Shown piece after piece: positions 1-64,000 of a stretch of DNA of 64,000 bases. Source of the DNA: Amycolatopsis umgeniensis. Lineage in GTDB: Bacteria; Actinomycetota; Actinomycetes; Mycobacteriales; Pseudonocardiaceae. The position numbers and the translations under genes are program-made. The stretch's first letter is position 1. Each line of letters opens with the position of its first letter. Below the pieces are notes generated by a model, which ran no database searches, was not told where the DNA came from, and was given only the letters and a program-made list of their open reading frames with translations. Where the stretch lies: the NCBI RefSeq assembly GCF_014205155.1, contig NZ_JACHMX010000001.1, positions 7,130,001 to 7,194,000 on the forward strand, in the 5' to 3' direction.

Positions 1-1
1 G

Positions 2-655
2 CGGTCGTTCGAGCGGCTGTACGACCTGACCGAACGCGTCGTGCCGCCGGAGATCCTGTCGCTGAGGGTGAGCCCGGAGGAAGGCGCCCGCGAGCTGATC
101 ACCCGCGCGGCCGTCGCGCTGGGCATCGGCACCGAACCGGACCTGCGGGACTACTACCGGCTCGGCCCCGACGTCAGCAAGCGGGCGGTGGCCGAACTGG
201 TCGACGCGGGCGTGCTGGAACCGGTGATCGTGGACGGCTGGCCCGCCCCGGCGTACCGGCACGTCGCGGCGAAGGCGCCGCGGTCGGTCGCCGGCCGCGC
301 GCTGCTCTCGCCGTTCGACCCGCTGATCTGGGAACGCGCCCGCACCGAGCGCATCTTCGACTTCTTCTACCGCATCGAGATCTACGTCCCCGAGCCGAAG
401 CGGATCTACGGGTACTACGTGTTCCCGTTCCTGCTCGACGGCGAACTCGTCGGCCGGGTGGACCTCAAATGCGATCGTGCCGCCGGGGTGCTTCGCGTCC
501 AGGGCGCCTTCACCGAACCCGGGGTGGACGTCGCGCGGGTCGCGAGCGAGCTGGCGGGGGAGCTGCGGTTGATGGCGGAATGGCAGGGGCTCGACGGGGT
601 CGTGGTGGGGGAGCGGGGCGACCTCGCTCCGGTCCTTTCGCGCCTCGTGCGCTGA
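2..655 (+). CDS. Winged-helix YcaQ-type DNA glycosylase family protein (3' part)
   Basis: The reading frame is open from base 2, so the gene begins upstream of the window; the ATG or GTG codons near base 41 are internal. The first visible residues (RSFERLYDLTERVVPPEI) and the later LLSPFDPLIWERARTERIF and YGYYVFPFLLDGELVGRVD stretches are typical of the HTH_42/YcaQ family, which in characterised members unhooks bulky or crosslinked bases from DNA. Only about 217 residues are present, roughly the C-terminal half. The N-terminal region cannot be inspected, so catalytic activity is not shown here. Two hairpin-forming palindromes lie immediately downstream of the stop codon and could end transcription. 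Confidence 0.85.
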   Translation, partial: RSFERLYDLTERVVPPEILSLRVSPEEGARELITRAAVALGIGTEPDLRDYYRLGPDVSKRAVAELVDAGVLEPVIVDGWPAPAYRHVAAKAPRSVAGRALLSPFDPLIWERARTERIFDFFYRIEIYVPEPKRIYGYYVFPFLLDGELVGRVDLKCDRAAGVLRVQGAFTEPGVDVARVASELAGELRLMAEWQGLDGVVVGERGDLAPVLSRLVR

Positions 656-663
656 TCCTTCGC

Positions 664-716
664 TCCGTGAAGGCCTCCTTGCCTACCCTGAAGGTAGTGA
701 AGGAGTCCTTCACGGA
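664..716. repeat. Dispersed palindrome family A, copy 1
   Basis: A 53-base near-palindrome. Its outer arms are TCCGTGAAGG and CCTTCACGGA and its core is GCCTACC..GGTAG. It starts nine bases after the YcaQ-like stop codon. Near-identical copies occur at 14236-14289 and 55607-55660. It could act as a terminator hairpin, but there is no T tract, and the repetition suggests a mobile or REP-like unit. Confidence 0.85.
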
Positions 717-769
717 CTTGCGGATCGTCACGTCCGCCTCACGTGCACCAGAAGTCACTGCGGCTGCGC

Positions 770-816
770 GTGAAGGACTCATTCCCTCGGCTCAGCCGAG
801 GAAACTCGACCTTCAC
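770..816. repeat. Nested palindrome
   Basis: GTGAAGG at 770-776 pairs with CCTTCAC at 810-816. Inside lies a second palindrome at 785-801 (CCTCGGCT-c-AGCCGAGG). The outer arms match the GTGAAGG arms of family A, so it may be a diverged member. Confidence 0.6.
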
Positions 817-824
817 ACCTTCCC

Positions 825-882
825 AAGTACATGAAGGCCCCCTTCCTTGCGCTAGGCGCAAGGAAGGGGCCTTCATGTACTT
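825..882. repeat. Dispersed palindrome family B, copy 1
   Basis: A long hairpin with arms AAGTACATGAAGG and CCTTCATGTACTT and an inner stem AAGGAAGGGG / CCCCCTTCCTT. A shorter relative sits at 43067-43095. No coding potential is visible. Confidence 0.8.
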
Positions 883-937
883 CAAGCGATCACGTGAAAT
901 ACCGAGTCGGCCGCGCCACTCACGACCCGAAATGACC

Positions 938-987
938 GAGGGACCTTCGCTCCCACCCCCGTGGAAAAGTGAGAGCAAAGGTCCCTC
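938..987. repeat. Inverted repeat between convergent genes
   Basis: GAGGGACCTT at the left pairs with AAGGTCCCTC at the right, with GCTC/GAGAGC continuing inward. It lies just beyond the 3' end of the minus-strand DUF4097 gene, so a terminator is plausible. The 655-1010 gap holds four palindromes and no credible gene. A CCACTCACGAC motif at 916-926 matches the ends of the elements at 25339-25385 and 40679-40935. Confidence 0.65.
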
Positions 988-1009
988 GATCCCCCTGCAG
1001 TCCGCGGCC

Positions 1010-1918
1010 TCACCGAGCCGCGCTGGTCACCACCGCGTCGCCGGTACCGGTCCGCGCCCGCACCTTCAGCGAGACCTCCGCGGGCGCGCTCTCCGCGACA
1101 TCCAGCTCGCTCGACACCGAACCCGTCGTCGACGAAAGGTCGATTTCCGCCCGCACCCCACCGCGGATCCCGACCCGGACCTCGCCCGAGCCGGTGGTCA
1201 GTTCCAGCGATCCGGAGGCGGCGTCCGCCACCGAGAGGTCGCCGCTGCCCGTGCGCGCCAGGACCTCGCCCGCGACCTCGCCGAGCCAGACGTCACCCGT
1301 GCCGGTCGCGACCGTGGCCGAACCGCTCACCGACGACGCTTCGACGGAGCCGCTGCCGGTGCGCAGCTGCAGACCGGACACGGTCGGCCCGAGTTTGATG
1401 CCGCCGGTGCCGGTGCGGACGATCGCCGAACCGTCTGCCCGCTCCAGGCCGACATCGCCGGAGCCGGTCAGGATGTCGGCGCGCCCGGCGGAACCGGTCA
1501 CCGTGACGTCGGCCGCCCCGGCCCGTACCTCCAGATGCGAACCGGCGGGCGCCCGGACGGTCACGGCGAGCAAGACGTTCTTCAGCTGCCAGGCCTTCGG
1601 TGCCTGGACGACCAGCCGGTTGCCGACCTTCTCGATCCGCGTCTGCGCCAGGGCGTCGCCCACCGACGTCCGCGGGTCGGCGCCGAGCTGGTCGCCGAAA
1701 CGTTCCCCGACCCAGCTGAGCAGGCTCGTCATCCCGTCCACCCACGGCTGCTGTTCGCCGCCGTCGCGGCGGACCTCGGCGTGGACGCCGCTCTCACCGG
1801 TCAGATCGATGGTCACCCGGCCGATGGCCACACTCACGTCGATCTCGATCGGGCCCTCGGCCTCGAACTCTTCGACGCGCACGGTCTCTTCACCGGCGGG
1901 AATGCTTTCCTCGGTCAT
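1010..1918 (-). CDS. DUF4097-type beta-strand repeat protein
   Basis: A 302-residue protein from the ATG at 1918, which is preceded by GAGGGGA. Longer upstream frames would overlap the preceding gene and have no ribosome site. From about residue 130 to the end it shows regularly spaced TGSGDV, TGTGGI, TGSGSV, TGTGDV and TGSGEV turns, the pattern of a right-handed beta-solenoid of the DUF4097 family. There is no signal peptide or membrane segment. It is nine bases downstream of the ribbon-helix-helix gene on the same strand and so is probably co-transcribed. The function of this family is not established; the fold is well supported. Confidence 0.85.
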   Translation of the reverse strand: MTEESIPAGEETVRVEEFEAEGPIEIDVSVAIGRVTIDLTGESGVHAEVRRDGGEQQPWVDGMTSLLSWVGERFGDQLGADPRTSVGDALAQTRIEKVGNRLVVQAPKAWQLKNVLLAVTVRAPAGSHLEVRAGAADVTVTGSAGRADILTGSGDVGLERADGSAIVRTGTGGIKLGPTVSGLQLRTGSGSVEASSVSGSATVATGTGDVWLGEVAGEVLARTGSGDLSVADAASGSLELTTGSGEVRVGIRGGVRAEIDLSSTTGSVSSELDVAESAPAEVSLKVRARTGTGDAVVTSAAR

Positions 1919-1928
1919 TTCCGTCCCC

Positions 1929-2450
1929 TCAGCCCTGGACCCAGCCGTGCAGATGCGAACCCGCACCGCCGCCGGGCTTCTGCTTGTACTGCCACTCGCC
2001 GCCGCTCTTGCCCAGCGCCCCCTGGACGGCCTGCGAGACGAACGTGTTCAGCGAAACGCCCTGAGAGGCGGCAGCGGCTTCCGCCTGGCCCTTGACCTGC
2101 TCGAACAGGCGCAGGGTGATGCGCGTGATGTCGCCCGTGTCCACCTTGGGGGCGCGCGGGGCCTCCCGCGGCGCCTCGTGGCGGGGTGCGGTCTGCTCGG
2201 CGCTCTCGGCGGAGCCGGTGACGACGACGCGCACGTCGCGGCCGTCGAGCCGGACGTCGACGACGTGTCCCGGCAGCGCCGAGGTCACCTCGGCGGCCAG
2301 ATCGGCCAGGGCGTTCATGATGGTCAACCGGGCGGCCGGCTCCAGTGCCGACGACAGCAGCGCGGCGGCGCGCCGCGTCTGCTCGTCGCCGGCCGAAGCC
2401 GTGTTCGCGAGGTCTTCGCGAAGGCTTGTGATGTACGGCGTCAGATCCAT
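1929..2450 (-). CDS. Ribbon-helix-helix (HicB-like C-terminal) DNA-binding protein
   Basis: A 173-residue protein. Residues 1-80 hold an uncharacterised helical and strand region. Residues 85-105 are a charged linker. Residues 111-146 (ITLRLFEQVKGQAEAAAA...SLNTFVSQAV) match a HicB-type ribbon-helix-helix DNA-binding fold, ending in a Gly-rich tail. HicB proteins are usually antitoxins, but no HicA-like toxin is adjacent. Its partner here is the DUF4097 gene, so a regulator role is more likely than toxin neutralisation. Two palindromic TGACGTCA-type sites sit just upstream of the start codon, consistent with autoregulation. The divergent neighbour is thyX. Confidence 0.75.
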   Translation of the reverse strand: MDLTPYITSLREDLANTASAGDEQTRRAAALLSSALEPAARLTIMNALADLAAEVTSALPGHVVDVRLDGRDVRVVVTGSAESAEQTAPRHEAPREAPRAPKVDTGDITRITLRLFEQVKGQAEAAAASQGVSLNTFVSQAVQGALGKSGGEWQYKQKPGGGAGSHLHGWVQG

Positions 2451-2460
2451 GACACCACTA

Positions 2461-2511
2461 TGACGTCACTAGTGATGTCAGTCAAGGAGCCGATGACGTC
2501 ACCGTGATGTC
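2461..2511. promoter_or_regulatory. Candidate RHH operator, two palindromic sites
   Basis: Bases 2461-2480 read TGACGTCACTAGTGATGTCA, a near-perfect palindrome. A second, shorter version (TGACGTCACCGTGATGTC) follows at 2494-2511. Both lie between the divergent RHH gene and thyX, 10-60 bases from the RHH start codon. Ribbon-helix-helix repressors commonly bind such repeated half-sites in their own promoters; that link is inferred. Confidence 0.5.
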
Positions 2512-2583
2512 GCCGGGGTGTCAGGGAAGGCTGCGGTTACGCTGCCCGGAGTCGTGGAGCAGGGGTCGAAAGGGAGTGCGAAC

Positions 2584-3336
2584 GTGGCCGAGACCGTGTC
2601 ACCCAAGGTTCAACTGATCGCGAAGACGGAGTTCTTCCCGCCGTCGGACGTACCGTGGTCGACCGACGCCGACGGTGGTGAGGCGCTGGCCGAATTCGCG
2701 GGCCGGGCCTGCTACCAGTCCTGGAAGAAGCCGAACCCGAAGACGGCCACCAACGCCGGTTACCTCGAGCACATCATCGACGTGGGCCACCTGTCGGTGC
2801 TGGAGCACGGCTCCGTCAGCTTCTACATCACCGGGATCTCCCGGTCGCTGACGCACGAGCTGATCCGCCACCGTCACTTCTCCTACTCGCAGCTCTCGCA
2901 GCGCTACGTCCCGGAGCGCGACGCCGCGTTCGTCGAGCCCGACGTCATCGCGCAGGACCCGGAGCTGCACGCGAAGTTCCTCGCCGCCTCGCAGGCCGCC
3001 GTCGACGCCTACACCGAGCTGCTCGCCGGGCTGGAGGAGAAGTTCGCCGACGTGCCGAGCGCGACCTTGCGTCGCAAGCAGGCCCGCCAGGCCGCCCGCG
3101 CCGTGCTGCCGAACGCGACCGAGACCCGCATCGTGGTCACCGGCAACTACCGCGCCTGGCGGCACTTCATCGCGATGCGCGCCACCGAGCACGCCGATGT
3201 CGAGATCCGCGCCCTGGCCATCGACTGCCTGCGCGAGCTGCAGAAGGCCTCGGGCAACGTGTTCGCGGACTTCACCATCTCCGCGCTGCCCGACGGCACC
3301 GAGGTCGCGTCCAGCCCGAAGGTTCTCGAGGGCTGA
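2584..3336 (+). CDS. thyX: Flavin-dependent thymidylate synthase
   Basis: ThyX makes dTMP from dUMP using methylenetetrahydrofolate, FAD and NADPH, in the cytoplasm. The signature [14 protein letters not shown] is at residues 95-108 of a 250-residue protein, which fits the RHR-x7-S-x-RY motif. The GTG at 2584 is chosen because AAAGGGAG lies at a suitable distance and the start [11 protein letters not shown] is typical of actinobacterial ThyX. The open frame reaches back to 2518, but that extension has no homology-like features. The stop codon overlaps the start of the following ACT-domain gene by one base (TGATG), so the two are translationally coupled. Confidence 0.95.
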
Positions 3337-3728
3337 TGCGACGCCTCGCGATCGACGTCCGGCCCGGCGAGTACGCGGTCGCCCGCCTCGCCCCGGACGC
3401 GCCGGTTCCGGCGAATCTGCTCGACCCCGGCGAGCCCGTGCTGATCTCCATCACACGGACGCCGGAAGAGCTTTCGGTGATCTGCCCGGCGGGCCTCGCG
3501 CCCGCCGGGGCCACGGTCGAGGAGGGCTGGCGGCTCCTGTCGGTCCGCGGGCCGCTGGCCTTCACGCTGACCGGCATCATCGCGGCGCTGTCGAGCGAAC
3601 TGGCCGCCGCCGGGGTGGCGCTGTTCTCGATCTCCACTTTCGACACCGACCACGTGCTGGTCCGGGCCCCCGAGCTGGAACGCGCGGTGAAGGCGCTCCG
3701 GGAATCCGGGCACGAGGTCACGGTCTGA
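3336..3728 (+). CDS. ACT-domain protein
   Basis: A 130-residue protein, one base overlapped with thyX. The C-terminal half (GPLAFTLTGIIAALSSELAAAGVALFSISTFDTDHVLVRAPELERAV pattern, residues about 72-122) has the beta-alpha-beta layout of ACT domains of the CASTOR/aspartokinase type. No catalytic domain is present. Such stand-alone ACT proteins are usually small-molecule sensors, but the ligand cannot be read from sequence. Co-transcription with thyX is implied by the overlap; a functional link to dTMP synthesis is not established. Confidence 0.75.
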   Translation: MRRLAIDVRPGEYAVARLAPDAPVPANLLDPGEPVLISITRTPEELSVICPAGLAPAGATVEEGWRLLSVRGPLAFTLTGIIAALSSELAAAGVALFSISTFDTDHVLVRAPELERAVKALRESGHEVTV

Positions 3729-3810
3729 TCCAGAAGCCGGGCGAAGGAACCTTTCGGGGCGCGAACGGGTCCGAGTGAGCATCCCGCGCGAATCGAAGGA
3801 GCACGGAACC

Positions 3811-8128
<4,318 letters not shown>

Positions 8129-8325
8129 TGGGTTGCTTGGGCCTTGATCGCCGGGGCAGCCGTGCGGCTCAGGCGTAGGTAGGTGATACGGGTCCGCTCC
8201 GCCCCCTATCCGAGGCGGTTCCGGCTTCACGCGCGGCCGCTGTGACTGTTGGTGCGCGTGGGGTGGACGTGGCGACCTGTTCGCACCTGAAATCCAGTAG
8301 GTGCCCAAGGCACCAGCCGGTTCGG

Positions 8326-8382
8326 GTGTCGCGAAAGCCACTTTCGGGACATCAGACGTCCCGAAAGTGGCTTTCGCGACAC
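8326..8382. repeat. Dispersed palindrome family C, copy 1
   Basis: A 57-base palindrome: arms GTGTCGCGAAAGCCACTTTC and its complement around a GGGACATCAGACGTCCC centre. Near-identical copies are at 40746-40802 and 50943-50998. The 8129-8504 gap contains nothing else I can name except a CCACTCACGAC motif at 8416-8426. Confidence 0.85.
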
Positions 8383-8504
8383 AGCCGTCGGGCATCACGG
8401 ACCCGCGGTCAATCGCCACTCACGACCAACCTGCCCCACTCCGTCACCTGCGCCTTCCCCAATACTCGGTCGAGCGCGGGGACCACTCGCGACATAATCA
8501 CCGC

Positions 8505-9287
8505 ATGATGGTGGGGGTGCACGTCCTGGCGGCGTTGGCGGGGATCGCGCTCGGGGTGGGCGCGGTCTATCTGGGGCGGATGTTCATCGAGGGCGCTCGC
8601 CGCGACCGGCGGCTGCGGCCCGAGCTGATCGCCGCCGGATTGCGGCGGGACCGCTGGGAACTCGCCGTCGAGAAGATGGACAGCGAGAACGCCGCGGAGC
8701 GCCTCGAGAGTTTCATGGACCTGGAGCGGTACGGGCGGGAAGACCCCGGCGCGCGCGAAGACATCATCGAGCTGACCTGCACCTATCTGCGCAAGCCCTT
8801 CCGGTTCCCGGTCGAAGACGAGCAAGAGTTCGAGATCCGGCTCGCCGCGCAAGGCTTGCTCACCCGGCATCTGCGGCGGTCGGGGAGCTTCGAATTCTGG
8901 GCAGTCGAGGACCTGGAACTCCAGGACGCGGTGCTCGTCGAGCCGGATTTCGCGGACTGTGACCTCAGCGGCGCCGACTTCCGGGACGCGGTGATCGTCG
9001 GCGGGAACTTCCGGCGCGCCCGATTCCAGCGCTTCGCGAACTTCGATCGAGCGTGGTTCACCGGCGAGACCGATTTCGGCGCGGCGATCTTCCCCCAGTA
9101 CGCCAGCTTCAACGCCGCGCTGTTCGCCGGGGTGACCACGTTCGCCGAGGCGGAGTTCTCAGACGGCGTGGACTTCGACGACGCGCGAGTGGAGAAGCCG
9201 GACGCGGCTCACTCATGGCCCTCTCCCTGGTACGTCTGGGTGGCTTCGCCGGTCGCGCAGGGGCGGCTCGTGCCACGTAAGAGCTAA
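8505..9287 (+). CDS. Membrane-anchored pentapeptide-repeat protein
   Basis: A 260-residue protein starting at the paired ATGATG at 8505. The open frame extends back through the palindrome at 8326-8382, but that part is not credible coding. One membrane helix occupies residues 3-24, followed by a charged helical region. Pentapeptide-like repeats A(D/N)(L/F)xx cover about residues 140-225 (for example CDLSGADFRDAVIVGGNFRR, then FANFDRAWF and TDFGAAIF). Repeats of this kind form a right-handed quadrilateral helix. The function is unknown; nothing links it to gyrase protection. Its stop codon overlaps that of a small minus-strand frame. Confidence 0.8.
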   Translation: MMVGVHVLAALAGIALGVGAVYLGRMFIEGARRDRRLRPELIAAGLRRDRWELAVEKMDSENAAERLESFMDLERYGREDPGAREDIIELTCTYLRKPFRFPVEDEQEFEIRLAAQGLLTRHLRRSGSFEFWAVEDLELQDAVLVEPDFADCDLSGADFRDAVIVGGNFRRARFQRFANFDRAWFTGETDFGAAIFPQYASFNAALFAGVTTFAEAEFSDGVDFDDARVEKPDAAHSWPSPWYVWVASPVAQGRLVPRKS

Positions 9288-9388
9288 CGGGTCGCCGTCG
9301 CCATGAGCAGGGCGAAGGCGACGGCGATCGCTTGGCCGAAGAGGGCGTTGCGGGCTTTGCGCTGTTCCGCACGAGTGGGCCGGTTCAT
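9284..9388 (-). CDS. Candidate 34-residue membrane miniprotein
   Basis: A short frame with a good ribosome site (GGGGGAA before the ATG at 9388). It begins MNRPTRAEQRKARN and ends in one hydrophobic stretch (FGQAIAVAFALLMATATR), giving a positive-inside, single-helix protein. Third codon positions are mostly G or C, as in neighbouring genes. The stop codon overlaps that of the convergent pentapeptide gene. No function can be proposed. It could be a chance frame, but the combination of start site, charge and hydrophobic helix is unusual for noise. Confidence 0.4.
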   Translation of the reverse strand: MNRPTRAEQRKARNALFGQAIAVAFALLMATATR

Positions 9389-9560
9389 CACGGATTCCCC
9401 CGGTTTCGAGTGTTTTCCTTACGTGGCAAGTGTTCCGCGACCCGCACCCCGGCACCTCCCGCCTCGGTGGGGTTCGTCTACGCCGCAGGTCGCAGCCTTC
9501 CCCTAGGGGTGGCGGCGGCGTACCCTCGGACGCCCCTGGAGCCCAGGACCGGGAGAGTCG

Positions 9561-11129
9561 ATGGGACGCCACGCCACCGCCCGGCCCCGAAGACGGGTGC
9601 TGCTCCCGCTACTGGCGCTCGCGCTGGCGGCCGTACTCGGCGCGGCCACCTGGGTGGCCGTGGCCATGGCACGGTCCGAACCCGCCTGCGAGCCCGTCCG
9701 GGTGGTCGTCGCCGCGTCACCCGACATCGCCCCCGCCGTCGCCGAGACCGCTCGCGACCTCGGGCTCGCCTGTGTCGCTTTCCACGTCCAGCCCCGGGAT
9801 TCCCTCCAGATGGCGGAGGAACTGTCCGGGACCGCACCCAAGCCTCAAGCGTGGATCCCGTCCTCGACGCTGTTCCTCAGGCGTGCCGACGGGGTGCCCG
9901 CCTCCGGTCCGTCGGTGGCCAGTTCGCCGGTGGTGCTCGCGGTCGCGGAACCCGTCGCTAAGAAACTCGGCTGGCCGCGCAAGTCGCTGACCTGGCCGGA
10001 CGTACTCGGGGGCGCCGGAATCGTCGTCGGAATGCCGGATCCCGCGCGCGATCCCGTCGGCGTCTCCGCGCTGCAGGCGCTCCGTGACGTCGCGAAGGGC
10101 GCTCCGGATCCCGCCGGTGCGTACGTGGTCTTGCTCCGGAAGTTCTCCGCCAACGCCTTCGACGAGGCGACCACTACGGTGTTCCCCGCCTCGGAGAACG
10201 CGGTGCTGCGACACAATTCCGAGCTCGCCGACGGCGAGACCGCACTGGTGGCCGCGTACTCACCCGCTTCGCCGTCGCTCGACTACCCGTTCGTCGAGAT
10301 CGGCGGCGCGACACCGCAGCAGGGCAAGGCGGTCGCGGAACTGAAACGGGCCCTGCTGAACGGCAACGCGACGAGCGCGAAGTCCGGCCTCCGCGCCCCG
10401 GGCGGGCAGGCGTTGCGGCTCACCGAAACCGATCAACGCGTTTCGGTGCAAGGACAGCGCAGCGCCGAGATCCCGTCCGCCGACGAGGTCGACAAAGCGC
10501 TCAGCCAGTGGGCGGGAGTGAACGCGAGCGCGCGGGTCCAGGTGCTCATCGACGTCTCCGGTTCGATGAGCGCGCCGGTCCCGGGAACCGGCAAGTCCCG
10601 CCTGCGGATCACGCTGGAAGCGGCGGAGAACGCCCTGCACTTGTTCAAACCCACGTCACAGGTCCGTTTCTTGGCCTTCGCGACCGAAATGGACGGTGAA
10701 CGCGACTATCGGGAGATCCTGCCGATGGCGCCGGTCGGGCGGCAGCTGACCGAAGTGGACCGATTGCGTGCGGTCCGGACCGTCCCCGACGGGCAGACCG
10801 GGCTCTACGACAGCGTCCTCGACGTCTATCGGGTGGCGAACAAGGAATGGGAGGCGGGGAAGCTGAACCTGGTCATCGTGATGACCGACGGCCGCAACAC
10901 CGATCCAGGCGGGATCAGCCGCGAGAACCTGATGGCCGAGCTGGGAAAGCTGCGGGACCCGAACCGCCCGGTGCCGTTGGTCGCCATCGGGATCGGCCCG
11001 GACGCCGACGAGACCGAACTGCGGCAGCTCGTCGCGCCGGCCGGCGGCCAGGCCTTCCTCAGCCGCGATCCCGCGAAGATCGGAGAGGTGTTTTACGGGG
11101 CTCTCGGCCGGATCGCCGGCGCTGGATGA
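9561..11129 (+). CDS. vWA-domain protein with N-terminal solute-binding-like domain
   Basis: A 522-residue exported or anchored protein, with GGGAG before the ATG. Residues 13-36 form a signal or membrane helix. Residues about 45-300 resemble a periplasmic solute-binding fold (VRVVVAASPDIAPAVAETARDL...PQAWIPSSTLF). The C-terminal 190 residues are a von Willebrand A domain with MIDAS motif DVSGSMS at 331-337, the later T (QTGLYDS) and D (VMTDGRN). Proteins of this two-domain layout are common in actinobacteria, but their ligand is not known. The 3' end overlaps the convergent permease gene by 71 bases. Confidence 0.88.
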   Translation: MGRHATARPRRRVLLPLLALALAAVLGAATWVAVAMARSEPACEPVRVVVAASPDIAPAVAETARDLGLACVAFHVQPRDSLQMAEELSGTAPKPQAWIPSSTLFLRRADGVPASGPSVASSPVVLAVAEPVAKKLGWPRKSLTWPDVLGGAGIVVGMPDPARDPVGVSALQALRDVAKGAPDPAGAYVVLLRKFSANAFDEATTTVFPASENAVLRHNSELADGETALVAAYSPASPSLDYPFVEIGGATPQQGKAVAELKRALLNGNATSAKSGLRAPGGQALRLTETDQRVSVQGQRSAEIPSADEVDKALSQWAGVNASARVQVLIDVSGSMSAPVPGTGKSRLRITLEAAENALHLFKPTSQVRFLAFATEMDGERDYREILPMAPVGRQLTEVDRLRAVRTVPDGQTGLYDSVLDVYRVANKEWEAGKLNLVIVMTDGRNTDPGGISRENLMAELGKLRDPNRPVPLVAIGIGPDADETELRQLVAPAGGQAFLSRDPAKIGEVFYGALGRIAGAG

Positions 11130-12480
11130 AATAGACGCCGAGGATCACCGCCAGGCTGACCAGGCTCAGGTACAGCTGGGCCCGCGTGTCCGCGTCCACG
11201 AACAGCATCGACGCGACCACGGCCAGCGTCCCGGCGAGCGTGAGCCAGCTCAGCCACGGATAGCCCCACATGCGCAGTTTCAGCCGTTCCGGCGCCTCGG
11301 CCTCCAGACGGCGCCGCATCCGGAGCTGCGAGCCGGCGATGATCGCGTAGACGAACAACGCGACCGCGCCCGCGGAGTTGATGATGAAGTAGAAGATCTT
11401 GTCCGGTGAAACGAAGTTCATCACCACGGCCACGTAACCGACCGAAGTGGACACCAGGATCGCCTTCCACGGCACGCCGCGCCGGTTGGTGTCGGCGATC
11501 CATTTCGGTGCCCAGCCGTTGCCGTGCAACGCGAACAGCATGCGGGAAGCGGTGTACAGCCCGGAATTCAGCACCGACAGCACGGCTGTCAGCACCACCG
11601 CGCTGACGATCGTCTCGGCCGCGGGGATGCCGAACCGGCCGAACGCCGCGGCGAACGGGCTGGTCGTGGTCGGGATGTCCCGCCAGCCGGTGATCATCAC
11701 CAGCAGGGTCACGGAACCGACGTAGAACACGATGACGCGCCAGACGATCGACGAGGTCGCCTTGCGCACGGCCGTCTCGGGTTCCCGCGATTCGGCGGCG
11801 GCGATGGTGACGATCTCCGCGCCGAAGTAGGAGAAGATCACGATCACCACGCCGTGCACCACCGAGAACGGGCCGTTGGCGAGGAAACCGTCCTGCGCGA
11901 TGTTGCCGACCGAGAACGTCCCGCCGGGCCAGGCCCCGAGCACGAACAGGATGCCGACGACCAGGAACACCACGATGGTGGCGATCTTGACCGATGCGAG
12001 CCAGAACTCCGTCTCCCCGAACGAACGAGCCGAGGCGAGGTTGGTCGCGGTCAGCAGCAGCATCAGCACCAGCGAGAAGATCCATTGCGGCACAACGGGA
12101 ATCCAGGTCTGGAGGATCTTCGCCCCGGCGACGGCCTCGAAAGCGACCACACCCACCCAGAAGTACCAATACAACCAGCCGACGGTGAAGCCCGCCCAGC
12201 CGCCGAGCGAAGTCCTCGCGTATTCCATGAAGGACCCCTGTGACGGCGCGGCCGTCGCCATCTCGCCGAGCATCCGCATCACCAGCACGACGATCAGACC
12301 GCCGATGGCGTAGGAGAGGACGGCCGCCGGGCCGACGGTGTGGATGACCGCGCCGCTGCCGATGAACAGGCTGGCGCCGATGATGCCGCCGAGCGCGATC
12401 ATCCGGACGTGGCGTTGCCGCAGGTCCGGGCGCAGTCCCGCCCGCTCGGTCGTGGTGTCCGGAGTGGATTCTGCGCTCAT
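11059..12480 (-). CDS. Amino-acid permease (APC superfamily, AAT type)
   Basis: A 473-residue transporter from the ATG at 12480, preceded by AGGAGG. About 12 membrane helices are evident. The N-terminal pattern RHVRMIALGGIIGASLFIGSGAVIHTVGPAAVLSY is the APC/AAT signature around the unwound first helix, and a later GGWAGFTVGWLYWYFW stretch matches the GABA, proline and aromatic amino-acid permeases. The substrate cannot be assigned. It is monocistronic, and its last 71 bases overlap the end of the convergent vWA gene, so the C-terminal tail (QRRRSGREPRKTP) is encoded antisense to that gene. Confidence 0.9.
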   Translation of the reverse strand: MSAESTPDTTTERAGLRPDLRQRHVRMIALGGIIGASLFIGSGAVIHTVGPAAVLSYAIGGLIVVLVMRMLGEMATAAPSQGSFMEYARTSLGGWAGFTVGWLYWYFWVGVVAFEAVAGAKILQTWIPVVPQWIFSLVLMLLLTATNLASARSFGETEFWLASVKIATIVVFLVVGILFVLGAWPGGTFSVGNIAQDGFLANGPFSVVHGVVIVIFSYFGAEIVTIAAAESREPETAVRKATSSIVWRVIVFYVGSVTLLVMITGWRDIPTTTSPFAAAFGRFGIPAAETIVSAVVLTAVLSVLNSGLYTASRMLFALHGNGWAPKWIADTNRRGVPWKAILVSTSVGYVAVVMNFVSPDKIFYFIINSAGAVALFVYAIIAGSQLRMRRRLEAEAPERLKLRMWGYPWLSWLTLAGTLAVVASMLFVDADTRAQLYLSLVSLAVILGVYFIQRRRSGREPRKTPLRSSRDRG

Positions 12481-12633
12481 TTCGCGGTTGCCTCCTGTCG
12501 GAGTGACGGCGGATCGCGGGATTGTCGCACCGCAAGGACCGGAGGAAAAGTGTTTGCGCAACCCCCGGTGAACAGGCCGAAAAGGACTCTGCCAACCTAG
12601 GCACCTCCACCGCGCGTTCCGAGGAGCTCTTCG

Positions 12634-13221
12634 ATGCCGCACGCCGTCCTCCGGTTCCTGCCTGCCGTCGCCCTGGCCGCCGTGCTCGCGGGCTGCTCGG
12701 ACGAGGCACCCCAGTCGCAGACGGCGCCTCCCGGCTCGTCACCGCTGGCGCAACAGGCCGCCGTTCCGTTCAACGACGCCGATGTCACCTTCGCGCGGCA
12801 GACCCTCGCGCACCACCAGCAGGGCGTGGATCTGGCTTCCCTGGCGGAAACCCGCGCGGACAACGCCCAGCTGAAGGCGCTCGCGAAGCGGGTCATCGAC
12901 ACGCACGAACCGGAGATCGCGCGGCTTTCCGGGCTCATCGAATCCTGGGGCCAGGCCGCCCCGGACGACCCGAACCTCGAACACGTCCAGCGCGACGGCT
13001 ACATCAGCCCGGGTGACATGGCGGAACTGGCCGGACTGTCCGGAAAGGACTTCGACCGGCAGTTCGTCGCGCGGCTGCTTCGCCAGCGCGAGTCGGGTGT
13101 CCGCATCGCCGACGCCGAAACCCAGCACGGCCGCAACCCCGACGCCCGAGACCTCGCCGCCACGACGTCGCGTTCGCAGCAGCAGGAGATCAGCGACCTA
13201 CGAGGCCTCCAGCACGGTTGA
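12634..13221 (+). CDS. DUF305 lipoprotein
   Basis: A 195-residue lipoprotein with lipobox VLAGC at about residue 20 and GAGGAG before the start. The mature part contains the DUF305 pattern: NDADVTFARQTLAHHQQGVDLA, then a second half (YISPGDMAELAGLSGKDFDRQFVARLLRQRESGVRIA) duplicating the first, as in ferritin-like four-helix DUF305 proteins. The conserved HH pair is present in the first half; the second half reads RQRES instead of the usual HH. A role in metal handling is often guessed for the family but is not shown here. The 3' end overlaps the convergent exporter by 24 bases. Confidence 0.85.
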   Translation: MPHAVLRFLPAVALAAVLAGCSDEAPQSQTAPPGSSPLAQQAAVPFNDADVTFARQTLAHHQQGVDLASLAETRADNAQLKALAKRVIDTHEPEIARLSGLIESWGQAAPDDPNLEHVQRDGYISPGDMAELAGLSGKDFDRQFVARLLRQRESGVRIADAETQHGRNPDARDLAATTSRSQQQEISDLRGLQHG

Positions 13222-14166
13222 GTCCGTCTGGACCACGTTCGAGTTCAGCTGGACGATGTACGCGCCGGTCAGCAGCACCACCGCGCCCACGGCTTGAACC
13301 CAGCTGAGCGCCTCGCCCAGCAGCAACCAGGCGGCGGCCGCGGCGATCAGCGGCTCCACGAGCCCCACCACGCTCGCCACCGACGCCGGGAGATGACGCA
13401 GCGCCGCCATCCCCGTCGCGTAGGCGATGACGGTCGCGATCAGCACGAGCGCGATCAGCAGCGACCACACCGGCGGCTGCCACGGCCCGAATGCCGCCGG
13501 CGAGTCGAGAACGCCCCACGGGATCGTCCACGGTGGAGCGACCGCGCAGACCAGGACCGCGCCGATCGTCATGCCCCAGGTGACCATGCCGAGCGGATCC
13601 CGGTCCGCGACGCCGCGTTCACCGAGCAGGAAGTACCCCGCCGAACAGAAGGCCGCGCCCAGCCCGGCGAGCAGCCCGACGACGTCGAGACTGAGGCCTT
13701 CCCACACCTGCGCGACCAGCACGAGCCCGGTCATCGCCAGCGCGATCCCCGCCCACATCGCGCTCGGCAGCCGCACCCGCCGGACGAACCGCACCCACAG
13801 CGCGATCAGCACCGGCGAGGTGAACTCGAGCAGGATCGCGATCCCGACCGGGATCCGGCCCGCCGCGAGGAAGTACATGAGCTGGACACCGGCCACGCCG
13901 AGCGAGCCGTACGCCAGCAGCAGTGGCCACTCGCGCTTCGTCACCTTCAGCAGTTTCGGCCGGAAGACGGCGACCAGCGCGAGCAGCACGATCGCCGACA
14001 GCCCGATCCGGATCGCCGCGACCTGTTCCGGCGACAGGCCCGCCTGCATCGCCGGTTTGCCCAGTACGCCCGACGTCCCGAAGAAGAGCGCGGCGAGCAG
14101 GATGAGCGTGATACCCCGGCCGCGATGCGCGACGTGCTGAGCGGGGGCGGCGAGTTCGGCGGTCAC
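13198..14166 (-). CDS. EamA/DMT-family exporter
   Basis: A 322-residue protein with ten predicted membrane helices and two EamA repeats (first half from GITLILLAALFFGTSGVLGK; second half from AGLGAAFCSAGYFLLGERGV). Family members export amino acids or metabolites; the substrate is unknown. The GTG at 14166 is chosen because the longer frame runs back into the family A palindrome. No clear ribosome site is visible, so translation may be leaderless. The start is tentative, the family assignment firm. Confidence 0.88.
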   Translation of the reverse strand: MTAELAAPAQHVAHRGRGITLILLAALFFGTSGVLGKPAMQAGLSPEQVAAIRIGLSAIVLLALVAVFRPKLLKVTKREWPLLLAYGSLGVAGVQLMYFLAAGRIPVGIAILLEFTSPVLIALWVRFVRRVRLPSAMWAGIALAMTGLVLVAQVWEGLSLDVVGLLAGLGAAFCSAGYFLLGERGVADRDPLGMVTWGMTIGAVLVCAVAPPWTIPWGVLDSPAAFGPWQPPVWSLLIALVLIATVIAYATGMAALRHLPASVASVVGLVEPLIAAAAAWLLLGEALSWVQAVGAVVLLTGAYIVQLNSNVVQTDSTVLEAS

Positions 14167-14235
14167 GGCCGGAGGGTAGAGGCCGGGTGACCCCGGGGCG
14201 AGCCGTTTTCCCAGCGGCTGGGTTCTGGGGCTCGT

Positions 14236-14289
14236 GTCGTGAAGGACCCCTTGCCTACCCTGAAGGTAGCGAAGGAGTCCTTCACGGAC
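14236..14289. repeat. Dispersed palindrome family A, copy 2
   Basis: Arms GTCGTGAAGGACCCC and GGAGTCCTTCACGGAC surround GCCTACCCTGAAGGTAGC. It is about 50 of 54 bases like the copies at 664-716 and 55607-55660. It lies between the 3' end of the minus-strand gene at 14363 and the exporter start, so it could terminate the former. Confidence 0.85.
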
Positions 14290-14362
14290 ACCTGAACACA
14301 CCCGTGGCCTCAGAAGCACCAGCAGTCACAACGAGACCGTCCTGACCACTCACGTGGCTGGG

Positions 14363-14896
14363 TCAGAAGGAGGTGCCGCCGTCGGTCCAGCTGGTCCGGT
14401 CGAAGTCCTCGTCGTCGACAGGAGCGCGGCGAGGCTTGCGGACGGGCTCTGGGGGAGCGGCGACAGGCTGCTCGGCTTCGGCGGCCTGGGGTTCGGGGGT
14501 GCCGTTCGGCCAGACGCAGGGTGAGGTCGCCCCGACGTAGAACTTGCCGAGATCGTTCGCCTGGACGGACATGTCGAAGGCGTCCGCGTTGTTCCTGGCG
14601 AACACGTACTGGTCTTTCGGCCGCGAATCCGTCAGGACCTCGAAATCGTGAGCCGACCACCACCGGACGATGGCGTCGAAGTATTCGGCGAACTTCGCCT
14701 TGTCGAGACCGGTCACCTCGTAGGTCGCGGAGATCTCGTAACGGCCTTGAGGGCCTTTGTCTGTCGGGTCGGCGCACTCGGATCGGTTCCGGGTGAACAG
14801 TTTTCGTTCCGCCGTGGCGGGCAGCGCCGAGACCGCGGTCTGGACGTACAGCTCGACCTTGTCCTTCGCCTGTTGTTCGGTGATGGTCGGTTTCAT
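14363..14896 (-). CDS. Hypothetical protein of the ESX-like hydrolase module
   Basis: A 177-residue protein with GGAG before its ATG. Residues 1-125 form a compact alpha/beta region with two cysteines (SECADPT and SPCVWPNG), resembling the mature part of small actinobacterial lipoproteins, but with no signal peptide or lipobox. The last 45 residues are Pro/Glu-rich and charged. It is the third gene, 31 bases downstream of the DUF1023 hydrolase, and so is part of that transcription unit. I recognise no family; a secreted or accessory partner of the hydrolase is a guess. Confidence 0.65.
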   Translation of the reverse strand: MKPTITEQQAKDKVELYVQTAVSALPATAERKLFTRNRSECADPTDKGPQGRYEISATYEVTGLDKAKFAEYFDAIVRWWSAHDFEVLTDSRPKDQYVFARNNADAFDMSVQANDLGKFYVGATSPCVWPNGTPEPQAAEAEQPVAAPPEPVRKPRRAPVDDEDFDRTSWTDGGTSF

Positions 14897-14927
14897 GGCG
14901 TCTCCAGGGCGGGTTTCCCCGCGATGA

Positions 14928-16439
14928 TCAGGCCGATGTTCCGGAGCGAAGGTTGTTGTCTTCCCAGTATTGGCTGTGCGCTTCCGGGCTGTAGCCGCCC
15001 CATCCGTCCGTGCCCGGCGCCGAACTGAACACCTGCCCGCCGAAGTCCGCGTCGGTTGGATCCTGGCCGAGGATCGGGTCGTATCCGGCGATCTCGATGT
15101 TGGCCAGATTGATCATGTCGTGTTCGGCCACCGTCGCGTGCACGTGATCGCCGATCTCGTCCTGATTCACCCCGTCGAGGTGCAGCTCGCTCACATCGTG
15201 CGCGCCGACGCCGGGGCTCGCCACGAAGACGAGTTCGTCCGCGGCGAGACCGCCGTCGCCTGCCGCGTGGCCGACGACCGTGGTGCCGTAGCTGTGGCCC
15301 AGCACGGTGTTGTGCGAAGGCGGTCCTTGGTGGGTTTCCCGTAGCCCGTCTTGGAATCCGGCGAGTGCCGCTTTGCCGCCGTCGGCGTACTCTGCGCTCG
15401 CGGCGTCGGTGATCTCGTCCGGCGCGTCGTAGCCGAGCCAGGTGATCACGGCCGTCGACGGGGAACCCGCGGTCGTCGCCGCGGCCCACATCTTGTCGGA
15501 ACGGTTGAGATCGCCGCCGATCTTCGCCAGCTCCGAACCGGTCCCCGGCACGTACGTCGCCACATTCAGCGCGGTGTCGGGATTGCCCGCCGAAACGATC
15601 GCCTTCCCGTCGCCGCCGGTGTCGAGCCCCAGCAAGAACGCCCGCGGTTCCGTTCGCTCGAGCCGGTCACGGATGGCCTCCAGGCCCCTGAGCTTCGGAT
15701 CACCTTGGAGCCGCGCGATTTCACGCGCGAGGACGGCGCGGTTGGCGGCGTCGCGGTCGGTGGCCGGGACGCCGTCGAGATTCCCGATCAGACCCGGGTT
15801 TCCTTGCAGCAGAGCGACTTTCGCCGTATCCGAAAGACTGTTCCACCACGCCTTGTTGTCGCCGGGTGAGCCGTCCTCCGGCGGGCCGACGATCGACAGG
15901 CCGCTCTGCGTGGCTCCGGCGTCCGCTGCCTGGGCGAGCGTGCCACCACCCTGCTCGGTGATCTCGCCGCGGAGAGCCCGCCGCAGGATGGCGGCGAAAT
16001 CGGCGTCGACATCGGTGGCGCGGCGGAGGATCTGCTCGACGCGGTCGGCCAGTTCCGCGATGACCCGCGGCCGGTCGGGTCGCGGAGGGCCGCTCGCGGG
16101 CACGATCTCGCCGCCGGAACCGATGGTCAGGCCGTTCCGGTGCGCGAGCTCGTCGGTTTCCCGCACGAAGGCGACCACCCGGTCCAGCGCGATCTGCACC
16201 TCGTGGGCGCCTCGCCGCACGGCGGACGCCTCGGCCACGAGCCGCTCCAAAGCGGACGTCAGCGACTTGCCCCGCGTGGACGCGGCGGTGGCGGCCTCGC
16301 CGCTCCAGTCCGTGAAGCGGGTCATGGCCTCGACATCGTCGTTCGCGGCGATGATCCGGGTGCAGCCGTCGTTGAGCGCGTCGGCGATCCGGCCGATCGC
16401 GGCCGGATCCCACCGGCGCACGTCTCCCCAGGTGAGCAT
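14928..16439 (-). CDS. Alpha/beta hydrolase (DUF1023) with helical ESX-like N-terminus
   Basis: A 503-residue protein. Residues 1-150 are helical and WXG-like (LTWGDVRRWDPAAIG...FTDWSGEAATAAS). The C-terminal 230 residues are the DUF1023 alpha/beta-hydrolase with nucleophile motif GHSYG at 381-385. The usual acid and His (ASPGVGAHD; HDMINLAN region) follow. There is no signal peptide. Such fusions pair a WXG-type leader with an enzymatic effector. The start codon overlaps the stop of the small helical gene by one base. The substrate is unknown, and no secretion machinery is encoded nearby. Confidence 0.88.
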   Translation of the reverse strand: MLTWGDVRRWDPAAIGRIADALNDGCTRIIAANDDVEAMTRFTDWSGEAATAASTRGKSLTSALERLVAEASAVRRGAHEVQIALDRVVAFVRETDELAHRNGLTIGSGGEIVPASGPPRPDRPRVIAELADRVEQILRRATDVDADFAAILRRALRGEITEQGGGTLAQAADAGATQSGLSIVGPPEDGSPGDNKAWWNSLSDTAKVALLQGNPGLIGNLDGVPATDRDAANRAVLAREIARLQGDPKLRGLEAIRDRLERTEPRAFLLGLDTGGDGKAIVSAGNPDTALNVATYVPGTGSELAKIGGDLNRSDKMWAAATTAGSPSTAVITWLGYDAPDEITDAASAEYADGGKAALAGFQDGLRETHQGPPSHNTVLGHSYGTTVVGHAAGDGGLAADELVFVASPGVGAHDVSELHLDGVNQDEIGDHVHATVAEHDMINLANIEIAGYDPILGQDPTDADFGGQVFSSAPGTDGWGGYSPEAHSQYWEDNNLRSGTSA

Positions 16440-16729
16440 CAGACGCGGAGTTCCCGGGACGCCGCCTGCTCGTTCGAGCGGTAGCGGACGCCCGCTTCGG
16501 CGAGCCGTGCGGCGTACTCCGAGGTGTTCTCGGCCCAGCCCGGCACCGCGCGGCCCCAGGCGTCCGCGAGCAGCCGAGCCGCTTCACCGGAAACGCCACC
16601 AGGCAGACCCGCGGCGACATCGGCGAGCGTGATCGCGAGGTCCACCTGCCCGACGTCGTCCGAAGCCCGTTTCGCCGCCCTGGACGCGGCATCGATCGCT
16701 CCCAGGACCACCTCGTACCCGCCGGCCAT
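16439..16729 (-). CDS. Small WXG100/EspC-like helical protein
   Basis: A 96-residue, nearly all-helical protein of the size class of ESX substrates. The pattern is an N-terminal helix (EVVLGAIDAASRAAKRASDDVGQV), a glycine-containing turn (AAGLPGG) and a second helix containing AWGRAVPGWAENTSEYAARL. An exact WxG is not present at the turn, so membership of the WXG100 superfamily is by pattern only. It is translationally coupled to the DUF1023 hydrolase (TGATG overlap), implying that the two products act together. Confidence 0.7.
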   Translation of the reverse strand: MAGGYEVVLGAIDAASRAAKRASDDVGQVDLAITLADVAAGLPGGVSGEAARLLADAWGRAVPGWAENTSEYAARLAEAGVRYRSNEQAASRELRV

Positions 16730-16798
16730 CCCGTTTCCTCCCCGTCGCGTGACGCTGAGTGACCACGCTACGACGCGGGAGACGGGCTCGCGGTTCCC

Positions 16799-17413
16799 TC
16801 AGGCGTCCTTGAAAAGACCGTCGGCGACATAGCGGGAGACGGTGGCGAGGCGGCGGCCCTGCAGGCGGAGGGCGTCCAGGGCCAGATCGTCCGGTTCGGC
16901 GGACTTGCGCGAGACGAACGAGCCGCCGTAGGGATTACCCGATTCGAGCAGGTGGGGATCGGTGTAGCCGAGCGGCAGGACGATCGCGCCCCAGTGGTAG
17001 AAGATGTTGTTCGTCGCCAGCACCGTCGATTCCAGGCCACCGTGCGCGGTGGACGCGGTGGTGAACGACGTCGCGACCTTGTTCACCAGCTTTCCCTTGG
17101 CCCACAAGCCGCCGGTACTGTCCAAATAGGACTTCAGCTGGGCGGCGGGGCCGCCGAAGCGGGTCGGGCTCCCGGCCGCGAAACCGTCGGCCCACTCCAG
17201 GTCTTCCAACGTCGCCGTCTCGTGGTGCGGCCCCGCGTCCACCCACGCCTGCCAGCGCGGATTGCTCGCCACGGCACCGGGCGGGGCGGTTTCGGGAACC
17301 GTGCGGACGCGGACGTCGGCTTCGGTCTCACGGGCGCCGTCGGCCAGCGCCGAGGCCAGTTTCGCGGTGTTGCCCGTCGCGCTGTAGTAGACGACGAGGA
17401 TGCGGGTGCTCAC
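16799..17413 (-). CDS. wrbA: NAD(P)H:quinone oxidoreductase, WrbA type
   Basis: A 204-residue flavodoxin-fold enzyme that reduces quinones by two electrons using NAD(P)H. The FMN phosphate loop YYSATGNT is at residues 9-16. The family stretches GSPTRFGGPAAQLKSYLD and FTTASTAHGGLESTVL follow, with PLGYTDP near the end. Length is normal. It starts with GTG, with AAGG about nine bases upstream. It stands alone between the ESX-like module and the acyltransferase. Confidence 0.92.
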   Translation of the reverse strand: MSTRILVVYYSATGNTAKLASALADGARETEADVRVRTVPETAPPGAVASNPRWQAWVDAGPHHETATLEDLEWADGFAAGSPTRFGGPAAQLKSYLDSTGGLWAKGKLVNKVATSFTTASTAHGGLESTVLATNNIFYHWGAIVLPLGYTDPHLLESGNPYGGSFVSRKSAEPDDLALDALRLQGRRLATVSRYVADGLFKDA

Positions 17414-17460
17414 GTCCGCCGACCTTAGGCGAGCGTGAGCCCCGTCTCAGGATCCGGAAC

Positions 17461-18282
17461 TCAGTACCGCTTCCACGGGCTGACGGTGTCCGTCGGCCGT
17501 GTCGGGTCGTGGAACCGCGGCTTGTCCAGCTCGTCGCGGCGCAGCGGCACCATGCCGTCCGTGATCGCCTGCATGATCTTGGCGTGCGCGCGGACCCCGG
17601 CGCCCGGCCGCTCCGGCTCGACGTCCGACAGGTCCACCGGATCGCCGAAGTGCACCTTGAACCGGGGACGCCGCATGGGCGCGCTCAGCCCGGATTTGGC
17701 GAGCGGCACCAGATCGCCGGGCCCGTTGACGGTCTCCGTCCCCCAGTAGACGGCTTCGTGCGCGCCCCACTGGCTGATCGGGATCACCGGTACCCCGGCC
17801 GCCAGCGCGAGCCGCGCGGCGCCGGTCTTGCCCCGCTCCGGCCACAGGCCGGGGTCGTGGCTGATCCGGCCCTCGGGATAGACGATGAGCGGGTCGCGCG
17901 TGGTGCGCAGGGCCTCGGTCGCCTCGGCGAACTGGCCGATGGCCGTCGAAGCCTCTTTGCGGTCGACCCGCAGATGACCGCTGACCCGCAGCGCCGGGCC
18001 GATGACCGGCGCGTCGAGGATGCCGCCCGCCAGCATGAACCGCGGGTTGATGCCGATCCTCTTGCAGGCCGCCATCAGCACGAACGCGTCGAACACGCCG
18101 ATGTGGTTGGCCGTCATGAGCAAGGGCTTCCGGCGCAGTTCCGCCGACACACCGCCGGTCACGGTGAGTTTGCCGACGAAGTTGACCAGCCCCCGGTCGA
18201 TGTTCAGCATCGTGCGCCAGATCGCTGGGGCGCGGCGAGCCGAATTCTCATCCTGATGCAGCGCGAACATGGGGCAGAGCAT
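17461..18282 (-). CDS. 1-acyl-sn-glycerol-3-phosphate acyltransferase family protein
   Basis: A 273-residue PlsC-type acyltransferase that esterifies lysophosphatidate or a related acceptor at the membrane. The catalytic NHxxxxD motif is N59-H60 to D65 (NHIGVFD). Motif III appears as YPEGRIS, with Arg in place of the more usual Thr after PEG. The GGGGG upstream of the ATG at 18282 supports the start. It is divergent from ftsK with a roughly 115-base gap. The acceptor cannot be told from sequence. Confidence 0.88.
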   Translation of the reverse strand: MLCPMFALHQDENSARRAPAIWRTMLNIDRGLVNFVGKLTVTGGVSAELRRKPLLMTANHIGVFDAFVLMAACKRIGINPRFMLAGGILDAPVIGPALRVSGHLRVDRKEASTAIGQFAEATEALRTTRDPLIVYPEGRISHDPGLWPERGKTGAARLALAAGVPVIPISQWGAHEAVYWGTETVNGPGDLVPLAKSGLSAPMRRPRFKVHFGDPVDLSDVEPERPGAGVRAHAKIMQAITDGMVPLRRDELDKPRFHDPTRPTDTVSPWKRY

Positions 18283-18397
18283 GTCATGGACCCCCTTTCA
18301 CCCGGATGGCCGCTCAAGCTGTGACCTGAGACGAATGTTCTCCGAGTGCTCCGAGTGGCAGCCGGGGCTGGAGGGTCGAGGCGGTTACCGTGGAGAC

Positions 18398-20899
18398 ATG
18401 GCTAGCGGGTCGACGACCAGGAAGCGGAGTACGGCGCGAAGCGGCGGCAGCAAAGGGCCGGCGCGAAAGCCACGTACCCCGGCGAAGCCCAGGTCAACGG
18501 CGGCGAGGAAGCCCGCCCCACGGCGCCCGGCGGCCAGGAAGAAGTCTTCCGGCACCTTCGCCAAGGGGGTGCGCGGCACCTGGAATCTGCTCGCCAAGGG
18601 GCTGGGAACCCTCGCGAGGACGGTCGGCCGCAGCCGCGAACTCGAGCCCGAACACCGCCGGGACGGTCTCGCACTCGGCCTGATCGCGCTGGCGCTGGTG
18701 ATCGCGTTCGGTGTCTGGTGGCGGGCCGCAGGCCCGATCGGTGGCTGGGTGGAGGTCGGCGCGCGGTCCCTGCTCGGGGCGGGGGCGGTGACGCTGCCGC
18801 TGGTGCTCACCGTGGTCGCCGTCGCGCTGATGCGGTCGGAACCGGTGCCGGAGGCCCGGCCGCGGATGGTCATCGGCACGCTGCTGGTCGTCCTGTCCGT
18901 ACTCGGCCTGCTGCACATCTTCACCGCGCTGCCCGAGAGCAACGACGGCCGGATGTACGCCGGTGGGGTGATCGGCGCGTTCTCCGGCGGTCTGCTGACC
19001 ATGGGCGTCACGACCTGGGTCGCGGTGCCGTTGCTGGTGCTGGTGCTGCTGTTCGGCACGCTCGTGTTCACCGGGACGCCGGTCCGGGAGATCCCGCACC
19101 GCCTGCGCAACTGGGGCCTCGACCCCGAAGAGATCGAAGAGGCCGAGGCCGAACGCCAGGCCATCCACGACGAACGCGACGCCGTCACCGAAGCCGACCC
19201 GAAGTCGGTCCGCCTGCGGAAGCCTTCGCGGCGCCGCCAGGGGGCAGGCGACAACGCGGGGGAGCAGCTGGACATCGAGGCCGCGCTGGCCGAACCGCCG
19301 ACCCCGATGCGGCCGCCGAAACCCGCTGCCAAGCCGGTCGAGGAGAAGAAGCCGAAGAAGGCCGAGCCGCCGATGGCGGTCACCCGGACCGTCGAGGGCG
19401 ACTACAAACTCCCGCCGCCGGACCTGCTGAAGCTCGGCGACGCGCCGAAGTCCCGCAGCAAGGCCAACGACGCCATGATCGAGGCGATCACCGGCGTACT
19501 GGACCAGTTCAACGTCGACGCGCAGGTCACCGGCTTCACGCGGGGCCCGACGGTCACCCGGTACGAAGTCGAACTCGGCCCCGGCGTGAAGGTCGAGAAG
19601 ATCACCGCGCTGACCAAGAACATCGCCTACGCGGTGGCGACCGACAACGTCCGGCTGCTGGCGCCGATCCCCGGCAAATCCGCGGTCGGCATCGAGGTGC
19701 CGAACTCCGACCGCGAGATGGTGCGCCTCGGCGACGTGCTGCGCGCGCCGTCGACGGTCAAGGACAACCACCCGATGGTCATCGGGCTCGGCAAGGACAT
19801 CGAAGGCCATTTCGTCACCGCGAACCTGACGAAGATGCCGCACCTGCTGGTGGCGGGGTCCACCGGTTCCGGTAAGTCGAGCTTCGTGAACTCGATGCTG
19901 GTTTCGCTGCTCGCGCGGGCGACGCCGGACGAGTGCCGGATGATCCTGATCGACCCGAAGATGGTCGAGCTGACCCCGTACGAGGGCATCCCGCACCTGA
20001 TCACGCCCATCATCACCCAGCCGAAGAAGGCCGCCGCGGCGCTGGCCTGGCTGGTGGAGGAGATGGAGCAGCGGTATCAGGACATGCAGGTCAACAAGGT
20101 CCGGCACATCGACGACTACAACAAGAAGGTGCGCTCGGGCGAGATCACGGCGCCGCCGGGCAGCGAGCGCGTGTACGCGCCGTACCCGTACATCATGGCG
20201 ATCGTCGACGAGCTCGCCGACCTGATGATGACCGCCCCGCGTGACGTCGAGGACGCGATCGTCCGGATCACCCAGAAGGCGCGTGCCGCCGGTATCCACC
20301 TGGTCCTGGCGACCCAGCGCCCGTCCGTTGACGTGGTGACCGGCCTGATCAAGACCAACGTGCCTTCGCGGCTGGCGTTCGCGACGTCGTCGCTCACCGA
20401 CTCGCGAGTCATCCTCGACCAGCCGGGCGCGGAGAAGCTCATCGGTATGGGTGACGCCCTGTACCTGCCGATGGGCGCCGGGAAACCGGTCCGCATCCAG
20501 GGCGCGTTCGTCGGCGACGAGGAGATCGCGTCCGTCGTCAACTTCGCGAAGGAGCAGGCGCAGCCGGACTACCAGGACGGCGTCACCGCCGCGAAGGCCG
20601 GCGAGAAGAAGGAGATCGACTCCGACATCGGCGACGACCTCGACGTCCTGCTGCAGGCCGCCGAGCTGATCGTCACCTCGCAGTTCGGCTCGACGTCGAT
20701 GCTGCAGCGGAAGCTGCGGGTCGGGTTCGCCAAGGCCGGGCGCCTGATGGACCTGCTGGAAAGCCGGGGTGTCGTCGGTCCCTCGGAGGGGTCGAAGGCG
20801 CGGGACGTGCTGATCAAGCCGGAGGAGCTGGAGTCGGTGCTGTTCATGATCCGCGGCGGCGGGGACGCGAACGGCGGAGACGCCTCGGACGACGACTGA
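18398..20899 (+). CDS. ftsK: DNA translocase FtsK
   Basis: An 833-residue FtsK/SpoIIIE motor that pumps chromosomal DNA at the closing septum. The N-terminal 70 residues are a basic Ser/Lys/Arg tail. Four membrane helices lie at about 88-225. A short charged linker leads to the RecA-like motor, with Walker A GSTGSGKS at 487-494 and Walker B around IMAIVDE at 600-606. The gamma winged-helix domain (LIVTSQFGSTSMLQRKLRVG...) occupies about 755-812 and would read polar KOPS-type sites. The start is taken at the ATG with GGAG upstream, not at the earlier codons in the divergent promoter region. Confidence 0.96.
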   Translation: MASGSTTRKRSTARSGGSKGPARKPRTPAKPRSTAARKPAPRRPAARKKSSGTFAKGVRGTWNLLAKGLGTLARTVGRSRELEPEHRRDGLALGLIALALVIAFGVWWRAAGPIGGWVEVGARSLLGAGAVTLPLVLTVVAVALMRSEPVPEARPRMVIGTLLVVLSVLGLLHIFTALPESNDGRMYAGGVIGAFSGGLLTMGVTTWVAVPLLVLVLLFGTLVFTGTPVREIPHRLRNWGLDPEEIEEAEAERQAIHDERDAVTEADPKSVRLRKPSRRRQGAGDNAGEQLDIEAALAEPPTPMRPPKPAAKPVEEKKPKKAEPPMAVTRTVEGDYKLPPPDLLKLGDAPKSRSKANDAMIEAITGVLDQFNVDAQVTGFTRGPTVTRYEVELGPGVKVEKITALTKNIAYAVATDNVRLLAPIPGKSAVGIEVPNSDREMVRLGDVLRAPSTVKDNHPMVIGLGKDIEGHFVTANLTKMPHLLVAGSTGSGKSSFVNSMLVSLLARATPDECRMILIDPKMVELTPYEGIPHLITPIITQPKKAAAALAWLVEEMEQRYQDMQVNKVRHIDDYNKKVRSGEITAPPGSERVYAPYPYIMAIVDELADLMMTAPRDVEDAIVRITQKARAAGIHLVLATQRPSVDVVTGLIKTNVPSRLAFATSSLTDSRVILDQPGAEKLIGMGDALYLPMGAGKPVRIQGAFVGDEEIASVVNFAKEQAQPDYQDGVTAAKAGEKKEIDSDIGDDLDVLLQAAELIVTSQFGSTSMLQRKLRVGFAKAGRLMDLLESRGVVGPSEGSKARDVLIKPEELESVLFMIRGGGDANGGDASDDD

Positions 20900-20918
20900 A
20901 CCCGGCCCTGGATGATGC

Positions 20919-20961
20919 TTCAGGTCGTTCTGTGCGGTTTACTGGTACGGAACGGCCTGAA
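20919..20961. promoter_or_regulatory. Inverted repeat between ftsK and the RloA gene
   Basis: TTCAGGTCGTTC (20919-20930) pairs with GAACGGCCTGAA (20950-20961) across 19 bases, with one mismatch in the arms. It may be the ftsK terminator or an operator for the downstream defence pair. The sequence alone does not decide. Confidence 0.45.
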
Positions 20962-20984
20962 ACTTTGCCAGGGAGGCGGTCAGG

Positions 20985-22206
20985 GTGCTTCGAAGCTTCC
21001 GGTTGGGCAACCATCGTTCTTTCCGTGACGAGCAGGAGTTGCTCCTGATGCCCGCCATGCCGGGGGACGATCGCTCGGCGGTCCCGGTGGCCGCGATCTA
21101 CGGCGCGAACGCCTCCGGCAAGTCGAACCTGCTCGACGGGCTGACCTACATGGCAGTCGGAGTGCTGACGTCGAAAGTCCTCGGTGCCTGGCCACGCAGC
21201 ATTTTCCGCCTCGACGTCCAAGCGCCGGAGCTCCCGTCGACATTCGTGATCGAGATCCTCGCCGAAGGAACTCGGTACACCTACGGCTTCCGCGCCAGTG
21301 ACGAAGCGGTCGTCGAAGAATGGCTGTACGCCTACCCGGAGAAGCGTCGGCGAGTGGTGTTCGAGCGGACCGGTGACGAGCTCCGGTTCGGGTCCACTTC
21401 GGCGGGTTTGAGGAGCAAGTTCACTGCTCTCGAGGAATTGATCCGCGGAGACGTGCTGGTACTCAGCTCTTGCTCCGGGCTTGAACTCGGTCCCTTGATG
21501 CCGGTCTATCGCTGGTTCGAGCGAAATCTCCGGATCACCCCGGTCGAGGGAACGTGGGCTTCCGATGAGGTGGGGAGCCGAGTCGGGAATTTCCTGCAGC
21601 GCGATGCACGGAACAGTCGTCGCCTGTTGTCTCTGCTCACGGCTGCCGACGTGGGCATCGCGGATGTCATCGCGGAGCAGGTCGATGAGCCATTGGGCTA
21701 CCAGGAGACGCGGCTTGTCACGGCCAGGTCCTGTCTCCGGGCCACGATGGAGGCTGAGATTCCTGCACAGGAAGGCCGACGCGCCGTTCGAATTGCACGA
21801 TGAGTCCGCCGGAACCAGGAACTGGCTCCGGCTCATCCCGACTGTTCTGGACGCGCTCGACGAAGGACAGGTTCTCGTCGTCGACGAGATCGATTCCAGC
21901 CTGCACCCGATGGTGACGGCGAGGCTCGTCGGTCTCTTCCAGTCCGGAGAAACCAATCCCCACGGCGCCCAGCTCATCTTCACCACTCACGACACCAGCC
22001 TGCTCGGCACGATGCTCGGTGACAGCGTGCTGGAACGGGATCAGATCTGGTTCGTCGACAAGAACGCCGAGGGAGCCAGCGAGCTGTACCCGCTCACGGA
22101 CTTCAAGCCTCGCAAGGACCAGAACACCGAACGGCGCTACCTGGCCGGTAGCTATGGCGCCGTTCCGGTGTTGGGCGATTTCGCCGAGGCAGTGCTGGGC
22201 AGATGA
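20985..22206 (+). pseudogene. Frameshifted RloA-type AAA ATPase (AbiLi-like)
   Basis: The GTG at 20985 has GGGAGG upstream. Residues 1-250 carry the ABC/OLD-like ATPase start with Walker A GANASGKSN at 40-48. Near 21735-21755 the frame shifts by +1. The continuation in the new frame holds the signature ELHDESAGTRNWLRLIP and Walker B/D-loop VLVVDEIDSSLHP and H-loop IFTTHD, ending at 22206 with the last four bases overlapping the RloB gene. As written, the first frame stops at 21803 without Walker B. The AAA+RloB pairing matches two-gene abortive-infection systems. A sequencing error is possible, but the neighbour is also broken. Confidence 0.85.
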
Positions 22207-22694
22207 CCCGCCGGGAGAACAGCGGCCGGAGGCGGCCGGCCTTCCGGGAGCAGCGAACGTCGATCCTCGTCGTCTGCGGTGCCGAGGCCACGGAGCCCGC
22301 TTACTTCGAAGGGCTCAAACGGATTCGGCGCAACCCTGCTGTCACGATCAAGATCAAGGCGAAGCGCGGTGACCCGGACATGGTGGTCAAGTAGGCGGTC
22401 ACGACGGCTCGTAGGCTCCGGATCAACCTGGCGATCTCGAACCCCTGTTTCGAGTTCTGGTTGCTTCTGCATTTCGAGGCCTGCACGGCACCGCTGACGT
22501 GTTACGGCGACGTCGTGAAACGCCTGGTCAAGCATGTGCCGGGATTCAGCAAGACCACTCTGCGCTTTGCCGACTACGAGAGCGGGATCGAATCCGCGGT
22601 CGCGCGGGCGCGAAAGCAGAACGGCGAGCCGGGTGCGGAGCACGGCGGCAACCCGTCCACTGGCGTCTGGGTCTTGGTCGAAAAGATCAACTGA
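22203..22694 (+). pseudogene. Degenerate RloB-family protein (AbiLii-like)
   Basis: The first 63 codons begin as a normal RloB protein ([25 protein letters not shown]...RGDPDMVVK). An in-frame TAG follows at 22392-22394. The same frame resumes with [23 protein letters not shown], the family's second hallmark, and ends at 22694. In family members 30 or more residues containing an Asp-rich motif separate these two parts. Here they are joined directly, so an internal deletion accompanies the stop codon. The gene is therefore inactive even if the stop were suppressed. It overlaps the ATPase by four bases (ATGA), so the pair was one operon. Confidence 0.85.
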
Positions 22695-22737
22695 GACCCG
22701 ATGCAACGGACCGGTGGCTCCGTTACGTCCCTAGCCC

Positions 22738-23247
22738 GTGGACCCCAAGAAGCTGCTCGTCGTGCTCTGCGCCTTGGTCGGCCTCGCTTGCGGGGTCGGC
22801 AGCTCCGCCGCGCGCGAACAACCCACGGCGACCCAGCCCGTGTTGGTCCAGCCCGCGCCGGCGCACCAGCCTCAAACGCCCCAAAAGCCCCAGGACAAGC
22901 CGCAACAGAAGCCCACGGAGCCGCCTCAGGGCACCGTGGAGCTGGGGCAGACGGTCGTCCTCAAGGCCGGCGAGACGACCGAGGTCGCGTCGAAGGACGT
23001 CAGCATCCGCTTCGCGCGGCTGGTGTCCGATTCCCGGTGCGGCGAGGGCATGGTCTGCGTCTGGGAGGGGGAGGCCGTGATCGAGCTGACCCTCGCCGAA
23101 CCCGGACGCGGTGAGCGGACGACGGCGGAAGTCGCCTCCACCGGACGTGGTGGCAGGCAGTCCGTCGAGTTCGCCGCCTGCCGGGTGGACCTGGTCGCCG
23201 TGAGCTCGGGGGGCGACCAGGTCACCCTGCGGGTGTCCAGGGCCTAG
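22738..23247 (+). CDS. Putative lipoprotein with Cys-rich beta domain
   Basis: A 169-residue protein starting at GTG. The signal peptide ends in LVGLAC, a plausible lipobox with the cysteine at about residue 18. A Pro/Gln-rich spacer (about 25-62) precedes a beta-rich domain. That domain contains DSRCGEGMVCVWEGEAVIEL, a Cys-x6-Cys-x-Trp pattern seen in small secreted proteins of unknown role, and a third Cys further on (FAACRVDL). The stop codon overlaps that of the convergent nitroreductase. I cannot name a function. Confidence 0.7.
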   Translation: MDPKKLLVVLCALVGLACGVGSSAAREQPTATQPVLVQPAPAHQPQTPQKPQDKPQQKPTEPPQGTVELGQTVVLKAGETTEVASKDVSIRFARLVSDSRCGEGMVCVWEGEAVIELTLAEPGRGERTTAEVASTGRGGRQSVEFAACRVDLVAVSSGGDQVTLRVSRA

Positions 23248-23885
23248 AGCGCGTTGCCCCAGCCGTCGAGGTACGCGACTTCCGACAGCGGCACACGCGA
23301 CGCGGGTTTGAAGTCCGGCACGGTCGTGTAGGCGACCGGCAGCAGCCCGACCTGCGTGACGTCGGAGGGGATGCCGAGGATCCCGGCCGCTTCCGCCTCG
23401 TGTGTCAGGTGATACGTCGTGAGCGTCGAGCCGAGGCCGCGCGAGCGCAGCGCCAGCTGGAAGTTCCACACCGCCGGGAAGATCCCGCCGTAGAAGGCGG
23501 CGTCGGTCGCGTTGTCGCCGCTCGGCCTGCCTTTCAGGCACGGGATGACGAACACCGGAACCCTGTCGATCACGTCGATCAGATGCTGCCCCGAAGCGAA
23601 CGCCCGCGCGACGGAGGGCTCGTTGATCGCCTCGCCCAGCGCGGCCGCGTTCGCTTCCAGATACGCCTTTCCGACCCGCCGGAACAACCCGGCCAGCCTG
23701 TCCTTGACCGCCTGATCCCGGACGACGAGCCAGCGCCAGGCTTGCTGGTTGCCCGGCGTCGGCGCCTGGAGCGCGAGCCGCAGGCACTCTTCGAGCACCT
23801 CCGGTTCGACCGGGCGGCTCAGGTCGAGTTTGCGGCGGACCGACCGCGTCGTGCCGAGCAGGTGGTCGGTGACCGAGGTGTCCAT
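23244..23885 (-). CDS. Nitroreductase-family FMN oxidoreductase
   Basis: A 213-residue flavoprotein of the nitroreductase fold, using NAD(P)H to reduce nitro, quinone or enone compounds. N-terminal TTRSVRRKLDLSRPV and APTPGNQQAWRWLVV are FMN-binding hallmarks; GLGSTLTTYH and LPVAYT appear in the C-terminal half. A good AAAGGCGGG ribosome site precedes the ATG. It is the second gene of an operon, ten bases after the alpha/beta hydrolase, and probably shares the palindromic operator at 24754-24783. The substrate is unknown. Confidence 0.88.
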   Translation of the reverse strand: MDTSVTDHLLGTTRSVRRKLDLSRPVEPEVLEECLRLALQAPTPGNQQAWRWLVVRDQAVKDRLAGLFRRVGKAYLEANAAALGEAINEPSVARAFASGQHLIDVIDRVPVFVIPCLKGRPSGDNATDAAFYGGIFPAVWNFQLALRSRGLGSTLTTYHLTHEAEAAGILGIPSDVTQVGLLPVAYTTVPDFKPASRVPLSEVAYLDGWGNAL

Positions 23886-23895
23886 GTCCCGCCTT

Positions 23896-24744
23896 TCAGT
23901 GCTGCGCCGCCAGGAAGCGGTCGATCAGCTCGCTGATCGGCTCGACGTCCTCCTCCAGCGCGAAATGCCCGGTGTCGAAGAAGTGAACCTCCGCCGAGGG
24001 AACATCCTTCCGGAAGGCTTCGGCTCCCGCCGGGACGAAGAACTGATCGTTCCGGCCCCAGACGGCGAGCACCGGTGGCTGCGTTTCCCGCAGCCACGCC
24101 TGGAACTTCGGGTACACGGGCGGGTTGTTCCGGTAGTCCCACAAGAGATCCTGCATGGCGACCTCCCGGCCGGGACTGTCGAGGAAGTAGCGGTCCAGCA
24201 GGTAGTTCGACGGATCGATGGTCTCCGGATCGCGGGCGCCTTCGGTGTACTGCCACTTGATCTGCTCCAGTCCGAGGATCTCCGCGAACCCGCGCTTCGC
24301 CTCGGCTTCGTCGGTCAGGTTCGCGAAGTCCGGCATCGCGGGCCCGAGCCCCTCGACGTACGCGTTGCCGTTCTGCGTGATCAGCGCCGTGACCTCGGAC
24401 GGCCGCGACACGGCCAGCCGCAGGCCCGCCGGAGCGCCGAAATCGAAGACGTAGAGCGCGTATCGGCGCAGCTCCAGCGCTTCGGTGAACTCACCGAGCA
24501 CCTCCGCGAGCCGGTCGAAGGTGAACGTGAATCCGTCCGGGGTCACGGTCCGGCCGAATCCGGGCAGATCCGGCGCGATGAGCCGCCATCTTCCGGCGAG
24601 CCGCCGCATCAGCCGGACGAACTGGTGCGACGACGTCGGGAAGCCGTGCAGCAGAAGCAAGACGGGCGCGTCGGGATCGCCCGCCTCGCGATAGAAGACC
24701 TCGACGTCGCCGAGTCGGACCGAACGGTGCCGGATGGTCGCCAT
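23896..24744 (-). CDS. Alpha/beta hydrolase, epoxide hydrolase/dehalogenase-like
   Basis: A 282-residue hydrolase from the ATG at 24744, with GGGAG five bases upstream. HGFPTSSHQF (residues 33-42) supplies the oxyanion hole. The nucleophile position holds Asp101 (YVFDFGAPAG), as in epoxide hydrolases and haloalkane dehalogenases; an esterase would have Ser there. His in DTGHFALEED near the C-terminus completes the triad. The cap domain contains EGLGPAMPDF and WQYTEGARDPE. First gene of an operon with the nitroreductase, divergent from a CGNR regulator. A detoxification or catabolic role is likely, but the substrate cannot be read. Confidence 0.87.
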   Translation of the reverse strand: MATIRHRSVRLGDVEVFYREAGDPDAPVLLLLHGFPTSSHQFVRLMRRLAGRWRLIAPDLPGFGRTVTPDGFTFTFDRLAEVLGEFTEALELRRYALYVFDFGAPAGLRLAVSRPSEVTALITQNGNAYVEGLGPAMPDFANLTDEAEAKRGFAEILGLEQIKWQYTEGARDPETIDPSNYLLDRYFLDSPGREVAMQDLLWDYRNNPPVYPKFQAWLRETQPPVLAVWGRNDQFFVPAGAEAFRKDVPSAEVHFFDTGHFALEEDVEPISELIDRFLAAQH

Positions 24745-24753
24745 GAACACTCC

Positions 24754-24783
24754 CTAATGGTTTGAGTTCCTTTTAACCATTAG
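24754..24783. promoter_or_regulatory. AT-rich palindromic operator in divergent promoter
   Basis: CTAATGGTT (24754-24762) and AACCATTAG (24775-24783) are perfect inverted repeats separated by 12 bases, in a region far richer in A and T than its surroundings. It lies ten bases upstream of the hydrolase start and 20 bases upstream of the regulator start. It is the obvious target of the CGNR regulator, controlling both directions; that is inference. Confidence 0.65.
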
Positions 24784-24802
24784 TACCTGATAGTGTCAAG
24801 GC

Positions 24803-25345
24803 ATGCTCGATCTGGACTCGCTTCCCGGTGACGATCTCGCGGTGAACCTCGCCGACACCGTCTTGCTGGCCACTTCGCCGTCGATCGACCTGCTCGACGA
24901 CGGTCACGCCAGGTTCTGGTCGGCGCAGGCGTCGCGGCTGCCCGCGGGCGCGCGGCCGCCGTCGGCCGAGCAGACGAGGCGGCTGCGGTCAGCGGTGCGT
25001 GAAGTACTGGAAGCGGCCGTGGCCGCGCGGGAACCCGAGGCGTGGGCCGTCGAGCGGGTCAACGCGGCCGCTGCCGCCGTCCCCGCCAGCCCGCGGCTCA
25101 CCGCCCGGGGAGTCGACATGATCTGGCACGGCGAGGACGGCGGCGAGATCGCTCTCGCCGCCGTCGCGGTGGCCACGATCGACCTCGTGTCGGGGCCGCG
25201 CGCCGAAAGGCTCAGGCGATGCGGCGCGCACGACTGCTCGATGCTGTTCGTGGCGGCCAACAGCAGGCGCGTCTGGTGCACGCCGTCGCTGTGCGGCAAC
25301 CGCGTCCGGGTCGCGCGCCACGCGAAGAAAGGACTGGAGTCGTGA
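24803..25345 (+). CDS. CGNR zinc-finger transcriptional regulator (ABATE domain)
   Basis: A 180-residue protein. The N-terminal 130 residues are the helical ABATE-type sensing region (LAVNLADTVL...). The C-terminal finger has Cys140, Cys145, Cys159 and Cys164, the last within the diagnostic CGNR, followed by a basic helix RVRVARHAKK. Proteins of this class are stress- or ligand-responsive regulators. It is divergent from the hydrolase-nitroreductase operon across an AT-rich palindrome. Its stop codon (TGA 25343-25345) lies inside the left arm of the inverted repeat at 25339-25385, so the repeat supplies the end of the gene. Confidence 0.9.
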   Translation: MLDLDSLPGDDLAVNLADTVLLATSPSIDLLDDGHARFWSAQASRLPAGARPPSAEQTRRLRSAVREVLEAAVAAREPEAWAVERVNAAAAAVPASPRLTARGVDMIWHGEDGGEIALAAVAVATIDLVSGPRAERLRRCGAHDCSMLFVAANSRRVWCTPSLCGNRVRVARHAKKGLES

Positions 25346-25385
25346 GTGGCTCGGGTCCGAGTTCTCCCGGAAACCCACTCACGAC
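25339..25385. repeat. Short element with 11-bp terminal inverted repeats
   Basis: GTCGTGAGTGG at 25339-25349 and CCACTCACGAC at 25375-25385 are perfect inverted repeats around 25 bases. The same 11-mers, with G/C variation at the outer base, bound a 257-base segment at 40679-40935. Single arms occur at 916-926, 8416-8426 and (diverged) 50927-50937. Confidence 0.75.
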
Positions 25386-25438
25386 TAACCACTGACCAAG
25401 GTCCGAGGTCGGGGTGACCTGGCCAACCCCGAGGACCG

Positions 25439-25480
25439 CGCAACCGCGTGCGGGTCGCCTGCCACGCGGAGATGGGCTGA
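25439..25480 (+). pseudogene. Relic of a CGNR-regulator 3' end
   Basis: Translated in one frame, this reads RNRVRVACHAEMG then stop, closely matching the end of the live regulator upstream (GNRVRVARHAKKG). The DNA is clearly similar over about 40 bases to 25297-25335. Nothing similar is visible further upstream of it, so this is only the tail of a duplicated or recombined copy. Confidence 0.5.
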
Positions 25481-25523
25481 AGGGGCCCTTCACCGCATCC
25501 GATGCGGGGAAAGTCCCCTTCAG
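25477..25523. terminator. Nested hairpin at the argA 3' end
   Basis: CTGAAGGGG (from 25477) pairs with CCCCTTCAG (to 25523), with an inner CCGCATCcGATGCGG stem. It starts inside the CGNR relic and abuts the argA stop codon. It probably terminates argA on the minus strand and also resembles the GAAGG palindromes elsewhere in the window. Confidence 0.6.
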
Positions 25524-26051
25524 CTACAGCTCCAGCAACATCCGGCTGTTGCCCAGGGTGTTGGGCTTCACGTACGGCAGGTCCAGGAACTCCGCGACAC
25601 CCGGATCCGCCGAGCGCCGCATCTCCTCGTAGACCTCCTGGGTCACCGGAGTGCCGTCGATCTCGACGAACCCGTGGACGGCGAAGAAACGGGTCTCGAA
25701 GGTCAGCACGAACAGCCGCTTCAGCCCGATCTCGCGGGCGAAGCCGATCAGCTGTTCCACCAGCGCGTGCCCGATGCCACGTCCGCGGGCGGCCTTGTCG
25801 ACGGCGATGGTGCGCAGCTCGGCGATGTCCTCCCACAGCACGTGGAGCGCGCCGCAGCCGAGGACGTCGTCACCGTCTTCGGCCACCCAGAATTCCTGGA
25901 CGTTCTCGTAGAGGGTGACGAGGTCCTTCTCCAGCAGCACCGTTCCCGCGTCGGAGTCGACCAGCGCCTTGATCTTGCGGACGTCCGCGATCCGCGCCCG
26001 GCGGACGGTGGGGCGGCGGTGAAGGAGAGGGTCTGGCGGCACGTCCACCAT
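25524..26051 (-). CDS. argA: Amino-acid N-acetyltransferase (N-acetylglutamate synthase)
   Basis: A 175-residue GNAT enzyme taken from the ATG at 26051. Upstream frame extension has no family features. GNAT motif A is [24 protein letters not shown] (acetyl-CoA loop RGRGIG). The C-terminal [21 protein letters not shown] is typical of the short actinobacterial ArgA that catalyses the first step of arginine synthesis. Its place between ftsK and the rimO-pgsA-clgR block matches the mycobacterial order (Rv2748c to Rv2745c), which supports the name. It is transcribed divergently from rimO. Confidence 0.88.
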
Positions 26052-26139
26052 TAAGCCATCCCGGGCGCCGCGGCCGGTCGAGGGCTCGCCCGAGCGAGCG
26101 ATCGGCGACCCCGCGAACAGGCCAGCTACCCTAAGGCAC

Positions 26140-27588
26140 GTGCCTTCTCCCACCACTGATCCTGTCGCCACTCGCCGCGTGTCCTTGTTGACCCTCGGTT
26201 GCGCCCGCAACGAGGTCGATTCCGAGGAACTCGCCGGACGGCTGGCGGCGGGCGGCTGGGAGCTCGCCGCCGAGCCCGAGGACTCCGACGTCGTGGTCGT
26301 CAACACCTGCGGCTTCGTCGAGTCGGCCAAGAAGGATTCGGTCGACACCCTGCTCGCCGCGGCCGACACCGGCAAGAAGGTCGTCGCCGTCGGCTGCATG
26401 GCCGAGCGCTACGGCAACGAGCTGGCCGAGAACCTGCCCGAGGCCGACGCGGTCCTGGGCTTCGATCACTACGCCGACCTCGCCGACCGTCTCGAAGACG
26501 TCGTGGCCGGCCGCAAGGTCGAGTCCCACACCCCCTCCGACCGCCGCAAGCTGCTGCCGATCAGCCCGGTGCAGCGCCCGACGGCCGCCGAGACGGTCGA
26601 GGTGCCGGGGCACGCGCAGCACGGCTGGGGCCCGCGGGTGCTGCGGACCAGGCTCGACACCTCCCCGGTGGCCGCGCTGAAGATCGCTTCCGGCTGCGAC
26701 CGCCGCTGCTCGTTCTGCGCGATCCCGTCGTTCCGCGGCTCCTTCGTGTCCCGGCAGCCGGACGAGATCGTCGCCGAGGCGATGTGGCTCGCGGAGAACG
26801 GCGTCAAGGAGGTCTTCCTCGTCTCGGAGAACTCCACCTCCTACGGCAAGGACTTCGGCCGTGATGGCGCCCGCGCGCTCGAACTGCTGGTCCCGCGCCT
26901 GGCCGCGGTGCCCGGTATCGAGCGCGTCCGCGTCTCGTACCTGCAGCCCGCCGAGACGCGCCCCGGCCTGGTCAAGGCCATCGCGACCACTCCGGGCGTC
27001 GCCGACTACTTCGACCTCTCCTTCCAGCACTCGAGCGAGACCGTGCTGCGCCGCATGCGCCGCTTCGGCTCCACGGATTCGTTCCTCGCGCTGTGCGACC
27101 AGATCCGGGAGTACTCGCCCGCCGCCGGCATCCGCACCAACGTCATCGTCGGGTTCCCCGGCGAGACCGAAGAGGACGTCGCCGAGCTGGAGCGCTTCCT
27201 GAACGGCGCGCGGCTGGACGCGGTGGGTGTCTTCGGCTACTCCGACGAAGACGGCACCGAGGCCGAGACCTTCGACGGCAAACTCGACGAGAGCGTGGTG
27301 GCCGAGCGGGTCTCGCGGATCTCCGCGCTGGTCGAGGAGCTGACCTCGCAGCGGGCGGAAGAGCGCATCGGCGATTTCGTCGACGTCCTGATCGAGCAGG
27401 CCGAGGACGGCGAGGACCCGATCGGCCGCGCCGCGCACCAGGCCCCCGAGGTCGACGGCGAATGCGTCCTGATCGAGACGGACGACCTGCCCTCGCTGGC
27501 GGTCGGTGACTTCGTGCGCTGCGAGGTCGTCGACTCCGAGGGTGTCGATCTGATCGTGCGGCCCGCGCCGCCCGAGGCCGACCGGTGA
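26140..27588 (+). CDS. rimO: Ribosomal protein S12 methylthiotransferase
   Basis: A radical-SAM enzyme of 482 residues that methylthiolates the conserved aspartate of ribosomal protein S12. The N-terminal UPF0004 domain supplies Cys21, Cys57 and Cys86 for one 4Fe-4S cluster. The radical-SAM CxxxCxxC is Cys186, Cys190, Cys193 (CDRRCSFC). A C-terminal TRAM domain follows. The start is GTG. The last four bases overlap pgsA (ATGA), placing rimO, pgsA and cinA in one operon. Confidence 0.95.
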
Positions 27589-28226
27589 ATGCCGCCCCGA
27601 GCGACGCCGGGGCCGGTGAGGGGACGGGCGGTGAGCACGCACGGGTACCCGAGGCCACCCCGGTCCCGACGCTGAACCTGGCGAACCTGCTCACGATGTC
27701 GCGGCTGGTGCTGGTGCCGCTGTTCGTGATGGCGCTGTTCACCGGCGACGGGACGGACACCTTCTGGCGGGCGATCGCCACCGCGCTGTTCGCGATCGCG
27801 TCGTTCACCGACCAGGTCGACGGCTGGGTGGCGCGCAAGTACGGGCTGATCACCGACTTCGGCAAGATCGCCGACCCGATCGCGGACAAGGCGCTGATCG
27901 GCGCCGCGCTGATCGGGCTCAGCGTGCTCGGCGAACTGGGCTGGTGGGTCACCATCGTCATCGCGATCCGCGAGATCGGCGTGACGTTGCTGCGGTTCTG
28001 GGTGATCCGGCACGGTGTCATCCCGGCCAGCCGGGGCGGCAAGGCCAAGACGCTCGCGCAGATCGCGGCCATCACCGCGTACCTGCTGCCCCTGCCCGTC
28101 GCGGCCGAGCCGGTGCGGTGGATCCTGATGGGTCTCGCGCTCGTGCTGACCGTCGTGACCGGCCTCGATTACGTCGTGCGCGCGGTTCGGCTGCGCTCCG
28201 CGGGAAGGCGTGCCGCGGGCGGATGA
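27585..28226 (+). CDS. pgsA: CDP-diacylglycerol-glycerol-3-phosphate 3-phosphatidyltransferase
   Basis: A 213-residue integral membrane enzyme making phosphatidylglycerol phosphate from CDP-diacylglycerol and glycerol-3-phosphate. The CDP-alcohol phosphotransferase signature is complete: Asp76, Asp79-Gly80, Ala83-Arg84, Gly93, Asp97 and Asp101. About six membrane helices follow a 30-residue polar start. It corresponds by position to mycobacterial pgsA3. Four-base overlaps join it to rimO upstream and cinA downstream. Confidence 0.93.
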
Positions 28227-28684
28227 AAGCTGAGACCTTGATCACTCACCTGATCGAGCGCGGGGAGACGGTGGCGACCGCGGAGTCGCTGACCGCCGGG
28301 CTGGTCTGCGCGACGCTGACCGAGGTCCCCGGATCGAGTGCCGTCGTCCGGGGCGGGCTGATCGTCTACGCCACCGACCTCAAGGCCTCGCTCGCCGGGG
28401 TCGACGCGGACCTCCTCGCCACCCACGGCGCGGTTCATCCCGAGGTCGCGGCTCAGTTGGCCGCCGGCGCGAGGGACCGCTGCGGCGCCACCTGGGGTCT
28501 CGGCCTGACCGGTGTCGCGGGCCCGGCCGGACAGGACGGCGTCGCACCCGGCACCGTCCACGTCGGTCTCGCCGGGCCGGACGTGCTCGCCGTCCGTACG
28601 CTGCGCTTGAGCGGTGATCGAGCCTCGGTCAGGGACGGCGCGGTCAGCGGCGCGTTCGCCCTGCTGGGGGAACATCTCGCATGA
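28223..28684 (+). CDS. cinA: CinA C-terminal domain protein (nicotinamide-nucleotide amidohydrolase)
   Basis: A 153-residue stand-alone CinA C-terminal (PncC) domain, which deamidates nicotinamide mononucleotide in characterised members. Typical stretches: VATAESLTAGLVCATLTEVPGSS, VVRGGLIVYATDLK, and GLTGVAGPAGQDGVAPGTVHVGL. The N-terminal CinA half found in longer homologues is absent, as usual in actinobacteria. The ATG overlaps the pgsA stop by four bases. The stop codon is followed at once by a ClgR-type box. Confidence 0.9.
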   Translation: MKAETLITHLIERGETVATAESLTAGLVCATLTEVPGSSAVVRGGLIVYATDLKASLAGVDADLLATHGAVHPEVAAQLAAGARDRCGATWGLGLTGVAGPAGQDGVAPGTVHVGLAGPDVLAVRTLRLSGDRASVRDGAVSGAFALLGEHLA

Positions 28685-28691
28685 TCGCCGC

Positions 28692-28705
28692 GTTCGCCCT
28701 TGGCG
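28692..28705 (+). promoter_or_regulatory. ClgR box
   Basis: GTTCGC-CCTTG-GCG matches the ClgR site GTTCGC-N5-GCG described for actinobacterial Clp regulators. It lies about 80 bases upstream of the clgR start and seven bases after the cinA stop, so autoactivation of clgR is likely. Confidence 0.6.
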
Positions 28706-28785
28706 TATTGCCGTGTCAACACCTGCGCCCGGGGCACCGCTCTGGGTAACGTAGGGGGTAGTCAGTCCTGGAAGGGAGGCGCGTG

Positions 28786-29232
28786 ATGACCGTGCTGTTG
28801 CGCGAGGCGATCGGCGACCGGCTCCGACACGCCCGCACGAACCAGCGTCGAACGCTGCGAGACATCTCCCGCGCCGCCAGGGTGAGCCTCGGCTACCTCT
28901 CCGAGGTCGAGCGTGGGCAGAAGGAGGCGTCCAGCGAGCTGCTGGCGTCCATTTGCGATGCCCTGGACCTTCCGCTGGGCGAACTCCTGCACAAGGTCGC
29001 GGCGGACGTCTCGGCGATGGACAACGTCGAGGTCGCCCCGGTGGACGAGAAGGTCGAGGCGGGCAAGAGGCGCGCTCCGGAGCGAGAGAGCGCCGAAGCG
29101 GGCCTCGAAGGTGGCCGACTGGTGTCCGAGCTGATCGGCAACGACCTTGCCGACCTGCGGATCTCCCCGCCGCCGCGGATGAGTCCCGCCCTGCGGACGA
29201 CCATTTCCGCACCGAAGATGGTCGCCGCTTAG
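28786..29232 (+). CDS. clgR: Clp-protease regulator ClgR
   Basis: A 148-residue XRE-type regulator. The helix-turn-helix is [33 protein letters not shown] (about residues 25-58). A polar linker and a C-terminal tail ending in APKMVAA follow; in relatives a C-terminal Ala-Ala makes ClgR a Clp substrate. The ATG at 28786 has GGGAGG six bases upstream. ClgR activates clp and, in mycobacteria, pspA genes. Here pspA lies 1.8 kb downstream, separated by an ECF41 pair and a strong terminator. Confidence 0.9.
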
Positions 29233-29244
29233 CAAGTCGTGAAC

Positions 29245-29284
29245 GCCGAGAGGCCCCAGGCAGTCCGCCTGGGGCCTCTTCGGC
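29245..29284. terminator. Bidirectional terminator hairpin
   Basis: AGGCCCCAGGC pairs with GCCTGGGGCCT around AGTCC, extended by GCCGA/TTCGGC. It lies between convergent clgR and the carboxymuconolactone-decarboxylase gene and can serve both. Confidence 0.8.
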
Positions 29285-29285
29285 T

Positions 29286-29771
29286 TCAGTTCACGACGGC
29301 GTCGAACGTGCCCGCCTGGTAGGAGCCGCCCTTGGTGTGGGTGATCACGAGCAGCCGGTTGGCGGCGTTGATCATCGCGACCAGGTAGACCAGCGCGGCG
29401 ACCTGATCATCGTCGTAGTGCTTCCGCACCCGGGACCAGGTCTCGTCCGAGACGCCCTGGTGCGCGTCGGCGAGGCGGCTGCCTTCCTCCGCGAAGGCCA
29501 GCGCTGCCCGCTCGGCCTCGGTGAACACGGTCGATTCGCGCCAGGCGGCGACCAGGTTGACGCGCACCGCGGGTTCGCCGGCGGCGGCCAGGTCCTTGGC
29601 GTGCGCGTCGACGCAGTAGCCGCAGCCGTTGAGCTGGCTGGCCCGCAGCGACACCAGCTCCTGGACGACCTTCGGCAGTGTCGAGCCTTTGATGCCGACA
29701 CTGACTCCTGCGAAGCGCTTGCCGAGCTTGGCGCCGAGCTCGTTGCTGTTCAGATCGAAACGGGAATCCAT
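29286..29771 (-). CDS. Carboxymuconolactone decarboxylase/AhpD-like protein (ECF41 partner)
   Basis: A 161-residue protein of the CMD/AhpD fold. The core is LRASQLNGCGYCVDAHAKDLAAAG, with the redox pair Cys-x2-Cys as in AhpD peroxidase-reducing proteins. The ATG at 29771 follows GAAGAGGGCG; the longer frame has no support. ECF41 sigma factors are typically encoded beside such COE genes and transcribe them. That is the arrangement here, with the sigma gene divergent across 171 bases. Its chemical role is not known. Confidence 0.88.
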   Translation of the reverse strand: MDSRFDLNSNELGAKLGKRFAGVSVGIKGSTLPKVVQELVSLRASQLNGCGYCVDAHAKDLAAAGEPAVRVNLVAAWRESTVFTEAERAALAFAEEGSRLADAHQGVSDETWSRVRKHYDDDQVAALVYLVAMINAANRLLVITHTKGGSYQAGTFDAVVN

Positions 29772-29833
29772 GGTCTCGCCCTCTTCGTGGTCGTGTGCTG
29801 AATCGAACGACCACCAGATGCCGGTGGGCGGGG

Positions 29834-29859
29834 CACGCTGACAGCGCGGGGCTGTGACG
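29834..29859 (-). promoter_or_regulatory. Candidate ECF41 promoter of the CMD gene
   Basis: On the minus strand CGTCACA (29859-29853) is followed after 15 bases by CGTG (29837-29834). The ECF41 consensus is close to TGTCACA, about 16 bases, then CGTC. The match is imperfect but correctly placed, about 60 bases upstream of the CMD start. Confidence 0.35.
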
Positions 29860-29877
29860 TGCGCCACGGCTCCGAAG

Positions 29878-29904
29878 TGTCAGAAACCGGCACCGCGCGG
29901 TGTC
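29878..29904 (+). promoter_or_regulatory. Candidate ECF41 self-promoter
   Basis: TGTCAGA at 29878-29884, 16 bases, then TGTC at 29901-29904, about 40 bases upstream of the sigma-factor start. It resembles the ECF41 consensus with one change in each element. Confidence 0.35.
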
Positions 29905-29942
29905 AGGTGGGGGACACCGTCGCGAGCAACCAGGAGCCGTTC

Positions 29943-30824
29943 ATGTCCGACCCCGCCACGGAGGCGTTCGTCGCCCACCGGAACCTGCTGTTCACCGTCG
30001 CCTACGAGATGCTCGGCTCGGCGGCCGACGCGGAGGACGTCCTCCAGGAGACCTGGTTGCGCTGGACGGGCGTCGATCTCGCCACCGTGGAGAACCCGCG
30101 GGCGTACCTGGTCCGCATCACCACCCGGCAGGCGCTCGGCAGGCTCCGCACACTCGGCCGCCGCAAGGAGTCCTACGTCGGCCCTTGGCTGCCCGAACCG
30201 CTGCTCACCACACCCGACGTGGCCGAGGATGTCGAGTTGGCCGACAGCGTCTCGATGGCGATGCTGCTGGTGCTGGAGACCCTCGCGCCGACCGAGCGCG
30301 CGGTGTTCGTGCTGCGCGAGGTGTTCGACGTGGCCTACGGCGAGATCGCCGAAGCCGTCGGCAAGACCCCGGCCGCGGTCCACCAGATCGCCCATCGCGC
30401 CCGGGCGCACGTCGCCGCCCGGCGGCCGCGCGGTGCCGCGTCCGCGGCCGAGACCCGGGACGTGCTCGACGCGTTCCACCGTGCCGTCCGGACGGGTGAT
30501 CTGCAGGGGCTGCTCGACGTCCTGGCACCGGACGTCGTCTTCCTCGGCGACGGCGGCGGAGTGGTGCAGGCCGTGCTCGAACCCCTGGTGGGGGCCTCGG
30601 TGATCGCGCCGCTGCTCGCCTCGAGCCATCCGATCCGGGACGACGCGGCGACGATGCGGACGGCGCAGGTCAACGGCCGTCCCGCGCTGGTCCTCCGGCT
30701 CGGCGGCGAGGTCGACACCGTCATCGCGCTGCGGGTCGAGGACGGCCTCATCACCGGGCTCTACGCCGTGCGCAACCCCGAGAAGTTGTCACGGATGGAA
30801 CAGGAGACCGCGCTGCGCCGCTGA
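29943..30824 (+). CDS. ECF41-type sigma factor with SnoaL-like C-terminal domain
   Basis: A 293-residue sigma factor; the ATG at 29943 has CAGGAG upstream. Region 2 is at about 8-72 and region 4 at about 100-160 (LAPTERAVFVLREVFDVAYGEIAEAVGKTPAAVHQI). A SnoaL-like domain occupies about 170-275. The ECF41 hallmarks WLPEPL (82-87) in the inter-region linker and NPDKL, here NPEKL (278-282), in the C-terminal domain are both present. ECF41 factors lack an anti-sigma protein and are controlled by this C-terminal domain. The divergent CMD gene is its likely target. Confidence 0.92.
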   Translation: MSDPATEAFVAHRNLLFTVAYEMLGSAADAEDVLQETWLRWTGVDLATVENPRAYLVRITTRQALGRLRTLGRRKESYVGPWLPEPLLTTPDVAEDVELADSVSMAMLLVLETLAPTERAVFVLREVFDVAYGEIAEAVGKTPAAVHQIAHRARAHVAARRPRGAASAAETRDVLDAFHRAVRTGDLQGLLDVLAPDVVFLGDGGGVVQAVLEPLVGASVIAPLLASSHPIRDDAATMRTAQVNGRPALVLRLGGEVDTVIALRVEDGLITGLYAVRNPEKLSRMEQETALRR

Positions 30825-30946
30825 CTCCGGCCGTTTTCACCCTGGGTCACCGTCGCGCGAACCCGAAAGTCGTGGACATCACAGTCAGGGGGATCCCTGA
30901 ATTCCGTCGGGGTCGCCTGGAACGCGGGACGCCGACCTGACACGAT

Positions 30947-30973
30947 GGAACTCAACGCCGGGGTCGGGACGTT
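30947..30973 (+). promoter_or_regulatory. Candidate extracytoplasmic sigma-E-like promoter of pspA
   Basis: GGAAC (30947-30951), 18 bases, then CGTT (30970-30973), the layout of actinobacterial SigE-type promoters that respond to envelope stress. It lies 70 bases upstream of the pspA start. Only one site with both elements was seen in the gap. Confidence 0.45.
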
Positions 30974-31043
30974 GCAACATCACAGAGGGGACGCCCCACC
31001 TCGAGGTAACAGCCCGTGGGATGCGAGAAGGCAGGCGGAGGAG

Positions 31044-31886
31044 ATGGCCAACCCGTTCGTGAAGTTCTGGAAGTACATGATGGCGGCGTTCTCGTCGAAG
31101 ATCGACGAGCACGCCGACCCGAAGGTACAGATCCAGCAGGCCATCGAGGAGGCACAGCGCAATCACCAGGCGCTGACCCAGCAGGCCGCCTCGGTGATCG
31201 GTAACCAGCGCCAGCTGGAGATGAAGCTGAACCGCCAGCTCGGCGACGTGGAGAAGCTGCAGGCTTCGACCCGTCAGGCGCTGGTGCTCGCCGACGAGGC
31301 GCGTGCCAAGGGCGACGAGCAGAAGGCGACAGAGTTCGAGAACGCGGCGGAGAGCTTCGCCGCGCAGCTCGTCACCGCCGAGCAGAGCATCGAGGACCTC
31401 AAGACCCTGCACGACCAGTCGCTTCAGGCTGCGGAGCAGGCGAAGAAGGCCGTCGAGCGCAACGCGACCATGCTGCAGCAGAAGCTGGCCGAGCGCACCA
31501 AGCTGCTCTCGCAGCTGGAGCAGGCGAAGATGCAGGAGCAGGTCTCCGCTTCGCTGAACCAGATGAGTCAGCTGGCCGCGCCGGGCAACACCCCGTCACT
31601 GGAAGACGTTCGCGACAAGATCGAGAAGCGCTACACCACGGCGCTCGGCTCGGCCGAACTCGCGCAGAACTCCGTCCAGGGCCGGATGATGGAGGTCCAG
31701 GCCTCCACGACGCAGCTCGCGGGGCACTCGCGACTGGAGCAGATCCGCGCTTCCATGAAGGGTGACTCCGTCGCGCAGGTGACCGACGGCAAGACCGCCG
31801 CCGCGCCGAAGGCGTCGAGCGGTGCGGACATCCAGCGTGAGATCCAGGCACGGGTTCAGGCCGAACAGGGCAAGAACCCCGCCTGA
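31044..31886 (+). CDS. pspA: Phage-shock protein A / IM30 family membrane-stress protein
   Basis: A 280-residue coiled-coil protein. The N-terminal amphipathic start ([21 protein letters not shown]) binds membrane. Long heptad-type helices follow to about residue 220, ending in a Lys/Ala-rich tail. PspA forms oligomers that support a damaged membrane. In mycobacteria the gene (35-kDa antigen, Rv2744c) follows clgR directly and is regulated by ClgR; here other genes intervene. The start is the ATG preceded by GGCGGAGGAG. Confidence 0.92.
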
Positions 31887-31900
31887 CACACCACCTAGAG

Positions 31901-31934
31901 CCGGTCCCGCACCCCCGCGCGGGTGCGGGACCGG
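31901..31934. terminator. Hairpin between pspA and pspM
   Basis: CCGGTCCCGCACCC (31901-31914) and GGGTGCGGGACCGG (31921-31934) form a perfect 14-base-pair stem with a six-base loop, 15 bases after the pspA stop and before the pspM ribosome site. It has no T tract, so it may attenuate transcription or stabilise pspA mRNA. Confidence 0.7.
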
Positions 31935-31961
31935 TCTCACCAGAAGACAGGGGCGAGGGAA

Positions 31962-32939
31962 ATGGGTCAGGGCAGGCGCAAGGACTTCGGGGAGTTCACC
32001 GCCAAGCTTGAGAAGCACATCGAAAAGCTGCCCGATTACGCCCAGCGCGCGCAGGAGAAGCTGCAGCGCTACATCCCGCCGTCCGAGCAACAGGGTTCTT
32101 CGCGGCCCGCGCCGTCCCGGCCCCGCCCGCAGATGCCGCAGATGCCCGCCATGCCGAAGATCTCGCAGCAGCTGACCTCGATGGCGTCGGGCCAGATCCC
32201 GGTGGTCGCCGAGGCGAAGGCCAAATGGGCCCGCTGGAACGAACCCGCCGCCAAACTGGAGAGACAGAAGCGCCGCACGTCCCGTGCGCTGACCTTCTGG
32301 ATCCTCCTCACCATCCTTTGTGGACTGTTCGCCTTCGTCGCGGGCGCCGGACTGTTGAAGTCGGGCGAGGCCGACGTCCTCCAGGCCATCGCGGGCGGCG
32401 CGTTCACCGTCATCTTCGGCACCTTCGGGGTCAAGTCGGGGCTGCGGCTGCGGTCGCTCAAACGCACCGTGCTGCCCGCCGCGCCCACCACCCCGCCGCC
32501 GCTGCCTCCGGCGCGGTCCGTCGCGCGGGAGCCGATGGAGCGCCTCGTCGAGAGCGAGGCTTCGCTGACGGAGCTGCTTCGCCAGCTCTCGCAGCCGACG
32601 TCGCTGGGCACCATGCCGGTGTCGGAGATCGCCGTGGCCGACGCCCGCACCACCGCCGCGGAGGCCGCGCAGGCCCTGCGCGGGCTGGCGGGCCGGATCC
32701 AGGCCATCGAACGCGGACGTGACTCCGCGCCCGAGCGGGAACGCGGCGCCCTCGACGCCGCCATCACGCAGCTGCGGGAGCAGCTCGACGACGGCGTCGA
32801 CGGCTACGGCGGTCTCGTCGCGGCCGCCGGGCACACCGTCGCCGCGAGCTCGGACGGCATGACTTCGTCCAAGGAATCGCTCTCCGACGCGACCGACAAG
32901 CTCGCCGGGCTGGCCATGGCCCTGCGCGAACTCTCCTGA
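31962..32939 (+). CDS. pspM: Phage-shock envelope-stress protein PspM-like
   Basis: A 325-residue membrane protein, with GAGGGA before the ATG at 31962. The cytoplasmic N-terminal 105 residues include a Pro/Met-rich stretch (PRPQMPQMPAMPK). Two membrane helices lie at about 108-130 and 139-158, and a helical, charged C-terminal domain follows. This layout and the position after pspA match Rv2743c/PspM of mycobacteria, which anchors PspA at the membrane. No Rv2742c (PspN) homologue follows; the next gene is amidase-like. The name rests on layout and synteny. Confidence 0.82.
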   Translation: MGQGRRKDFGEFTAKLEKHIEKLPDYAQRAQEKLQRYIPPSEQQGSSRPAPSRPRPQMPQMPAMPKISQQLTSMASGQIPVVAEAKAKWARWNEPAAKLERQKRRTSRALTFWILLTILCGLFAFVAGAGLLKSGEADVLQAIAGGAFTVIFGTFGVKSGLRLRSLKRTVLPAAPTTPPPLPPARSVAREPMERLVESEASLTELLRQLSQPTSLGTMPVSEIAVADARTTAAEAAQALRGLAGRIQAIERGRDSAPERERGALDAAITQLREQLDDGVDGYGGLVAAAGHTVAASSDGMTSSKESLSDATDKLAGLAMALRELS

Positions 32940-32947
32940 ACCCGTAA

Positions 32948-33039
32948 CTCGCGTGATCAGACGGACGACACGCGTGATTGAGCGGCGATCTCACGTGATT
33001 GAAGGCGGATCTCGCGTCATGTCCGTCTGATCACGCGAG
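32948..33039. repeat. 19-bp perfect inverted repeat with internal tandem units
   Basis: CTCGCGTGATCAGACGGAC (32948-32966) and its exact complement (33021-33039) bracket two imperfect 21-base units of the form CRCGTGATTGAGCGGCGATCT. Further half-copies continue in reverse orientation to about 33100. The rest of the 32940-33378 gap is relatively AT-rich and probably holds the promoter of the amidase-like gene. Confidence 0.75.
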
Positions 33040-33378
33040 ATCGCCTTACAATCACGTGAGTTCGGCCTTCAAGCACCCGAGTTCCGCCTTGGATCACGGG
33101 GGCTGAGCAGGCGCTTTCCTGGACAATCGTCCCATTCGTCGTTGCTAATACTCCATTGCGTAACGACTCGCTCACTGTGTGATACCGAAACGCTCGCGTG
33201 ACCCGGATCCGCTGGTGACGGGGCCGCGCGATGCCTAACGTTTCTCTCATGCACGCAGTGCTTCTCCCAGCTCGGGCCTGAACCCAGCCCGCGTGAGCGG
33301 GCGTCCCAGGGTGGCGGACCGGACACAGTGGATCTCGCGCAGTGGTCTTTCTCGTCCCCGCCGAGGAAAGGACGCCCA

Positions 33379-35013
33379 GTGACGACGCTTCCCCCGGAAC
33401 CAGAACCGATCCCCGTCCCTCCTCCCAGCTCCTACCAACGGGTCATCGCGGCCTACGACCGGATCGCCGAGGTCGACCGGCCCGACGTCTGGATCACCCT
33501 CCGTCCTCTGGAAGACGCCCTTGTGGACGCGAAGGCCGTCGACGAACGCCTGCGTGCGGGGACGGATCTCCCGCTCGCCGGAACCCTCGTGGCCGTCGCC
33601 GACGACATCGACGTCGCCGGACTTCCCACGGCGGGGGAGGACGTCTGCTGTGTCGGCGCCCCCGCCGTGTCCAGGCTGACAGCCGCAGGCGCGGTGGTGA
33701 TCGGCAAGACCAACCGTGACCGGTTCGGCAGCGATCTCGAGCACACCCACAGTCCGTACGGCGCCGTGAGCGCCGCGCTGAACACGGCCCGCGTCTCGGG
33801 GAGCGCGAGCAGCGGCGCGGCCGTCGCCGTCGCACTCGGCCTCGCCGATCTGGCAGTCGGCACGGATACGGCGGGAGCGGGCCGGGTGCCCGCGTCGCTC
33901 AACGGGATCGTCGGGATGAAACCGACGCTGGGCCTCGTGCCCAAGACGGGCGCCGCGCCGTGCGGCGGGATCGCCCTGTTCTCGCGCAGTCTCACGCTCG
34001 GCCAGCGCGCGCTGGGACTGATGACCGGTCCGGACGGGATCGACCCGCTCGCCCGTGACTGGCCCCCGGACGTCCGGCTCTCCGCGGGGGATCGGCCGAA
34101 GGTGGCGATCCCGGGCTCCGAAACGCTCACCGGTCTCTCGTTGCAGTCCCGATCCGGTTTCCTCGGCGCGGTTTCGGCGCTGCGGGCGTCCGGGGCCATC
34201 GTGGAGACGGTCGAGGTCACCGCGCTGCTGTCCGTGGGCGACCTGATCCACGACGACGGTTTCACCGCCGACAGGCAGCGCGTCGCCGAGGCCGGGATGC
34301 TCGCGCTCAGGATGCTGTCCGAGTACGACGCCCTGGTCCTGCCGACCGTTTTGGACCATCCCGAGATGTCCGAGGCGCTGTCCGATCCGGACGGTGTCGC
34401 GAAACGGCTGGAGAAGTTCACCGCGTTCGTCAACCTGCTCGACCTCGCCGCGGTCACGGTGCCGTCGTCGCCGTCGGATCTCGGGCCGTACGGGGTGTCG
34501 GTGGTGGTGCGTCCGTTCGACGACCAGGTCGCCATCGACCTCGCCGCCGTGCTCACCGACGAACAGGCCGAATTCCCTTATCCAGCACCGGGCGCGGATC
34601 TCGTGGTGTTCGGCGCGCACCTGCGCGGACAGCCGCTGAACGACTGCCTGGTGACAGCGGGGGCGCGGTTCACCGGGCCGGTCCAGACCGCCGAGGGCTA
34701 TCGGATGGTGCTGCTGCCGACAGCGCCGCCGCAGCCGGGTGTGGTGCCGGTGAGCGCCGCGGGCGAGCACACGATGCTGTCGGGTGAACGCTGGCGACTC
34801 TCGCCCGCCGCTCTCGGCGCCTTCGCGGCCACGCTGCCCGCTCCGTTCGTCCTCGGCCGGATCCGGCTGGAGAACGGCGAAACCCCGCTGGCCGTCCTTT
34901 GTGACCAGGCGGCCGCGGCGACGGCGACGGAGCTGACGCGGTACCAGTGCTGGCGGGCGTACCTGAGGTTCGTCAGTACGGCCGGGCCGCGAGACCTCGG
35001 GCGACCCGCTTGA
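33379..35013 (+). CDS. Allophanate hydrolase-like protein lacking the catalytic triad
   Basis: A 544-residue protein with an amidase-signature domain (about 20-400) and the AtzF-type C-terminal domain ([22 protein letters not shown], about 410-535). Allophanate hydrolases split allophanate to ammonia and CO2 in urea use. The required triad is Lys, cis-Ser, Ser; spacings 69 and 24 residues place these at 74, 143 and 167. All three are Ala here: [21 protein letters not shown] and [11 protein letters not shown]. The frame is intact with normal codon use, so it is probably a retained pseudoenzyme. No urea carboxylase is adjacent. It starts at GTG after AAAGGA. Confidence 0.88.
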
Positions 35014-36022
35014 CCAGACCGGGACCGTGCAGGGCGAAACCGGAGTAGAGCTGGACGAGACCGGCGCCGGCGTCGAGCATCCGGGCGGCGGCGCCGGCGT
35101 CGAAGATCCCGCCGACGCCGATGATCGGCAGCTTGCCGCCGGTTTCGCCGTGCACGAAGCGCACCACCTCGACCGCGCGTGCGGTGAGCGGGCGGCCGGA
35201 AAGCCCGCCCGCTTGCTCGCCGACGGAGGCCTCGACGGGCGCGATCCCTTCGCGGGACAGCGTCGTGTTGGTCGCGATCAGCCCGGCGACACCGTGTTCG
35301 AGGCAGACCTCCAGCAGCTCCGCGAGCGCTTCGTCGGTGAGGTCGGGGGCGACCTTCACCAGCACCGGCGTCGGTTCGGCGTCGCCCGCGAGCTCGGCCG
35401 AAGTCCCACGCAGTTCGGAGAGCAGTTCGGCGAGCGCGGACTTGTCCTGCAGCGCCCGCAGTCCCGGTGTGTTGGGTGAACTGACGTTGATCGCGAAGTA
35501 GTCGGCGTACGGGTGCAGCGCCCGCAGCGAGAACCGGTAGTCCTCGACGGCCTCGTCGAGCGGGGTCACCTTGGACTTGCCGATGCTGACGCCGAGCGGC
35601 ACCGGCGGCTTCCCGCCCGCGGCGAGGCGGGCGGCGAGCGCTTCCGCGCCTTCGTTGTTGAAGCCCATCCGGTTGATCACCGCGTCGGTCTCGGCGAGGG
35701 TGAACAACCTCGGCTTGTCGTTGCCCGGCTGCGGATGCCGGGTGACCGTGCCGACCTCGACGAAACCGAAACCGAGCGCGGGCCAGGCGTGCAGCGCGCG
35801 GCCGTTCTTGTCCATCCCGGCGGCGAGGCCGACCCGGTTCGGGAAGCGGAGCCCGAGGAAGGTGACCGGATCGTCCGTCCGGTAGACGCGGCCGAGCGCG
35901 CCGAGCGCGGGAGAGACCCGGCTCAGCCTGGCGAGCGTGCCGATGGTGCGTTCGTGCACGGTTTCGGGGTCGCCGCCGGAGACCCGGTACAGCGCGGGGC
36001 GGACGATCTTGTCGAAGAACAC
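34973..36022 (-). CDS. pyrD: Quinone-dependent dihydroorotate dehydrogenase
   Basis: A class 2 DHODH of 349 residues, membrane-associated, oxidising dihydroorotate to orotate in pyrimidine synthesis. The N-terminal helix region [14 protein letters not shown] is typical of class 2. FMN/substrate motifs include [19 protein letters not shown] and [12 protein letters not shown], which carries the catalytic Ser of class 2. The GTG at 36022 is chosen; codons further upstream overlap the GNAT gene. The 3' end overlaps the convergent amidase-like gene by 41 bases. Confidence 0.95.
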
Positions 36023-36045
36023 GCGCCCATCATGCCTGGTGAGCT

Positions 36046-36606
36046 CTAGCGGCTCGCCTTCCACTCGTCTTCGAGCATCGCGAAGACGAGTTCGTCACAC
36101 CACTCGCCCTTGACGATCTCGTTCTCCCGGAGATGGGCCTCTTTGCGCATCCCGAGGCGTTCCATCAGGGTGGAGGAAGCGGTGTTGCGGCCGTCACAGC
36201 GACCGATGATCCGGTGCAGTCCGAGGTCTTCGAAGCCGAGCCGCAGCAGTTCGACGGCGGCCTCCGCGGCGAACCCCTTGCCGTGGTGATCGGGATGGAA
36301 CACGAAACCGACCTCGCCCTGACGGTGTTCGCTGCTGAGGTACTCGAGGTTCAGATCGCCGATGAGCTGCCCGGTCTCGGTCAGTTCCACGGCCACCGCC
36401 AGGAACTGGCCTTCCTTCGACAGGCTGCTGCTGTGCACCCGTTTGGCGAGCGCGGCGGCGGATTCGGCCCGGCTGCGCGGACCCCAGTAGAGATAGCGGG
36501 CGACGTCGGCGCGGGACTGGAAGGAGTTGAGTTCGTCGAGATCCGCCGGCGTGAAGGCGCGGAGGGTCAGGCGCTGGGTTTTGATCGGGAAAGCGGGCCT
36601 CAGCAT
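36046..36606 (-). CDS. GNAT N-acetyltransferase (RimJ/RimL-like)
   Basis: A 186-residue acetyltransferase. Motifs: [17 protein letters not shown] at the N-terminus, [35 protein letters not shown] in the acetyl-CoA region (loop HHGKGFA) and [21 protein letters not shown]. This layout is that of the RimJ/L group, which acetylates protein or amino-acid amines. The substrate is unknown. The gene is followed 24 bases later by pyrD on the same strand. Confidence 0.88.
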
Positions 36607-36906
36607 GGCGTCAGGCTATCCAGTCTGCGGGAGTTCCGGGGGCGAACAGCGACGGACGGTTCTCCGGCGCGGCGGGTGGTCCCTCCGGCCGCGCAAATGA
36701 CGCAACAGGCCGGAAATGAGGGAACCCCGAGGCGGCTCCCGGACGCCGGAATCGGCGGCCGGGCCCGAGCCGGACCGGTGCTCGGGAACCTCGGGGGCCC
36801 GGTGACTGCCTGGTATTCGCTATCAGGCACCACGCGAAGCAGAGACGACGAGCCGAAGGTGGCTCCAACTTGCGTTGTATCGCTGCTCAAAAGTCCTACG
36901 CGTGCC

Positions 36907-36920
36907 GTCCGCTAGCGGAC
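36907..36920. promoter_or_regulatory. Perfect 14-bp palindrome upstream region
   Basis: GTCCGCTAGCGGAC is a perfect palindrome in the 36607-36984 gap, between the 5' end of the GNAT gene and the 3' end of the adenosine-deaminase gene. The flanks include a TTGGAATACAA stretch that is unusually AT-rich here. No gene is credible in this gap. It may hold the GNAT-pyrD promoter. Confidence 0.35.
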
Positions 36921-36984
36921 AGTCACCTCACGAGTCCTGTTGGAATACAACTTTGGACCACCTCCTCTCTCGTGTACCGCCACG

Positions 36985-38034
36985 CTATGCGAGGAGTTCG
37001 TGGTCCTGCAACAAGATTTCTTCGATCTCCGTGAGCAGGACGGTCTTGTCCGCCGAGGGCAGAAAAGACGCTTCCACCGCGTTCGTCGCGAATCGGGCGA
37101 TTTCGGTCGCGGTCAGGCCCAGCGTCTCGGCGACGGCCAGGTACTCGCCGTCGAGGGTGGCGCCGAACATCGGCGGGTCGTCGGTGTTGAGGGTGACCGT
37201 CACGCCGTGGTCGAGCAGCCGCCGCACGGGATGCGCCGCGATCGACGGGAACTGTCCTGTCCGGATATTCGACGTGGGGCAGACCTCCAGTGGGATCCCT
37301 TGTACGGCAAGGTATTCCAGGAGCGCCGGATCGGCGTGCGCGCCGATGCCGTGGCCGATCCGCTCGGCGCCGAGATCGTGCACCGCCGACCAGACGGTGG
37401 CCGGGCCGGTGGTCTCGCCCGCGTGCGGGACGCTGTGCAGCCCCGCCTCCCGGGCCGCGGTGAAGAAGGGGGCGAACTGCGCGCGCCCGACACCGACCTC
37501 GGGACCGCCGAGCCCGAAGGACACCAGACCTTCGGGGCGTTCGCGGAGCGCGAACACGAGCGTCTCGCGTCCGGCGACGACCCCCTTCTCGCCGGGAATG
37601 TCGAAGCACCAGGCCAGTTCCACCCCGTGGTCCGCCCGCGCCGCGGCTCTTCCGGTGGCGAGACCGGTGAGGAGATCGTCGGCCGACATCCCGTCGAGGA
37701 CGTGGTTGTACGGCGTCACGGTCACTTCGGCGTAGCGGCCGTTCTGCGCGGCCAGATCGGCGGCCAGCCCGGTGACGAGGGTGTGGATGTCGCGGGCGTC
37801 GCGCACCAGCGACGTCACCGCCAGGTAGTTGCGGAGGAAATGCGGGAAGTCGCGGAAGGTGAAGAACTCGGCGAGCGCCTCCGGCTCGGTCGGCACCCCC
37901 GCGGACGGGCGGCGGCGGGCCAGTTCCAGCACGGTGGGCAGGCTCGCGGAACCGACGAGATGGACGTGGAGTTCGACCTTGGGCAAGGCGTGCACGAACG
38001 CGCGCAGCGCCTCGCCGGTGAGGAATCCGGACAT
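36985..38034 (-). CDS. Adenosine deaminase
   Basis: A 349-residue amidohydrolase that deaminates adenosine or deoxyadenosine to the inosine form. Zinc and catalytic residues are all present: His23 and His25 (ELHVHL), HAGE 204-207, His228 (RIGHG) and Asp285-Asp286 (NTDDPPMF). The usual HxDL start of the family reads HVHL here, with Val after the His-Leu pair (HLVG) where many have Asp or Glu. AGGGAGC precedes the ATG. Some family members act on adenine or other purines, so the substrate is not certain. Confidence 0.9.
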   Translation of the reverse strand: MSGFLTGEALRAFVHALPKVELHVHLVGSASLPTVLELARRRPSAGVPTEPEALAEFFTFRDFPHFLRNYLAVTSLVRDARDIHTLVTGLAADLAAQNGRYAEVTVTPYNHVLDGMSADDLLTGLATGRAAARADHGVELAWCFDIPGEKGVVAGRETLVFALRERPEGLVSFGLGGPEVGVGRAQFAPFFTAAREAGLHSVPHAGETTGPATVWSAVHDLGAERIGHGIGAHADPALLEYLAVQGIPLEVCPTSNIRTGQFPSIAAHPVRRLLDHGVTVTLNTDDPPMFGATLDGEYLAVAETLGLTATEIARFATNAVEASFLPSADKTVLLTEIEEILLQDHELLA

Positions 38035-38089
38035 GACAAAGCTCCCTGGGAAAGAAAAGTGAAGGGTGACGTGCGGGGGAGCGGACGGC

Positions 38090-38152
38090 TCAGGGAGCGA
38101 GGTCGCCGCGTTCGGTGTCGGCCCCGTAGAGCGGGAGCTTGAACAGCGTCAC
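38090..38152 (-). CDS. Possible 20-residue peptide
   Basis: A GTG-started frame reading MTLFKLPLYGADTERGDLAP between nei2 and the adenosine-deaminase gene. Eighteen of 20 third codon positions are G or C. There is no clear ribosome site. It could be a leader peptide or nothing; I know no family. Confidence 0.2.
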   Translation of the reverse strand: MTLFKLPLYGADTERGDLAP

Positions 38153-38161
38153 GAGGCCAGC

Positions 38162-38965
38162 TTAGCCGCTGGGAGCGGGTCCGGTCTGGCATTTCGGGCA
38201 GAACCAGGTCGGCCTCGCCTGGTGCCCGGCACCCTGAGAAGCGACCCGGAGCCGTCCGCCACAGCGGAAACAGCCCGTTTTGGTCCGCTCGTAGACCCAG
38301 TGTTCGCGGCCGCGGCGCAGGTCCCCGGTGGTGGTCTGCGAAGTGCGCCAGGCGTTGGCCTTCAACAGTTTGCGGCCGAGCGCGACGGCCTTCGCCGGAT
38401 CCACCCCGGAAACCGGTGTCCACGGCGTGACCCCGAGCAGGAAGCACATCTCGACCTTGTACATGTTGCCGATCCCGGCCATGATCCGCTGATCCAGCAG
38501 GGCGTCGCCGAGTTCGCGATCCGGATCCGCGGCCAGCGCGGTCGCCGCCAGCCCCGCGAGTTCGTCCGTCCACTGTGGATCGAGCAGATCCGGGCCGAGG
38601 TGGCCCACCAAACGGTCTTCTTCGTCCGTGGGCACGAGTTCGAGGTCGTGCACGCGGAAGCCGACGGCCTGCACGCCTTCGGCCGCCAGGATGACCCGCG
38701 CGTGATGGGCCGGATGGCGCCAGCGCGCGCCCGCCGGATAGACCGCCCACTTGCCGTCCATCCGCAGGTGACTGTGCAGGGTGAGCTCGCCGGAGAAGCG
38801 GGTCAGCAGATGCTTGCCGACCGTGCCGACGCCGAGTACGTCGCGTCCGGAGAGATCCACCGTGGCCAGCTGAGGGACCCGGAACTCGCCTCGTACGAGG
38901 GTCTTCCCCGCCAGCGCTTTGTCGAGCACCTTGCCTGCGAGGAAGACGGTGTCGCCTTCGGGCAT
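38162..38965 (-). CDS. nei2: Endonuclease VIII-like DNA glycosylase (Nei2)
   Basis: A 267-residue Fpg/Nei glycosylase/AP lyase that removes oxidised bases. The start MPEGDTV provides the catalytic Pro2 and Glu3; the D-T-V continuation is typical of actinobacterial Nei2. HLRMDGKW, the helix-two-turn-helix LLDQRIMAGIGNMYKVE and the C-terminal zinc finger (CFRCGG...FCPKC) are intact. The longer open frame upstream belongs to the opposite reading of parA. It is five bases downstream of the ParA gene on the same strand. Confidence 0.92.
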   Translation of the reverse strand: MPEGDTVFLAGKVLDKALAGKTLVRGEFRVPQLATVDLSGRDVLGVGTVGKHLLTRFSGELTLHSHLRMDGKWAVYPAGARWRHPAHHARVILAAEGVQAVGFRVHDLELVPTDEEDRLVGHLGPDLLDPQWTDELAGLAATALAADPDRELGDALLDQRIMAGIGNMYKVEMCFLLGVTPWTPVSGVDPAKAVALGRKLLKANAWRTSQTTTGDLRRGREHWVYERTKTGCFRCGGRLRVASQGAGHQARPTWFCPKCQTGPAPSG

Positions 38966-38970
38966 CGGCG

Positions 38971-39837
38971 CTAACCCGTGCCGGTGTCGCTCAGTTTGGC
39001 GGGCTCTTCGGTGGGCTCGGGCCCTTCGTCGCCGCGGACGCGATGCCGTCCGGCCCGGCTCGAGCGGAGGACCTTCGCCAGCACCATGTTGAAGGTGAGC
39101 GCGATCTCCTGCGCGCCGGGGGAGTGCCACTCGTGGATCGGGCTGCACGCGCCCTGCGCCTGCTGCACGGCGAGCCTGTCCGGGATGGCCGTCGGCATCA
39201 CCAGCGGGCCGAAGTTCTCCCGCAGTTCGGCCACGCGGAACTGGTGCTCGTAGGAGCGCACGCGGAGCTTGTTGACCACGACGCCGATCGGCCGGAGACC
39301 CGGGTTCTGCTCCTCGCGGATCTTCTCGATCGCTTCGAGCGCGCGGCGGGCGCCGGAGACGGCGTACATCGTCGGCTCGGTGACGATCAGGGCGCTGTCC
39401 GCGGCCACCAGCGCCGAGCGGGTCAGCCTGCCCAGCGACGGCGGGCAGTCGAGGATCACCAGTTCGTAGGGTTCCTCGCGCAGCGGGTTCGTGTGCAGCT
39501 CGTCGAGCGCGCGGGAGAGGTTCTCCAGACGGCGGATGTCGGCGTCGGGCTCGTTGAGCATCTCCAGCTCTTCGGCGCCGACGAGGACGTCGATCTGGTC
39601 GCTCCACACGCTGGGCGCGATCGCGCGTTCGAGCACCGAGCGCACCGGCGTCTCCAGGACGTCGGCCAGGGTGCGATCGGTGAGGGGCGGGTCCAGCGAC
39701 GTGGTGGCGTTGCCTTGCGGGTCGAGGTCGGCCACGAGGGTCCTGGCGCCCCTGCGCAGGGCGGCGGACGCGACACCGAGGGCGACCGTCGTTTTACCGA
39801 CGCCACCCTTCAGGCTGAGAACAGCGACCGTGTGCAC
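38971..39837 (-). CDS. ParA-family ATPase
   Basis: A 288-residue deviant Walker-A ATPase (KGGVGKTT, residues 10-17), with DLDPQGNAT, and LILDCPPSLGRLT as Walker B region. It belongs to the ParA/Soj/MinD group that positions chromosomes, plasmids or protein complexes. No ParB gene or parS site is adjacent, so it is an orphan; the chromosomal parAB of actinobacteria lies near the origin. The C-terminal 35 residues are charged and poorly conserved. The start is GTG. Confidence 0.88.
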   Translation of the reverse strand: MHTVAVLSLKGGVGKTTVALGVASAALRRGARTLVADLDPQGNATTSLDPPLTDRTLADVLETPVRSVLERAIAPSVWSDQIDVLVGAEELEMLNEPDADIRRLENLSRALDELHTNPLREEPYELVILDCPPSLGRLTRSALVAADSALIVTEPTMYAVSGARRALEAIEKIREEQNPGLRPIGVVVNKLRVRSYEHQFRVAELRENFGPLVMPTAIPDRLAVQQAQGACSPIHEWHSPGAQEIALTFNMVLAKVLRSSRAGRHRVRGDEGPEPTEEPAKLSDTGTG

Positions 39838-39945
39838 TCGACCAGCCTACGGGCAGTCGGCGGGACGGCTCCTTGGCAAGGTGTCGAACACCGCATCGGA
39901 CTACACCCGGCGGCGCCCGGAAGGCGGGCATTACGCTGTGCGTTC

Positions 39946-40677
39946 ATGAAGACGGACACCGTGGCCACGCGGGGATCGGGGGCGGTTCGCCGGGTTCTCG
40001 AAGCAGAACTCCGGGCCGCACGGGCGCGAGGCGCACAACAGCCGCACGTCGTCGACGTCGGCGGCGGAAGCGGGGGCTGGGCGGTACCGCTGGCCTCGGC
40101 GGGCTGCCTGGTGACCGTGGTCGAGCCGAACCCCAACGCGCTGGCGACCCTGCGCCGCCGCGCCGAGGAAGAGGGCGTCTCCGGCAGCATCACGGTGATC
40201 GCCGACGACTCCGACGCGCTCGGAGCCCACGTCGAGGCCGGATCGGCCGATCTCGTGCTCGCGCACGGCCTGCTCGAAGTCGTCGACGATCCGGAGGCGG
40301 TGCTCGCCGCGCTGGCCACCGCGGTCAAACCCGGCGGCGCGGTCTCGGTGCTGGTGGCGAACCGCCACGCCGCGATCCTGCAGCGCGCGCTGGCCGGACG
40401 GCTCGGCGAGGCGCGGGAACTGCTCGCGGCCGAGAGCGGCGTGCTGGGCGGCGGCCGCGAGACCGTGCTGCGGCGCTTCGACGGCGAGGCCCTCAGCGCG
40501 CAACTGGTCGCGGCGGGGCTCGAGGTGGAATCGCTGCAGGGCGATGGCGTCGTCGCGGACTTCGTGCCCGGCGGAGTGCGGGAAGAGGACCTGGCGGAGT
40601 TCGAGCTGGCGGCCGCGTCGGTTTCGCCGCTGCGGGACATCTCCAGCAGGCTGCACATCTTGGCGCGCCGTCCCTGA
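39946..40677 (+). CDS. Class I SAM-dependent methyltransferase
   Basis: A 243-residue methyltransferase. Motif I is VVDVGGGSGGWAVPLA (35-50), with the acidic residue after strand two in TVVEPNP. The later LVLAHGLLEVVDDPEAVLAALATAVKPGGAVSVLV follows the UbiE/MenG-like plan. The ATG at 39946 is used; the open frame before it is antisense to parA. The substrate is unknown. Directly after its stop begins the repeat-bounded segment 40679-40935, then dinB. Confidence 0.88.
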   Translation: MKTDTVATRGSGAVRRVLEAELRAARARGAQQPHVVDVGGGSGGWAVPLASAGCLVTVVEPNPNALATLRRRAEEEGVSGSITVIADDSDALGAHVEAGSADLVLAHGLLEVVDDPEAVLAALATAVKPGGAVSVLVANRHAAILQRALAGRLGEARELLAAESGVLGGGRETVLRRFDGEALSAQLVAAGLEVESLQGDGVVADFVPGGVREEDLAEFELAAASVSPLRDISSRLHILARRP

Positions 40678-40678
40678 C

Positions 40679-40935
40679 CTCGTGAGTGGTAAGTCGGGTT
40701 ATCGAGGGGAAGGCAACGTGGCTTGGCCGCGGATGGCCTGTGGCGATGTCCCGAAAGCCACTTTCGGGACATCAGGTGTCCCGAAAGTGGCTTTCGCGAC
40801 ACCCGGGTAAGCGGCCACGCTGGGGAGACGCGTTGCGAAAGTGCTTTCGCGACTTCGCCCACGTATCGGGCGCCGAAGAGTGCCATCACGCCACCTTTGC
40901 CTCACCCCTCGATAGCCGTCCTTGCCACTCACGAG
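40679..40935. repeat. MITE-like segment with 11-bp terminal inverted repeats
   Basis: CTCGTGAGTGG (40679-40689) and CCACTCACGAG (40925-40935) are perfect inverted ends. Inside are family C palindrome copy 2 and a mini-palindrome GCGAAAGTGCTTTCGC (40835-40850). There is no coding frame of note and no obvious target-site duplication. Confidence 0.6.
40746..40802. repeat. Dispersed palindrome family C, copy 2
   Basis: ATGTCCCGAAAGCCACTTTC ... GAAAGTGGCTTTCGCGACAC around a GGGACATCAGGTGTCCC centre. It is almost identical to 8326-8382 and 50943-50998. Confidence 0.85.
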
Positions 40936-40969
40936 CGAGATTGTCGGTGGTCCGGGCTAGCGTCTGCTC

Positions 40970-42217
40970 GTGGGGAGAAACGCTGAACTGCCCGGTGGGA
41001 TGGCCCGCTACCGGGTGACCACCGGGGCCACCACCTGGCCGGACGACACCGGCTGCGGTCTGCTGCACGTCGACATGGACGCCTTCTTCGTGTCCTGCGA
41101 GCTGCGCACGCGTCCCGAGCTGGCGGACGAGCCGGTGGTCGTCTCCGGTGGCGGCCCGCGGTCGGTCGTGGCGGCCGCGAGCTATGCGGCGCGCGAGTTC
41201 GGGGTCCGCTCGGCCATGCCGTTCTCGACAGCCAAACGGCTCTGCCCCCAGCTGATCTGCATCACCCCCACGCCCGGCCTCTACGGCGAGGTGTCCCAAG
41301 GCGTCATGGCGGTCTTCCGTGAGCTGACGCCTCTGGTGGAGCCGCTGAGCCTGGACGAGGCCTTCCTGGACGTCAGCGGGGCGCTCAAGCGGCTGGACTC
41401 GTCACCGGCGCGGCTGGGCGCCTGGATCCGGGAGCGGGTCGCCGCGGACTTCGGGATCAGCTGCTCGGTCGGCGTCGCGAAGATCAAGTTCGTCGCGAAG
41501 CTCGCGTCCGGGATGGCGAAACCGGACGGCATGGTCGTCGTCCCGGCGGCCGAGACGCTCGCCTTCCTGCACCCGCTGCCGGTGTCGGCGCTGTGGGGCG
41601 TCGGCAAACGCACCGAGGAGCACCTGCGGCAGCAGGGCCTCGACACGATCGCCGACATCGCCGCCGCGCCGCTGTCCAGGCTGAGGCGTTCGCTCGGGCG
41701 GGCGCTGGGGGAGCACCTGTACGCGCTCGCGAACGGCCACGACGAGCGCGAGGTGATCCCGGAGACGCCGGACAAGTCGATCGGCGCCGAAGTGACCTTC
41801 GACGTCGACCTCCACGACCGCTCGGCGCTCGGACTCGAACTGCTCCGGCTCTCGGAACGTGTCGCCGCCACCCTGCGCCGCCGGGGACTGCGCGGGCGGA
41901 CGGTGTCGATCAAGGTCCGGTTCGCGGATTTCAAGACCATCACGCGCGCCAGGACAACCGCCGTCGGGGTGGATGTGGCCCGCGACATCCACCGCACCGC
42001 CGTCGAACTCCTCACCGAGCACGCGCCGGCGGGCGCAGTCCGCCTGATCGGCGTAAGGGTCGAGGGTTTGGACACGGAGGGTGACGGAGAACAACTACTT
42101 TTCGACTCACCCGAACCCCGTTGGCGGGATGCGGAAGTCGCCGCCGACGTCGCGAGGTCGAAGTTCGGCGCCGCGGCGGTGCGGCCCGCGTCACTGCTGA
42201 CCCCCCGTGACCAGTGA
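40970..42217 (+). CDS. dinB: DNA polymerase IV
   Basis: A Y-family translesion polymerase of 415 residues. LLHVDMDAFFVSCE (31-44) and SLDEAFLD (127-134) carry the metal-binding acids. The helix-hairpin-helix LPVSALWGVGKRTEEHL and a little-finger domain follow. QLLFD at about 375-379 is a beta-clamp motif. The GTG at 40970 lies seven bases after a TAGCGT -10-like box, so the transcript may be leaderless; ATG at 41000 is the alternative. No LexA-type SOS box was seen. Confidence 0.94.
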   Translation: MGRNAELPGGMARYRVTTGATTWPDDTGCGLLHVDMDAFFVSCELRTRPELADEPVVVSGGGPRSVVAAASYAAREFGVRSAMPFSTAKRLCPQLICITPTPGLYGEVSQGVMAVFRELTPLVEPLSLDEAFLDVSGALKRLDSSPARLGAWIRERVAADFGISCSVGVAKIKFVAKLASGMAKPDGMVVVPAAETLAFLHPLPVSALWGVGKRTEEHLRQQGLDTIADIAAAPLSRLRRSLGRALGEHLYALANGHDEREVIPETPDKSIGAEVTFDVDLHDRSALGLELLRLSERVAATLRRRGLRGRTVSIKVRFADFKTITRARTTAVGVDVARDIHRTAVELLTEHAPAGAVRLIGVRVEGLDTEGDGEQLLFDSPEPRWRDAEVAADVARSKFGAAAVRPASLLTPRDQ

Positions 42218-42414
42218 CATCGCCTGTTCGGCCGTCTTCGAGAGAGCCGAGTCGGGTGGTTTCGGCCAATTCGATCCCTTCTGGATACGGGATCGGGTAG
42301 TCGGACGAGCGCGGGGCTCGTATCCTGGACAGAGACACCCCGCCTGGGGTTGTCTGTTGGGTCCATGACGTTGCGCGGCCCGGCGCCCGCGACAGCTGTG
42401 CCGGAGGAGGAAAG

Positions 42415-42828
42415 ATGCCACTCTCCGAGCATGAGCAGCGGCTGCTCGATCAGATCGAGCGCGAGCTCTATGCCGAGGACCCCAAGTTCGCATCCACGGT
42501 GCGAGGCACCCGGTTGCGCCGCCCCGCCCGCCGACGGCGTTTGCAGGGCATCGCCCTGTTCGTAGTGGGCGTCGCACTCCTGGTGCTCGGCGTGGTGGTC
42601 AACATCCGGGTGGCCGAGATCCCAGTGATCAGCGTGCTCGGGTTCCTCGTGATGTTCTTCGGAGTCATGATGGCCGTCACGTCGATTCGGCAAGGAGCCG
42701 AAGCGGAAGGCGGTAAGGAAAGCGGTGGCCAGGGGGCAGGCGGTGGTGGCGGCAAGTCGTCCCCGCGCCGGAGTTCCTTCACCCAGCGCATGGAAGAGCG
42801 CTTCCGCCAGCGCTTCGAGGAGCAGTAG
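42415..42828 (+). CDS. DUF3040 membrane protein
   Basis: A 137-residue protein. The N-terminal MPLSEHEQRLLDQIERELYAEDPKFAS is the DUF3040 signature. Two membrane helices (about 44-62 and 68-88) follow. The cytoplasmic C-terminus has a Gly-rich linker and a basic helix ending RFRQRFEEQ. A strong GGAGGAGGAAAG precedes the ATG. Homologues are usually found close to mraZ and the division genes in actinobacteria; here mraZ is 8.6 kb further on. The function is unknown. Confidence 0.9.
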   Translation: MPLSEHEQRLLDQIERELYAEDPKFASTVRGTRLRRPARRRRLQGIALFVVGVALLVLGVVVNIRVAEIPVISVLGFLVMFFGVMMAVTSIRQGAEAEGGKESGGQGAGGGGGKSSPRRSSFTQRMEERFRQRFEEQ

Positions 42829-42837
42829 CTCTCACAC

Positions 42838-42882
42838 ACGCGAACATGCCGACGGGGCCGTGCCCCGTCGGCATGTTCGCGT
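42838..42882. terminator. Perfect 21-bp stem terminator
   Basis: ACGCGAACATGCCGACGGGGC pairs perfectly with the complement across a three-base loop (CGT), ten bases after the DUF3040 stop. It is the longest perfect stem noted among the terminators here. It lacks a T tract, as is common in high-GC actinobacteria. Confidence 0.9.
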
Positions 42883-42941
42883 TGTCATGCCGATCGAGGC
42901 GACTGCTCGCGCTGGGTACGGAGTATGCGAGGGGGGCTTTG

Positions 42942-43095
42942 CCCACGTGTCGTGTGGTGATGGGAGCTTTTGCCCGCGTGTCGTGTGGTGAAGGTTCCCT
43001 TGACCCATCCAGTGCGTGAGGGGACTTTCCCCACGTGTCACGCGGTGAAGGCTCCCTTCACCCACCAAGTACGTGAAGGGGGCCTTCACGTACTT
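42942..43095. repeat. Degenerate tandem repeats plus family B palindrome copy 2
   Basis: Three copies of CCCRCGTGTCRYGYGGTGA start at 42942, 42973 and 43030, each followed by a GAAGG/CCCTT-type stretch. The block ends in the palindrome AAGTACGTGAAGG..CCTTCACGTACTT (43067-43095), related to 825-882. It sits at the 3' end of the transglutaminase operon. Confidence 0.65.
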
Positions 43096-43103
43096 CACAC
43101 CGG

Positions 43104-45611
43104 TTACTTGCCTCGCCGCAGCGAGCGCGGGAACAGCCGGCCCTTCCACGACATGGGCGCGTTCCGCTTCAGGCTCTTGCGAACCTCGTCGAAGGCCGGG
43201 CCCAGCTCGTGGTCGTTTGACGGCTCGGCCGAGTACCAGGATCGCTCCACGACGCCGATGACCGTCCGCAGGCCGGAGCGGCCCTCGTCGTCCAGACGGT
43301 GCTTCTCGACGACCTTCCGCCCCGCCACGCGCACCGTGTCGCCGTCGGAGAGCGGCAGGCCGCGGTCCGCGCATTCGTCCATCAGTTCGCGCCACGCGGC
43401 GTCGGCCGCGGCGGGGGAGTGGGACGCGATCTTCTGCAGCCGCAGCCGCCGCTTGATCTCCCGGATCGCCGTCGGCGTCCCGAGGCCGCCGAGGACGACC
43501 ACCAGCACCAGCGCGAACCACCACGACACCCAAGCCGCCAGGAACGCGAACGCCCCCACCCACAGGCCGATCGCTATCAGCGGCAGCCAGTTCGCCACGT
43601 TCTGGTTGTCCAGCAACCCGTGAGCCGGAGCGGGCGCGTCCGGGGACGGTGACGAGCGCATCAGCGCCCGGTGTCTCAACCGCGACCGCACGATCACGAC
43701 CAGGGTCAGCGCGGCCGCCAGCCCGCCGAGAAGACCGGCGAGGATGGCGGGCCACAGCGGCTCTTCGTCCTGCTGGCCACCGCTGCCGTCCGCGCCGGGA
43801 TCCGCGCCCGGTTCGCGGGGAGTGCCGGTGGCGGGGGCGCTCGACGCCGGCGCGCTCGGCACTTCCTGGGTGTCGTTGGTCGTGGAGCTGCTGGTGTCGT
43901 TCTGCAGGTACGGCGGGACGACCGCGCGGCCGTCGACCAGCGGGGTCGGGTCGAAGCTGACCCAGCCCTTCGTCTGGAAGTAGACCTCGACCCACGCGTG
44001 CGCGTCCTCGGAGCTGATCGAGAGGTGATCGCCCTTCGGCGTCCCGGAGGTGAAGCCGATGGCGACCCGCGACGGGATGCCGACCGCCCGCAGCATCACG
44101 GCCATCGCGGACGCGAACTGCTCGCAGAACCCGCGTTTGCCGTTGAGGATGAAGTCGGCGAGCGCGTCGGAGTCGGTGGCGTCGGCGGTCTTGGTGTCGT
44201 AGACGAAGCCGTTCTGCGCGGTGAAGAACGACCAGAGCGCCTGGGCCTTGTCGAAGTTGTTGGACTCGTTCTCCGTGAGCTGCTTGGCCTTCGCGGTCAC
44301 CCTGGGATCGACGTTGTCGACCTGGGTGAACTGCAGCGGCACCTCGGCCAGCCGCGCGTCGTCGAGCCGGAGTTCGTCCTTCGACGGTTCCTTGATCGCC
44401 GCGACCTCGGTGTAGGCGGGCGCGTTCTGCTTGGTCGTGGTGAACACGGCACCGCCGACGGGGTCGTACAGCCAGTTGTCGGCCAGCCCGGTGAGCATCC
44501 GCGGCACACCGTAGATCGGCAGCCAGTTGTCGACCCAGTTCGTCGGTTCGATCCGGACCTCGCGTCCGGGACCGTTGCCGTCGTCGCCCTTGACGGCCGG
44601 GAGCGGCTGGTTGGCCTGCACCCCTTGCTGGGCGCGGCCGTTCTGCGCCAGCCCCCAGCCCTTGTTCGGCGTGTACGTGTCGAGGGTGAACGCGCGCAGC
44701 AGCCGCTTGTCCGCGCCCATCCCGTAGACCTTGAACAGCTCGACGTTCTCGCCCTGGTCGAGCAGACCGCGCAGCTGCGTGAACGGCTCGACGCCGAATC
44801 CGCCCGCGCCACCACGGCCCGATCCGGTCCCGCCGGGGAGGCTGCCGACAGTGCCGACCCCGGTGGCGGCCGCGCCGATGACCAGGCCCAGCGCGATCGC
44901 GGCGCTCACGACGCCGACAGGGGCGGACAGCGTGCCCGCCGAGTTGCCCAGTCCTGGCGCGTCCCGGTTGCGCCAGCGGCGGTGCCGGTGGTTGCCGTCG
45001 ACGGCGAGCAGCGCGGCGAACGCGGCGGCGCCGAGCAGGAACGTCCACCACGGCAGCATTTCTTCGGCCAGCGCGGCGGGAACGGCGTACACGCACAGCA
45101 GGACCAGACCGGTCGCGGCGGGCGCGGCGGCGGCCACGGCCAGGGTGTCGACCAGGACCGCGACCAGGCCGATCGCGATGGTGACCAGGCAGAGGATCGG
45201 CGGCGTGCCCTCGATCGGCGGCAGTCCGACGCGGATCTGCTCGGCCGCCGCGGCGAGGACGCCGCGTAGTTCCTCGAGCGCGTCCGGGCCGGGGATGATC
45301 TTCAGGATCCCGCTGGTGGTGAACGCCCCGGTGATCAGGAACAGCAGCACCAGCAGCTGCGCCAGGCCGACGACGATGGTCGGCGCGCGCAGTGAGCGCA
45401 GGGCGAGTCCGGCGGAGGCGATCAGCACGACGGCGACCAGCAGGTAGCCGAACCACGCCCAGCCGGAGACGACCCCGGTCATCGAGGTCGAGGCGAACAG
45501 CGTGGCGAGTCCGGCCGCGATCGGCGCGAGCACACTGCTCGTCCAGACCGGCGGCGGCGCCTCGGGACGCGGTTTGGGGGTGTGCGGGAGGGGCGGCGCG
45601 GTCGTGGTCAC
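43104..45611 (-). CDS. Membrane transglutaminase-like protein (DUF3488/TgpA type)
   Basis: An 835-residue protein. Five or six N-terminal membrane helices end near residue 253. An extracytoplasmic region contains the transglutaminase-like domain with Cys496 (KRGFCEQFASAMAV), His539 (DAHAWVEVYF) and Asp554 (VSFDPTP). Further helices at about 625-645 and 685-730 precede a cytoplasmic tail. It is likely a protease or crosslinking enzyme acting outside the membrane. The GTG start makes a four-base overlap with the DUF58 gene, completing a moxR-DUF58-TGase operon, a widespread set of unclear role. Confidence 0.9.
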   Translation of the reverse strand: MTTTAPPLPHTPKPRPEAPPPVWTSSVLAPIAAGLATLFASTSMTGVVSGWAWFGYLLVAVVLIASAGLALRSLRAPTIVVGLAQLLVLLFLITGAFTTSGILKIIPGPDALEELRGVLAAAAEQIRVGLPPIEGTPPILCLVTIAIGLVAVLVDTLAVAAAAPAATGLVLLCVYAVPAALAEEMLPWWTFLLGAAAFAALLAVDGNHRHRRWRNRDAPGLGNSAGTLSAPVGVVSAAIALGLVIGAAATGVGTVGSLPGGTGSGRGGAGGFGVEPFTQLRGLLDQGENVELFKVYGMGADKRLLRAFTLDTYTPNKGWGLAQNGRAQQGVQANQPLPAVKGDDGNGPGREVRIEPTNWVDNWLPIYGVPRMLTGLADNWLYDPVGGAVFTTTKQNAPAYTEVAAIKEPSKDELRLDDARLAEVPLQFTQVDNVDPRVTAKAKQLTENESNNFDKAQALWSFFTAQNGFVYDTKTADATDSDALADFILNGKRGFCEQFASAMAVMLRAVGIPSRVAIGFTSGTPKGDHLSISSEDAHAWVEVYFQTKGWVSFDPTPLVDGRAVVPPYLQNDTSSSTTNDTQEVPSAPASSAPATGTPREPGADPGADGSGGQQDEEPLWPAILAGLLGGLAAALTLVVIVRSRLRHRALMRSSPSPDAPAPAHGLLDNQNVANWLPLIAIGLWVGAFAFLAAWVSWWFALVLVVVLGGLGTPTAIREIKRRLRLQKIASHSPAAADAAWRELMDECADRGLPLSDGDTVRVAGRKVVEKHRLDDEGRSGLRTVIGVVERSWYSAEPSNDHELGPAFDEVRKSLKRNAPMSWKGRLFPRSLRRGK

Positions 45612-46882
45612 AGGCCGCCTCCGATCAGCGTGCCCCGGCGCGTGGCGGTCTGGCACAGCTCGGCCCAGACCTGCTGCATGGGCGATCCGGGGCCGGCGAC
45701 GACGACGCCCCAGCCCGCGGCGCGCAGCAGCGCCACCGACTCCTCGGTGGCGGCGGCACGGTTTTCGGGCCGGTTGACGCCCGCGGACCAGCCGGGGGTG
45801 TCGAGCAGCACGGCGAGGCTCCGGATCCCGCGCGGGCGGTACCGGGACAGCTCGTGCACGGATTCGTTGCTGACGGTGCCGAGCACGGCGATGAGTTCCT
45901 GTCCTTCGGCCGGATCGTGGCCGAGGGTGATGTCGCGCTGGTGCGCGGGCTGGAGCGCGGCGAGGACGTCGAGCACCACGTTGTCGTAGTGCTCGCCACC
46001 TTCACCGGGGGTGTCGGCCAGGGTCTGGCCGTGTTCGGTGATCAGCCGGACGCGGTGACCGGAGCGGCGCAGGTGCAGGCCGACGGAAGCGGCGAACGAA
46101 ACGGCCCATTCGAGGCTCGCCGCCGGTCCGGTGCCGTGATGCGCGGCCGCGCGGTGATCCAGCAGCACCGTGGTGCCGCCACGCCACGGCCGCTCCTCGA
46201 CGCGGACCATGATCTCGTCGCGGCGGGCTGTCGAGCGCCAGTGGACCTTCCGCAGGTCGTCGCCCTGGCGGTATTGCCGGACGATCACGTCCGCCTCGCC
46301 CTGTCCGGCGTGCAGACGGATGCTGCCGTCGTCCCCGGCGCCGATCCCGGCGCCGCTGGGCAGGCCCCACAGGCCGACCACCTTCGGCACGACGACCAGC
46401 CGCGAATGCCCGATCAGCTCGCGTTCGAACTCGCACAGCCCGAACGGGTCGGTGATCGTCGCCCGCAGCGGGCCGACCTGCTGGATCCCGCGCAGCACCG
46501 GCTGCAGCGGGTACCGCAGCGCGACCCGCCGGTCGTGCGGCAGCCGCTCGACGACGAACCGCGGCCGCGAACCCAGCGCGTAGGGCACGCCGTCTTCGAG
46601 CAGCACCTCGCCCGCCGGGAGCCTGCCGTCACGCCAGAGTTCGAGCTGGACCTCACCGGGCGAGCCGACCGAGACCCGGTCCGGACGCAGCGCGCGCGCC
46701 GCGCCCAGCCGCAGCCGGGTCGCCGAGATGAAGAAGGCGACCAGCAACGGCAGGGCGACGACGAACATCGCGACGCGCAGCAGGTCCCGTTCGTTGAGCA
46801 CGAACGAGCACACCGCCGCGGCGACGCCGGCGGCGAGGAGGCAGCGGCCGCGTGTGGTCAGGCCGGACAGAGCACGCAGCAT
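45608..46882 (-). CDS. DUF58 protein of the MoxR operon
   Basis: A 424-residue protein with two N-terminal membrane helices (about 12-55), a beta-sandwich region (RLRLGAARALRPDRVSVGSPGEVQLEL) and the DUF58 core (DDLRKVHWRSTARRDEIMVRVEE). A vWA-like fold with TTVLLDHRAAAHH follows. Partners of MoxR ATPases in this operon are thought to act with them in assembling or maturing complexes; the target here is unknown. It overlaps the transglutaminase gene by four bases and lies 72 bases after moxR. Confidence 0.9.
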   Translation of the reverse strand: MLRALSGLTTRGRCLLAAGVAAAVCSFVLNERDLLRVAMFVVALPLLVAFFISATRLRLGAARALRPDRVSVGSPGEVQLELWRDGRLPAGEVLLEDGVPYALGSRPRFVVERLPHDRRVALRYPLQPVLRGIQQVGPLRATITDPFGLCEFERELIGHSRLVVVPKVVGLWGLPSGAGIGAGDDGSIRLHAGQGEADVIVRQYRQGDDLRKVHWRSTARRDEIMVRVEERPWRGGTTVLLDHRAAAHHGTGPAASLEWAVSFAASVGLHLRRSGHRVRLITEHGQTLADTPGEGGEHYDNVVLDVLAALQPAHQRDITLGHDPAEGQELIAVLGTVSNESVHELSRYRPRGIRSLAVLLDTPGWSAGVNRPENRAAATEESVALLRAAGWGVVVAGPGSPMQQVWAELCQTATRRGTLIGGGL

Positions 46883-46954
46883 GTGGGTTCAATCCGTCGA
46901 GCGAAGCTCGCCCGTTGAGGGCGGTGGCGGGGGCATGGATGGATTTCCTTTGTA

Positions 46955-48082
46955 TCAGCGGTGGTTCGTGCCCGAAGAGCCCTGCGGGACGGGAACGCGG
47001 TGGAGGATCGCGCGGACGACGTCGGTGGCGGACCGGCGGGCGGCGTGCGCCTCGGTGGTGAGCACCATGCGGTGCGCCAGCACCGGGACCGCGACGGTGT
47101 GCAGGTCGTCCGGGACGACGAACTCGCGGCCCGAGAGCGCGGCCTGCGCGCGGGCGGCGCGGACCAGCTGCAGGGTCGCCCGCGGCGACGCGCCGAGACG
47201 GATCTCGGGCACCTGCCGGGTCGCGGAAACGAGGTCGACGGCGTACCGGCGGATCTCCGGCGACATGTGCACCGCGCGCACCGTCTCGATCAGCCGCTGC
47301 ACCGAATCACGGTCGGACACGGGCTCGAGATCGGCGAGCGGGTTGTGCCCGGCGTGCTCGTCGACCATGGCCAGTTCGGCCTGCTGGTCGGGGTAGCCGA
47401 TGGACACCCGCGCGGTGAACCGGTCCCGCTGGGCCTCGGGCAGCGCGTAGGTGCCCTCCATCTCGATCGGGTTCTGGGTGGCGATCACCATGAACGGCTC
47501 TTCGAGGTGGTACGTCGAGGTGTCGACGGTGACCTGGTGCTCTTCCATGCACTCGAGCAGGGCGGACTGCGTCTTCGGCGAGGCGCGGTTGATCTCGTCG
47601 CCGACCACGATGTTCGCGAACACCGGACCGGGCCGGAACTCGAACCCGCCGCTCTGCCGGTTGTAGATGGACACCCCGGTGACGTCGCTGGGCAACAGGT
47701 CGGGGGTGAACTGGATCCGGCTCACGGTGCAGTCGATCGAGCGGGCCAGCGCCTTCGCCAGCGAGGTCTTGCCGACCCCGGGGACGTCTTCGACGAGGAG
47801 GTGGCCTTCGGCGAGCAGGGTCACGAGCGCGATGCGGATGACGTCGGGTTTGCCGACCAGTACCCGCTCGACGTTGGCGGCGATCCGCCGCGCCGTCTCG
47901 TGCAGTTCGTCCAGCGACGCTGGATTTACCCCAGCCCCCTGTCGGGGGCCCACCCCCGCCGCGCTCGCACGGCCGTTCTGCCGGCCGCTGACCGAGCCGG
48001 CGGCCGTGGGGTACGGCGCTTGCCCGGTTGCCTGCTCGCCCTGCTGTTCGCCGGGCGTCGCAGACTGGATTCTCGACGTCAC
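46955..48082 (-). CDS. MoxR-family AAA+ ATPase
   Basis: A 375-residue ATPase. The N-terminal 55 residues are Gly/Gln-rich and probably disordered. AAA+ motifs: Walker A EDVPGVGKTSLAKAL, Walker B NIVVGDEINRA, sensor I ATQNPIEMEGTYALPEAQRDRF and the arginine finger region. It is a chaperone-like unfoldase or remodeler that works with the DUF58 and transglutaminase proteins downstream. The GTG start at 48082 begins the operon; the divergent gene at 48368 is 285 bases away. I saw no operator in that gap. Confidence 0.93.
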   Translation of the reverse strand: MTSRIQSATPGEQQGEQATGQAPYPTAAGSVSGRQNGRASAAGVGPRQGAGVNPASLDELHETARRIAANVERVLVGKPDVIRIALVTLLAEGHLLVEDVPGVGKTSLAKALARSIDCTVSRIQFTPDLLPSDVTGVSIYNRQSGGFEFRPGPVFANIVVGDEINRASPKTQSALLECMEEHQVTVDTSTYHLEEPFMVIATQNPIEMEGTYALPEAQRDRFTARVSIGYPDQQAELAMVDEHAGHNPLADLEPVSDRDSVQRLIETVRAVHMSPEIRRYAVDLVSATRQVPEIRLGASPRATLQLVRAARAQAALSGREFVVPDDLHTVAVPVLAHRMVLTTEAHAARRSATDVVRAILHRVPVPQGSSGTNHR

Positions 48083-48367
48083 TCGACCTCCTGATGCCGC
48101 GTGGCTGGATGTCCGCTGGGTCTGCTGAAGGCCAGCTCTTCCTCGCCCGGGTGGTCCCCCGAGCAGCGGTCAGCCTCCCACGAAGTGTGTCAAACTCGGG
48201 CGAACTCGTGGGGGGAACCCCGACAACCCCGGCCGATGACTCTGTGCAACCGGAGACCTTACCTCGATCGGGTGAGCTGAGCGCGTTTTCGGGTGCTCCC
48301 GCTGACACGCGGTTTTGTCGTATGCTCCGTTGCGAGGTCGCTCGACTACGGAGAGGCGTAATCGCAT

Positions 48368-48721
48368 ATGAGCGAGGTGAGTACCGCCAAGCCGAGGTTC
48401 GATCTGAGCGGGTTCGCGGTCGCCCCGGAGCTGGCGGCCGACGCCCACGTGAAGATCTCCGCCCTGCAGGACGTGGTCGGCCAGATGGTCCGCGAGGCCA
48501 AGGTGCTCGGCCGTACGGTTCCCCTCGGCGGGGGATACGCGGACGAGGTCGGCCGGTTCATGGCGCAGTACGGGATCGGCGCCGACGGCTCGGCGGTCGA
48601 GGCGCTCACGGCGTTCGGCAAGGAACTCGAGGCGCTCAAGAACCGGATCGAGAAGGCGTTGGCCCGGTACACCCGTCAGGATGAACAAGCGGCGGCGGCT
48701 GTGGACTGTGTCGGCGGCTGA
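48368..48721 (+). CDS. WXG100-like helical protein of an orphan ESX-type set
   Basis: A 117-residue helical protein with GGAGAGG upstream of the ATG. Residues 20-50 (ELAADAHVKISALQDVVGQMVREA), a Gly-rich turn (LGGGYADEVGRF) and residues 70-105 (SAVEALTAFGKELEALKNRIEKAL) suggest a helical hairpin like ESX substrates. No WxG motif is visible. It is followed within five bases by a DUF3558 lipoprotein gene, then PPE-like and EspG-like genes. No EccB, EccC, EccD or MycP gene lies in this window, so the secretion system must be elsewhere. Confidence 0.7.
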   Translation: MSEVSTAKPRFDLSGFAVAPELAADAHVKISALQDVVGQMVREAKVLGRTVPLGGGYADEVGRFMAQYGIGADGSAVEALTAFGKELEALKNRIEKALARYTRQDEQAAAAVDCVGG

Positions 48722-48725
48722 ACCC

Positions 48726-49256
48726 ATGCGCACACGTCTCCTCCTCGTCGCCCTCTTCGTCTTTTCAGTGTCCGCCTGCGGGCAAGGGGTCGCAGGCCAG
48801 GCGCCGATTCCGAGCACCGAGAAGGTGGCCGACGGCGGTTCGGCCGCGGTCACCGTCCCGCCCGCCGTGCTGGATCCCTGTGCGCTGCTCGGTCCGGCGG
48901 ACCGGTCGAGCGCCGGGTTGAACACGCTCGGAGTCCCGAAGGAGATCAACGGCGCCCGCGCCTGCGACTGGACGGTTCCGGCGACCTTCGGCGTCACCAT
49001 CACCGTGGACGAGAAGAACGGGCTGGCGAACCTCGAGATCGCGCGCAAGACCGCGACCAAGACCAAGGTCGGCGACAGGCAGGCGCTCAAGGTCGCCGAC
49101 AAGAAGGCCGCCGACGGGACCTGCGCGGTCCTGATCGGCATGGGGGAGAAGGCGAGCGTCCAGATCGACGTGAGCAACACGAACTTCACCGACACCCCGC
49201 TCGCCTGCGAGCGCGCGGTGACGGTGGCGGGACTGGCCGAGCCCAAACTGCCCTAG
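48726..49256 (+). CDS. DUF3558-type lipoprotein
   Basis: A 176-residue lipoprotein; the signal peptide LLLVALFVFSVSACGQ carries a lipobox with cysteine near residue 18. The mature domain begins LDPCALLGPADRSSAGL and has further cysteines (RACDWTVP, DGTCAVLIG, PLACERAV), the DUF3558 arrangement that forms two disulphides. It is the second gene of the ESX-like set. Such lipoproteins often sit with EspG and WXG genes, suggesting an outer-surface accessory role that has not been defined. Confidence 0.88.
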   Translation: MRTRLLLVALFVFSVSACGQGVAGQAPIPSTEKVADGGSAAVTVPPAVLDPCALLGPADRSSAGLNTLGVPKEINGARACDWTVPATFGVTITVDEKNGLANLEIARKTATKTKVGDRQALKVADKKAADGTCAVLIGMGEKASVQIDVSNTNFTDTPLACERAVTVAGLAEPKLP

Positions 49257-49264
49257 GAGAATCC

Positions 49265-49843
49265 GTGCCTGAAGGAGAGACGCCGGGCCGTGAGGCGCCG
49301 GTCGCGGCCACGCGGTACGAGGCCTACAGCCATGAGGCGCTGGCCGCCGAAGTCGAAGCGGGCAACGACCCCGAGGCGGCGGGCGGCATCGGTGCCGCCT
49401 GGGACGCGCTCGCGCGGCGTATGCACGACGCGACGTCCGAACTGGCCGGGCTGGTCGGCAGTAGCGAGGAGACCTGGCGCGGCGAAGCGGGCGACGCGCT
49501 CCGAGGCGTGCTGGCCACGGCGTCCGGCTGGCTGACCTGGTCCGCCGATCTCTCGTCCGCGCTCGGGCAGGCGGTCTCGGGGCAGGCCGAGGCGGCGGCG
49601 CGCGCCCGCGCGGACATGCCGCCACCGGTGGACTACGACCCCGGCGCGATGATCCGCGGCGCCGCGGCGGGCGGGAACCTCGCGCTCCTCGCCGCGCTCG
49701 CCGACGAGATGGAGGCCAAACACGCGGAGGCCGAGGCGGCCAGGCGCAAGGCCGTCGACGTCATGAACACCCGCGACGCCTCGCTGCACTCGCTGACCCC
49801 GCGGGTCTCGTTCGGGAAGCCGCCCGAGCTGGGGCGGTCTTGA
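49265..49843 (+). CDS. PPE-like ESX substrate domain protein
   Basis: A 192-residue helical protein with AGGAG before GTG. The N-terminal part (YSHEALAAEVEAGNDPEAAGGIGAAWDALARRMHDATSELAGLV) and the helix with WRGEAGDALRGVLATASGWL follow the PPE/WXG pattern of long paired helices. It lacks an exact PPE triplet at the start but has MPPPVDYDP after the helices. The C-terminal 60 residues are Ala-rich. It sits immediately before the EspG-like gene, as PPE genes do in ESX loci, and overlaps it by four bases. Confidence 0.75.
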   Translation: MPEGETPGREAPVAATRYEAYSHEALAAEVEAGNDPEAAGGIGAAWDALARRMHDATSELAGLVGSSEETWRGEAGDALRGVLATASGWLTWSADLSSALGQAVSGQAEAAARARADMPPPVDYDPGAMIRGAAAGGNLALLAALADEMEAKHAEAEAARRKAVDVMNTRDASLHSLTPRVSFGKPPELGRS

Positions 49844-50592
49844 TCCGCGTTTCCGCGTCGGCGTTCGACGTCCTCTGGTCCGATCTCGGCCACGCGGCCC
49901 CGCCGTGGCCGCTGTCGGTCCGCAGTGTCGGCGGCACGGAAGCGGAACGCGCGGAGATCCGCGGCGCGGTCTACGAAAACCTCGCCGAACGAGGCCTTTA
50001 TGACGGGGATCGGCTGGACGCCGCCCTGGAAGCGCGGCTGGAACTCCTCGCGCGCGCCGAGGTCTACGTCGAATGTGAGGCGCTGGCCGACATGACGGCC
50101 GAAGCACCGTTCCGCGCTGTCGCGGCCGCGCGCGGGCGGAACGGAGTGCTGGCCACGCAGCCCGAGCAGACCATCGCGCTGTCCGGGATCGGCGACGGCG
50201 AGGTGTTCGCCGCGATCGTCGACGTCCTTCCGGCGCTGCGGCCCGGCCCCGGCTACGGGATCAGCCTGCCCGCGGCGCGTTTCGGCGGTGACCTGGAGGA
50301 TCCGGTGTTCGGGGGCGGTGGACGATCGTCCGCTTCGGACAATCAGCTGCGCGAAGTGCTCGCGATCCAGGCGCGGCCGGTCTACAGCGCGGGCCAGTTC
50401 ACCGTGCGGACCCGCGACCGCGACGGCCGGACCCACCGGGCGGGCGGGCTGACCTGGTTCGACACCGACGTCGGCGCGTACTGCGCCGCGCGGACCGAAG
50501 GCCGCGGCGGGCAGGCCTGGGTGAACGTGTCCCCTGTGGACGGTCCCCGGCTGGCGGCGCGGTTGGCCTCGCTGCTGGACCCGGACCGTTAG
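49840..50592 (+). CDS. EspG-family ESX secretion-associated chaperone
   Basis: A 250-residue protein starting at TTG in a four-base overlap with the PPE-like gene. The sequence SASAFDVLWSDLG, the central beta-rich VLAIQARPVYSAGQFTVRTRDRDGRTHRAGGLTWFDTDVGAYCA and the final helix DGPRLAARLASLL are typical of EspG. EspG chaperones bind PE-PPE pairs in the cytosol and hand them to the ESX machine. Its proposed partner is the adjacent PPE-like protein. The EspG call is firm; the pairing is inference. Confidence 0.88.
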   Translation: MIRVSASAFDVLWSDLGHAAPPWPLSVRSVGGTEAERAEIRGAVYENLAERGLYDGDRLDAALEARLELLARAEVYVECEALADMTAEAPFRAVAAARGRNGVLATQPEQTIALSGIGDGEVFAAIVDVLPALRPGPGYGISLPAARFGGDLEDPVFGGGGRSSASDNQLREVLAIQARPVYSAGQFTVRTRDRDGRTHRAGGLTWFDTDVGAYCAARTEGRGGQAWVNVSPVDGPRLAARLASLLDPDR

Positions 50593-50651
50593 AGCGTGGC
50601 GAGTCGAGCCCGAGGGGTTTCGGCACCGTCGCCGAAGCGCGGCAGTGGGTA

Positions 50652-50903
50652 TTGCGGGAAAGAACCCCACCGATGGCGATCATCGCGGCGTCAGAGGATG
50701 TCCTGAACGGTATCTCGTGTGTCCTCCCTGTGATGACGACGGAATTGTTCCTGCCGCAGGGTCGATTTCGTGACGCGGTCGAGGGGCTGATCATCGCCGT
50801 CCGCGCGGCGACGGCCCGAGGCGACGTGGGCTCACTGGCGTCGTGCCTGAACGATCTGGCCCGTCGTGCACATGTCGTCCTTTGTCGACATGTCATGGGA
50901 TGA
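50652..50903 (+). CDS. Small hypothetical protein
   Basis: A frame of up to 83 residues, with an alternative ATG at 50673 giving 76. A helical stretch LPQGRFRDAVEGLIIAVRAATARGDVGSLASCLNDLARRAHVVL has a natural amphipathic pattern. Third-position G/C is lower than in neighbouring genes and no strong ribosome site is present, so coding status is uncertain. It lies between the ESX-like set and the mraZ promoter region. I recognise no family. Confidence 0.4.
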   Translation: MRERTPPMAIIAASEDVLNGISCVLPVMTTELFLPQGRFRDAVEGLIIAVRAATARGDVGSLASCLNDLARRAHVVLCRHVMG

Positions 50904-50942
50904 ACCGATGACGTCGCGCGTCGGGTCTCGTGAGTGAAAGGA

Positions 50943-50998
50943 GTGTCGCGAAAGCCACTTTCGGGACGTCAGACGTCCCGAAAGTGGCTTTCGCGACA
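50943..50998. repeat. Dispersed palindrome family C, copy 3
   Basis: GTGTCGCGAAAGCCACTTTC with its complement around a GGGACGTCAGACGTCCC centre. A diverged terminal arm CTCGTGAGTGA lies at 50927-50937. It is upstream of the MraZ-box region. Confidence 0.85.
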
Positions 50999-51062
50999 TG
51001 GCCGCTCGACATCGGACGCGGCGACCGTCTGAGCTGGTGACGGTCCTTTGTCGACTTGGTGT

Positions 51063-51226
51063 CCCCACCGTTCCCCACCGGATTCCCCACTTTCTCCCCC
51101 ATTCCGCCCCACAGCAGGGTTCCGGCTGCCGATAACCGGACGCATCAGGCATCGGTGAGGTTGCTTCGATACCCGCACAGGGGGATCTTGGCCACCGTCC
51201 CCCACCGCGCCCCCACCTGGCCCCAC
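51063..51226 (-). promoter_or_regulatory. Two inverted clusters of MraZ-type boxes
   Basis: CCCCAC, the complement of GTGGGG, starts at 51063, 51073, 51085 and 51107, and again at 51200, 51211 and 51221. Spacings are 10 to 12 bases, except one gap of 22 that contains a TCCCCC. These resemble MraZ boxes on the opposite strand, with no gene on that strand to serve. The 50904-51387 gap has no coding frame I trust. Confidence 0.5.
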
Positions 51227-51287
51227 CTGGCTGACCAGCGGAAACGTCTGACACGACGGAGTGGTCGCGGCTTTTGACGCGTTGACT

Positions 51288-51323
51288 GTGGTGAAAAGTG
51301 GGGTACGGTGGTGCGCAGTGGGG
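51288..51323 (+). promoter_or_regulatory. Phased MraZ-box array at the mraZ promoter
   Basis: Four direct repeats GTGG(G/T)G start at 51288, 51298, 51308 and 51318, exactly ten bases apart. MraZ of E. coli binds TGGGN boxes with the same period in its own promoter. The array lies 65 to 100 bases upstream of the mraZ start, so autoregulation of the cluster is expected. Confidence 0.7.
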
Positions 51324-51387
51324 CAGAAGGGAGCCCCGTGGCCGACCTTGGTTGTTCACAGCCAGGATCGGTAGGGAGGTGGAGCCG

Positions 51388-51819
51388 ATGTTCCTCGGCA
51401 CCCACACCCCGAAACTGGATGACAAGGGGCGGCTCACGCTGCCCGCGAAGTTCCGCGACGCGCTCGCCGGTGGGCTGATGGTCACCAAGGGACAGGATCA
51501 CTGTCTCTTCGTCTTTCCCCGGGCCGAGTTCGAGCAGATGGCGAGGAAGGTCGCCGACGCCCCGTTCACGAACGAGGCGGTCCGGGCCTACCAGCGTTAT
51601 CTCTTCGCCGGGACGGACGAACAACGCCCGGACGGGCAAGGACGTATCGCGATCGCGTCCGAGCTCCGACGCTACGCCGGGTTGAACAAGGAGTGCGTGG
51701 TGATCGGGGCGATCACCAGGTTGGAGATCTGGGATGCCCAAGCGTGGCAGGGCTACCTGGACGAACACGAGGACAGCTACGCGAAGGCTCGAGAGGAAGT
51801 TCTGCCGGGCGTCTTCTAG
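51388..51819 (+). CDS. mraZ: Transcriptional regulator MraZ
   Basis: A 143-residue protein of two AbrB-like (SpoVT) DNA-binding repeats, the usual length. [26 protein letters not shown] is the first repeat and [25 protein letters not shown] the second. MraZ forms a ring that binds repeated boxes in its promoter and controls the division and wall cluster. GGGAGG precedes the ATG. The open frame upstream passes through the box array and is not coding. A folded RNA-like region separates it from rsmH. Confidence 0.96.
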
Positions 51820-51909
51820 ACGTGACCGAGGAAGCACCCACGCCGTCGGGGGGCGCGGGTTCATGCTTCGGACACGCCGGGAACCGCCCACACGGATGCC
51901 GTGAGGCCT

Positions 51910-51970
51910 CTGTCCGCTCAGTGGCCCTGGTACACCTTCCCCGGTACCAGGTCAGTAAGCGGGCGGACAG
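51910..51970 (+). promoter_or_regulatory. Nested stem-loop in the mraZ-rsmH gap
   Basis: CTGTCCGC (51910-51917) pairs with GCGGACAG (51963-51970). Inside, CCTGGTAC (51926-51933) pairs with GTACCAGG (51944-51951). The transcript between mraZ and rsmH (51820-52022) could therefore fold into a structured leader. No known riboswitch class matches. Confidence 0.5.
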
Positions 51971-52022
51971 GGACCTGACGGCATCCGGCATCTTCCCCGG
52001 CACTACAGGAAAGGGGGAAGAC

Positions 52023-52982
52023 ATGGCAGACGAACACGAGCACGTCCCGGTGCTGTTGGACCGCATCGTCGAGTTGTTCGAGCCGGTCTTCTCCGACCGC
52101 GAGGCCGTGCTGGTCGACGCGACCGTCGGACTCGGCGGTCATTCCGACGCGCTGCTCACCGCGTTCCCCTCACTGCGCCTCGTCGCGCTCGACCGCGACC
52201 CCAACGCGCTGGAACTCTCCGCGAAACGGCTTGCGCCGCACGGGGATCGCGTCGACTTCGTGCACGCCGTCTACGACGAGATGCCGTCTGCGCTGCAAGG
52301 TCTCGGACTGTCCAGAGTGGACGGAATCCTGTTCGACCTCGGCGTCTCCTCGATGCAGCTGGACCGCGCCGAGCGTGGTTTCGCCTACTCCAAGGACTCC
52401 CCGCTCGACATGCGGATGGACCCGACCACCGGGATCACCGCGGCCGACGTCCTCAACACCTACACCCCGGGCGAGCTGATCCGGATCCTGCGCGACTACG
52501 GCGAGGAACGGTTCGCCCAGCGGATCGTCAAAGCCGTTGTGGCAGAACGTGAGAAGGAACCTTTCACGCGCAGCGGACGGCTGGTGGAACTGCTGTACGA
52601 CGCTGTCCCCGCGGCGAGCAGGCGCACCGGCGGACATCCGGCGAAGCGAACTTTCCAGGCGCTGCGGATCGAGGTCAACGGCGAACTGGAGGTGCTGCGG
52701 CGGGCGATGCCGCGGGCACTTTCGGTACTCGCCGTCGGCGGCCGCATCGTCGTCGAGTCCTATCAGTCCCTCGAGGACCGCCTGGTCAAACAGGCCCTCG
52801 CGGAACTGGCGAAATCCCGGACCCCGGAAGGGCTTCCGGTGGAACTGCCGGGCCACGGCCCGGAACTGAAACTGCTCACCAGAGGGGCCGAGAAGGCCGG
52901 CGAGGCGGAGACCGAACAGAACACACGGGCCGCCTCCGTGCGGCTGCGAGCCGCCGAACGGATCGGAGACCGAGCACGATGA
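52023..52982 (+). CDS. rsmH: 16S rRNA m4C1402 methyltransferase
   Basis: A 319-residue enzyme that N4-methylates C1402 in the ribosomal P site. The start [15 protein letters not shown] is typical, with AAAGGGGGAAG upstream. The open frame reaches further back, but the added 67 or more residues lie over the structured gap. [17 protein letters not shown] forms the SAM site. [33 protein letters not shown] is the family signature. The last four bases overlap the ftsL-like gene (ATGA). Confidence 0.95.
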
Positions 52983-53686
52983 CCGCTCCCGCGAAGTCCC
53001 GCGGCCGCCGGACACCGGCGCCCGGACGGCGTGCCCGCGCGACCAGCACGGTCGACGAGACGCCGGACACCACCGAGACCACGAAGTCCACACGCGCTTC
53101 CCGCGGCCGGACGTCGGCGGCCGAACGCGCCTATGCCCGCCGGGCCCAGCGCGCCGACCTGCTGCAGCGCGACCAGCAGCGCAACCGTCCCGAGGCCGAA
53201 GGCGGCGCGGGCAAGGAAGAGCCGAGGAAGAAGCTCAAGCTGCGCTGGCCGCGTTCGCGCGCGTCGTTCGTGCTGATGATGATGGGCATGCTGGCCGTCG
53301 GCGTGGCGTGCACGCTGTGGCTGACCACGCAGGCCATCGCCGACTCGTACCGGCTCGAACAGCTCCGCACGACCAACGCCGGGCTCGCCGAGGCGAAGGA
53401 ACGGCTGCAGCGCGAAGTCGCGAAGGCCGAGTCGCCCGCTTCCCTCGCGCCCAAGGCCAGGGAACTGGGCATGGTGCCCGGCGGCGACCCCGCGCACCTC
53501 GTGGTCGGCCCGGATGGACAGTCCACTGTGGTCGGTGAGCCGAAGAAGGCCGCGGCCGACGCACCTCCCGTCACCCCGAGCGCGGTGCCGCCGCCCGCCG
53601 AGGGGACGCAGGGCGGGGTGATCGAGGGCGACCAGCCCGCGATCCCGCGGGAGGACACGCCGCCCCCGGCGCAGGGAGGCCAGTGA
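52979..53686 (+). CDS. ftsL: FtsL-like division protein
   Basis: A 235-residue bitopic protein between rsmH and ftsI, the canonical FtsL position. A basic cytoplasmic tail of about 95 residues, one membrane helix (96-117) and a coiled coil (about 122-155, [28 protein letters not shown]) are visible. An [14 protein letters not shown] motif follows, then a Pro-rich periplasmic tail longer than in most FtsL proteins. FtsL couples FtsQB to FtsWI at the septum. Sequence conservation is low in this family, so the call rests on layout and position. Confidence 0.88.
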
Positions 53687-55602
53687 TGTCACCCGGCCGT
53701 CCGGCACAGGCCCGGGCCCGGTCGGCGGGGAGCGCGCGGCGGACCTACGCCGCCGGGACCCGGCGCGCCACCGCCCGGCGGGGCAACGGGGGAAATCCGA
53801 GCCGGTTCACCGGCGTCCGGATCCTGCTGATCATCGTGATGGTGCTCGCCGGCCTCAAACTGGTGCAGGTGCAGTGGTTCGAGGCCGGTGCGCTGTCCGA
53901 AGCCGCGGAACGGCAGCGGGCGTCGGTGATCGAAAGTCCCGCGCAGCGCGGGTCCATCATGGACCGCAACGGGACGAAGATCGCGTTCAGCATCGAGGTG
54001 CGGACCCTCGCGGTGAGCCTGAACTGGCTCCACAAGACCATGGACGACTTGGCCGCGAAGAACCCGGCCAAGGGCAAGAACTTCGAGACCGAGGTGGCGG
54101 CCGCGGCGAAGGCGATCGCGGCCAAGCTGCCGGGATTGATCACCGAGAAGGAACTGCTGGACAAGTTCCACAAGCCGGACGGGTTCACCTACCTGGTCCA
54201 CGACATCGAACCGTCGGTCGCCGAATCGATTGTCAAGGAATTCCCGTGGATCAGCGTGGAGAAGCGCTCGAAGCGGGAGTACCCCGGCGACTCGGTGGGC
54301 GCGAACATCATCGGCTACGCGAACTGGCGTACCGACGACAAGGACGTCTCCAGGCACAACCTGCACGGTGGCTACGGCCTCGAAGCGTCACGGGACAACG
54401 ACCTCGCCGGGACACCGGGCCGCAAGATCGTCAACACCCGGAACGGCAACGACAACCTCGTCATCCCCGGTACCGAACGGGACATCCAGAACGCCGTCCC
54501 CGGTTCGGACCTGCAGCTGACGATCGACACCGACCTGCAGTACGAACTGCAGCGGCAGTTGAGCGAGTACGTCACCAAGTCGCAGGCCAAGGGCGGCCAG
54601 GCGGTCATCATGGACTCGAAGACCGGCGAGGTCTACGCGCTGGCCAACGACAAGACGGTGAACCTCAACGACCCGGCCTCGCGCAGTGAGACGGAGAACC
54701 TGAACAACCGCGCGGTGACCACACCGTTCGAACCGGGTTCGGTGAACAAGATCGTCACCGCCGCCGGCGCGATCGACCAGGGCCTCACCACGCCCGAGGC
54801 GTCGATGTCGGTGCCGGGTTCGCTCCAGGTCGCGGACAAGATCGTCAAGGACGCCTGGCACCACGGGGCGCAGCAGTTCACCACCACCGGCATCTTCGCG
54901 AAGTCTTCGAACGTCGGGACCCTGTTGCTGGCGCAGAAGATCGGCGAGGACCGCTACGCGGACCTGCTCAAGAAGTTCGGTCTCGGCCAGCGCACCGGCC
55001 TCGGCCTTCCCGGCGAAAGCCCGGGCGTCGTGCCGCCGCGTAACCAGTGGTACGCCACGACTTTCGGCAACCTGCCGATCGGGCAGGGGCTTTCGATGAC
55101 CGTCGTGCAGATGGCCGGGATGTACCAGGCCATCGCGAACGACGGGCTGCGCGTGGAACCCCGGGTGGTCAAGGCGAAGGTCAACCCGGACGGGACGGTC
55201 GTTCCGGAACCGGCGCCGAAGACCGTGCAGGTGATCAGCCCGCAGGCGGCGAAGACCGTGCGCGACATGATGCGCGCCGTGACGCAGAGCGGCCGGGGGC
55301 AGCAGAGCGGCACCGGGCCGAAGGCGGCGCTGGAGGGCTATCAGATCTCGGGCAAGACGGGCACCGGCCAGCAGGTCGACCCGCAGACGAAGACGTACAG
55401 CAACTCGCTGTACAACATCACCTTCGCCGGGATCCTGCCCGCCGACCGCCCCCGGTTCGTCGTCGGCATCCGGCTCGACGCGCCGGCGAACACGGCCTCG
55501 GCCGCGCCACTGTTCCACTCGGTGGCCGCTTACCTGGCGCAGCGGTTCCAGATCCCGCTTTCGAACGGTCCCACGCCTCAGGTCCCGCTGGTCCTGTCTT
55601 AG
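53686..55602 (+). CDS. ftsI: Septal peptidoglycan transpeptidase FtsI (PBP3/PbpB)
   Basis: A 638-residue class B penicillin-binding protein that crosslinks septal peptidoglycan. There is a basic N-terminus and a membrane helix at about 44-62. The pedestal domain contains RGSIMDRNGTKIA. Active-site motifs are SVNK 352-355 (nucleophile Ser), SSN 407-409 and KTG 557-559. GGGAGG lies six bases before the ATG at 53686; a GTG directly before it is the alternative. The start overlaps the ftsL stop by one base. A family A palindrome begins five bases after the stop codon. Confidence 0.95.
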   Translation: MSPGRPAQARARSAGSARRTYAAGTRRATARRGNGGNPSRFTGVRILLIIVMVLAGLKLVQVQWFEAGALSEAAERQRASVIESPAQRGSIMDRNGTKIAFSIEVRTLAVSLNWLHKTMDDLAAKNPAKGKNFETEVAAAAKAIAAKLPGLITEKELLDKFHKPDGFTYLVHDIEPSVAESIVKEFPWISVEKRSKREYPGDSVGANIIGYANWRTDDKDVSRHNLHGGYGLEASRDNDLAGTPGRKIVNTRNGNDNLVIPGTERDIQNAVPGSDLQLTIDTDLQYELQRQLSEYVTKSQAKGGQAVIMDSKTGEVYALANDKTVNLNDPASRSETENLNNRAVTTPFEPGSVNKIVTAAGAIDQGLTTPEASMSVPGSLQVADKIVKDAWHHGAQQFTTTGIFAKSSNVGTLLLAQKIGEDRYADLLKKFGLGQRTGLGLPGESPGVVPPRNQWYATTFGNLPIGQGLSMTVVQMAGMYQAIANDGLRVEPRVVKAKVNPDGTVVPEPAPKTVQVISPQAAKTVRDMMRAVTQSGRGQQSGTGPKAALEGYQISGKTGTGQQVDPQTKTYSNSLYNITFAGILPADRPRFVVGIRLDAPANTASAAPLFHSVAAYLAQRFQIPLSNGPTPQVPLVLS

Positions 55603-55606
55603 CGCT

Positions 55607-55660
55607 GTCGTGAAGGCCTCCTTGCCTACCCTGAAGGTAGTGAAGGAGGCCTTCACGGAC
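55607..55660. repeat. Dispersed palindrome family A, copy 3
   Basis: GTCGTGAAGGCCTCC ... GGAGGCCTTCACGGAC around GCCTACCCTGAAGGTAG. It nearly matches 664-716 and 14236-14289. It splits the division cluster between ftsI and murE. The remaining gap to 55910 holds no convincing gene. Confidence 0.85.
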
Positions 55661-55895
55661 TCCGTGGATCACCCCGGCCCACCTCGCTCCGGCCCAGCAC
55701 CGTGCCTCGTAGCTGTCCGTGAACGGTTCCCCGCACCGAGCGCCGCCCGAAACGCCGACGCCATTCCTCCCCGAAGTCCTCAAGCGACAGTCGGAAGCCC
55801 TTGCGTGCCAAGGAGAGCTCGCGCAACCCATTACCACGGGCATGATCACCGTGCTCACACCCCGCACCGCTTCCGTCACCCGAATGCCGCGCCGG

Positions 55896-55901
55896 TAACC
55901 T
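55896..55901 (+). promoter_or_regulatory. Candidate -10 box for leaderless murE
   Basis: TAACCT fits the actinobacterial TAnnnT -10 pattern and ends eight bases before the GTG at 55910. With no ribosome site at murE, this suggests a leaderless transcript starting at the codon. Confidence 0.4.
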
Positions 55902-55909
55902 CCTTTGCT

Positions 55910-57547
55910 GTGTCGGTGCCTACTTCAGATCCCCGCAGCGGTCCCGCCGTCGAAAGCGGGTCCGGCGCGACGGCTGCCCAGGTCCCGGACAGCCCGGTCA
56001 AGGCCGTCGCCGCACCCCCTCGTCCGGCCAGGATCGAGCCGATGCCGCTGGGCACCCTGCTCGCCAGGGCGGGCGCGCGGCTCGTGGTGGGCGGTGACGA
56101 CTACCCGTCGTCGGCCGAGCTGACGGTCACGGGCAGCACGCTGCGCGCGCAGCACGTCCTCCCCGGTGACCTCTTCGCCGCGCTTCCCGGTGCCCGTGCC
56201 CACGGCGCGGACTTCAGCGACCAGGCCATCGCCTCCGGTGCGGCCGCGGTGCTCACCGACGAGGCGGGCGCCGAGCGTCCCGTGCTCCGCGACGCAGGGG
56301 TGCCGATCCTGGTGCATCCGGACCCGCGCGCCGCGCTCGGCGAGATCGCGGCCTGGATCTACGGCGAGCCGTCGCTGGAGCTTTCGGTCCTCGGGATCAC
56401 CGGGACGTCCGGCAAGACCACGACGTCCTACCTGGTCGACGCCGGGCTCAAAGCGGCCGGGCTCACCACCGGGCTGATCGGCACGGTCGAGACCCGGATC
56501 GCGGGCGAGCGGCTGGCCAGCGGGTTCACCACCCCCGAGGCGCCGGATCTGCAGGCGCTCCTCGCGGTGATGGTGGAACGCGGGGTCACGCACGTCCCGA
56601 TGGAGGTCTCCAGCCACGCGCTGTCGCTGGGCCGGGTCAACGGCACGCGGTTCGCGGTCGGGGCCTTCACCAACCTCTCCCAGGACCACCTGGACTTCCA
56701 CAAGGACATGGAGGAGTACTTCGCCGCCAAGTCGCTGCTGTTCGACGGCCGCTCCACCGCCGAGGTGGTCGTCGTCGACAGCGCCTGGGGCCACGCTCTC
56801 CTCACCCCGCACACGGTGACCGTCTCCACCGAGCCGGGAACGGACGCGCTGTGGCGCGCCACCGACCTGACGCCCACGCCCGCGGGGGAGCAGACCTTCA
56901 CCCTCCACGGCCCCGACGGCCTCGCCGCCTCGGCGAAGATCCCGCTGCCGGGTGAGTTCAACGTGGCGAACGCCGTGCTCGCCGCCGCGATCCTCGACAC
57001 CGCCGGCGTCCCGCTCGAAGCCATCGTCGCCGGGCTCGCCTCGGTCGAGGTGCCGGGCCGGATGGAGCGGGTCTACCTCGGCCAGCCGTTCACCGCGGTG
57101 GTCGACTACGCGCACAAGCCCGCCGCGGTCGCGCAGGGGCTCGACGCCTTGCGCGCCCGCACCGAGGGCCGCATCATCACCGTCCTCGGCTGCGGCGGCG
57201 ACCGTGACACCGCGAAGCGCCCGGTGATGGGCGAGGCGGCGGTCCGGCGCAGCGAGGTGCTGATCGTGACCGACGACAACCCGCGTTCGGAGGATCCGGC
57301 CGCGATCCGGGCGGCGATGCTGGCCGGTGCCCGCAACGCCGGACCGGCGCTGGGCGGCGAGATCCTCGAGATCGCCGATCGCCGGGAAGCCATCGTCCAC
57401 GCGGTCGAACTCGCCCGGCCCGGGGACATCGTGCTCATCGCGGGCAAGGGCCACGAGACCGGCCAGGAGGTCCAGGGTGTCGTGCACCCGTTCTCCGACC
57501 GGGACGAGCTCGCCTCCGCCATCCGCAGACGTCTGGAGACAGTGTGA
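55910..57547 (+). CDS. murE: UDP-MurNAc-tripeptide ligase, meso-DAP-adding
   Basis: A Mur ligase of about 545 residues that adds meso-diaminopimelate to UDP-MurNAc-L-Ala-D-Glu. The ATP loop is ITGTSGKTTT (about 163-172). MEVSSHALSLGR and the C-terminal DNPRSEDP, the Asp-Asn-Pro-Arg box that selects meso-DAP over lysine, are present. The first 45 residues are unstructured. GTG at 55910 or 55916 are possible starts; 55910 is chosen for its distance from a -10 box. It overlaps murF by four bases. Confidence 0.94.
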   Translation: MSVPTSDPRSGPAVESGSGATAAQVPDSPVKAVAAPPRPARIEPMPLGTLLARAGARLVVGGDDYPSSAELTVTGSTLRAQHVLPGDLFAALPGARAHGADFSDQAIASGAAAVLTDEAGAERPVLRDAGVPILVHPDPRAALGEIAAWIYGEPSLELSVLGITGTSGKTTTSYLVDAGLKAAGLTTGLIGTVETRIAGERLASGFTTPEAPDLQALLAVMVERGVTHVPMEVSSHALSLGRVNGTRFAVGAFTNLSQDHLDFHKDMEEYFAAKSLLFDGRSTAEVVVVDSAWGHALLTPHTVTVSTEPGTDALWRATDLTPTPAGEQTFTLHGPDGLAASAKIPLPGEFNVANAVLAAAILDTAGVPLEAIVAGLASVEVPGRMERVYLGQPFTAVVDYAHKPAAVAQGLDALRARTEGRIITVLGCGGDRDTAKRPVMGEAAVRRSEVLIVTDDNPRSEDPAAIRAAMLAGARNAGPALGGEILEIADRREAIVHAVELARPGDIVLIAGKGHETGQEVQGVVHPFSDRDELASAIRRRLETV

Positions 57548-59076
57548 TCGTGCTCAGCCTCGCCGAGATCGCCGGCATCGTCGGCGGCAGGCTGCATCGG
57601 ACCGACGGCACCGCCGAGGTCACTGGAAGCGTCGAATTCGACACCCGCGAGATCACGCCCGGCGGACTGTTCGTCGCGCTGCCCGGGGCGAAGGTCGACG
57701 GCCATGACTTCGCGGCGAGGGCCGTCGAGTCCGGCGCCGTCGCGGTGCTCGCGGCCCGCGAGGTCGACGCCCCGGCCGTGATCGTGCCGCCGCTGGACGC
57801 CGGTGTCGCGCACGACCGGGCGTTCGCGCTGGTCTCCGACAAGGACGGGGCGGGTGCCGCGGTGCTGGCCGCGCTGGCCAAGCTCGCCCGCCACGTGATC
57901 CAGAAGCTTTCCAGTGACCACCTGACCGTCGTCGGGGTCACCGGTTCGGCGGGCAAGACCTCCACCAAGGACATCATCGCCCAGCTGCTGGAGCCGCTCG
58001 GCCCGACGGTCGCGCCGCCGGGATCGTTCAACAACGAGCTCGGCCACCCCTGGACGGCGCTGCGGGCCGACGCCTCGACCCGGCAGCTGGTGCTGGAGCT
58101 GTCCGCCCGCGGGCCCGGCCACATCGCCGAGCTGGCGTCCATCGCGCCGCCGCGGATCGGGGTCGTGCTCAACGTCGGCACCGCGCACGTCGGCGAGTTC
58201 GGTTCGCGCGAGGGCATCGCCAAGGGCAAGGGCGAGCTCGTCGAGGCGCTGCCGAGCGCGGAAGACGGCGGTGTCGCGGTCCTGAACCTCGACGACCCGT
58301 ACGTCGCGGCGATGGCGAGCCGCACGAGCGCGCGGGTGGTGTTCGTCGGCGAGAGCGAGTCCGCGCAGGTCCGCGCCGTCGACATCACCCTCGACGACGA
58401 GGCGCGCGCGTCGTTCCGCCTGGTCACCCCGGACGGCGAGGCGCCGGTGAAGCTGCCGCTCTACGGCGAGCACCAAGTCGGCAACGCGCTCAGCGCCGCC
58501 GCCGTGGCGCTGGAGATGGGCTCGACGACCGAGGAGGTCGCGGCGCGTCTGTCGGGTCTCGAGCGGCGCTCAGAGCGCCGTATGGAGGTCAGCACCCGGT
58601 CCGACGGTGTCACGGTGCTCAACGACTCGTTCAACGCCAGCCCCGAGTCGATGCGGGCCGCCCTCAAGGCGCTCGCGTCGATGAGCGCGAAGCGCCGTTC
58701 CTGGGCCGTGCTCGGCGTGATGGGGGACCTCGGCGAAGACTCCGTCGCCGCGCACGACGGCATCGGCAGGCTCGTCGTCCGGCTCAACATCGACAAGCTC
58801 GTGGTCATCGGACAGGCCGCCTCGGCCACGCATCAAGGCGCGCAGCAGGAGGGTTCCTGGGGCGAGGAGTCGGTACTGGTACCCGACGTCGAGGCCGCCA
58901 TCGCCCTGCTGCATGATCAGCTCCGCGCGGGAGACGTGGTGCTGGTGAAGGCGTCCAAGGCCGCCGCGCTGTGGAGGGTGGCCGACGCCGTGCTCGCCTC
59001 CCCGACAACGATCGTGGAAACCCCTGTAGTACCCCCTTCCCCCTCACAAGAACGCTCGAACGGTGGTGACGCGTGA
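57544..59076 (+). CDS. murF: UDP-MurNAc-tripeptide-D-alanyl-D-alanine ligase
   Basis: A 510-residue Mur ligase completing the UDP-MurNAc-pentapeptide by adding D-Ala-D-Ala. The substrate domain begins [16 protein letters not shown]. The ATP loop is [13 protein letters not shown] (about 138-150), with [13 protein letters not shown] after it and the C-terminal [17 protein letters not shown]. Start at GTG, overlapping murE by four bases; the end overlaps mraY by four bases. A polar C-terminal extension ([16 protein letters not shown]) is present. Confidence 0.95.
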
Positions 59077-60158
59077 TCAGCATCCTGATCGCGGCGGCGG
59101 CGGGCCTGCTGGTCTCCATCCTCCTCACTCCCTATCTGATCCGGGTCTTCTCCCGGCAGGGCTTCGGCCAGGAGATCCGGGAGGAAGGACCGCAGGGACA
59201 CAAATCCAAACGCGGTACCCCGACGATGGGTGGTGTCGCGATCATCGTCGCGATGGTCGTCGGGTATTTCGTGGCTCATCTGATCAGCTCGCTCAGCGGC
59301 GGCAACGGCACCGGCGGCCCGTCCGCTTCGGGTCTGCTGGTGCTCGCGCTGGCGGTGGGTCTCGGGATCGTCGGGTTCCTCGACGACTTCATCAAGATCC
59401 GCAAGCAGCGCAACCTCGGGCTGAACAAGACCGCGAAACTGGTCGGCCAGCTGGTGGTCACGATCGGCTTCGCGATCCTGGCGCTGCAATTCGCCGACGA
59501 GCGCGGGCTGACCCCGGCGTCGGAGAGCCTGTCCTACGTGCGTGACCTCGCGCTGATCACCTTCCCGTCGGTGTTCTTCGTGATCTTCTGCTACATCGTC
59601 ATCTCGGGCTGGTCGAACGCGGTGAACTTCACCGACGGCCTCGACGGGCTCGCCGGCGGCACCGCGGCGATGGTGCTGGCGACCTACGTCGTCATCGCCT
59701 TCTGGCAGACCCGCCTCTCGTGCGCGGTCACCCCGCAGGCCGCCTGCTACGACGTCCGTGACCCGCTGGACCTGGCCGTGGTGGCCGCCGCGGCGACCGG
59801 TGCCTGTGTCGGGTTCCTCTGGTGGAACGCGGCCCCGGCGAAGATCTTCATGGGCGACACCGGTTCGCTGGCCCTCGGTGGCCTCGTCGCCGGTCTGTCG
59901 ATGACCACCCGCACCGAACTGCTCGCCATCGTCATCGGCGGTCTGTTCATGGTCGAGATGATCTCGGTGGTCGCGCAGATCGCGGTGTTCCGCACGACCA
60001 GGCGGCGGCTGTTCCGGATGGCCCCGTTCCATCACCACTTCGAACTCGCGGGCTGGGCGGAGACCACGGTCATCATCCGGTTCTGGCTGCTCTCGGCCAT
60101 CTGCTGCATGTTCGGTCTCGGCCTGTTCTACAGCGAACAGCTCGGTCTCGGGGGTTAA
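59073..60158 (+). CDS. mraY: Phospho-MurNAc-pentapeptide translocase
   Basis: A 361-residue membrane enzyme with about ten helices that transfers phospho-MurNAc-pentapeptide to undecaprenyl phosphate, forming lipid [14 protein letters not shown] is the family signature near the N-terminus. FLDDFIK holds the Asp pair. [12 protein letters not shown] and the histidine loop [13 protein letters not shown] complete the active site. It starts at GTG in a four-base overlap with murF; murD follows after three bases. Confidence 0.96.
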
Positions 60159-60161
60159 GCG

Positions 60162-61580
60162 GTGGAGCTCGCCGGTCGTCACGTCCTCGTCGCCGGTGCC
60201 GGGGTCACCGGCAAATCCGTCGTCCCCGTCCTGCGGGAGCTGGGCGCGCGGATCACCGTCACCGACGGCAACGCCGAACGGCTGGCGGAGCTCGAAGGCC
60301 AGCTCGGTCGAAACCATGGCGCCGAGCTGGTGCCCGGTCTGTCGGAGCCGCCCGAAGGTGTCGAGCTGGTCGTGACCAGCCCGGGCTGGAAGCCGACGTC
60401 ACCCCTGCTGGTGGCGGCGGCCGAAGCGGGCATCGAGGTGATCGGTGACGTCGAGCTGGCCTGGCGCGCCGGGCAGCTGCGTGACAAGCCCCCGGTGTGG
60501 CTCGCGATCACCGGTACCAACGGCAAGACCACCACGGTCGGGATGCTGGAGTCGATCCTGCGTTCCGCCGGGGTCGACGCCGTGGCCTGCGGGAACGTCG
60601 GTTTCGCGGTGCTCGACGCGGTGCGTGCCGGGCACGAGGTGCTCGCCGTGGAGCTGTCGAGCTTCCAGCTGCACTGGTCGTCCACGCTGGCCCCGCTCGC
60701 CTCGGTGGTGCTGAACCTCGCTGAGGATCACCTCGACTGGCACGGCTCGATGGAGGAGTACGCGGCCGCGAAGGGGCGGATCCACGACCACTCGCGGAAC
60801 GTGGTGCACAACCTGCACGAGGAGTGGTCCGGCCGGCTCGCCGACGCGCACGCTCCCGAAGGCGCCCGTCGCGTCGCCTTCGGCATGGACACCCCGCGCC
60901 CCGGCGAACTCGGGATCGTGGAAGACCTGCTGGTCGACCGCGCTTTCGTCGCCGACCCGGCGACCAGCGCCGACGAACTCGGCACGCTGGCCGACGTCCG
61001 TCCGGCCGGTCCGCACAACGTCTCCAACGCGCTCGCCGCGGCCGCGCTGGCCCGCGCGTACGGCGTCAGCGGCGAGGACGTCGCCAAGGGCCTGCGCGAG
61101 TACCGCCCCGCCCCGCACCGCGCCGAGGAGATCGGAGAGATCGACGGCGTCCGGTACATCAACGACTCCAAGGCGACCAACCCGCACGCGGCGAGTGGAT
61201 CACTGCGCGCGCATCTGAACGTCGTCTGGATCGCCGGTGGCCAGCTCAAGGGCGCTTCCGTGGACGAGCTCGTCGGCTCGATCGCCGGCAGGCTCCGCGG
61301 GGTCGTGCTGTTCGGCGTGGATTCACCCGTGATCGCCGCCGCTGTTGCGCGACACGCGCCGGATGTCCCGGTCAACAGCCTCCCTTCGGGTGACGATGAC
61401 ACCATGACTGCGGCGGTGAAGGCGGCCCGCGCCCTGGCGCGCCCTGGAGATGTGGTGCTGCTGGCCCCCGCCGCGGCGTCGTTGGACATGTACTCGAGCT
61501 ACGGCGCACGCGGCGACGCGTTCGCGAGCGCGGTCCGTGTCCTGCGCGACGGTGCGGGGGAGACCAGTGACGGCGGTTGA
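60162..61580 (+). CDS. murD: UDP-MurNAc-L-alanine:D-glutamate ligase
   Basis: A 472-residue Mur ligase adding D-Glu to UDP-MurNAc-L-Ala. The N-terminal Rossmann domain begins ELAGRHVLVAGAGVTGKSVV. The ATP loop is AITGTNGKTTT (about 113-123). Downstream motifs: LNLAEDHLDWHGSMEEY, PAPHRAEEIGEIDGVRYINDSKATNPHAA and APAAASLDMYSSYGARGDAF. It starts at GTG. Its last 14 bases overlap the start of ftsW. Confidence 0.95.
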   Translation: MELAGRHVLVAGAGVTGKSVVPVLRELGARITVTDGNAERLAELEGQLGRNHGAELVPGLSEPPEGVELVVTSPGWKPTSPLLVAAAEAGIEVIGDVELAWRAGQLRDKPPVWLAITGTNGKTTTVGMLESILRSAGVDAVACGNVGFAVLDAVRAGHEVLAVELSSFQLHWSSTLAPLASVVLNLAEDHLDWHGSMEEYAAAKGRIHDHSRNVVHNLHEEWSGRLADAHAPEGARRVAFGMDTPRPGELGIVEDLLVDRAFVADPATSADELGTLADVRPAGPHNVSNALAAAALARAYGVSGEDVAKGLREYRPAPHRAEEIGEIDGVRYINDSKATNPHAASGSLRAHLNVVWIAGGQLKGASVDELVGSIAGRLRGVVLFGVDSPVIAAAVARHAPDVPVNSLPSGDDDTMTAAVKAARALARPGDVVLLAPAAASLDMYSSYGARGDAFASAVRVLRDGAGETSDGG

Positions 61581-63051
61581 CGAAAAGAAGCGCGAGCCCG
61601 CGCCACGGCAGCGCAAGTCCCGTGAGCGCAAGGAAAGCCCGTTCGTCGCCTTCCGCACCGCGCTGACGGCGTGGCTTTCGAGGCCGCTCGCCTCGTTCCA
61701 CCTGGTACTCGCGCTCACCGGTGTGCTGACCGTGATCGGCGCCGTGATGGTGCTGTCCGCGTCCTCGGTCGCTTCGTACAACCCCAAGACCGGCACCGGG
61801 GTGTACGCCCAGTTCAGCAAGCACCTCATGTTCGTCGCGATCGGCGCGGCGGTGTTCTGGGTCGGGCTGCGGGTGCCGCTGGAACGCGTCCGGCGGCTGT
61901 CGGCGACGGCGACCGTGGTCTGCCTCGGGCTGCTCGTGCTGGTGCTGACCCCGCTCGGGTCCGAGGTCAACGGCTCGCAGGGCTGGTTCCGGCTCGGCGG
62001 GTTCGCCTTCCAGCCGGTCGAGGCCGCCAAGGTCGCGCTGGCCTTCTGGGGCGCGCACATCCTGGTGATCAAGTACAACATCATCAACCAGTGGCGGCAT
62101 CTGCTCGTCCCGGTCGTGCCGATCGCGCTGCTGATGTTCGCGCTGGTCATGATGCAGCCCGACCTCGGCGGCACGGTCACTCTCGCGGTGGTGCTGCTGG
62201 CCCTGCTGTGGTTCGCGGGCGCACCGAAACGGCTGTTCGGCGTCATCCTCGCGGGTGGTCTCGCCGGGATCCTGGTGCTGGCCATCATCGCGCCGTACCG
62301 GCTCGCGCGGGTCATGTCGTTCGTCTCCGGCGACCCGGACACCAGCGCGGACGGCTTCCAGGCCAACCAGGCGAAACTCGCGCTCGCCGACGGCGGGATG
62401 TTCGGCAAGGGCCTCGGGCAGGGCCAGTCCAACTGGGGCTACCTGCCGAACGTGCAGAACGACTTCATCTTCGCCCTGATCGGCGAGGAGCTCGGTTTCA
62501 TCGGCTGCGTGGTCGTGCTGGGGCTGTTCGCCGGGGTCGCCGTGGTCGGCCTGCGGATCGCCACCCGCAACCTCGACCCGTGGATCCGCATCGTGTCCGG
62601 CACGCTGACCGTCTTCCTGGTCGCGCAGGCCGGTATCAACATCGGCTACGTGGTCGGCCTGCTGCCGGTCACCGGGGTCACGCTGCCGCTGATCTCCTAC
62701 GGCGGGACGTCGCTGGTGATCACCATGCTCATCATGGGGATCCTCGCGAACGCCGCCCGGCACGAACCGGAGGCGGTGGCCGCACTGCGCTCGCAGGGGC
62801 CGGGTAAATTCGGACGCCTGCTGAGGCTTCCCGCGCCCGAGCCGTACCGCCCGCCCGCCAAGCGCAAGGGCACCGCGGCCAGGGGCGGTACCGCCAAGGC
62901 GGCGAGGCCCGCGCCGAGGACGGCGAGGCCTTCGCCCGCCCAGGAACGGCGCCGTTCGGTGCGGGAACCCGGCAGGCGGACGGCCGCGCGAACGGCAGTG
63001 AACCGCGGTACCGCGAAACGGGGTACCGCAAACCGGAGAGGTCATAGGTGA
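61567..63051 (+). CDS. ftsW: Septal peptidoglycan glycosyltransferase FtsW (SEDS)
   Basis: A 494-residue SEDS polymerase of lipid II with about ten membrane helices, working with FtsI. The GTG at 61567 lies inside the end of murD; the first 35 residues are basic. Conserved stretches include [52 protein letters not shown] and ISYGGTSLV. The cytoplasmic C-terminal tail (about 95 residues) is rich in Lys, Arg, Ala and Pro, as in actinobacteria. Four bases overlap murG. Confidence 0.95.
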
Positions 63052-64000
63052 ACAACCCCGTTAGAGCGGACGCCGCAGCCGAGGTCGCGGGCAAGGCGCC
63101 GGTGGTCGTGGTCGCCGGTGGCGGCACCGCAGGACACATCGAACCCGCTCTCGCCCTCGCCGACGCGGTGATGCGCCTGCGTCCCGACGCGAAGGTGATC
63201 GCGCTGGGGACCGAGCGCGGGCTGGAGAACAAGCTCGTCCCGGCGCGGGGCTACCCGCTGGAGCTGATCCCACCGGTGCCGATGCCGCGCAAGCCGACCC
63301 CCGAGCTGCTGAAGATGCCGCTGAAGGTCCGCGACTCGGTCAAGCGCACCCGTGACGTCCTGGAGCGGGTCGGCGCGGACGTCGTCGTCGGGTTCGGCGG
63401 TTACGTCGCGCTTCCGGCGTACCTCGCCGCGCGCGGGCGCACGCCGATCGTGGTGCACGAGGCCAACGAGAAGCCGGGCCTGGCGAACAAGGTCGGCGCG
63501 CGGTTCGCCGTCCGCGTCGCCGTCGCCGTCCCGGGGACGCCGCTGGCGAAGGCCGAGGTCATCGGCATCCCGCTGCGGCGCTCCATCACCTCGCTCGACA
63601 GGGCCGCGCTGCGCGCCGAGGCCCGTGAGTTCTTCGGGCTCGACCCCGACGCCCCGACGCTGCTGGTCTTCGGCGGCTCGCAGGGCGCGGTGTCGATCAA
63701 CGGCGCGGTCTCCGGCGCTGCCAAGGAGTTCGCGGACGCCGGTGTCGGTGTCCTGCACGCCCACGGGCCGAAGAACACGCTGGTCGCCCAGGAGTTCCCC
63801 GGCAGGCCCGCGTACGTCCCGGTGCCGTATCTGGAGCGCATGGACCTGGCCTACGCCGCCGCCGACGCGGTGGTGTGCCGTTCCGGAGCGATGACCGTCG
63901 CCGAGGTCTCCGCGGTCGGCCTGCCCGCGGTGTTCGTCCCGCTGCCGTACGGCAACGGCGAACAGGCGGTCAACGCCCGGCCCGCGGTCGACGCGGGAGC
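63048..64000 (+). CDS. murG: UDP-GlcNAc transferase MurG (5' part)
   Basis: The GTG at 63048 overlaps the ftsW stop by four bases and the frame stays open to the window end (about 317 codons), so the 3' end is missing. MurG adds GlcNAc to lipid I to make lipid [22 protein letters not shown] is the first glycine loop; [14 protein letters not shown] and [12 protein letters not shown] follow. [14 protein letters not shown] and [24 protein letters not shown] are in the C-terminal donor domain. The first 15 residues are a polar extension. Confidence 0.95.

Follow-up and report, generated by a model that had tools for sequence, protein, structure and literature searches.

The psp-pyrD locus of Amycolatopsis umgeniensis

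We identified a gene encoding a pseudo-amidase in a 64,000-nucleotide stretch of DNA (hereafter the window) from Amycolatopsis umgeniensis, the genome of which (9.2 Mb) consists of one contig. The gene order at the locus is cinA-clgR-pspA-pspM-X-pyrD, where X is the pseudo-amidase gene and where cinA through pspM lie upstream on the same strand (Table 1). Beyond pyrD, a GNAT gene is followed by an adenosine deaminase family gene. The regulator gene is presumably clgR, a name which we assign from its position before pspA. The interval between clgR and pspA (29286-30824) contains a gene that reads as AhpD-like and a gene for an ECF sigma factor recognized by Pfam; the match to the ECF sigma gene is absent or partial in L047, L048, L052, and L109. 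The GTG start codon of the pseudo-amidase gene is preceded by a ribosome-binding-like stretch (GAGGAAAGGA). Direct and inverted repeats resembling TCACGYGA were noted by eye as a cluster at 32940-33200, between pspM and the pseudo-amidase gene. A simple pattern for a ClgR-like box gave no match upstream of the pseudo-amidase gene, while the same pattern matched upstream of clgR, and a sigma-70 promoter scan of 30700-36200 found no promoter.

Table 1. Features at the psp-pyrD locus, with positions in the window.
Feature	Position	Strand	Basis or remark
ClgR-like HTH regulator	28783..29232	+	HTH_31/HTH_3
pspA	30945..31886	+	PF04012, E 6.5e-45
pspM (Rv2743c family), upstream neighbor	31923..32939	+	PF25587, E 7.5e-79
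Pseudo-allophanate hydrolase (AtzF-like) gene	33379..35013	+	ORF, Pfam, orthologues
Amidase-signature domain, best Pfam stretch, residues 24-288	33448..34242	+	PF01425; predicted catalytically dead by sequence
Codon 74, catalytic Lys position, GCC (Ala)	33598..33600	+	alignment, codon reading
Codon 143, cis-Ser position, GCG (Ala)	33805..33807	+	alignment, codon reading
Codon 167, nucleophile Ser position, GCG (Ala)	33877..33879	+	alignment, codon reading
AH_C domain	34597..34965	+	PF21986; part better preserved across dead clades
pyrD (dihydroorotate dehydrogenase)	34973..36064	-	convergent; 41-base overlap with the pseudo-amidase ORF

In the genus, pyrD adjoins all 72 copies that could be scored and pspM adjoins 71, the remaining locus (L079) being truncated at a contig edge. 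The same order is also found in other genera of the family. Because pyrD is equally linked, the linkage is not specific to psp. In the genus, pspM is mostly separated from the pseudo-amidase gene by about 200-700 bases (>1 kb in five loci); in other genera this gap measures about 40-300 bases, often 75-160, with start codons guessed in both cases. We describe the locus order as synteny, which does not imply an operon or co-transcription. In an order sample of 131 genomes, for which listed coordinates were compared by eye and in which draft genomes with AH_C and PspM on separate contigs could not be judged, AH_C lies near PspM in eight genomes, all of the family of the window, and no adjacent AH_C-PspM pair was seen outside this family. 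In two genomes, a gene which appears to encode a Uma2-family nuclease is located between pspM and pyrD (L127:5390-6205 and L128:1317-2051); in L128 it lies beside broken pseudo-amidase fragments.

The corresponding operon of M. tuberculosis is clgR-pspA-pspM-pspN, in which PspN (Rv2742c) has the position after pspM, as has the window gene (PMC11237479). Unlike PspN, the window protein shows no DUF3046 match and consists of Amidase and AH_C only. Amidase and allophanate are each mentioned zero times in the main text of that paper.

The encoded protein resembles allophanate hydrolases and lacks the catalytic triad

The open frame encodes a protein of 544 amino acids. Profile searches identified Pfam Amidase (PF01425; E 1.9e-46, 159.5 bits, cut-off 27) followed by AH_C (PF21986; E 3.5e-34, 117.9 bits, cut-off 27), and no further Pfam match, including DUF3046, at E up to 1. 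The scores for the TIGR02713 equivalog (354.9 bits, cut-off 511.05) and for PRK08186 (423.8, cut-off 487) remained below the cut-offs. The closest solved proteins by sequence are the allophanate hydrolases 4gyr and 4iss.

The protein matches the amidase-signature profile and lacks the Ser-cisSer-Lys triad. Alignment to 4gyr and 4iss fixed the triad columns at residues 74, 143, and 167, with a spacing of 69 and 24 residues and ungapped motifs. The original prediction had derived the same positions from motif spacing and had stated that all three codons encode Ala, which was confirmed by reading the codons in the sequence (Table 1). An intact K/S/S at other positions of the protein is ruled out by the alignment with the solved structures. 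The original prediction further held that the surrounding amidase frame is intact and that only the triad was neatly removed, and neither statement could be upheld: other residues conserved in AtzF are altered as well (e.g., G142S, S147A, Q115R, G119D, and Y291H), seven columns conserved in AtzF are absent between residues 299 and 302, many other residues of the active-site region and one segment have also gone, and in sister clades different substitutions or deletion of the motifs removed the triad. In clade I, the group of orthologues to which the window protein belongs, the column of the conserved Tyr (291) is His and Arg299 is kept; we take this pair to be substrate-binding in the known enzymes. 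Judged from its sequence, the window protein is predicted not to hydrolyze allophanate.

An AlphaFold model of the window protein, made with 15 sequences, has a mean pLDDT of 56.8 and is too weak for analysis of a pocket. Allophanate hydrolases are its best fold matches, and the AH_C part of the model resembles 5c5z (TM 0.81 by the length of the target); because the model is of low confidence, these matches are of little weight, AH_C perhaps excepted. AtzF (TIGR02713, PRK08186; 4gyr, 4iss, 4cp8) has the same order of amidase and AH_C and is the best match both by sequence and by the fold of the weak model, but the window protein differs from AtzF in that it lacks the triad, has many conserved residues changed and scores below the NCBIfam cut-offs, and its gene does not adjoin urea carboxylase. 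AH_C is shared (E 1e-9) with the stand-alone AH_C protein 5c5z (UPEC c4763), whereas the window protein still has a body of about 400 residues that derives from an amidase. Elsewhere in the genome of the window, a third AH_C place (L197:2738-3094; C1:2135237-2135593, minus strand) apparently encodes a stand-alone AH_C protein and is situated at the end of an NCS2-type (purine/uracil) permease-like gene, named from its translation. The amidase homologues Toc64/OM64 of plant protein import have lost catalytic activity, and the window protein may work in a similar way, by reuse of the amidase fold without catalysis, although it is bacterial, has no TPR domain and carries AH_C. Literature searches found nothing joining the amidase signature with the term pseudoenzyme; matches for allophanate together with phage shock protein, and a match for allophanate hydrolase together with Amycolatopsis, were judged unrelated from listings.

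Distribution and history of triad loss

Among 80 Amycolatopsis genomes, a scorable copy was present at the locus in 72, of which 61 have lost triad residues and 11 have kept K/S/S. The remaining genomes have no copy between pspM and pyrD (six), broken fragments (one, G004) or a contig edge at the locus (one). Clade I comprises 19 genomes including that of the window (532-547 amino acids). Positions 143 and 167 are Ala in 19/19 of these copies and position 74 is Ala in 16, Ser in two and Val in one; conservation of the three Ala residues, the check proposed in the original prediction, holds in these copies for the two Ser positions and is incomplete at the Lys position. In clade III (26 genomes; 467-481 amino acids as aligned) the Lys is replaced and both Ser motifs are partly deleted, and larger deletions are found in clade IV (10 genomes; 432-443 amino acids as aligned) and clade V (four genomes). 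In clade IV a Ser is present in the nucleophile column in 7/10 rows, yet the motif is gone. In the genus, L102 (K to T) and L107 (cis-Ser to Ala) have each lost a single triad residue.

Elsewhere in the family, outside the genus, the triad is lost in 22 of the 24 scored psp- or pyrD-linked copies (one of which, L173, is linked through pyrD only), and K/S/S is present in L055 and L145 only. K/S/S is present in each of the 41 distinct homologues whose flanks (about 2-6 kb) showed no psp or pyrD match; the copies were drawn from the best listed matches of genome searches and are not a random sample. Excluded from the counts were the short frames L188 and L190, which lack the triad columns, L123 at a contig edge, the fragments of L128, L198 (G104), and loci under 5500 bases. 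L188 and L190, from the pyrD-linked locus of two draft genomes, have open frames of 292 and 350 amino acids and are possibly decayed or misassembled. A plasmid search returned 693 matching records, every one under 60% identity.

A tree of 77 rows was constructed with the triad columns removed, including 22 of the 41 copies from elsewhere. A branch with an SH-aLRT of 99 has these 22 copies on one side. The triad state requires at least six changes on this tree, and about eight losses were counted by eye if loss is taken as irreversible. Clades III and IV, L102, L107, and the g26 group are each placed within supported groups that contain intact copies, with some deep forks being weak. A single loss, for which the 43 lost rows were forced into one clade, was rejected (p-AU 0.000635; 756.6 log units worse, quick tree). 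These data show that triad loss occurred several times at the psp-pyrD locus. Such repeated loss of the active site in related species, in a protein that is still protected by selection, suggests that it has taken on a new role.

Selection on triad-less copies

Pooled pairwise dN/dS (Nei-Gojobori) was calculated for the N part (residues 20-400) and for AH_C. The ratios (N part/AH_C) are 0.165/0.152 in clade I (14 rows), 0.353/0.270 in clade III (25 rows), 0.238/0.143 in clade IV (10 rows), 0.296/0.158 in clade V (four rows), 0.224/0.169 in group g24 (eight rows) and 0.400/0.407 in group g26 (five rows). The mostly intact clade II (nine rows) gave 0.272/0.318 and AtzF elsewhere in the genus (six rows) 0.278/0.221. 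With overall values of 0.14-0.41, the dead copies are under purifying selection. AH_C is significantly tighter than the N part (bootstrap) only in clades IV and V; the interval of their ratio includes 1 in clades I and III and in g24, and g26 showed no difference. In the 10 gapless clade I copies, the variable fraction is 0.21, 0.12, and 0.60 at codon positions 1, 2, and 3, respectively. An antisense gene as the source of the constraint was rejected, as the coding pattern lies in the sense frame; one antisense frame is stop-free in six of these 10 copies and has stops in four.

The non-catalytic role which the original prediction considered possible is supported by the dN/dS of about 0.16 in the clade, the predominance of third-codon variation and the intact AtzF elsewhere in the genome, and ordinary decay, its stated alternative, is not borne out by the dN/dS of the dead copies. 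A retained non-amidase function is well supported.

Conservation of AH_C

The part of the protein on which this function rests was addressed with 138 conserved columns defined from the 41 intact copies. The dead groups kept a fraction of 0.23-0.64 of these columns in the N domain and 0.62-0.94 in AH_C. For AH_C the fraction is 0.90 in clade I, 0.84 in III, 0.80 in IV, and 0.94 in g26, with the lowest values in V (0.62) and g24 (0.68); for the N domain it is 0.64 in I, 0.42 in III, 0.29 in IV, and 0.32 in g26. Residues Y441, R442, E470, W472, and W525 are kept in all dead groups; V, g24, and the mixed group 'oth' lack H414. That the retained function rests on AH_C is moderately supported.

It is conceivable, if doubtful, that AH_C alone is still an enzyme, that the N-terminal body is vestigial and that the psp neighborhood is an accidental frozen gene order. 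The five residues kept throughout, the existence of stand-alone AH_C proteins (5c5z by sequence and the third AH_C place in the genome of the window) and the frequent conservation of the pyrD, GNAT, and deaminase neighbors would fit this explanation, but H414 is lost in several dead groups, and the N part is not mere ballast because it is still under purifying selection.

Relation to urea metabolism

The genome of the window contains an AtzF with K/S/S immediately after the urea carboxylase part (CT_C_D and biotin domain), about 365 kb from the pseudo-amidase gene; a second, intact copy, for which a search had been proposed, is thus present in the same genome. AtzF and urea carboxylase were searched for in the genus with a limit of E 1e-90, and the genome counts refer to species, which are not independent events. 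In 51 genomes, both urea carboxylase and a separate AtzF were found; 47 of these genomes are triad-lost at the psp locus (19 of clade I, 26 of clade III, L102, and L107) and four K/S/S. G071 and G079 contain urea carboxylase, a separate AtzF was not found, and both have K/S/S at the psp locus; their intact psp-locus copies (L105 and L104, respectively) are the only AtzF and offer a natural test of the activity of this copy. Five genomes have K/S/S at the locus and neither AtzF nor urea carboxylase was found in them. The triad of the separate AtzF is K/S/S in 7/7 genomes looked at. Redundancy is not the whole story, because four K/S/S copies occur together with a separate AtzF and five occur with neither gene. 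The locus copy is plausibly a working AtzF in some species, and in other species it is retained in genomes in which an allophanate pathway was not detected (E 1e-90).

The dead copy could act as a regulatory subunit, adjusting urea use through mixed dimers with the separate AtzF. In all 45 genomes of the dead clades I and III, both urea carboxylase and a separate AtzF are present (the AtzF triad is K/S/S in each of the five examined, G000, G008, G014, G050, and G065), and AH domains dimerize in the K. lactis urea amidolyase (PMC5770610). We nevertheless consider this role unlikely, as a dead copy is present in 14 genomes (clades IV and V) in which AtzF and urea carboxylase were not found (E 1e-90), and the dead copy and AtzF are far apart in the genome of the window.

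Interpretation of the locus

A still less likely explanation is a pseudogene in slow decay, a useless enzyme that is eroding and of which the open frames are leftovers. The gene is dispensable and capable of true decay, because it is absent in six genomes and present only as fragments in G004; the shorter forms in clades III and IV and the two short open frames in other draft genomes (L188 and L190) point in the same direction. However, dN/dS is far below 1 in each dead clade measured, which largely refutes decay, variation is dominated by third positions, 19/19 clade I copies are open over their full length, and AGGAAAGGA is located upstream of the start in 10/10 clade IV loci. A plain pseudogene was rejected on the basis of dN/dS and the open frames. 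A new active site, through which the pocket would process another substrate in the absence of the Ser-cisSer-Lys triad, would agree with the purifying selection on the N part of clade I (0.165) and is very improbable, as the motif loops themselves are deleted in clades III and IV.

We favor, with a probability of roughly 0.6, the explanation that the gene at the psp-pyrD locus is a former allophanate hydrolase which lost its amidase chemistry many times within this family of actinomycetes and was kept for another job. The ancestor at the locus would have been a catalytic allophanate hydrolase, and catalysis would have been lost in the copies that lack the triad. A second, urea-carboxylase-linked AtzF may have made the local copy redundant in some lineages. 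The gene may then have survived through a function of AH_C, either the binding of a ligand or chemistry that AH_C has retained, and the trimmed amidase fold would probably serve as a scaffold or dimerization body. More speculatively, the protein might be a soluble partner of the neighboring PspA/PspM envelope-stress module; we hypothesize its membership in the Psp system from synteny. The more specific proposal that an allophanate hydrolase was recruited to the Psp locus and became, several times and independently, a sensor or adaptor for PspA/PspM that is based on AH_C and has no catalytic activity is tentative and, in our view, rather doubtful.

At one fixed position, the psp-pyrD locus shows natural stages that range from the intact enzyme to a pseudoenzyme with deleted motifs, the intact paralogues elsewhere serving as a control, and with this series the transition from enzyme to non-enzyme is directly testable. 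The protein is a possible unnoticed partner of the actinobacterial envelope-stress system and, if this is true, the AH_C-based sensor or adaptor would be a so far undescribed component of the Psp stress system.
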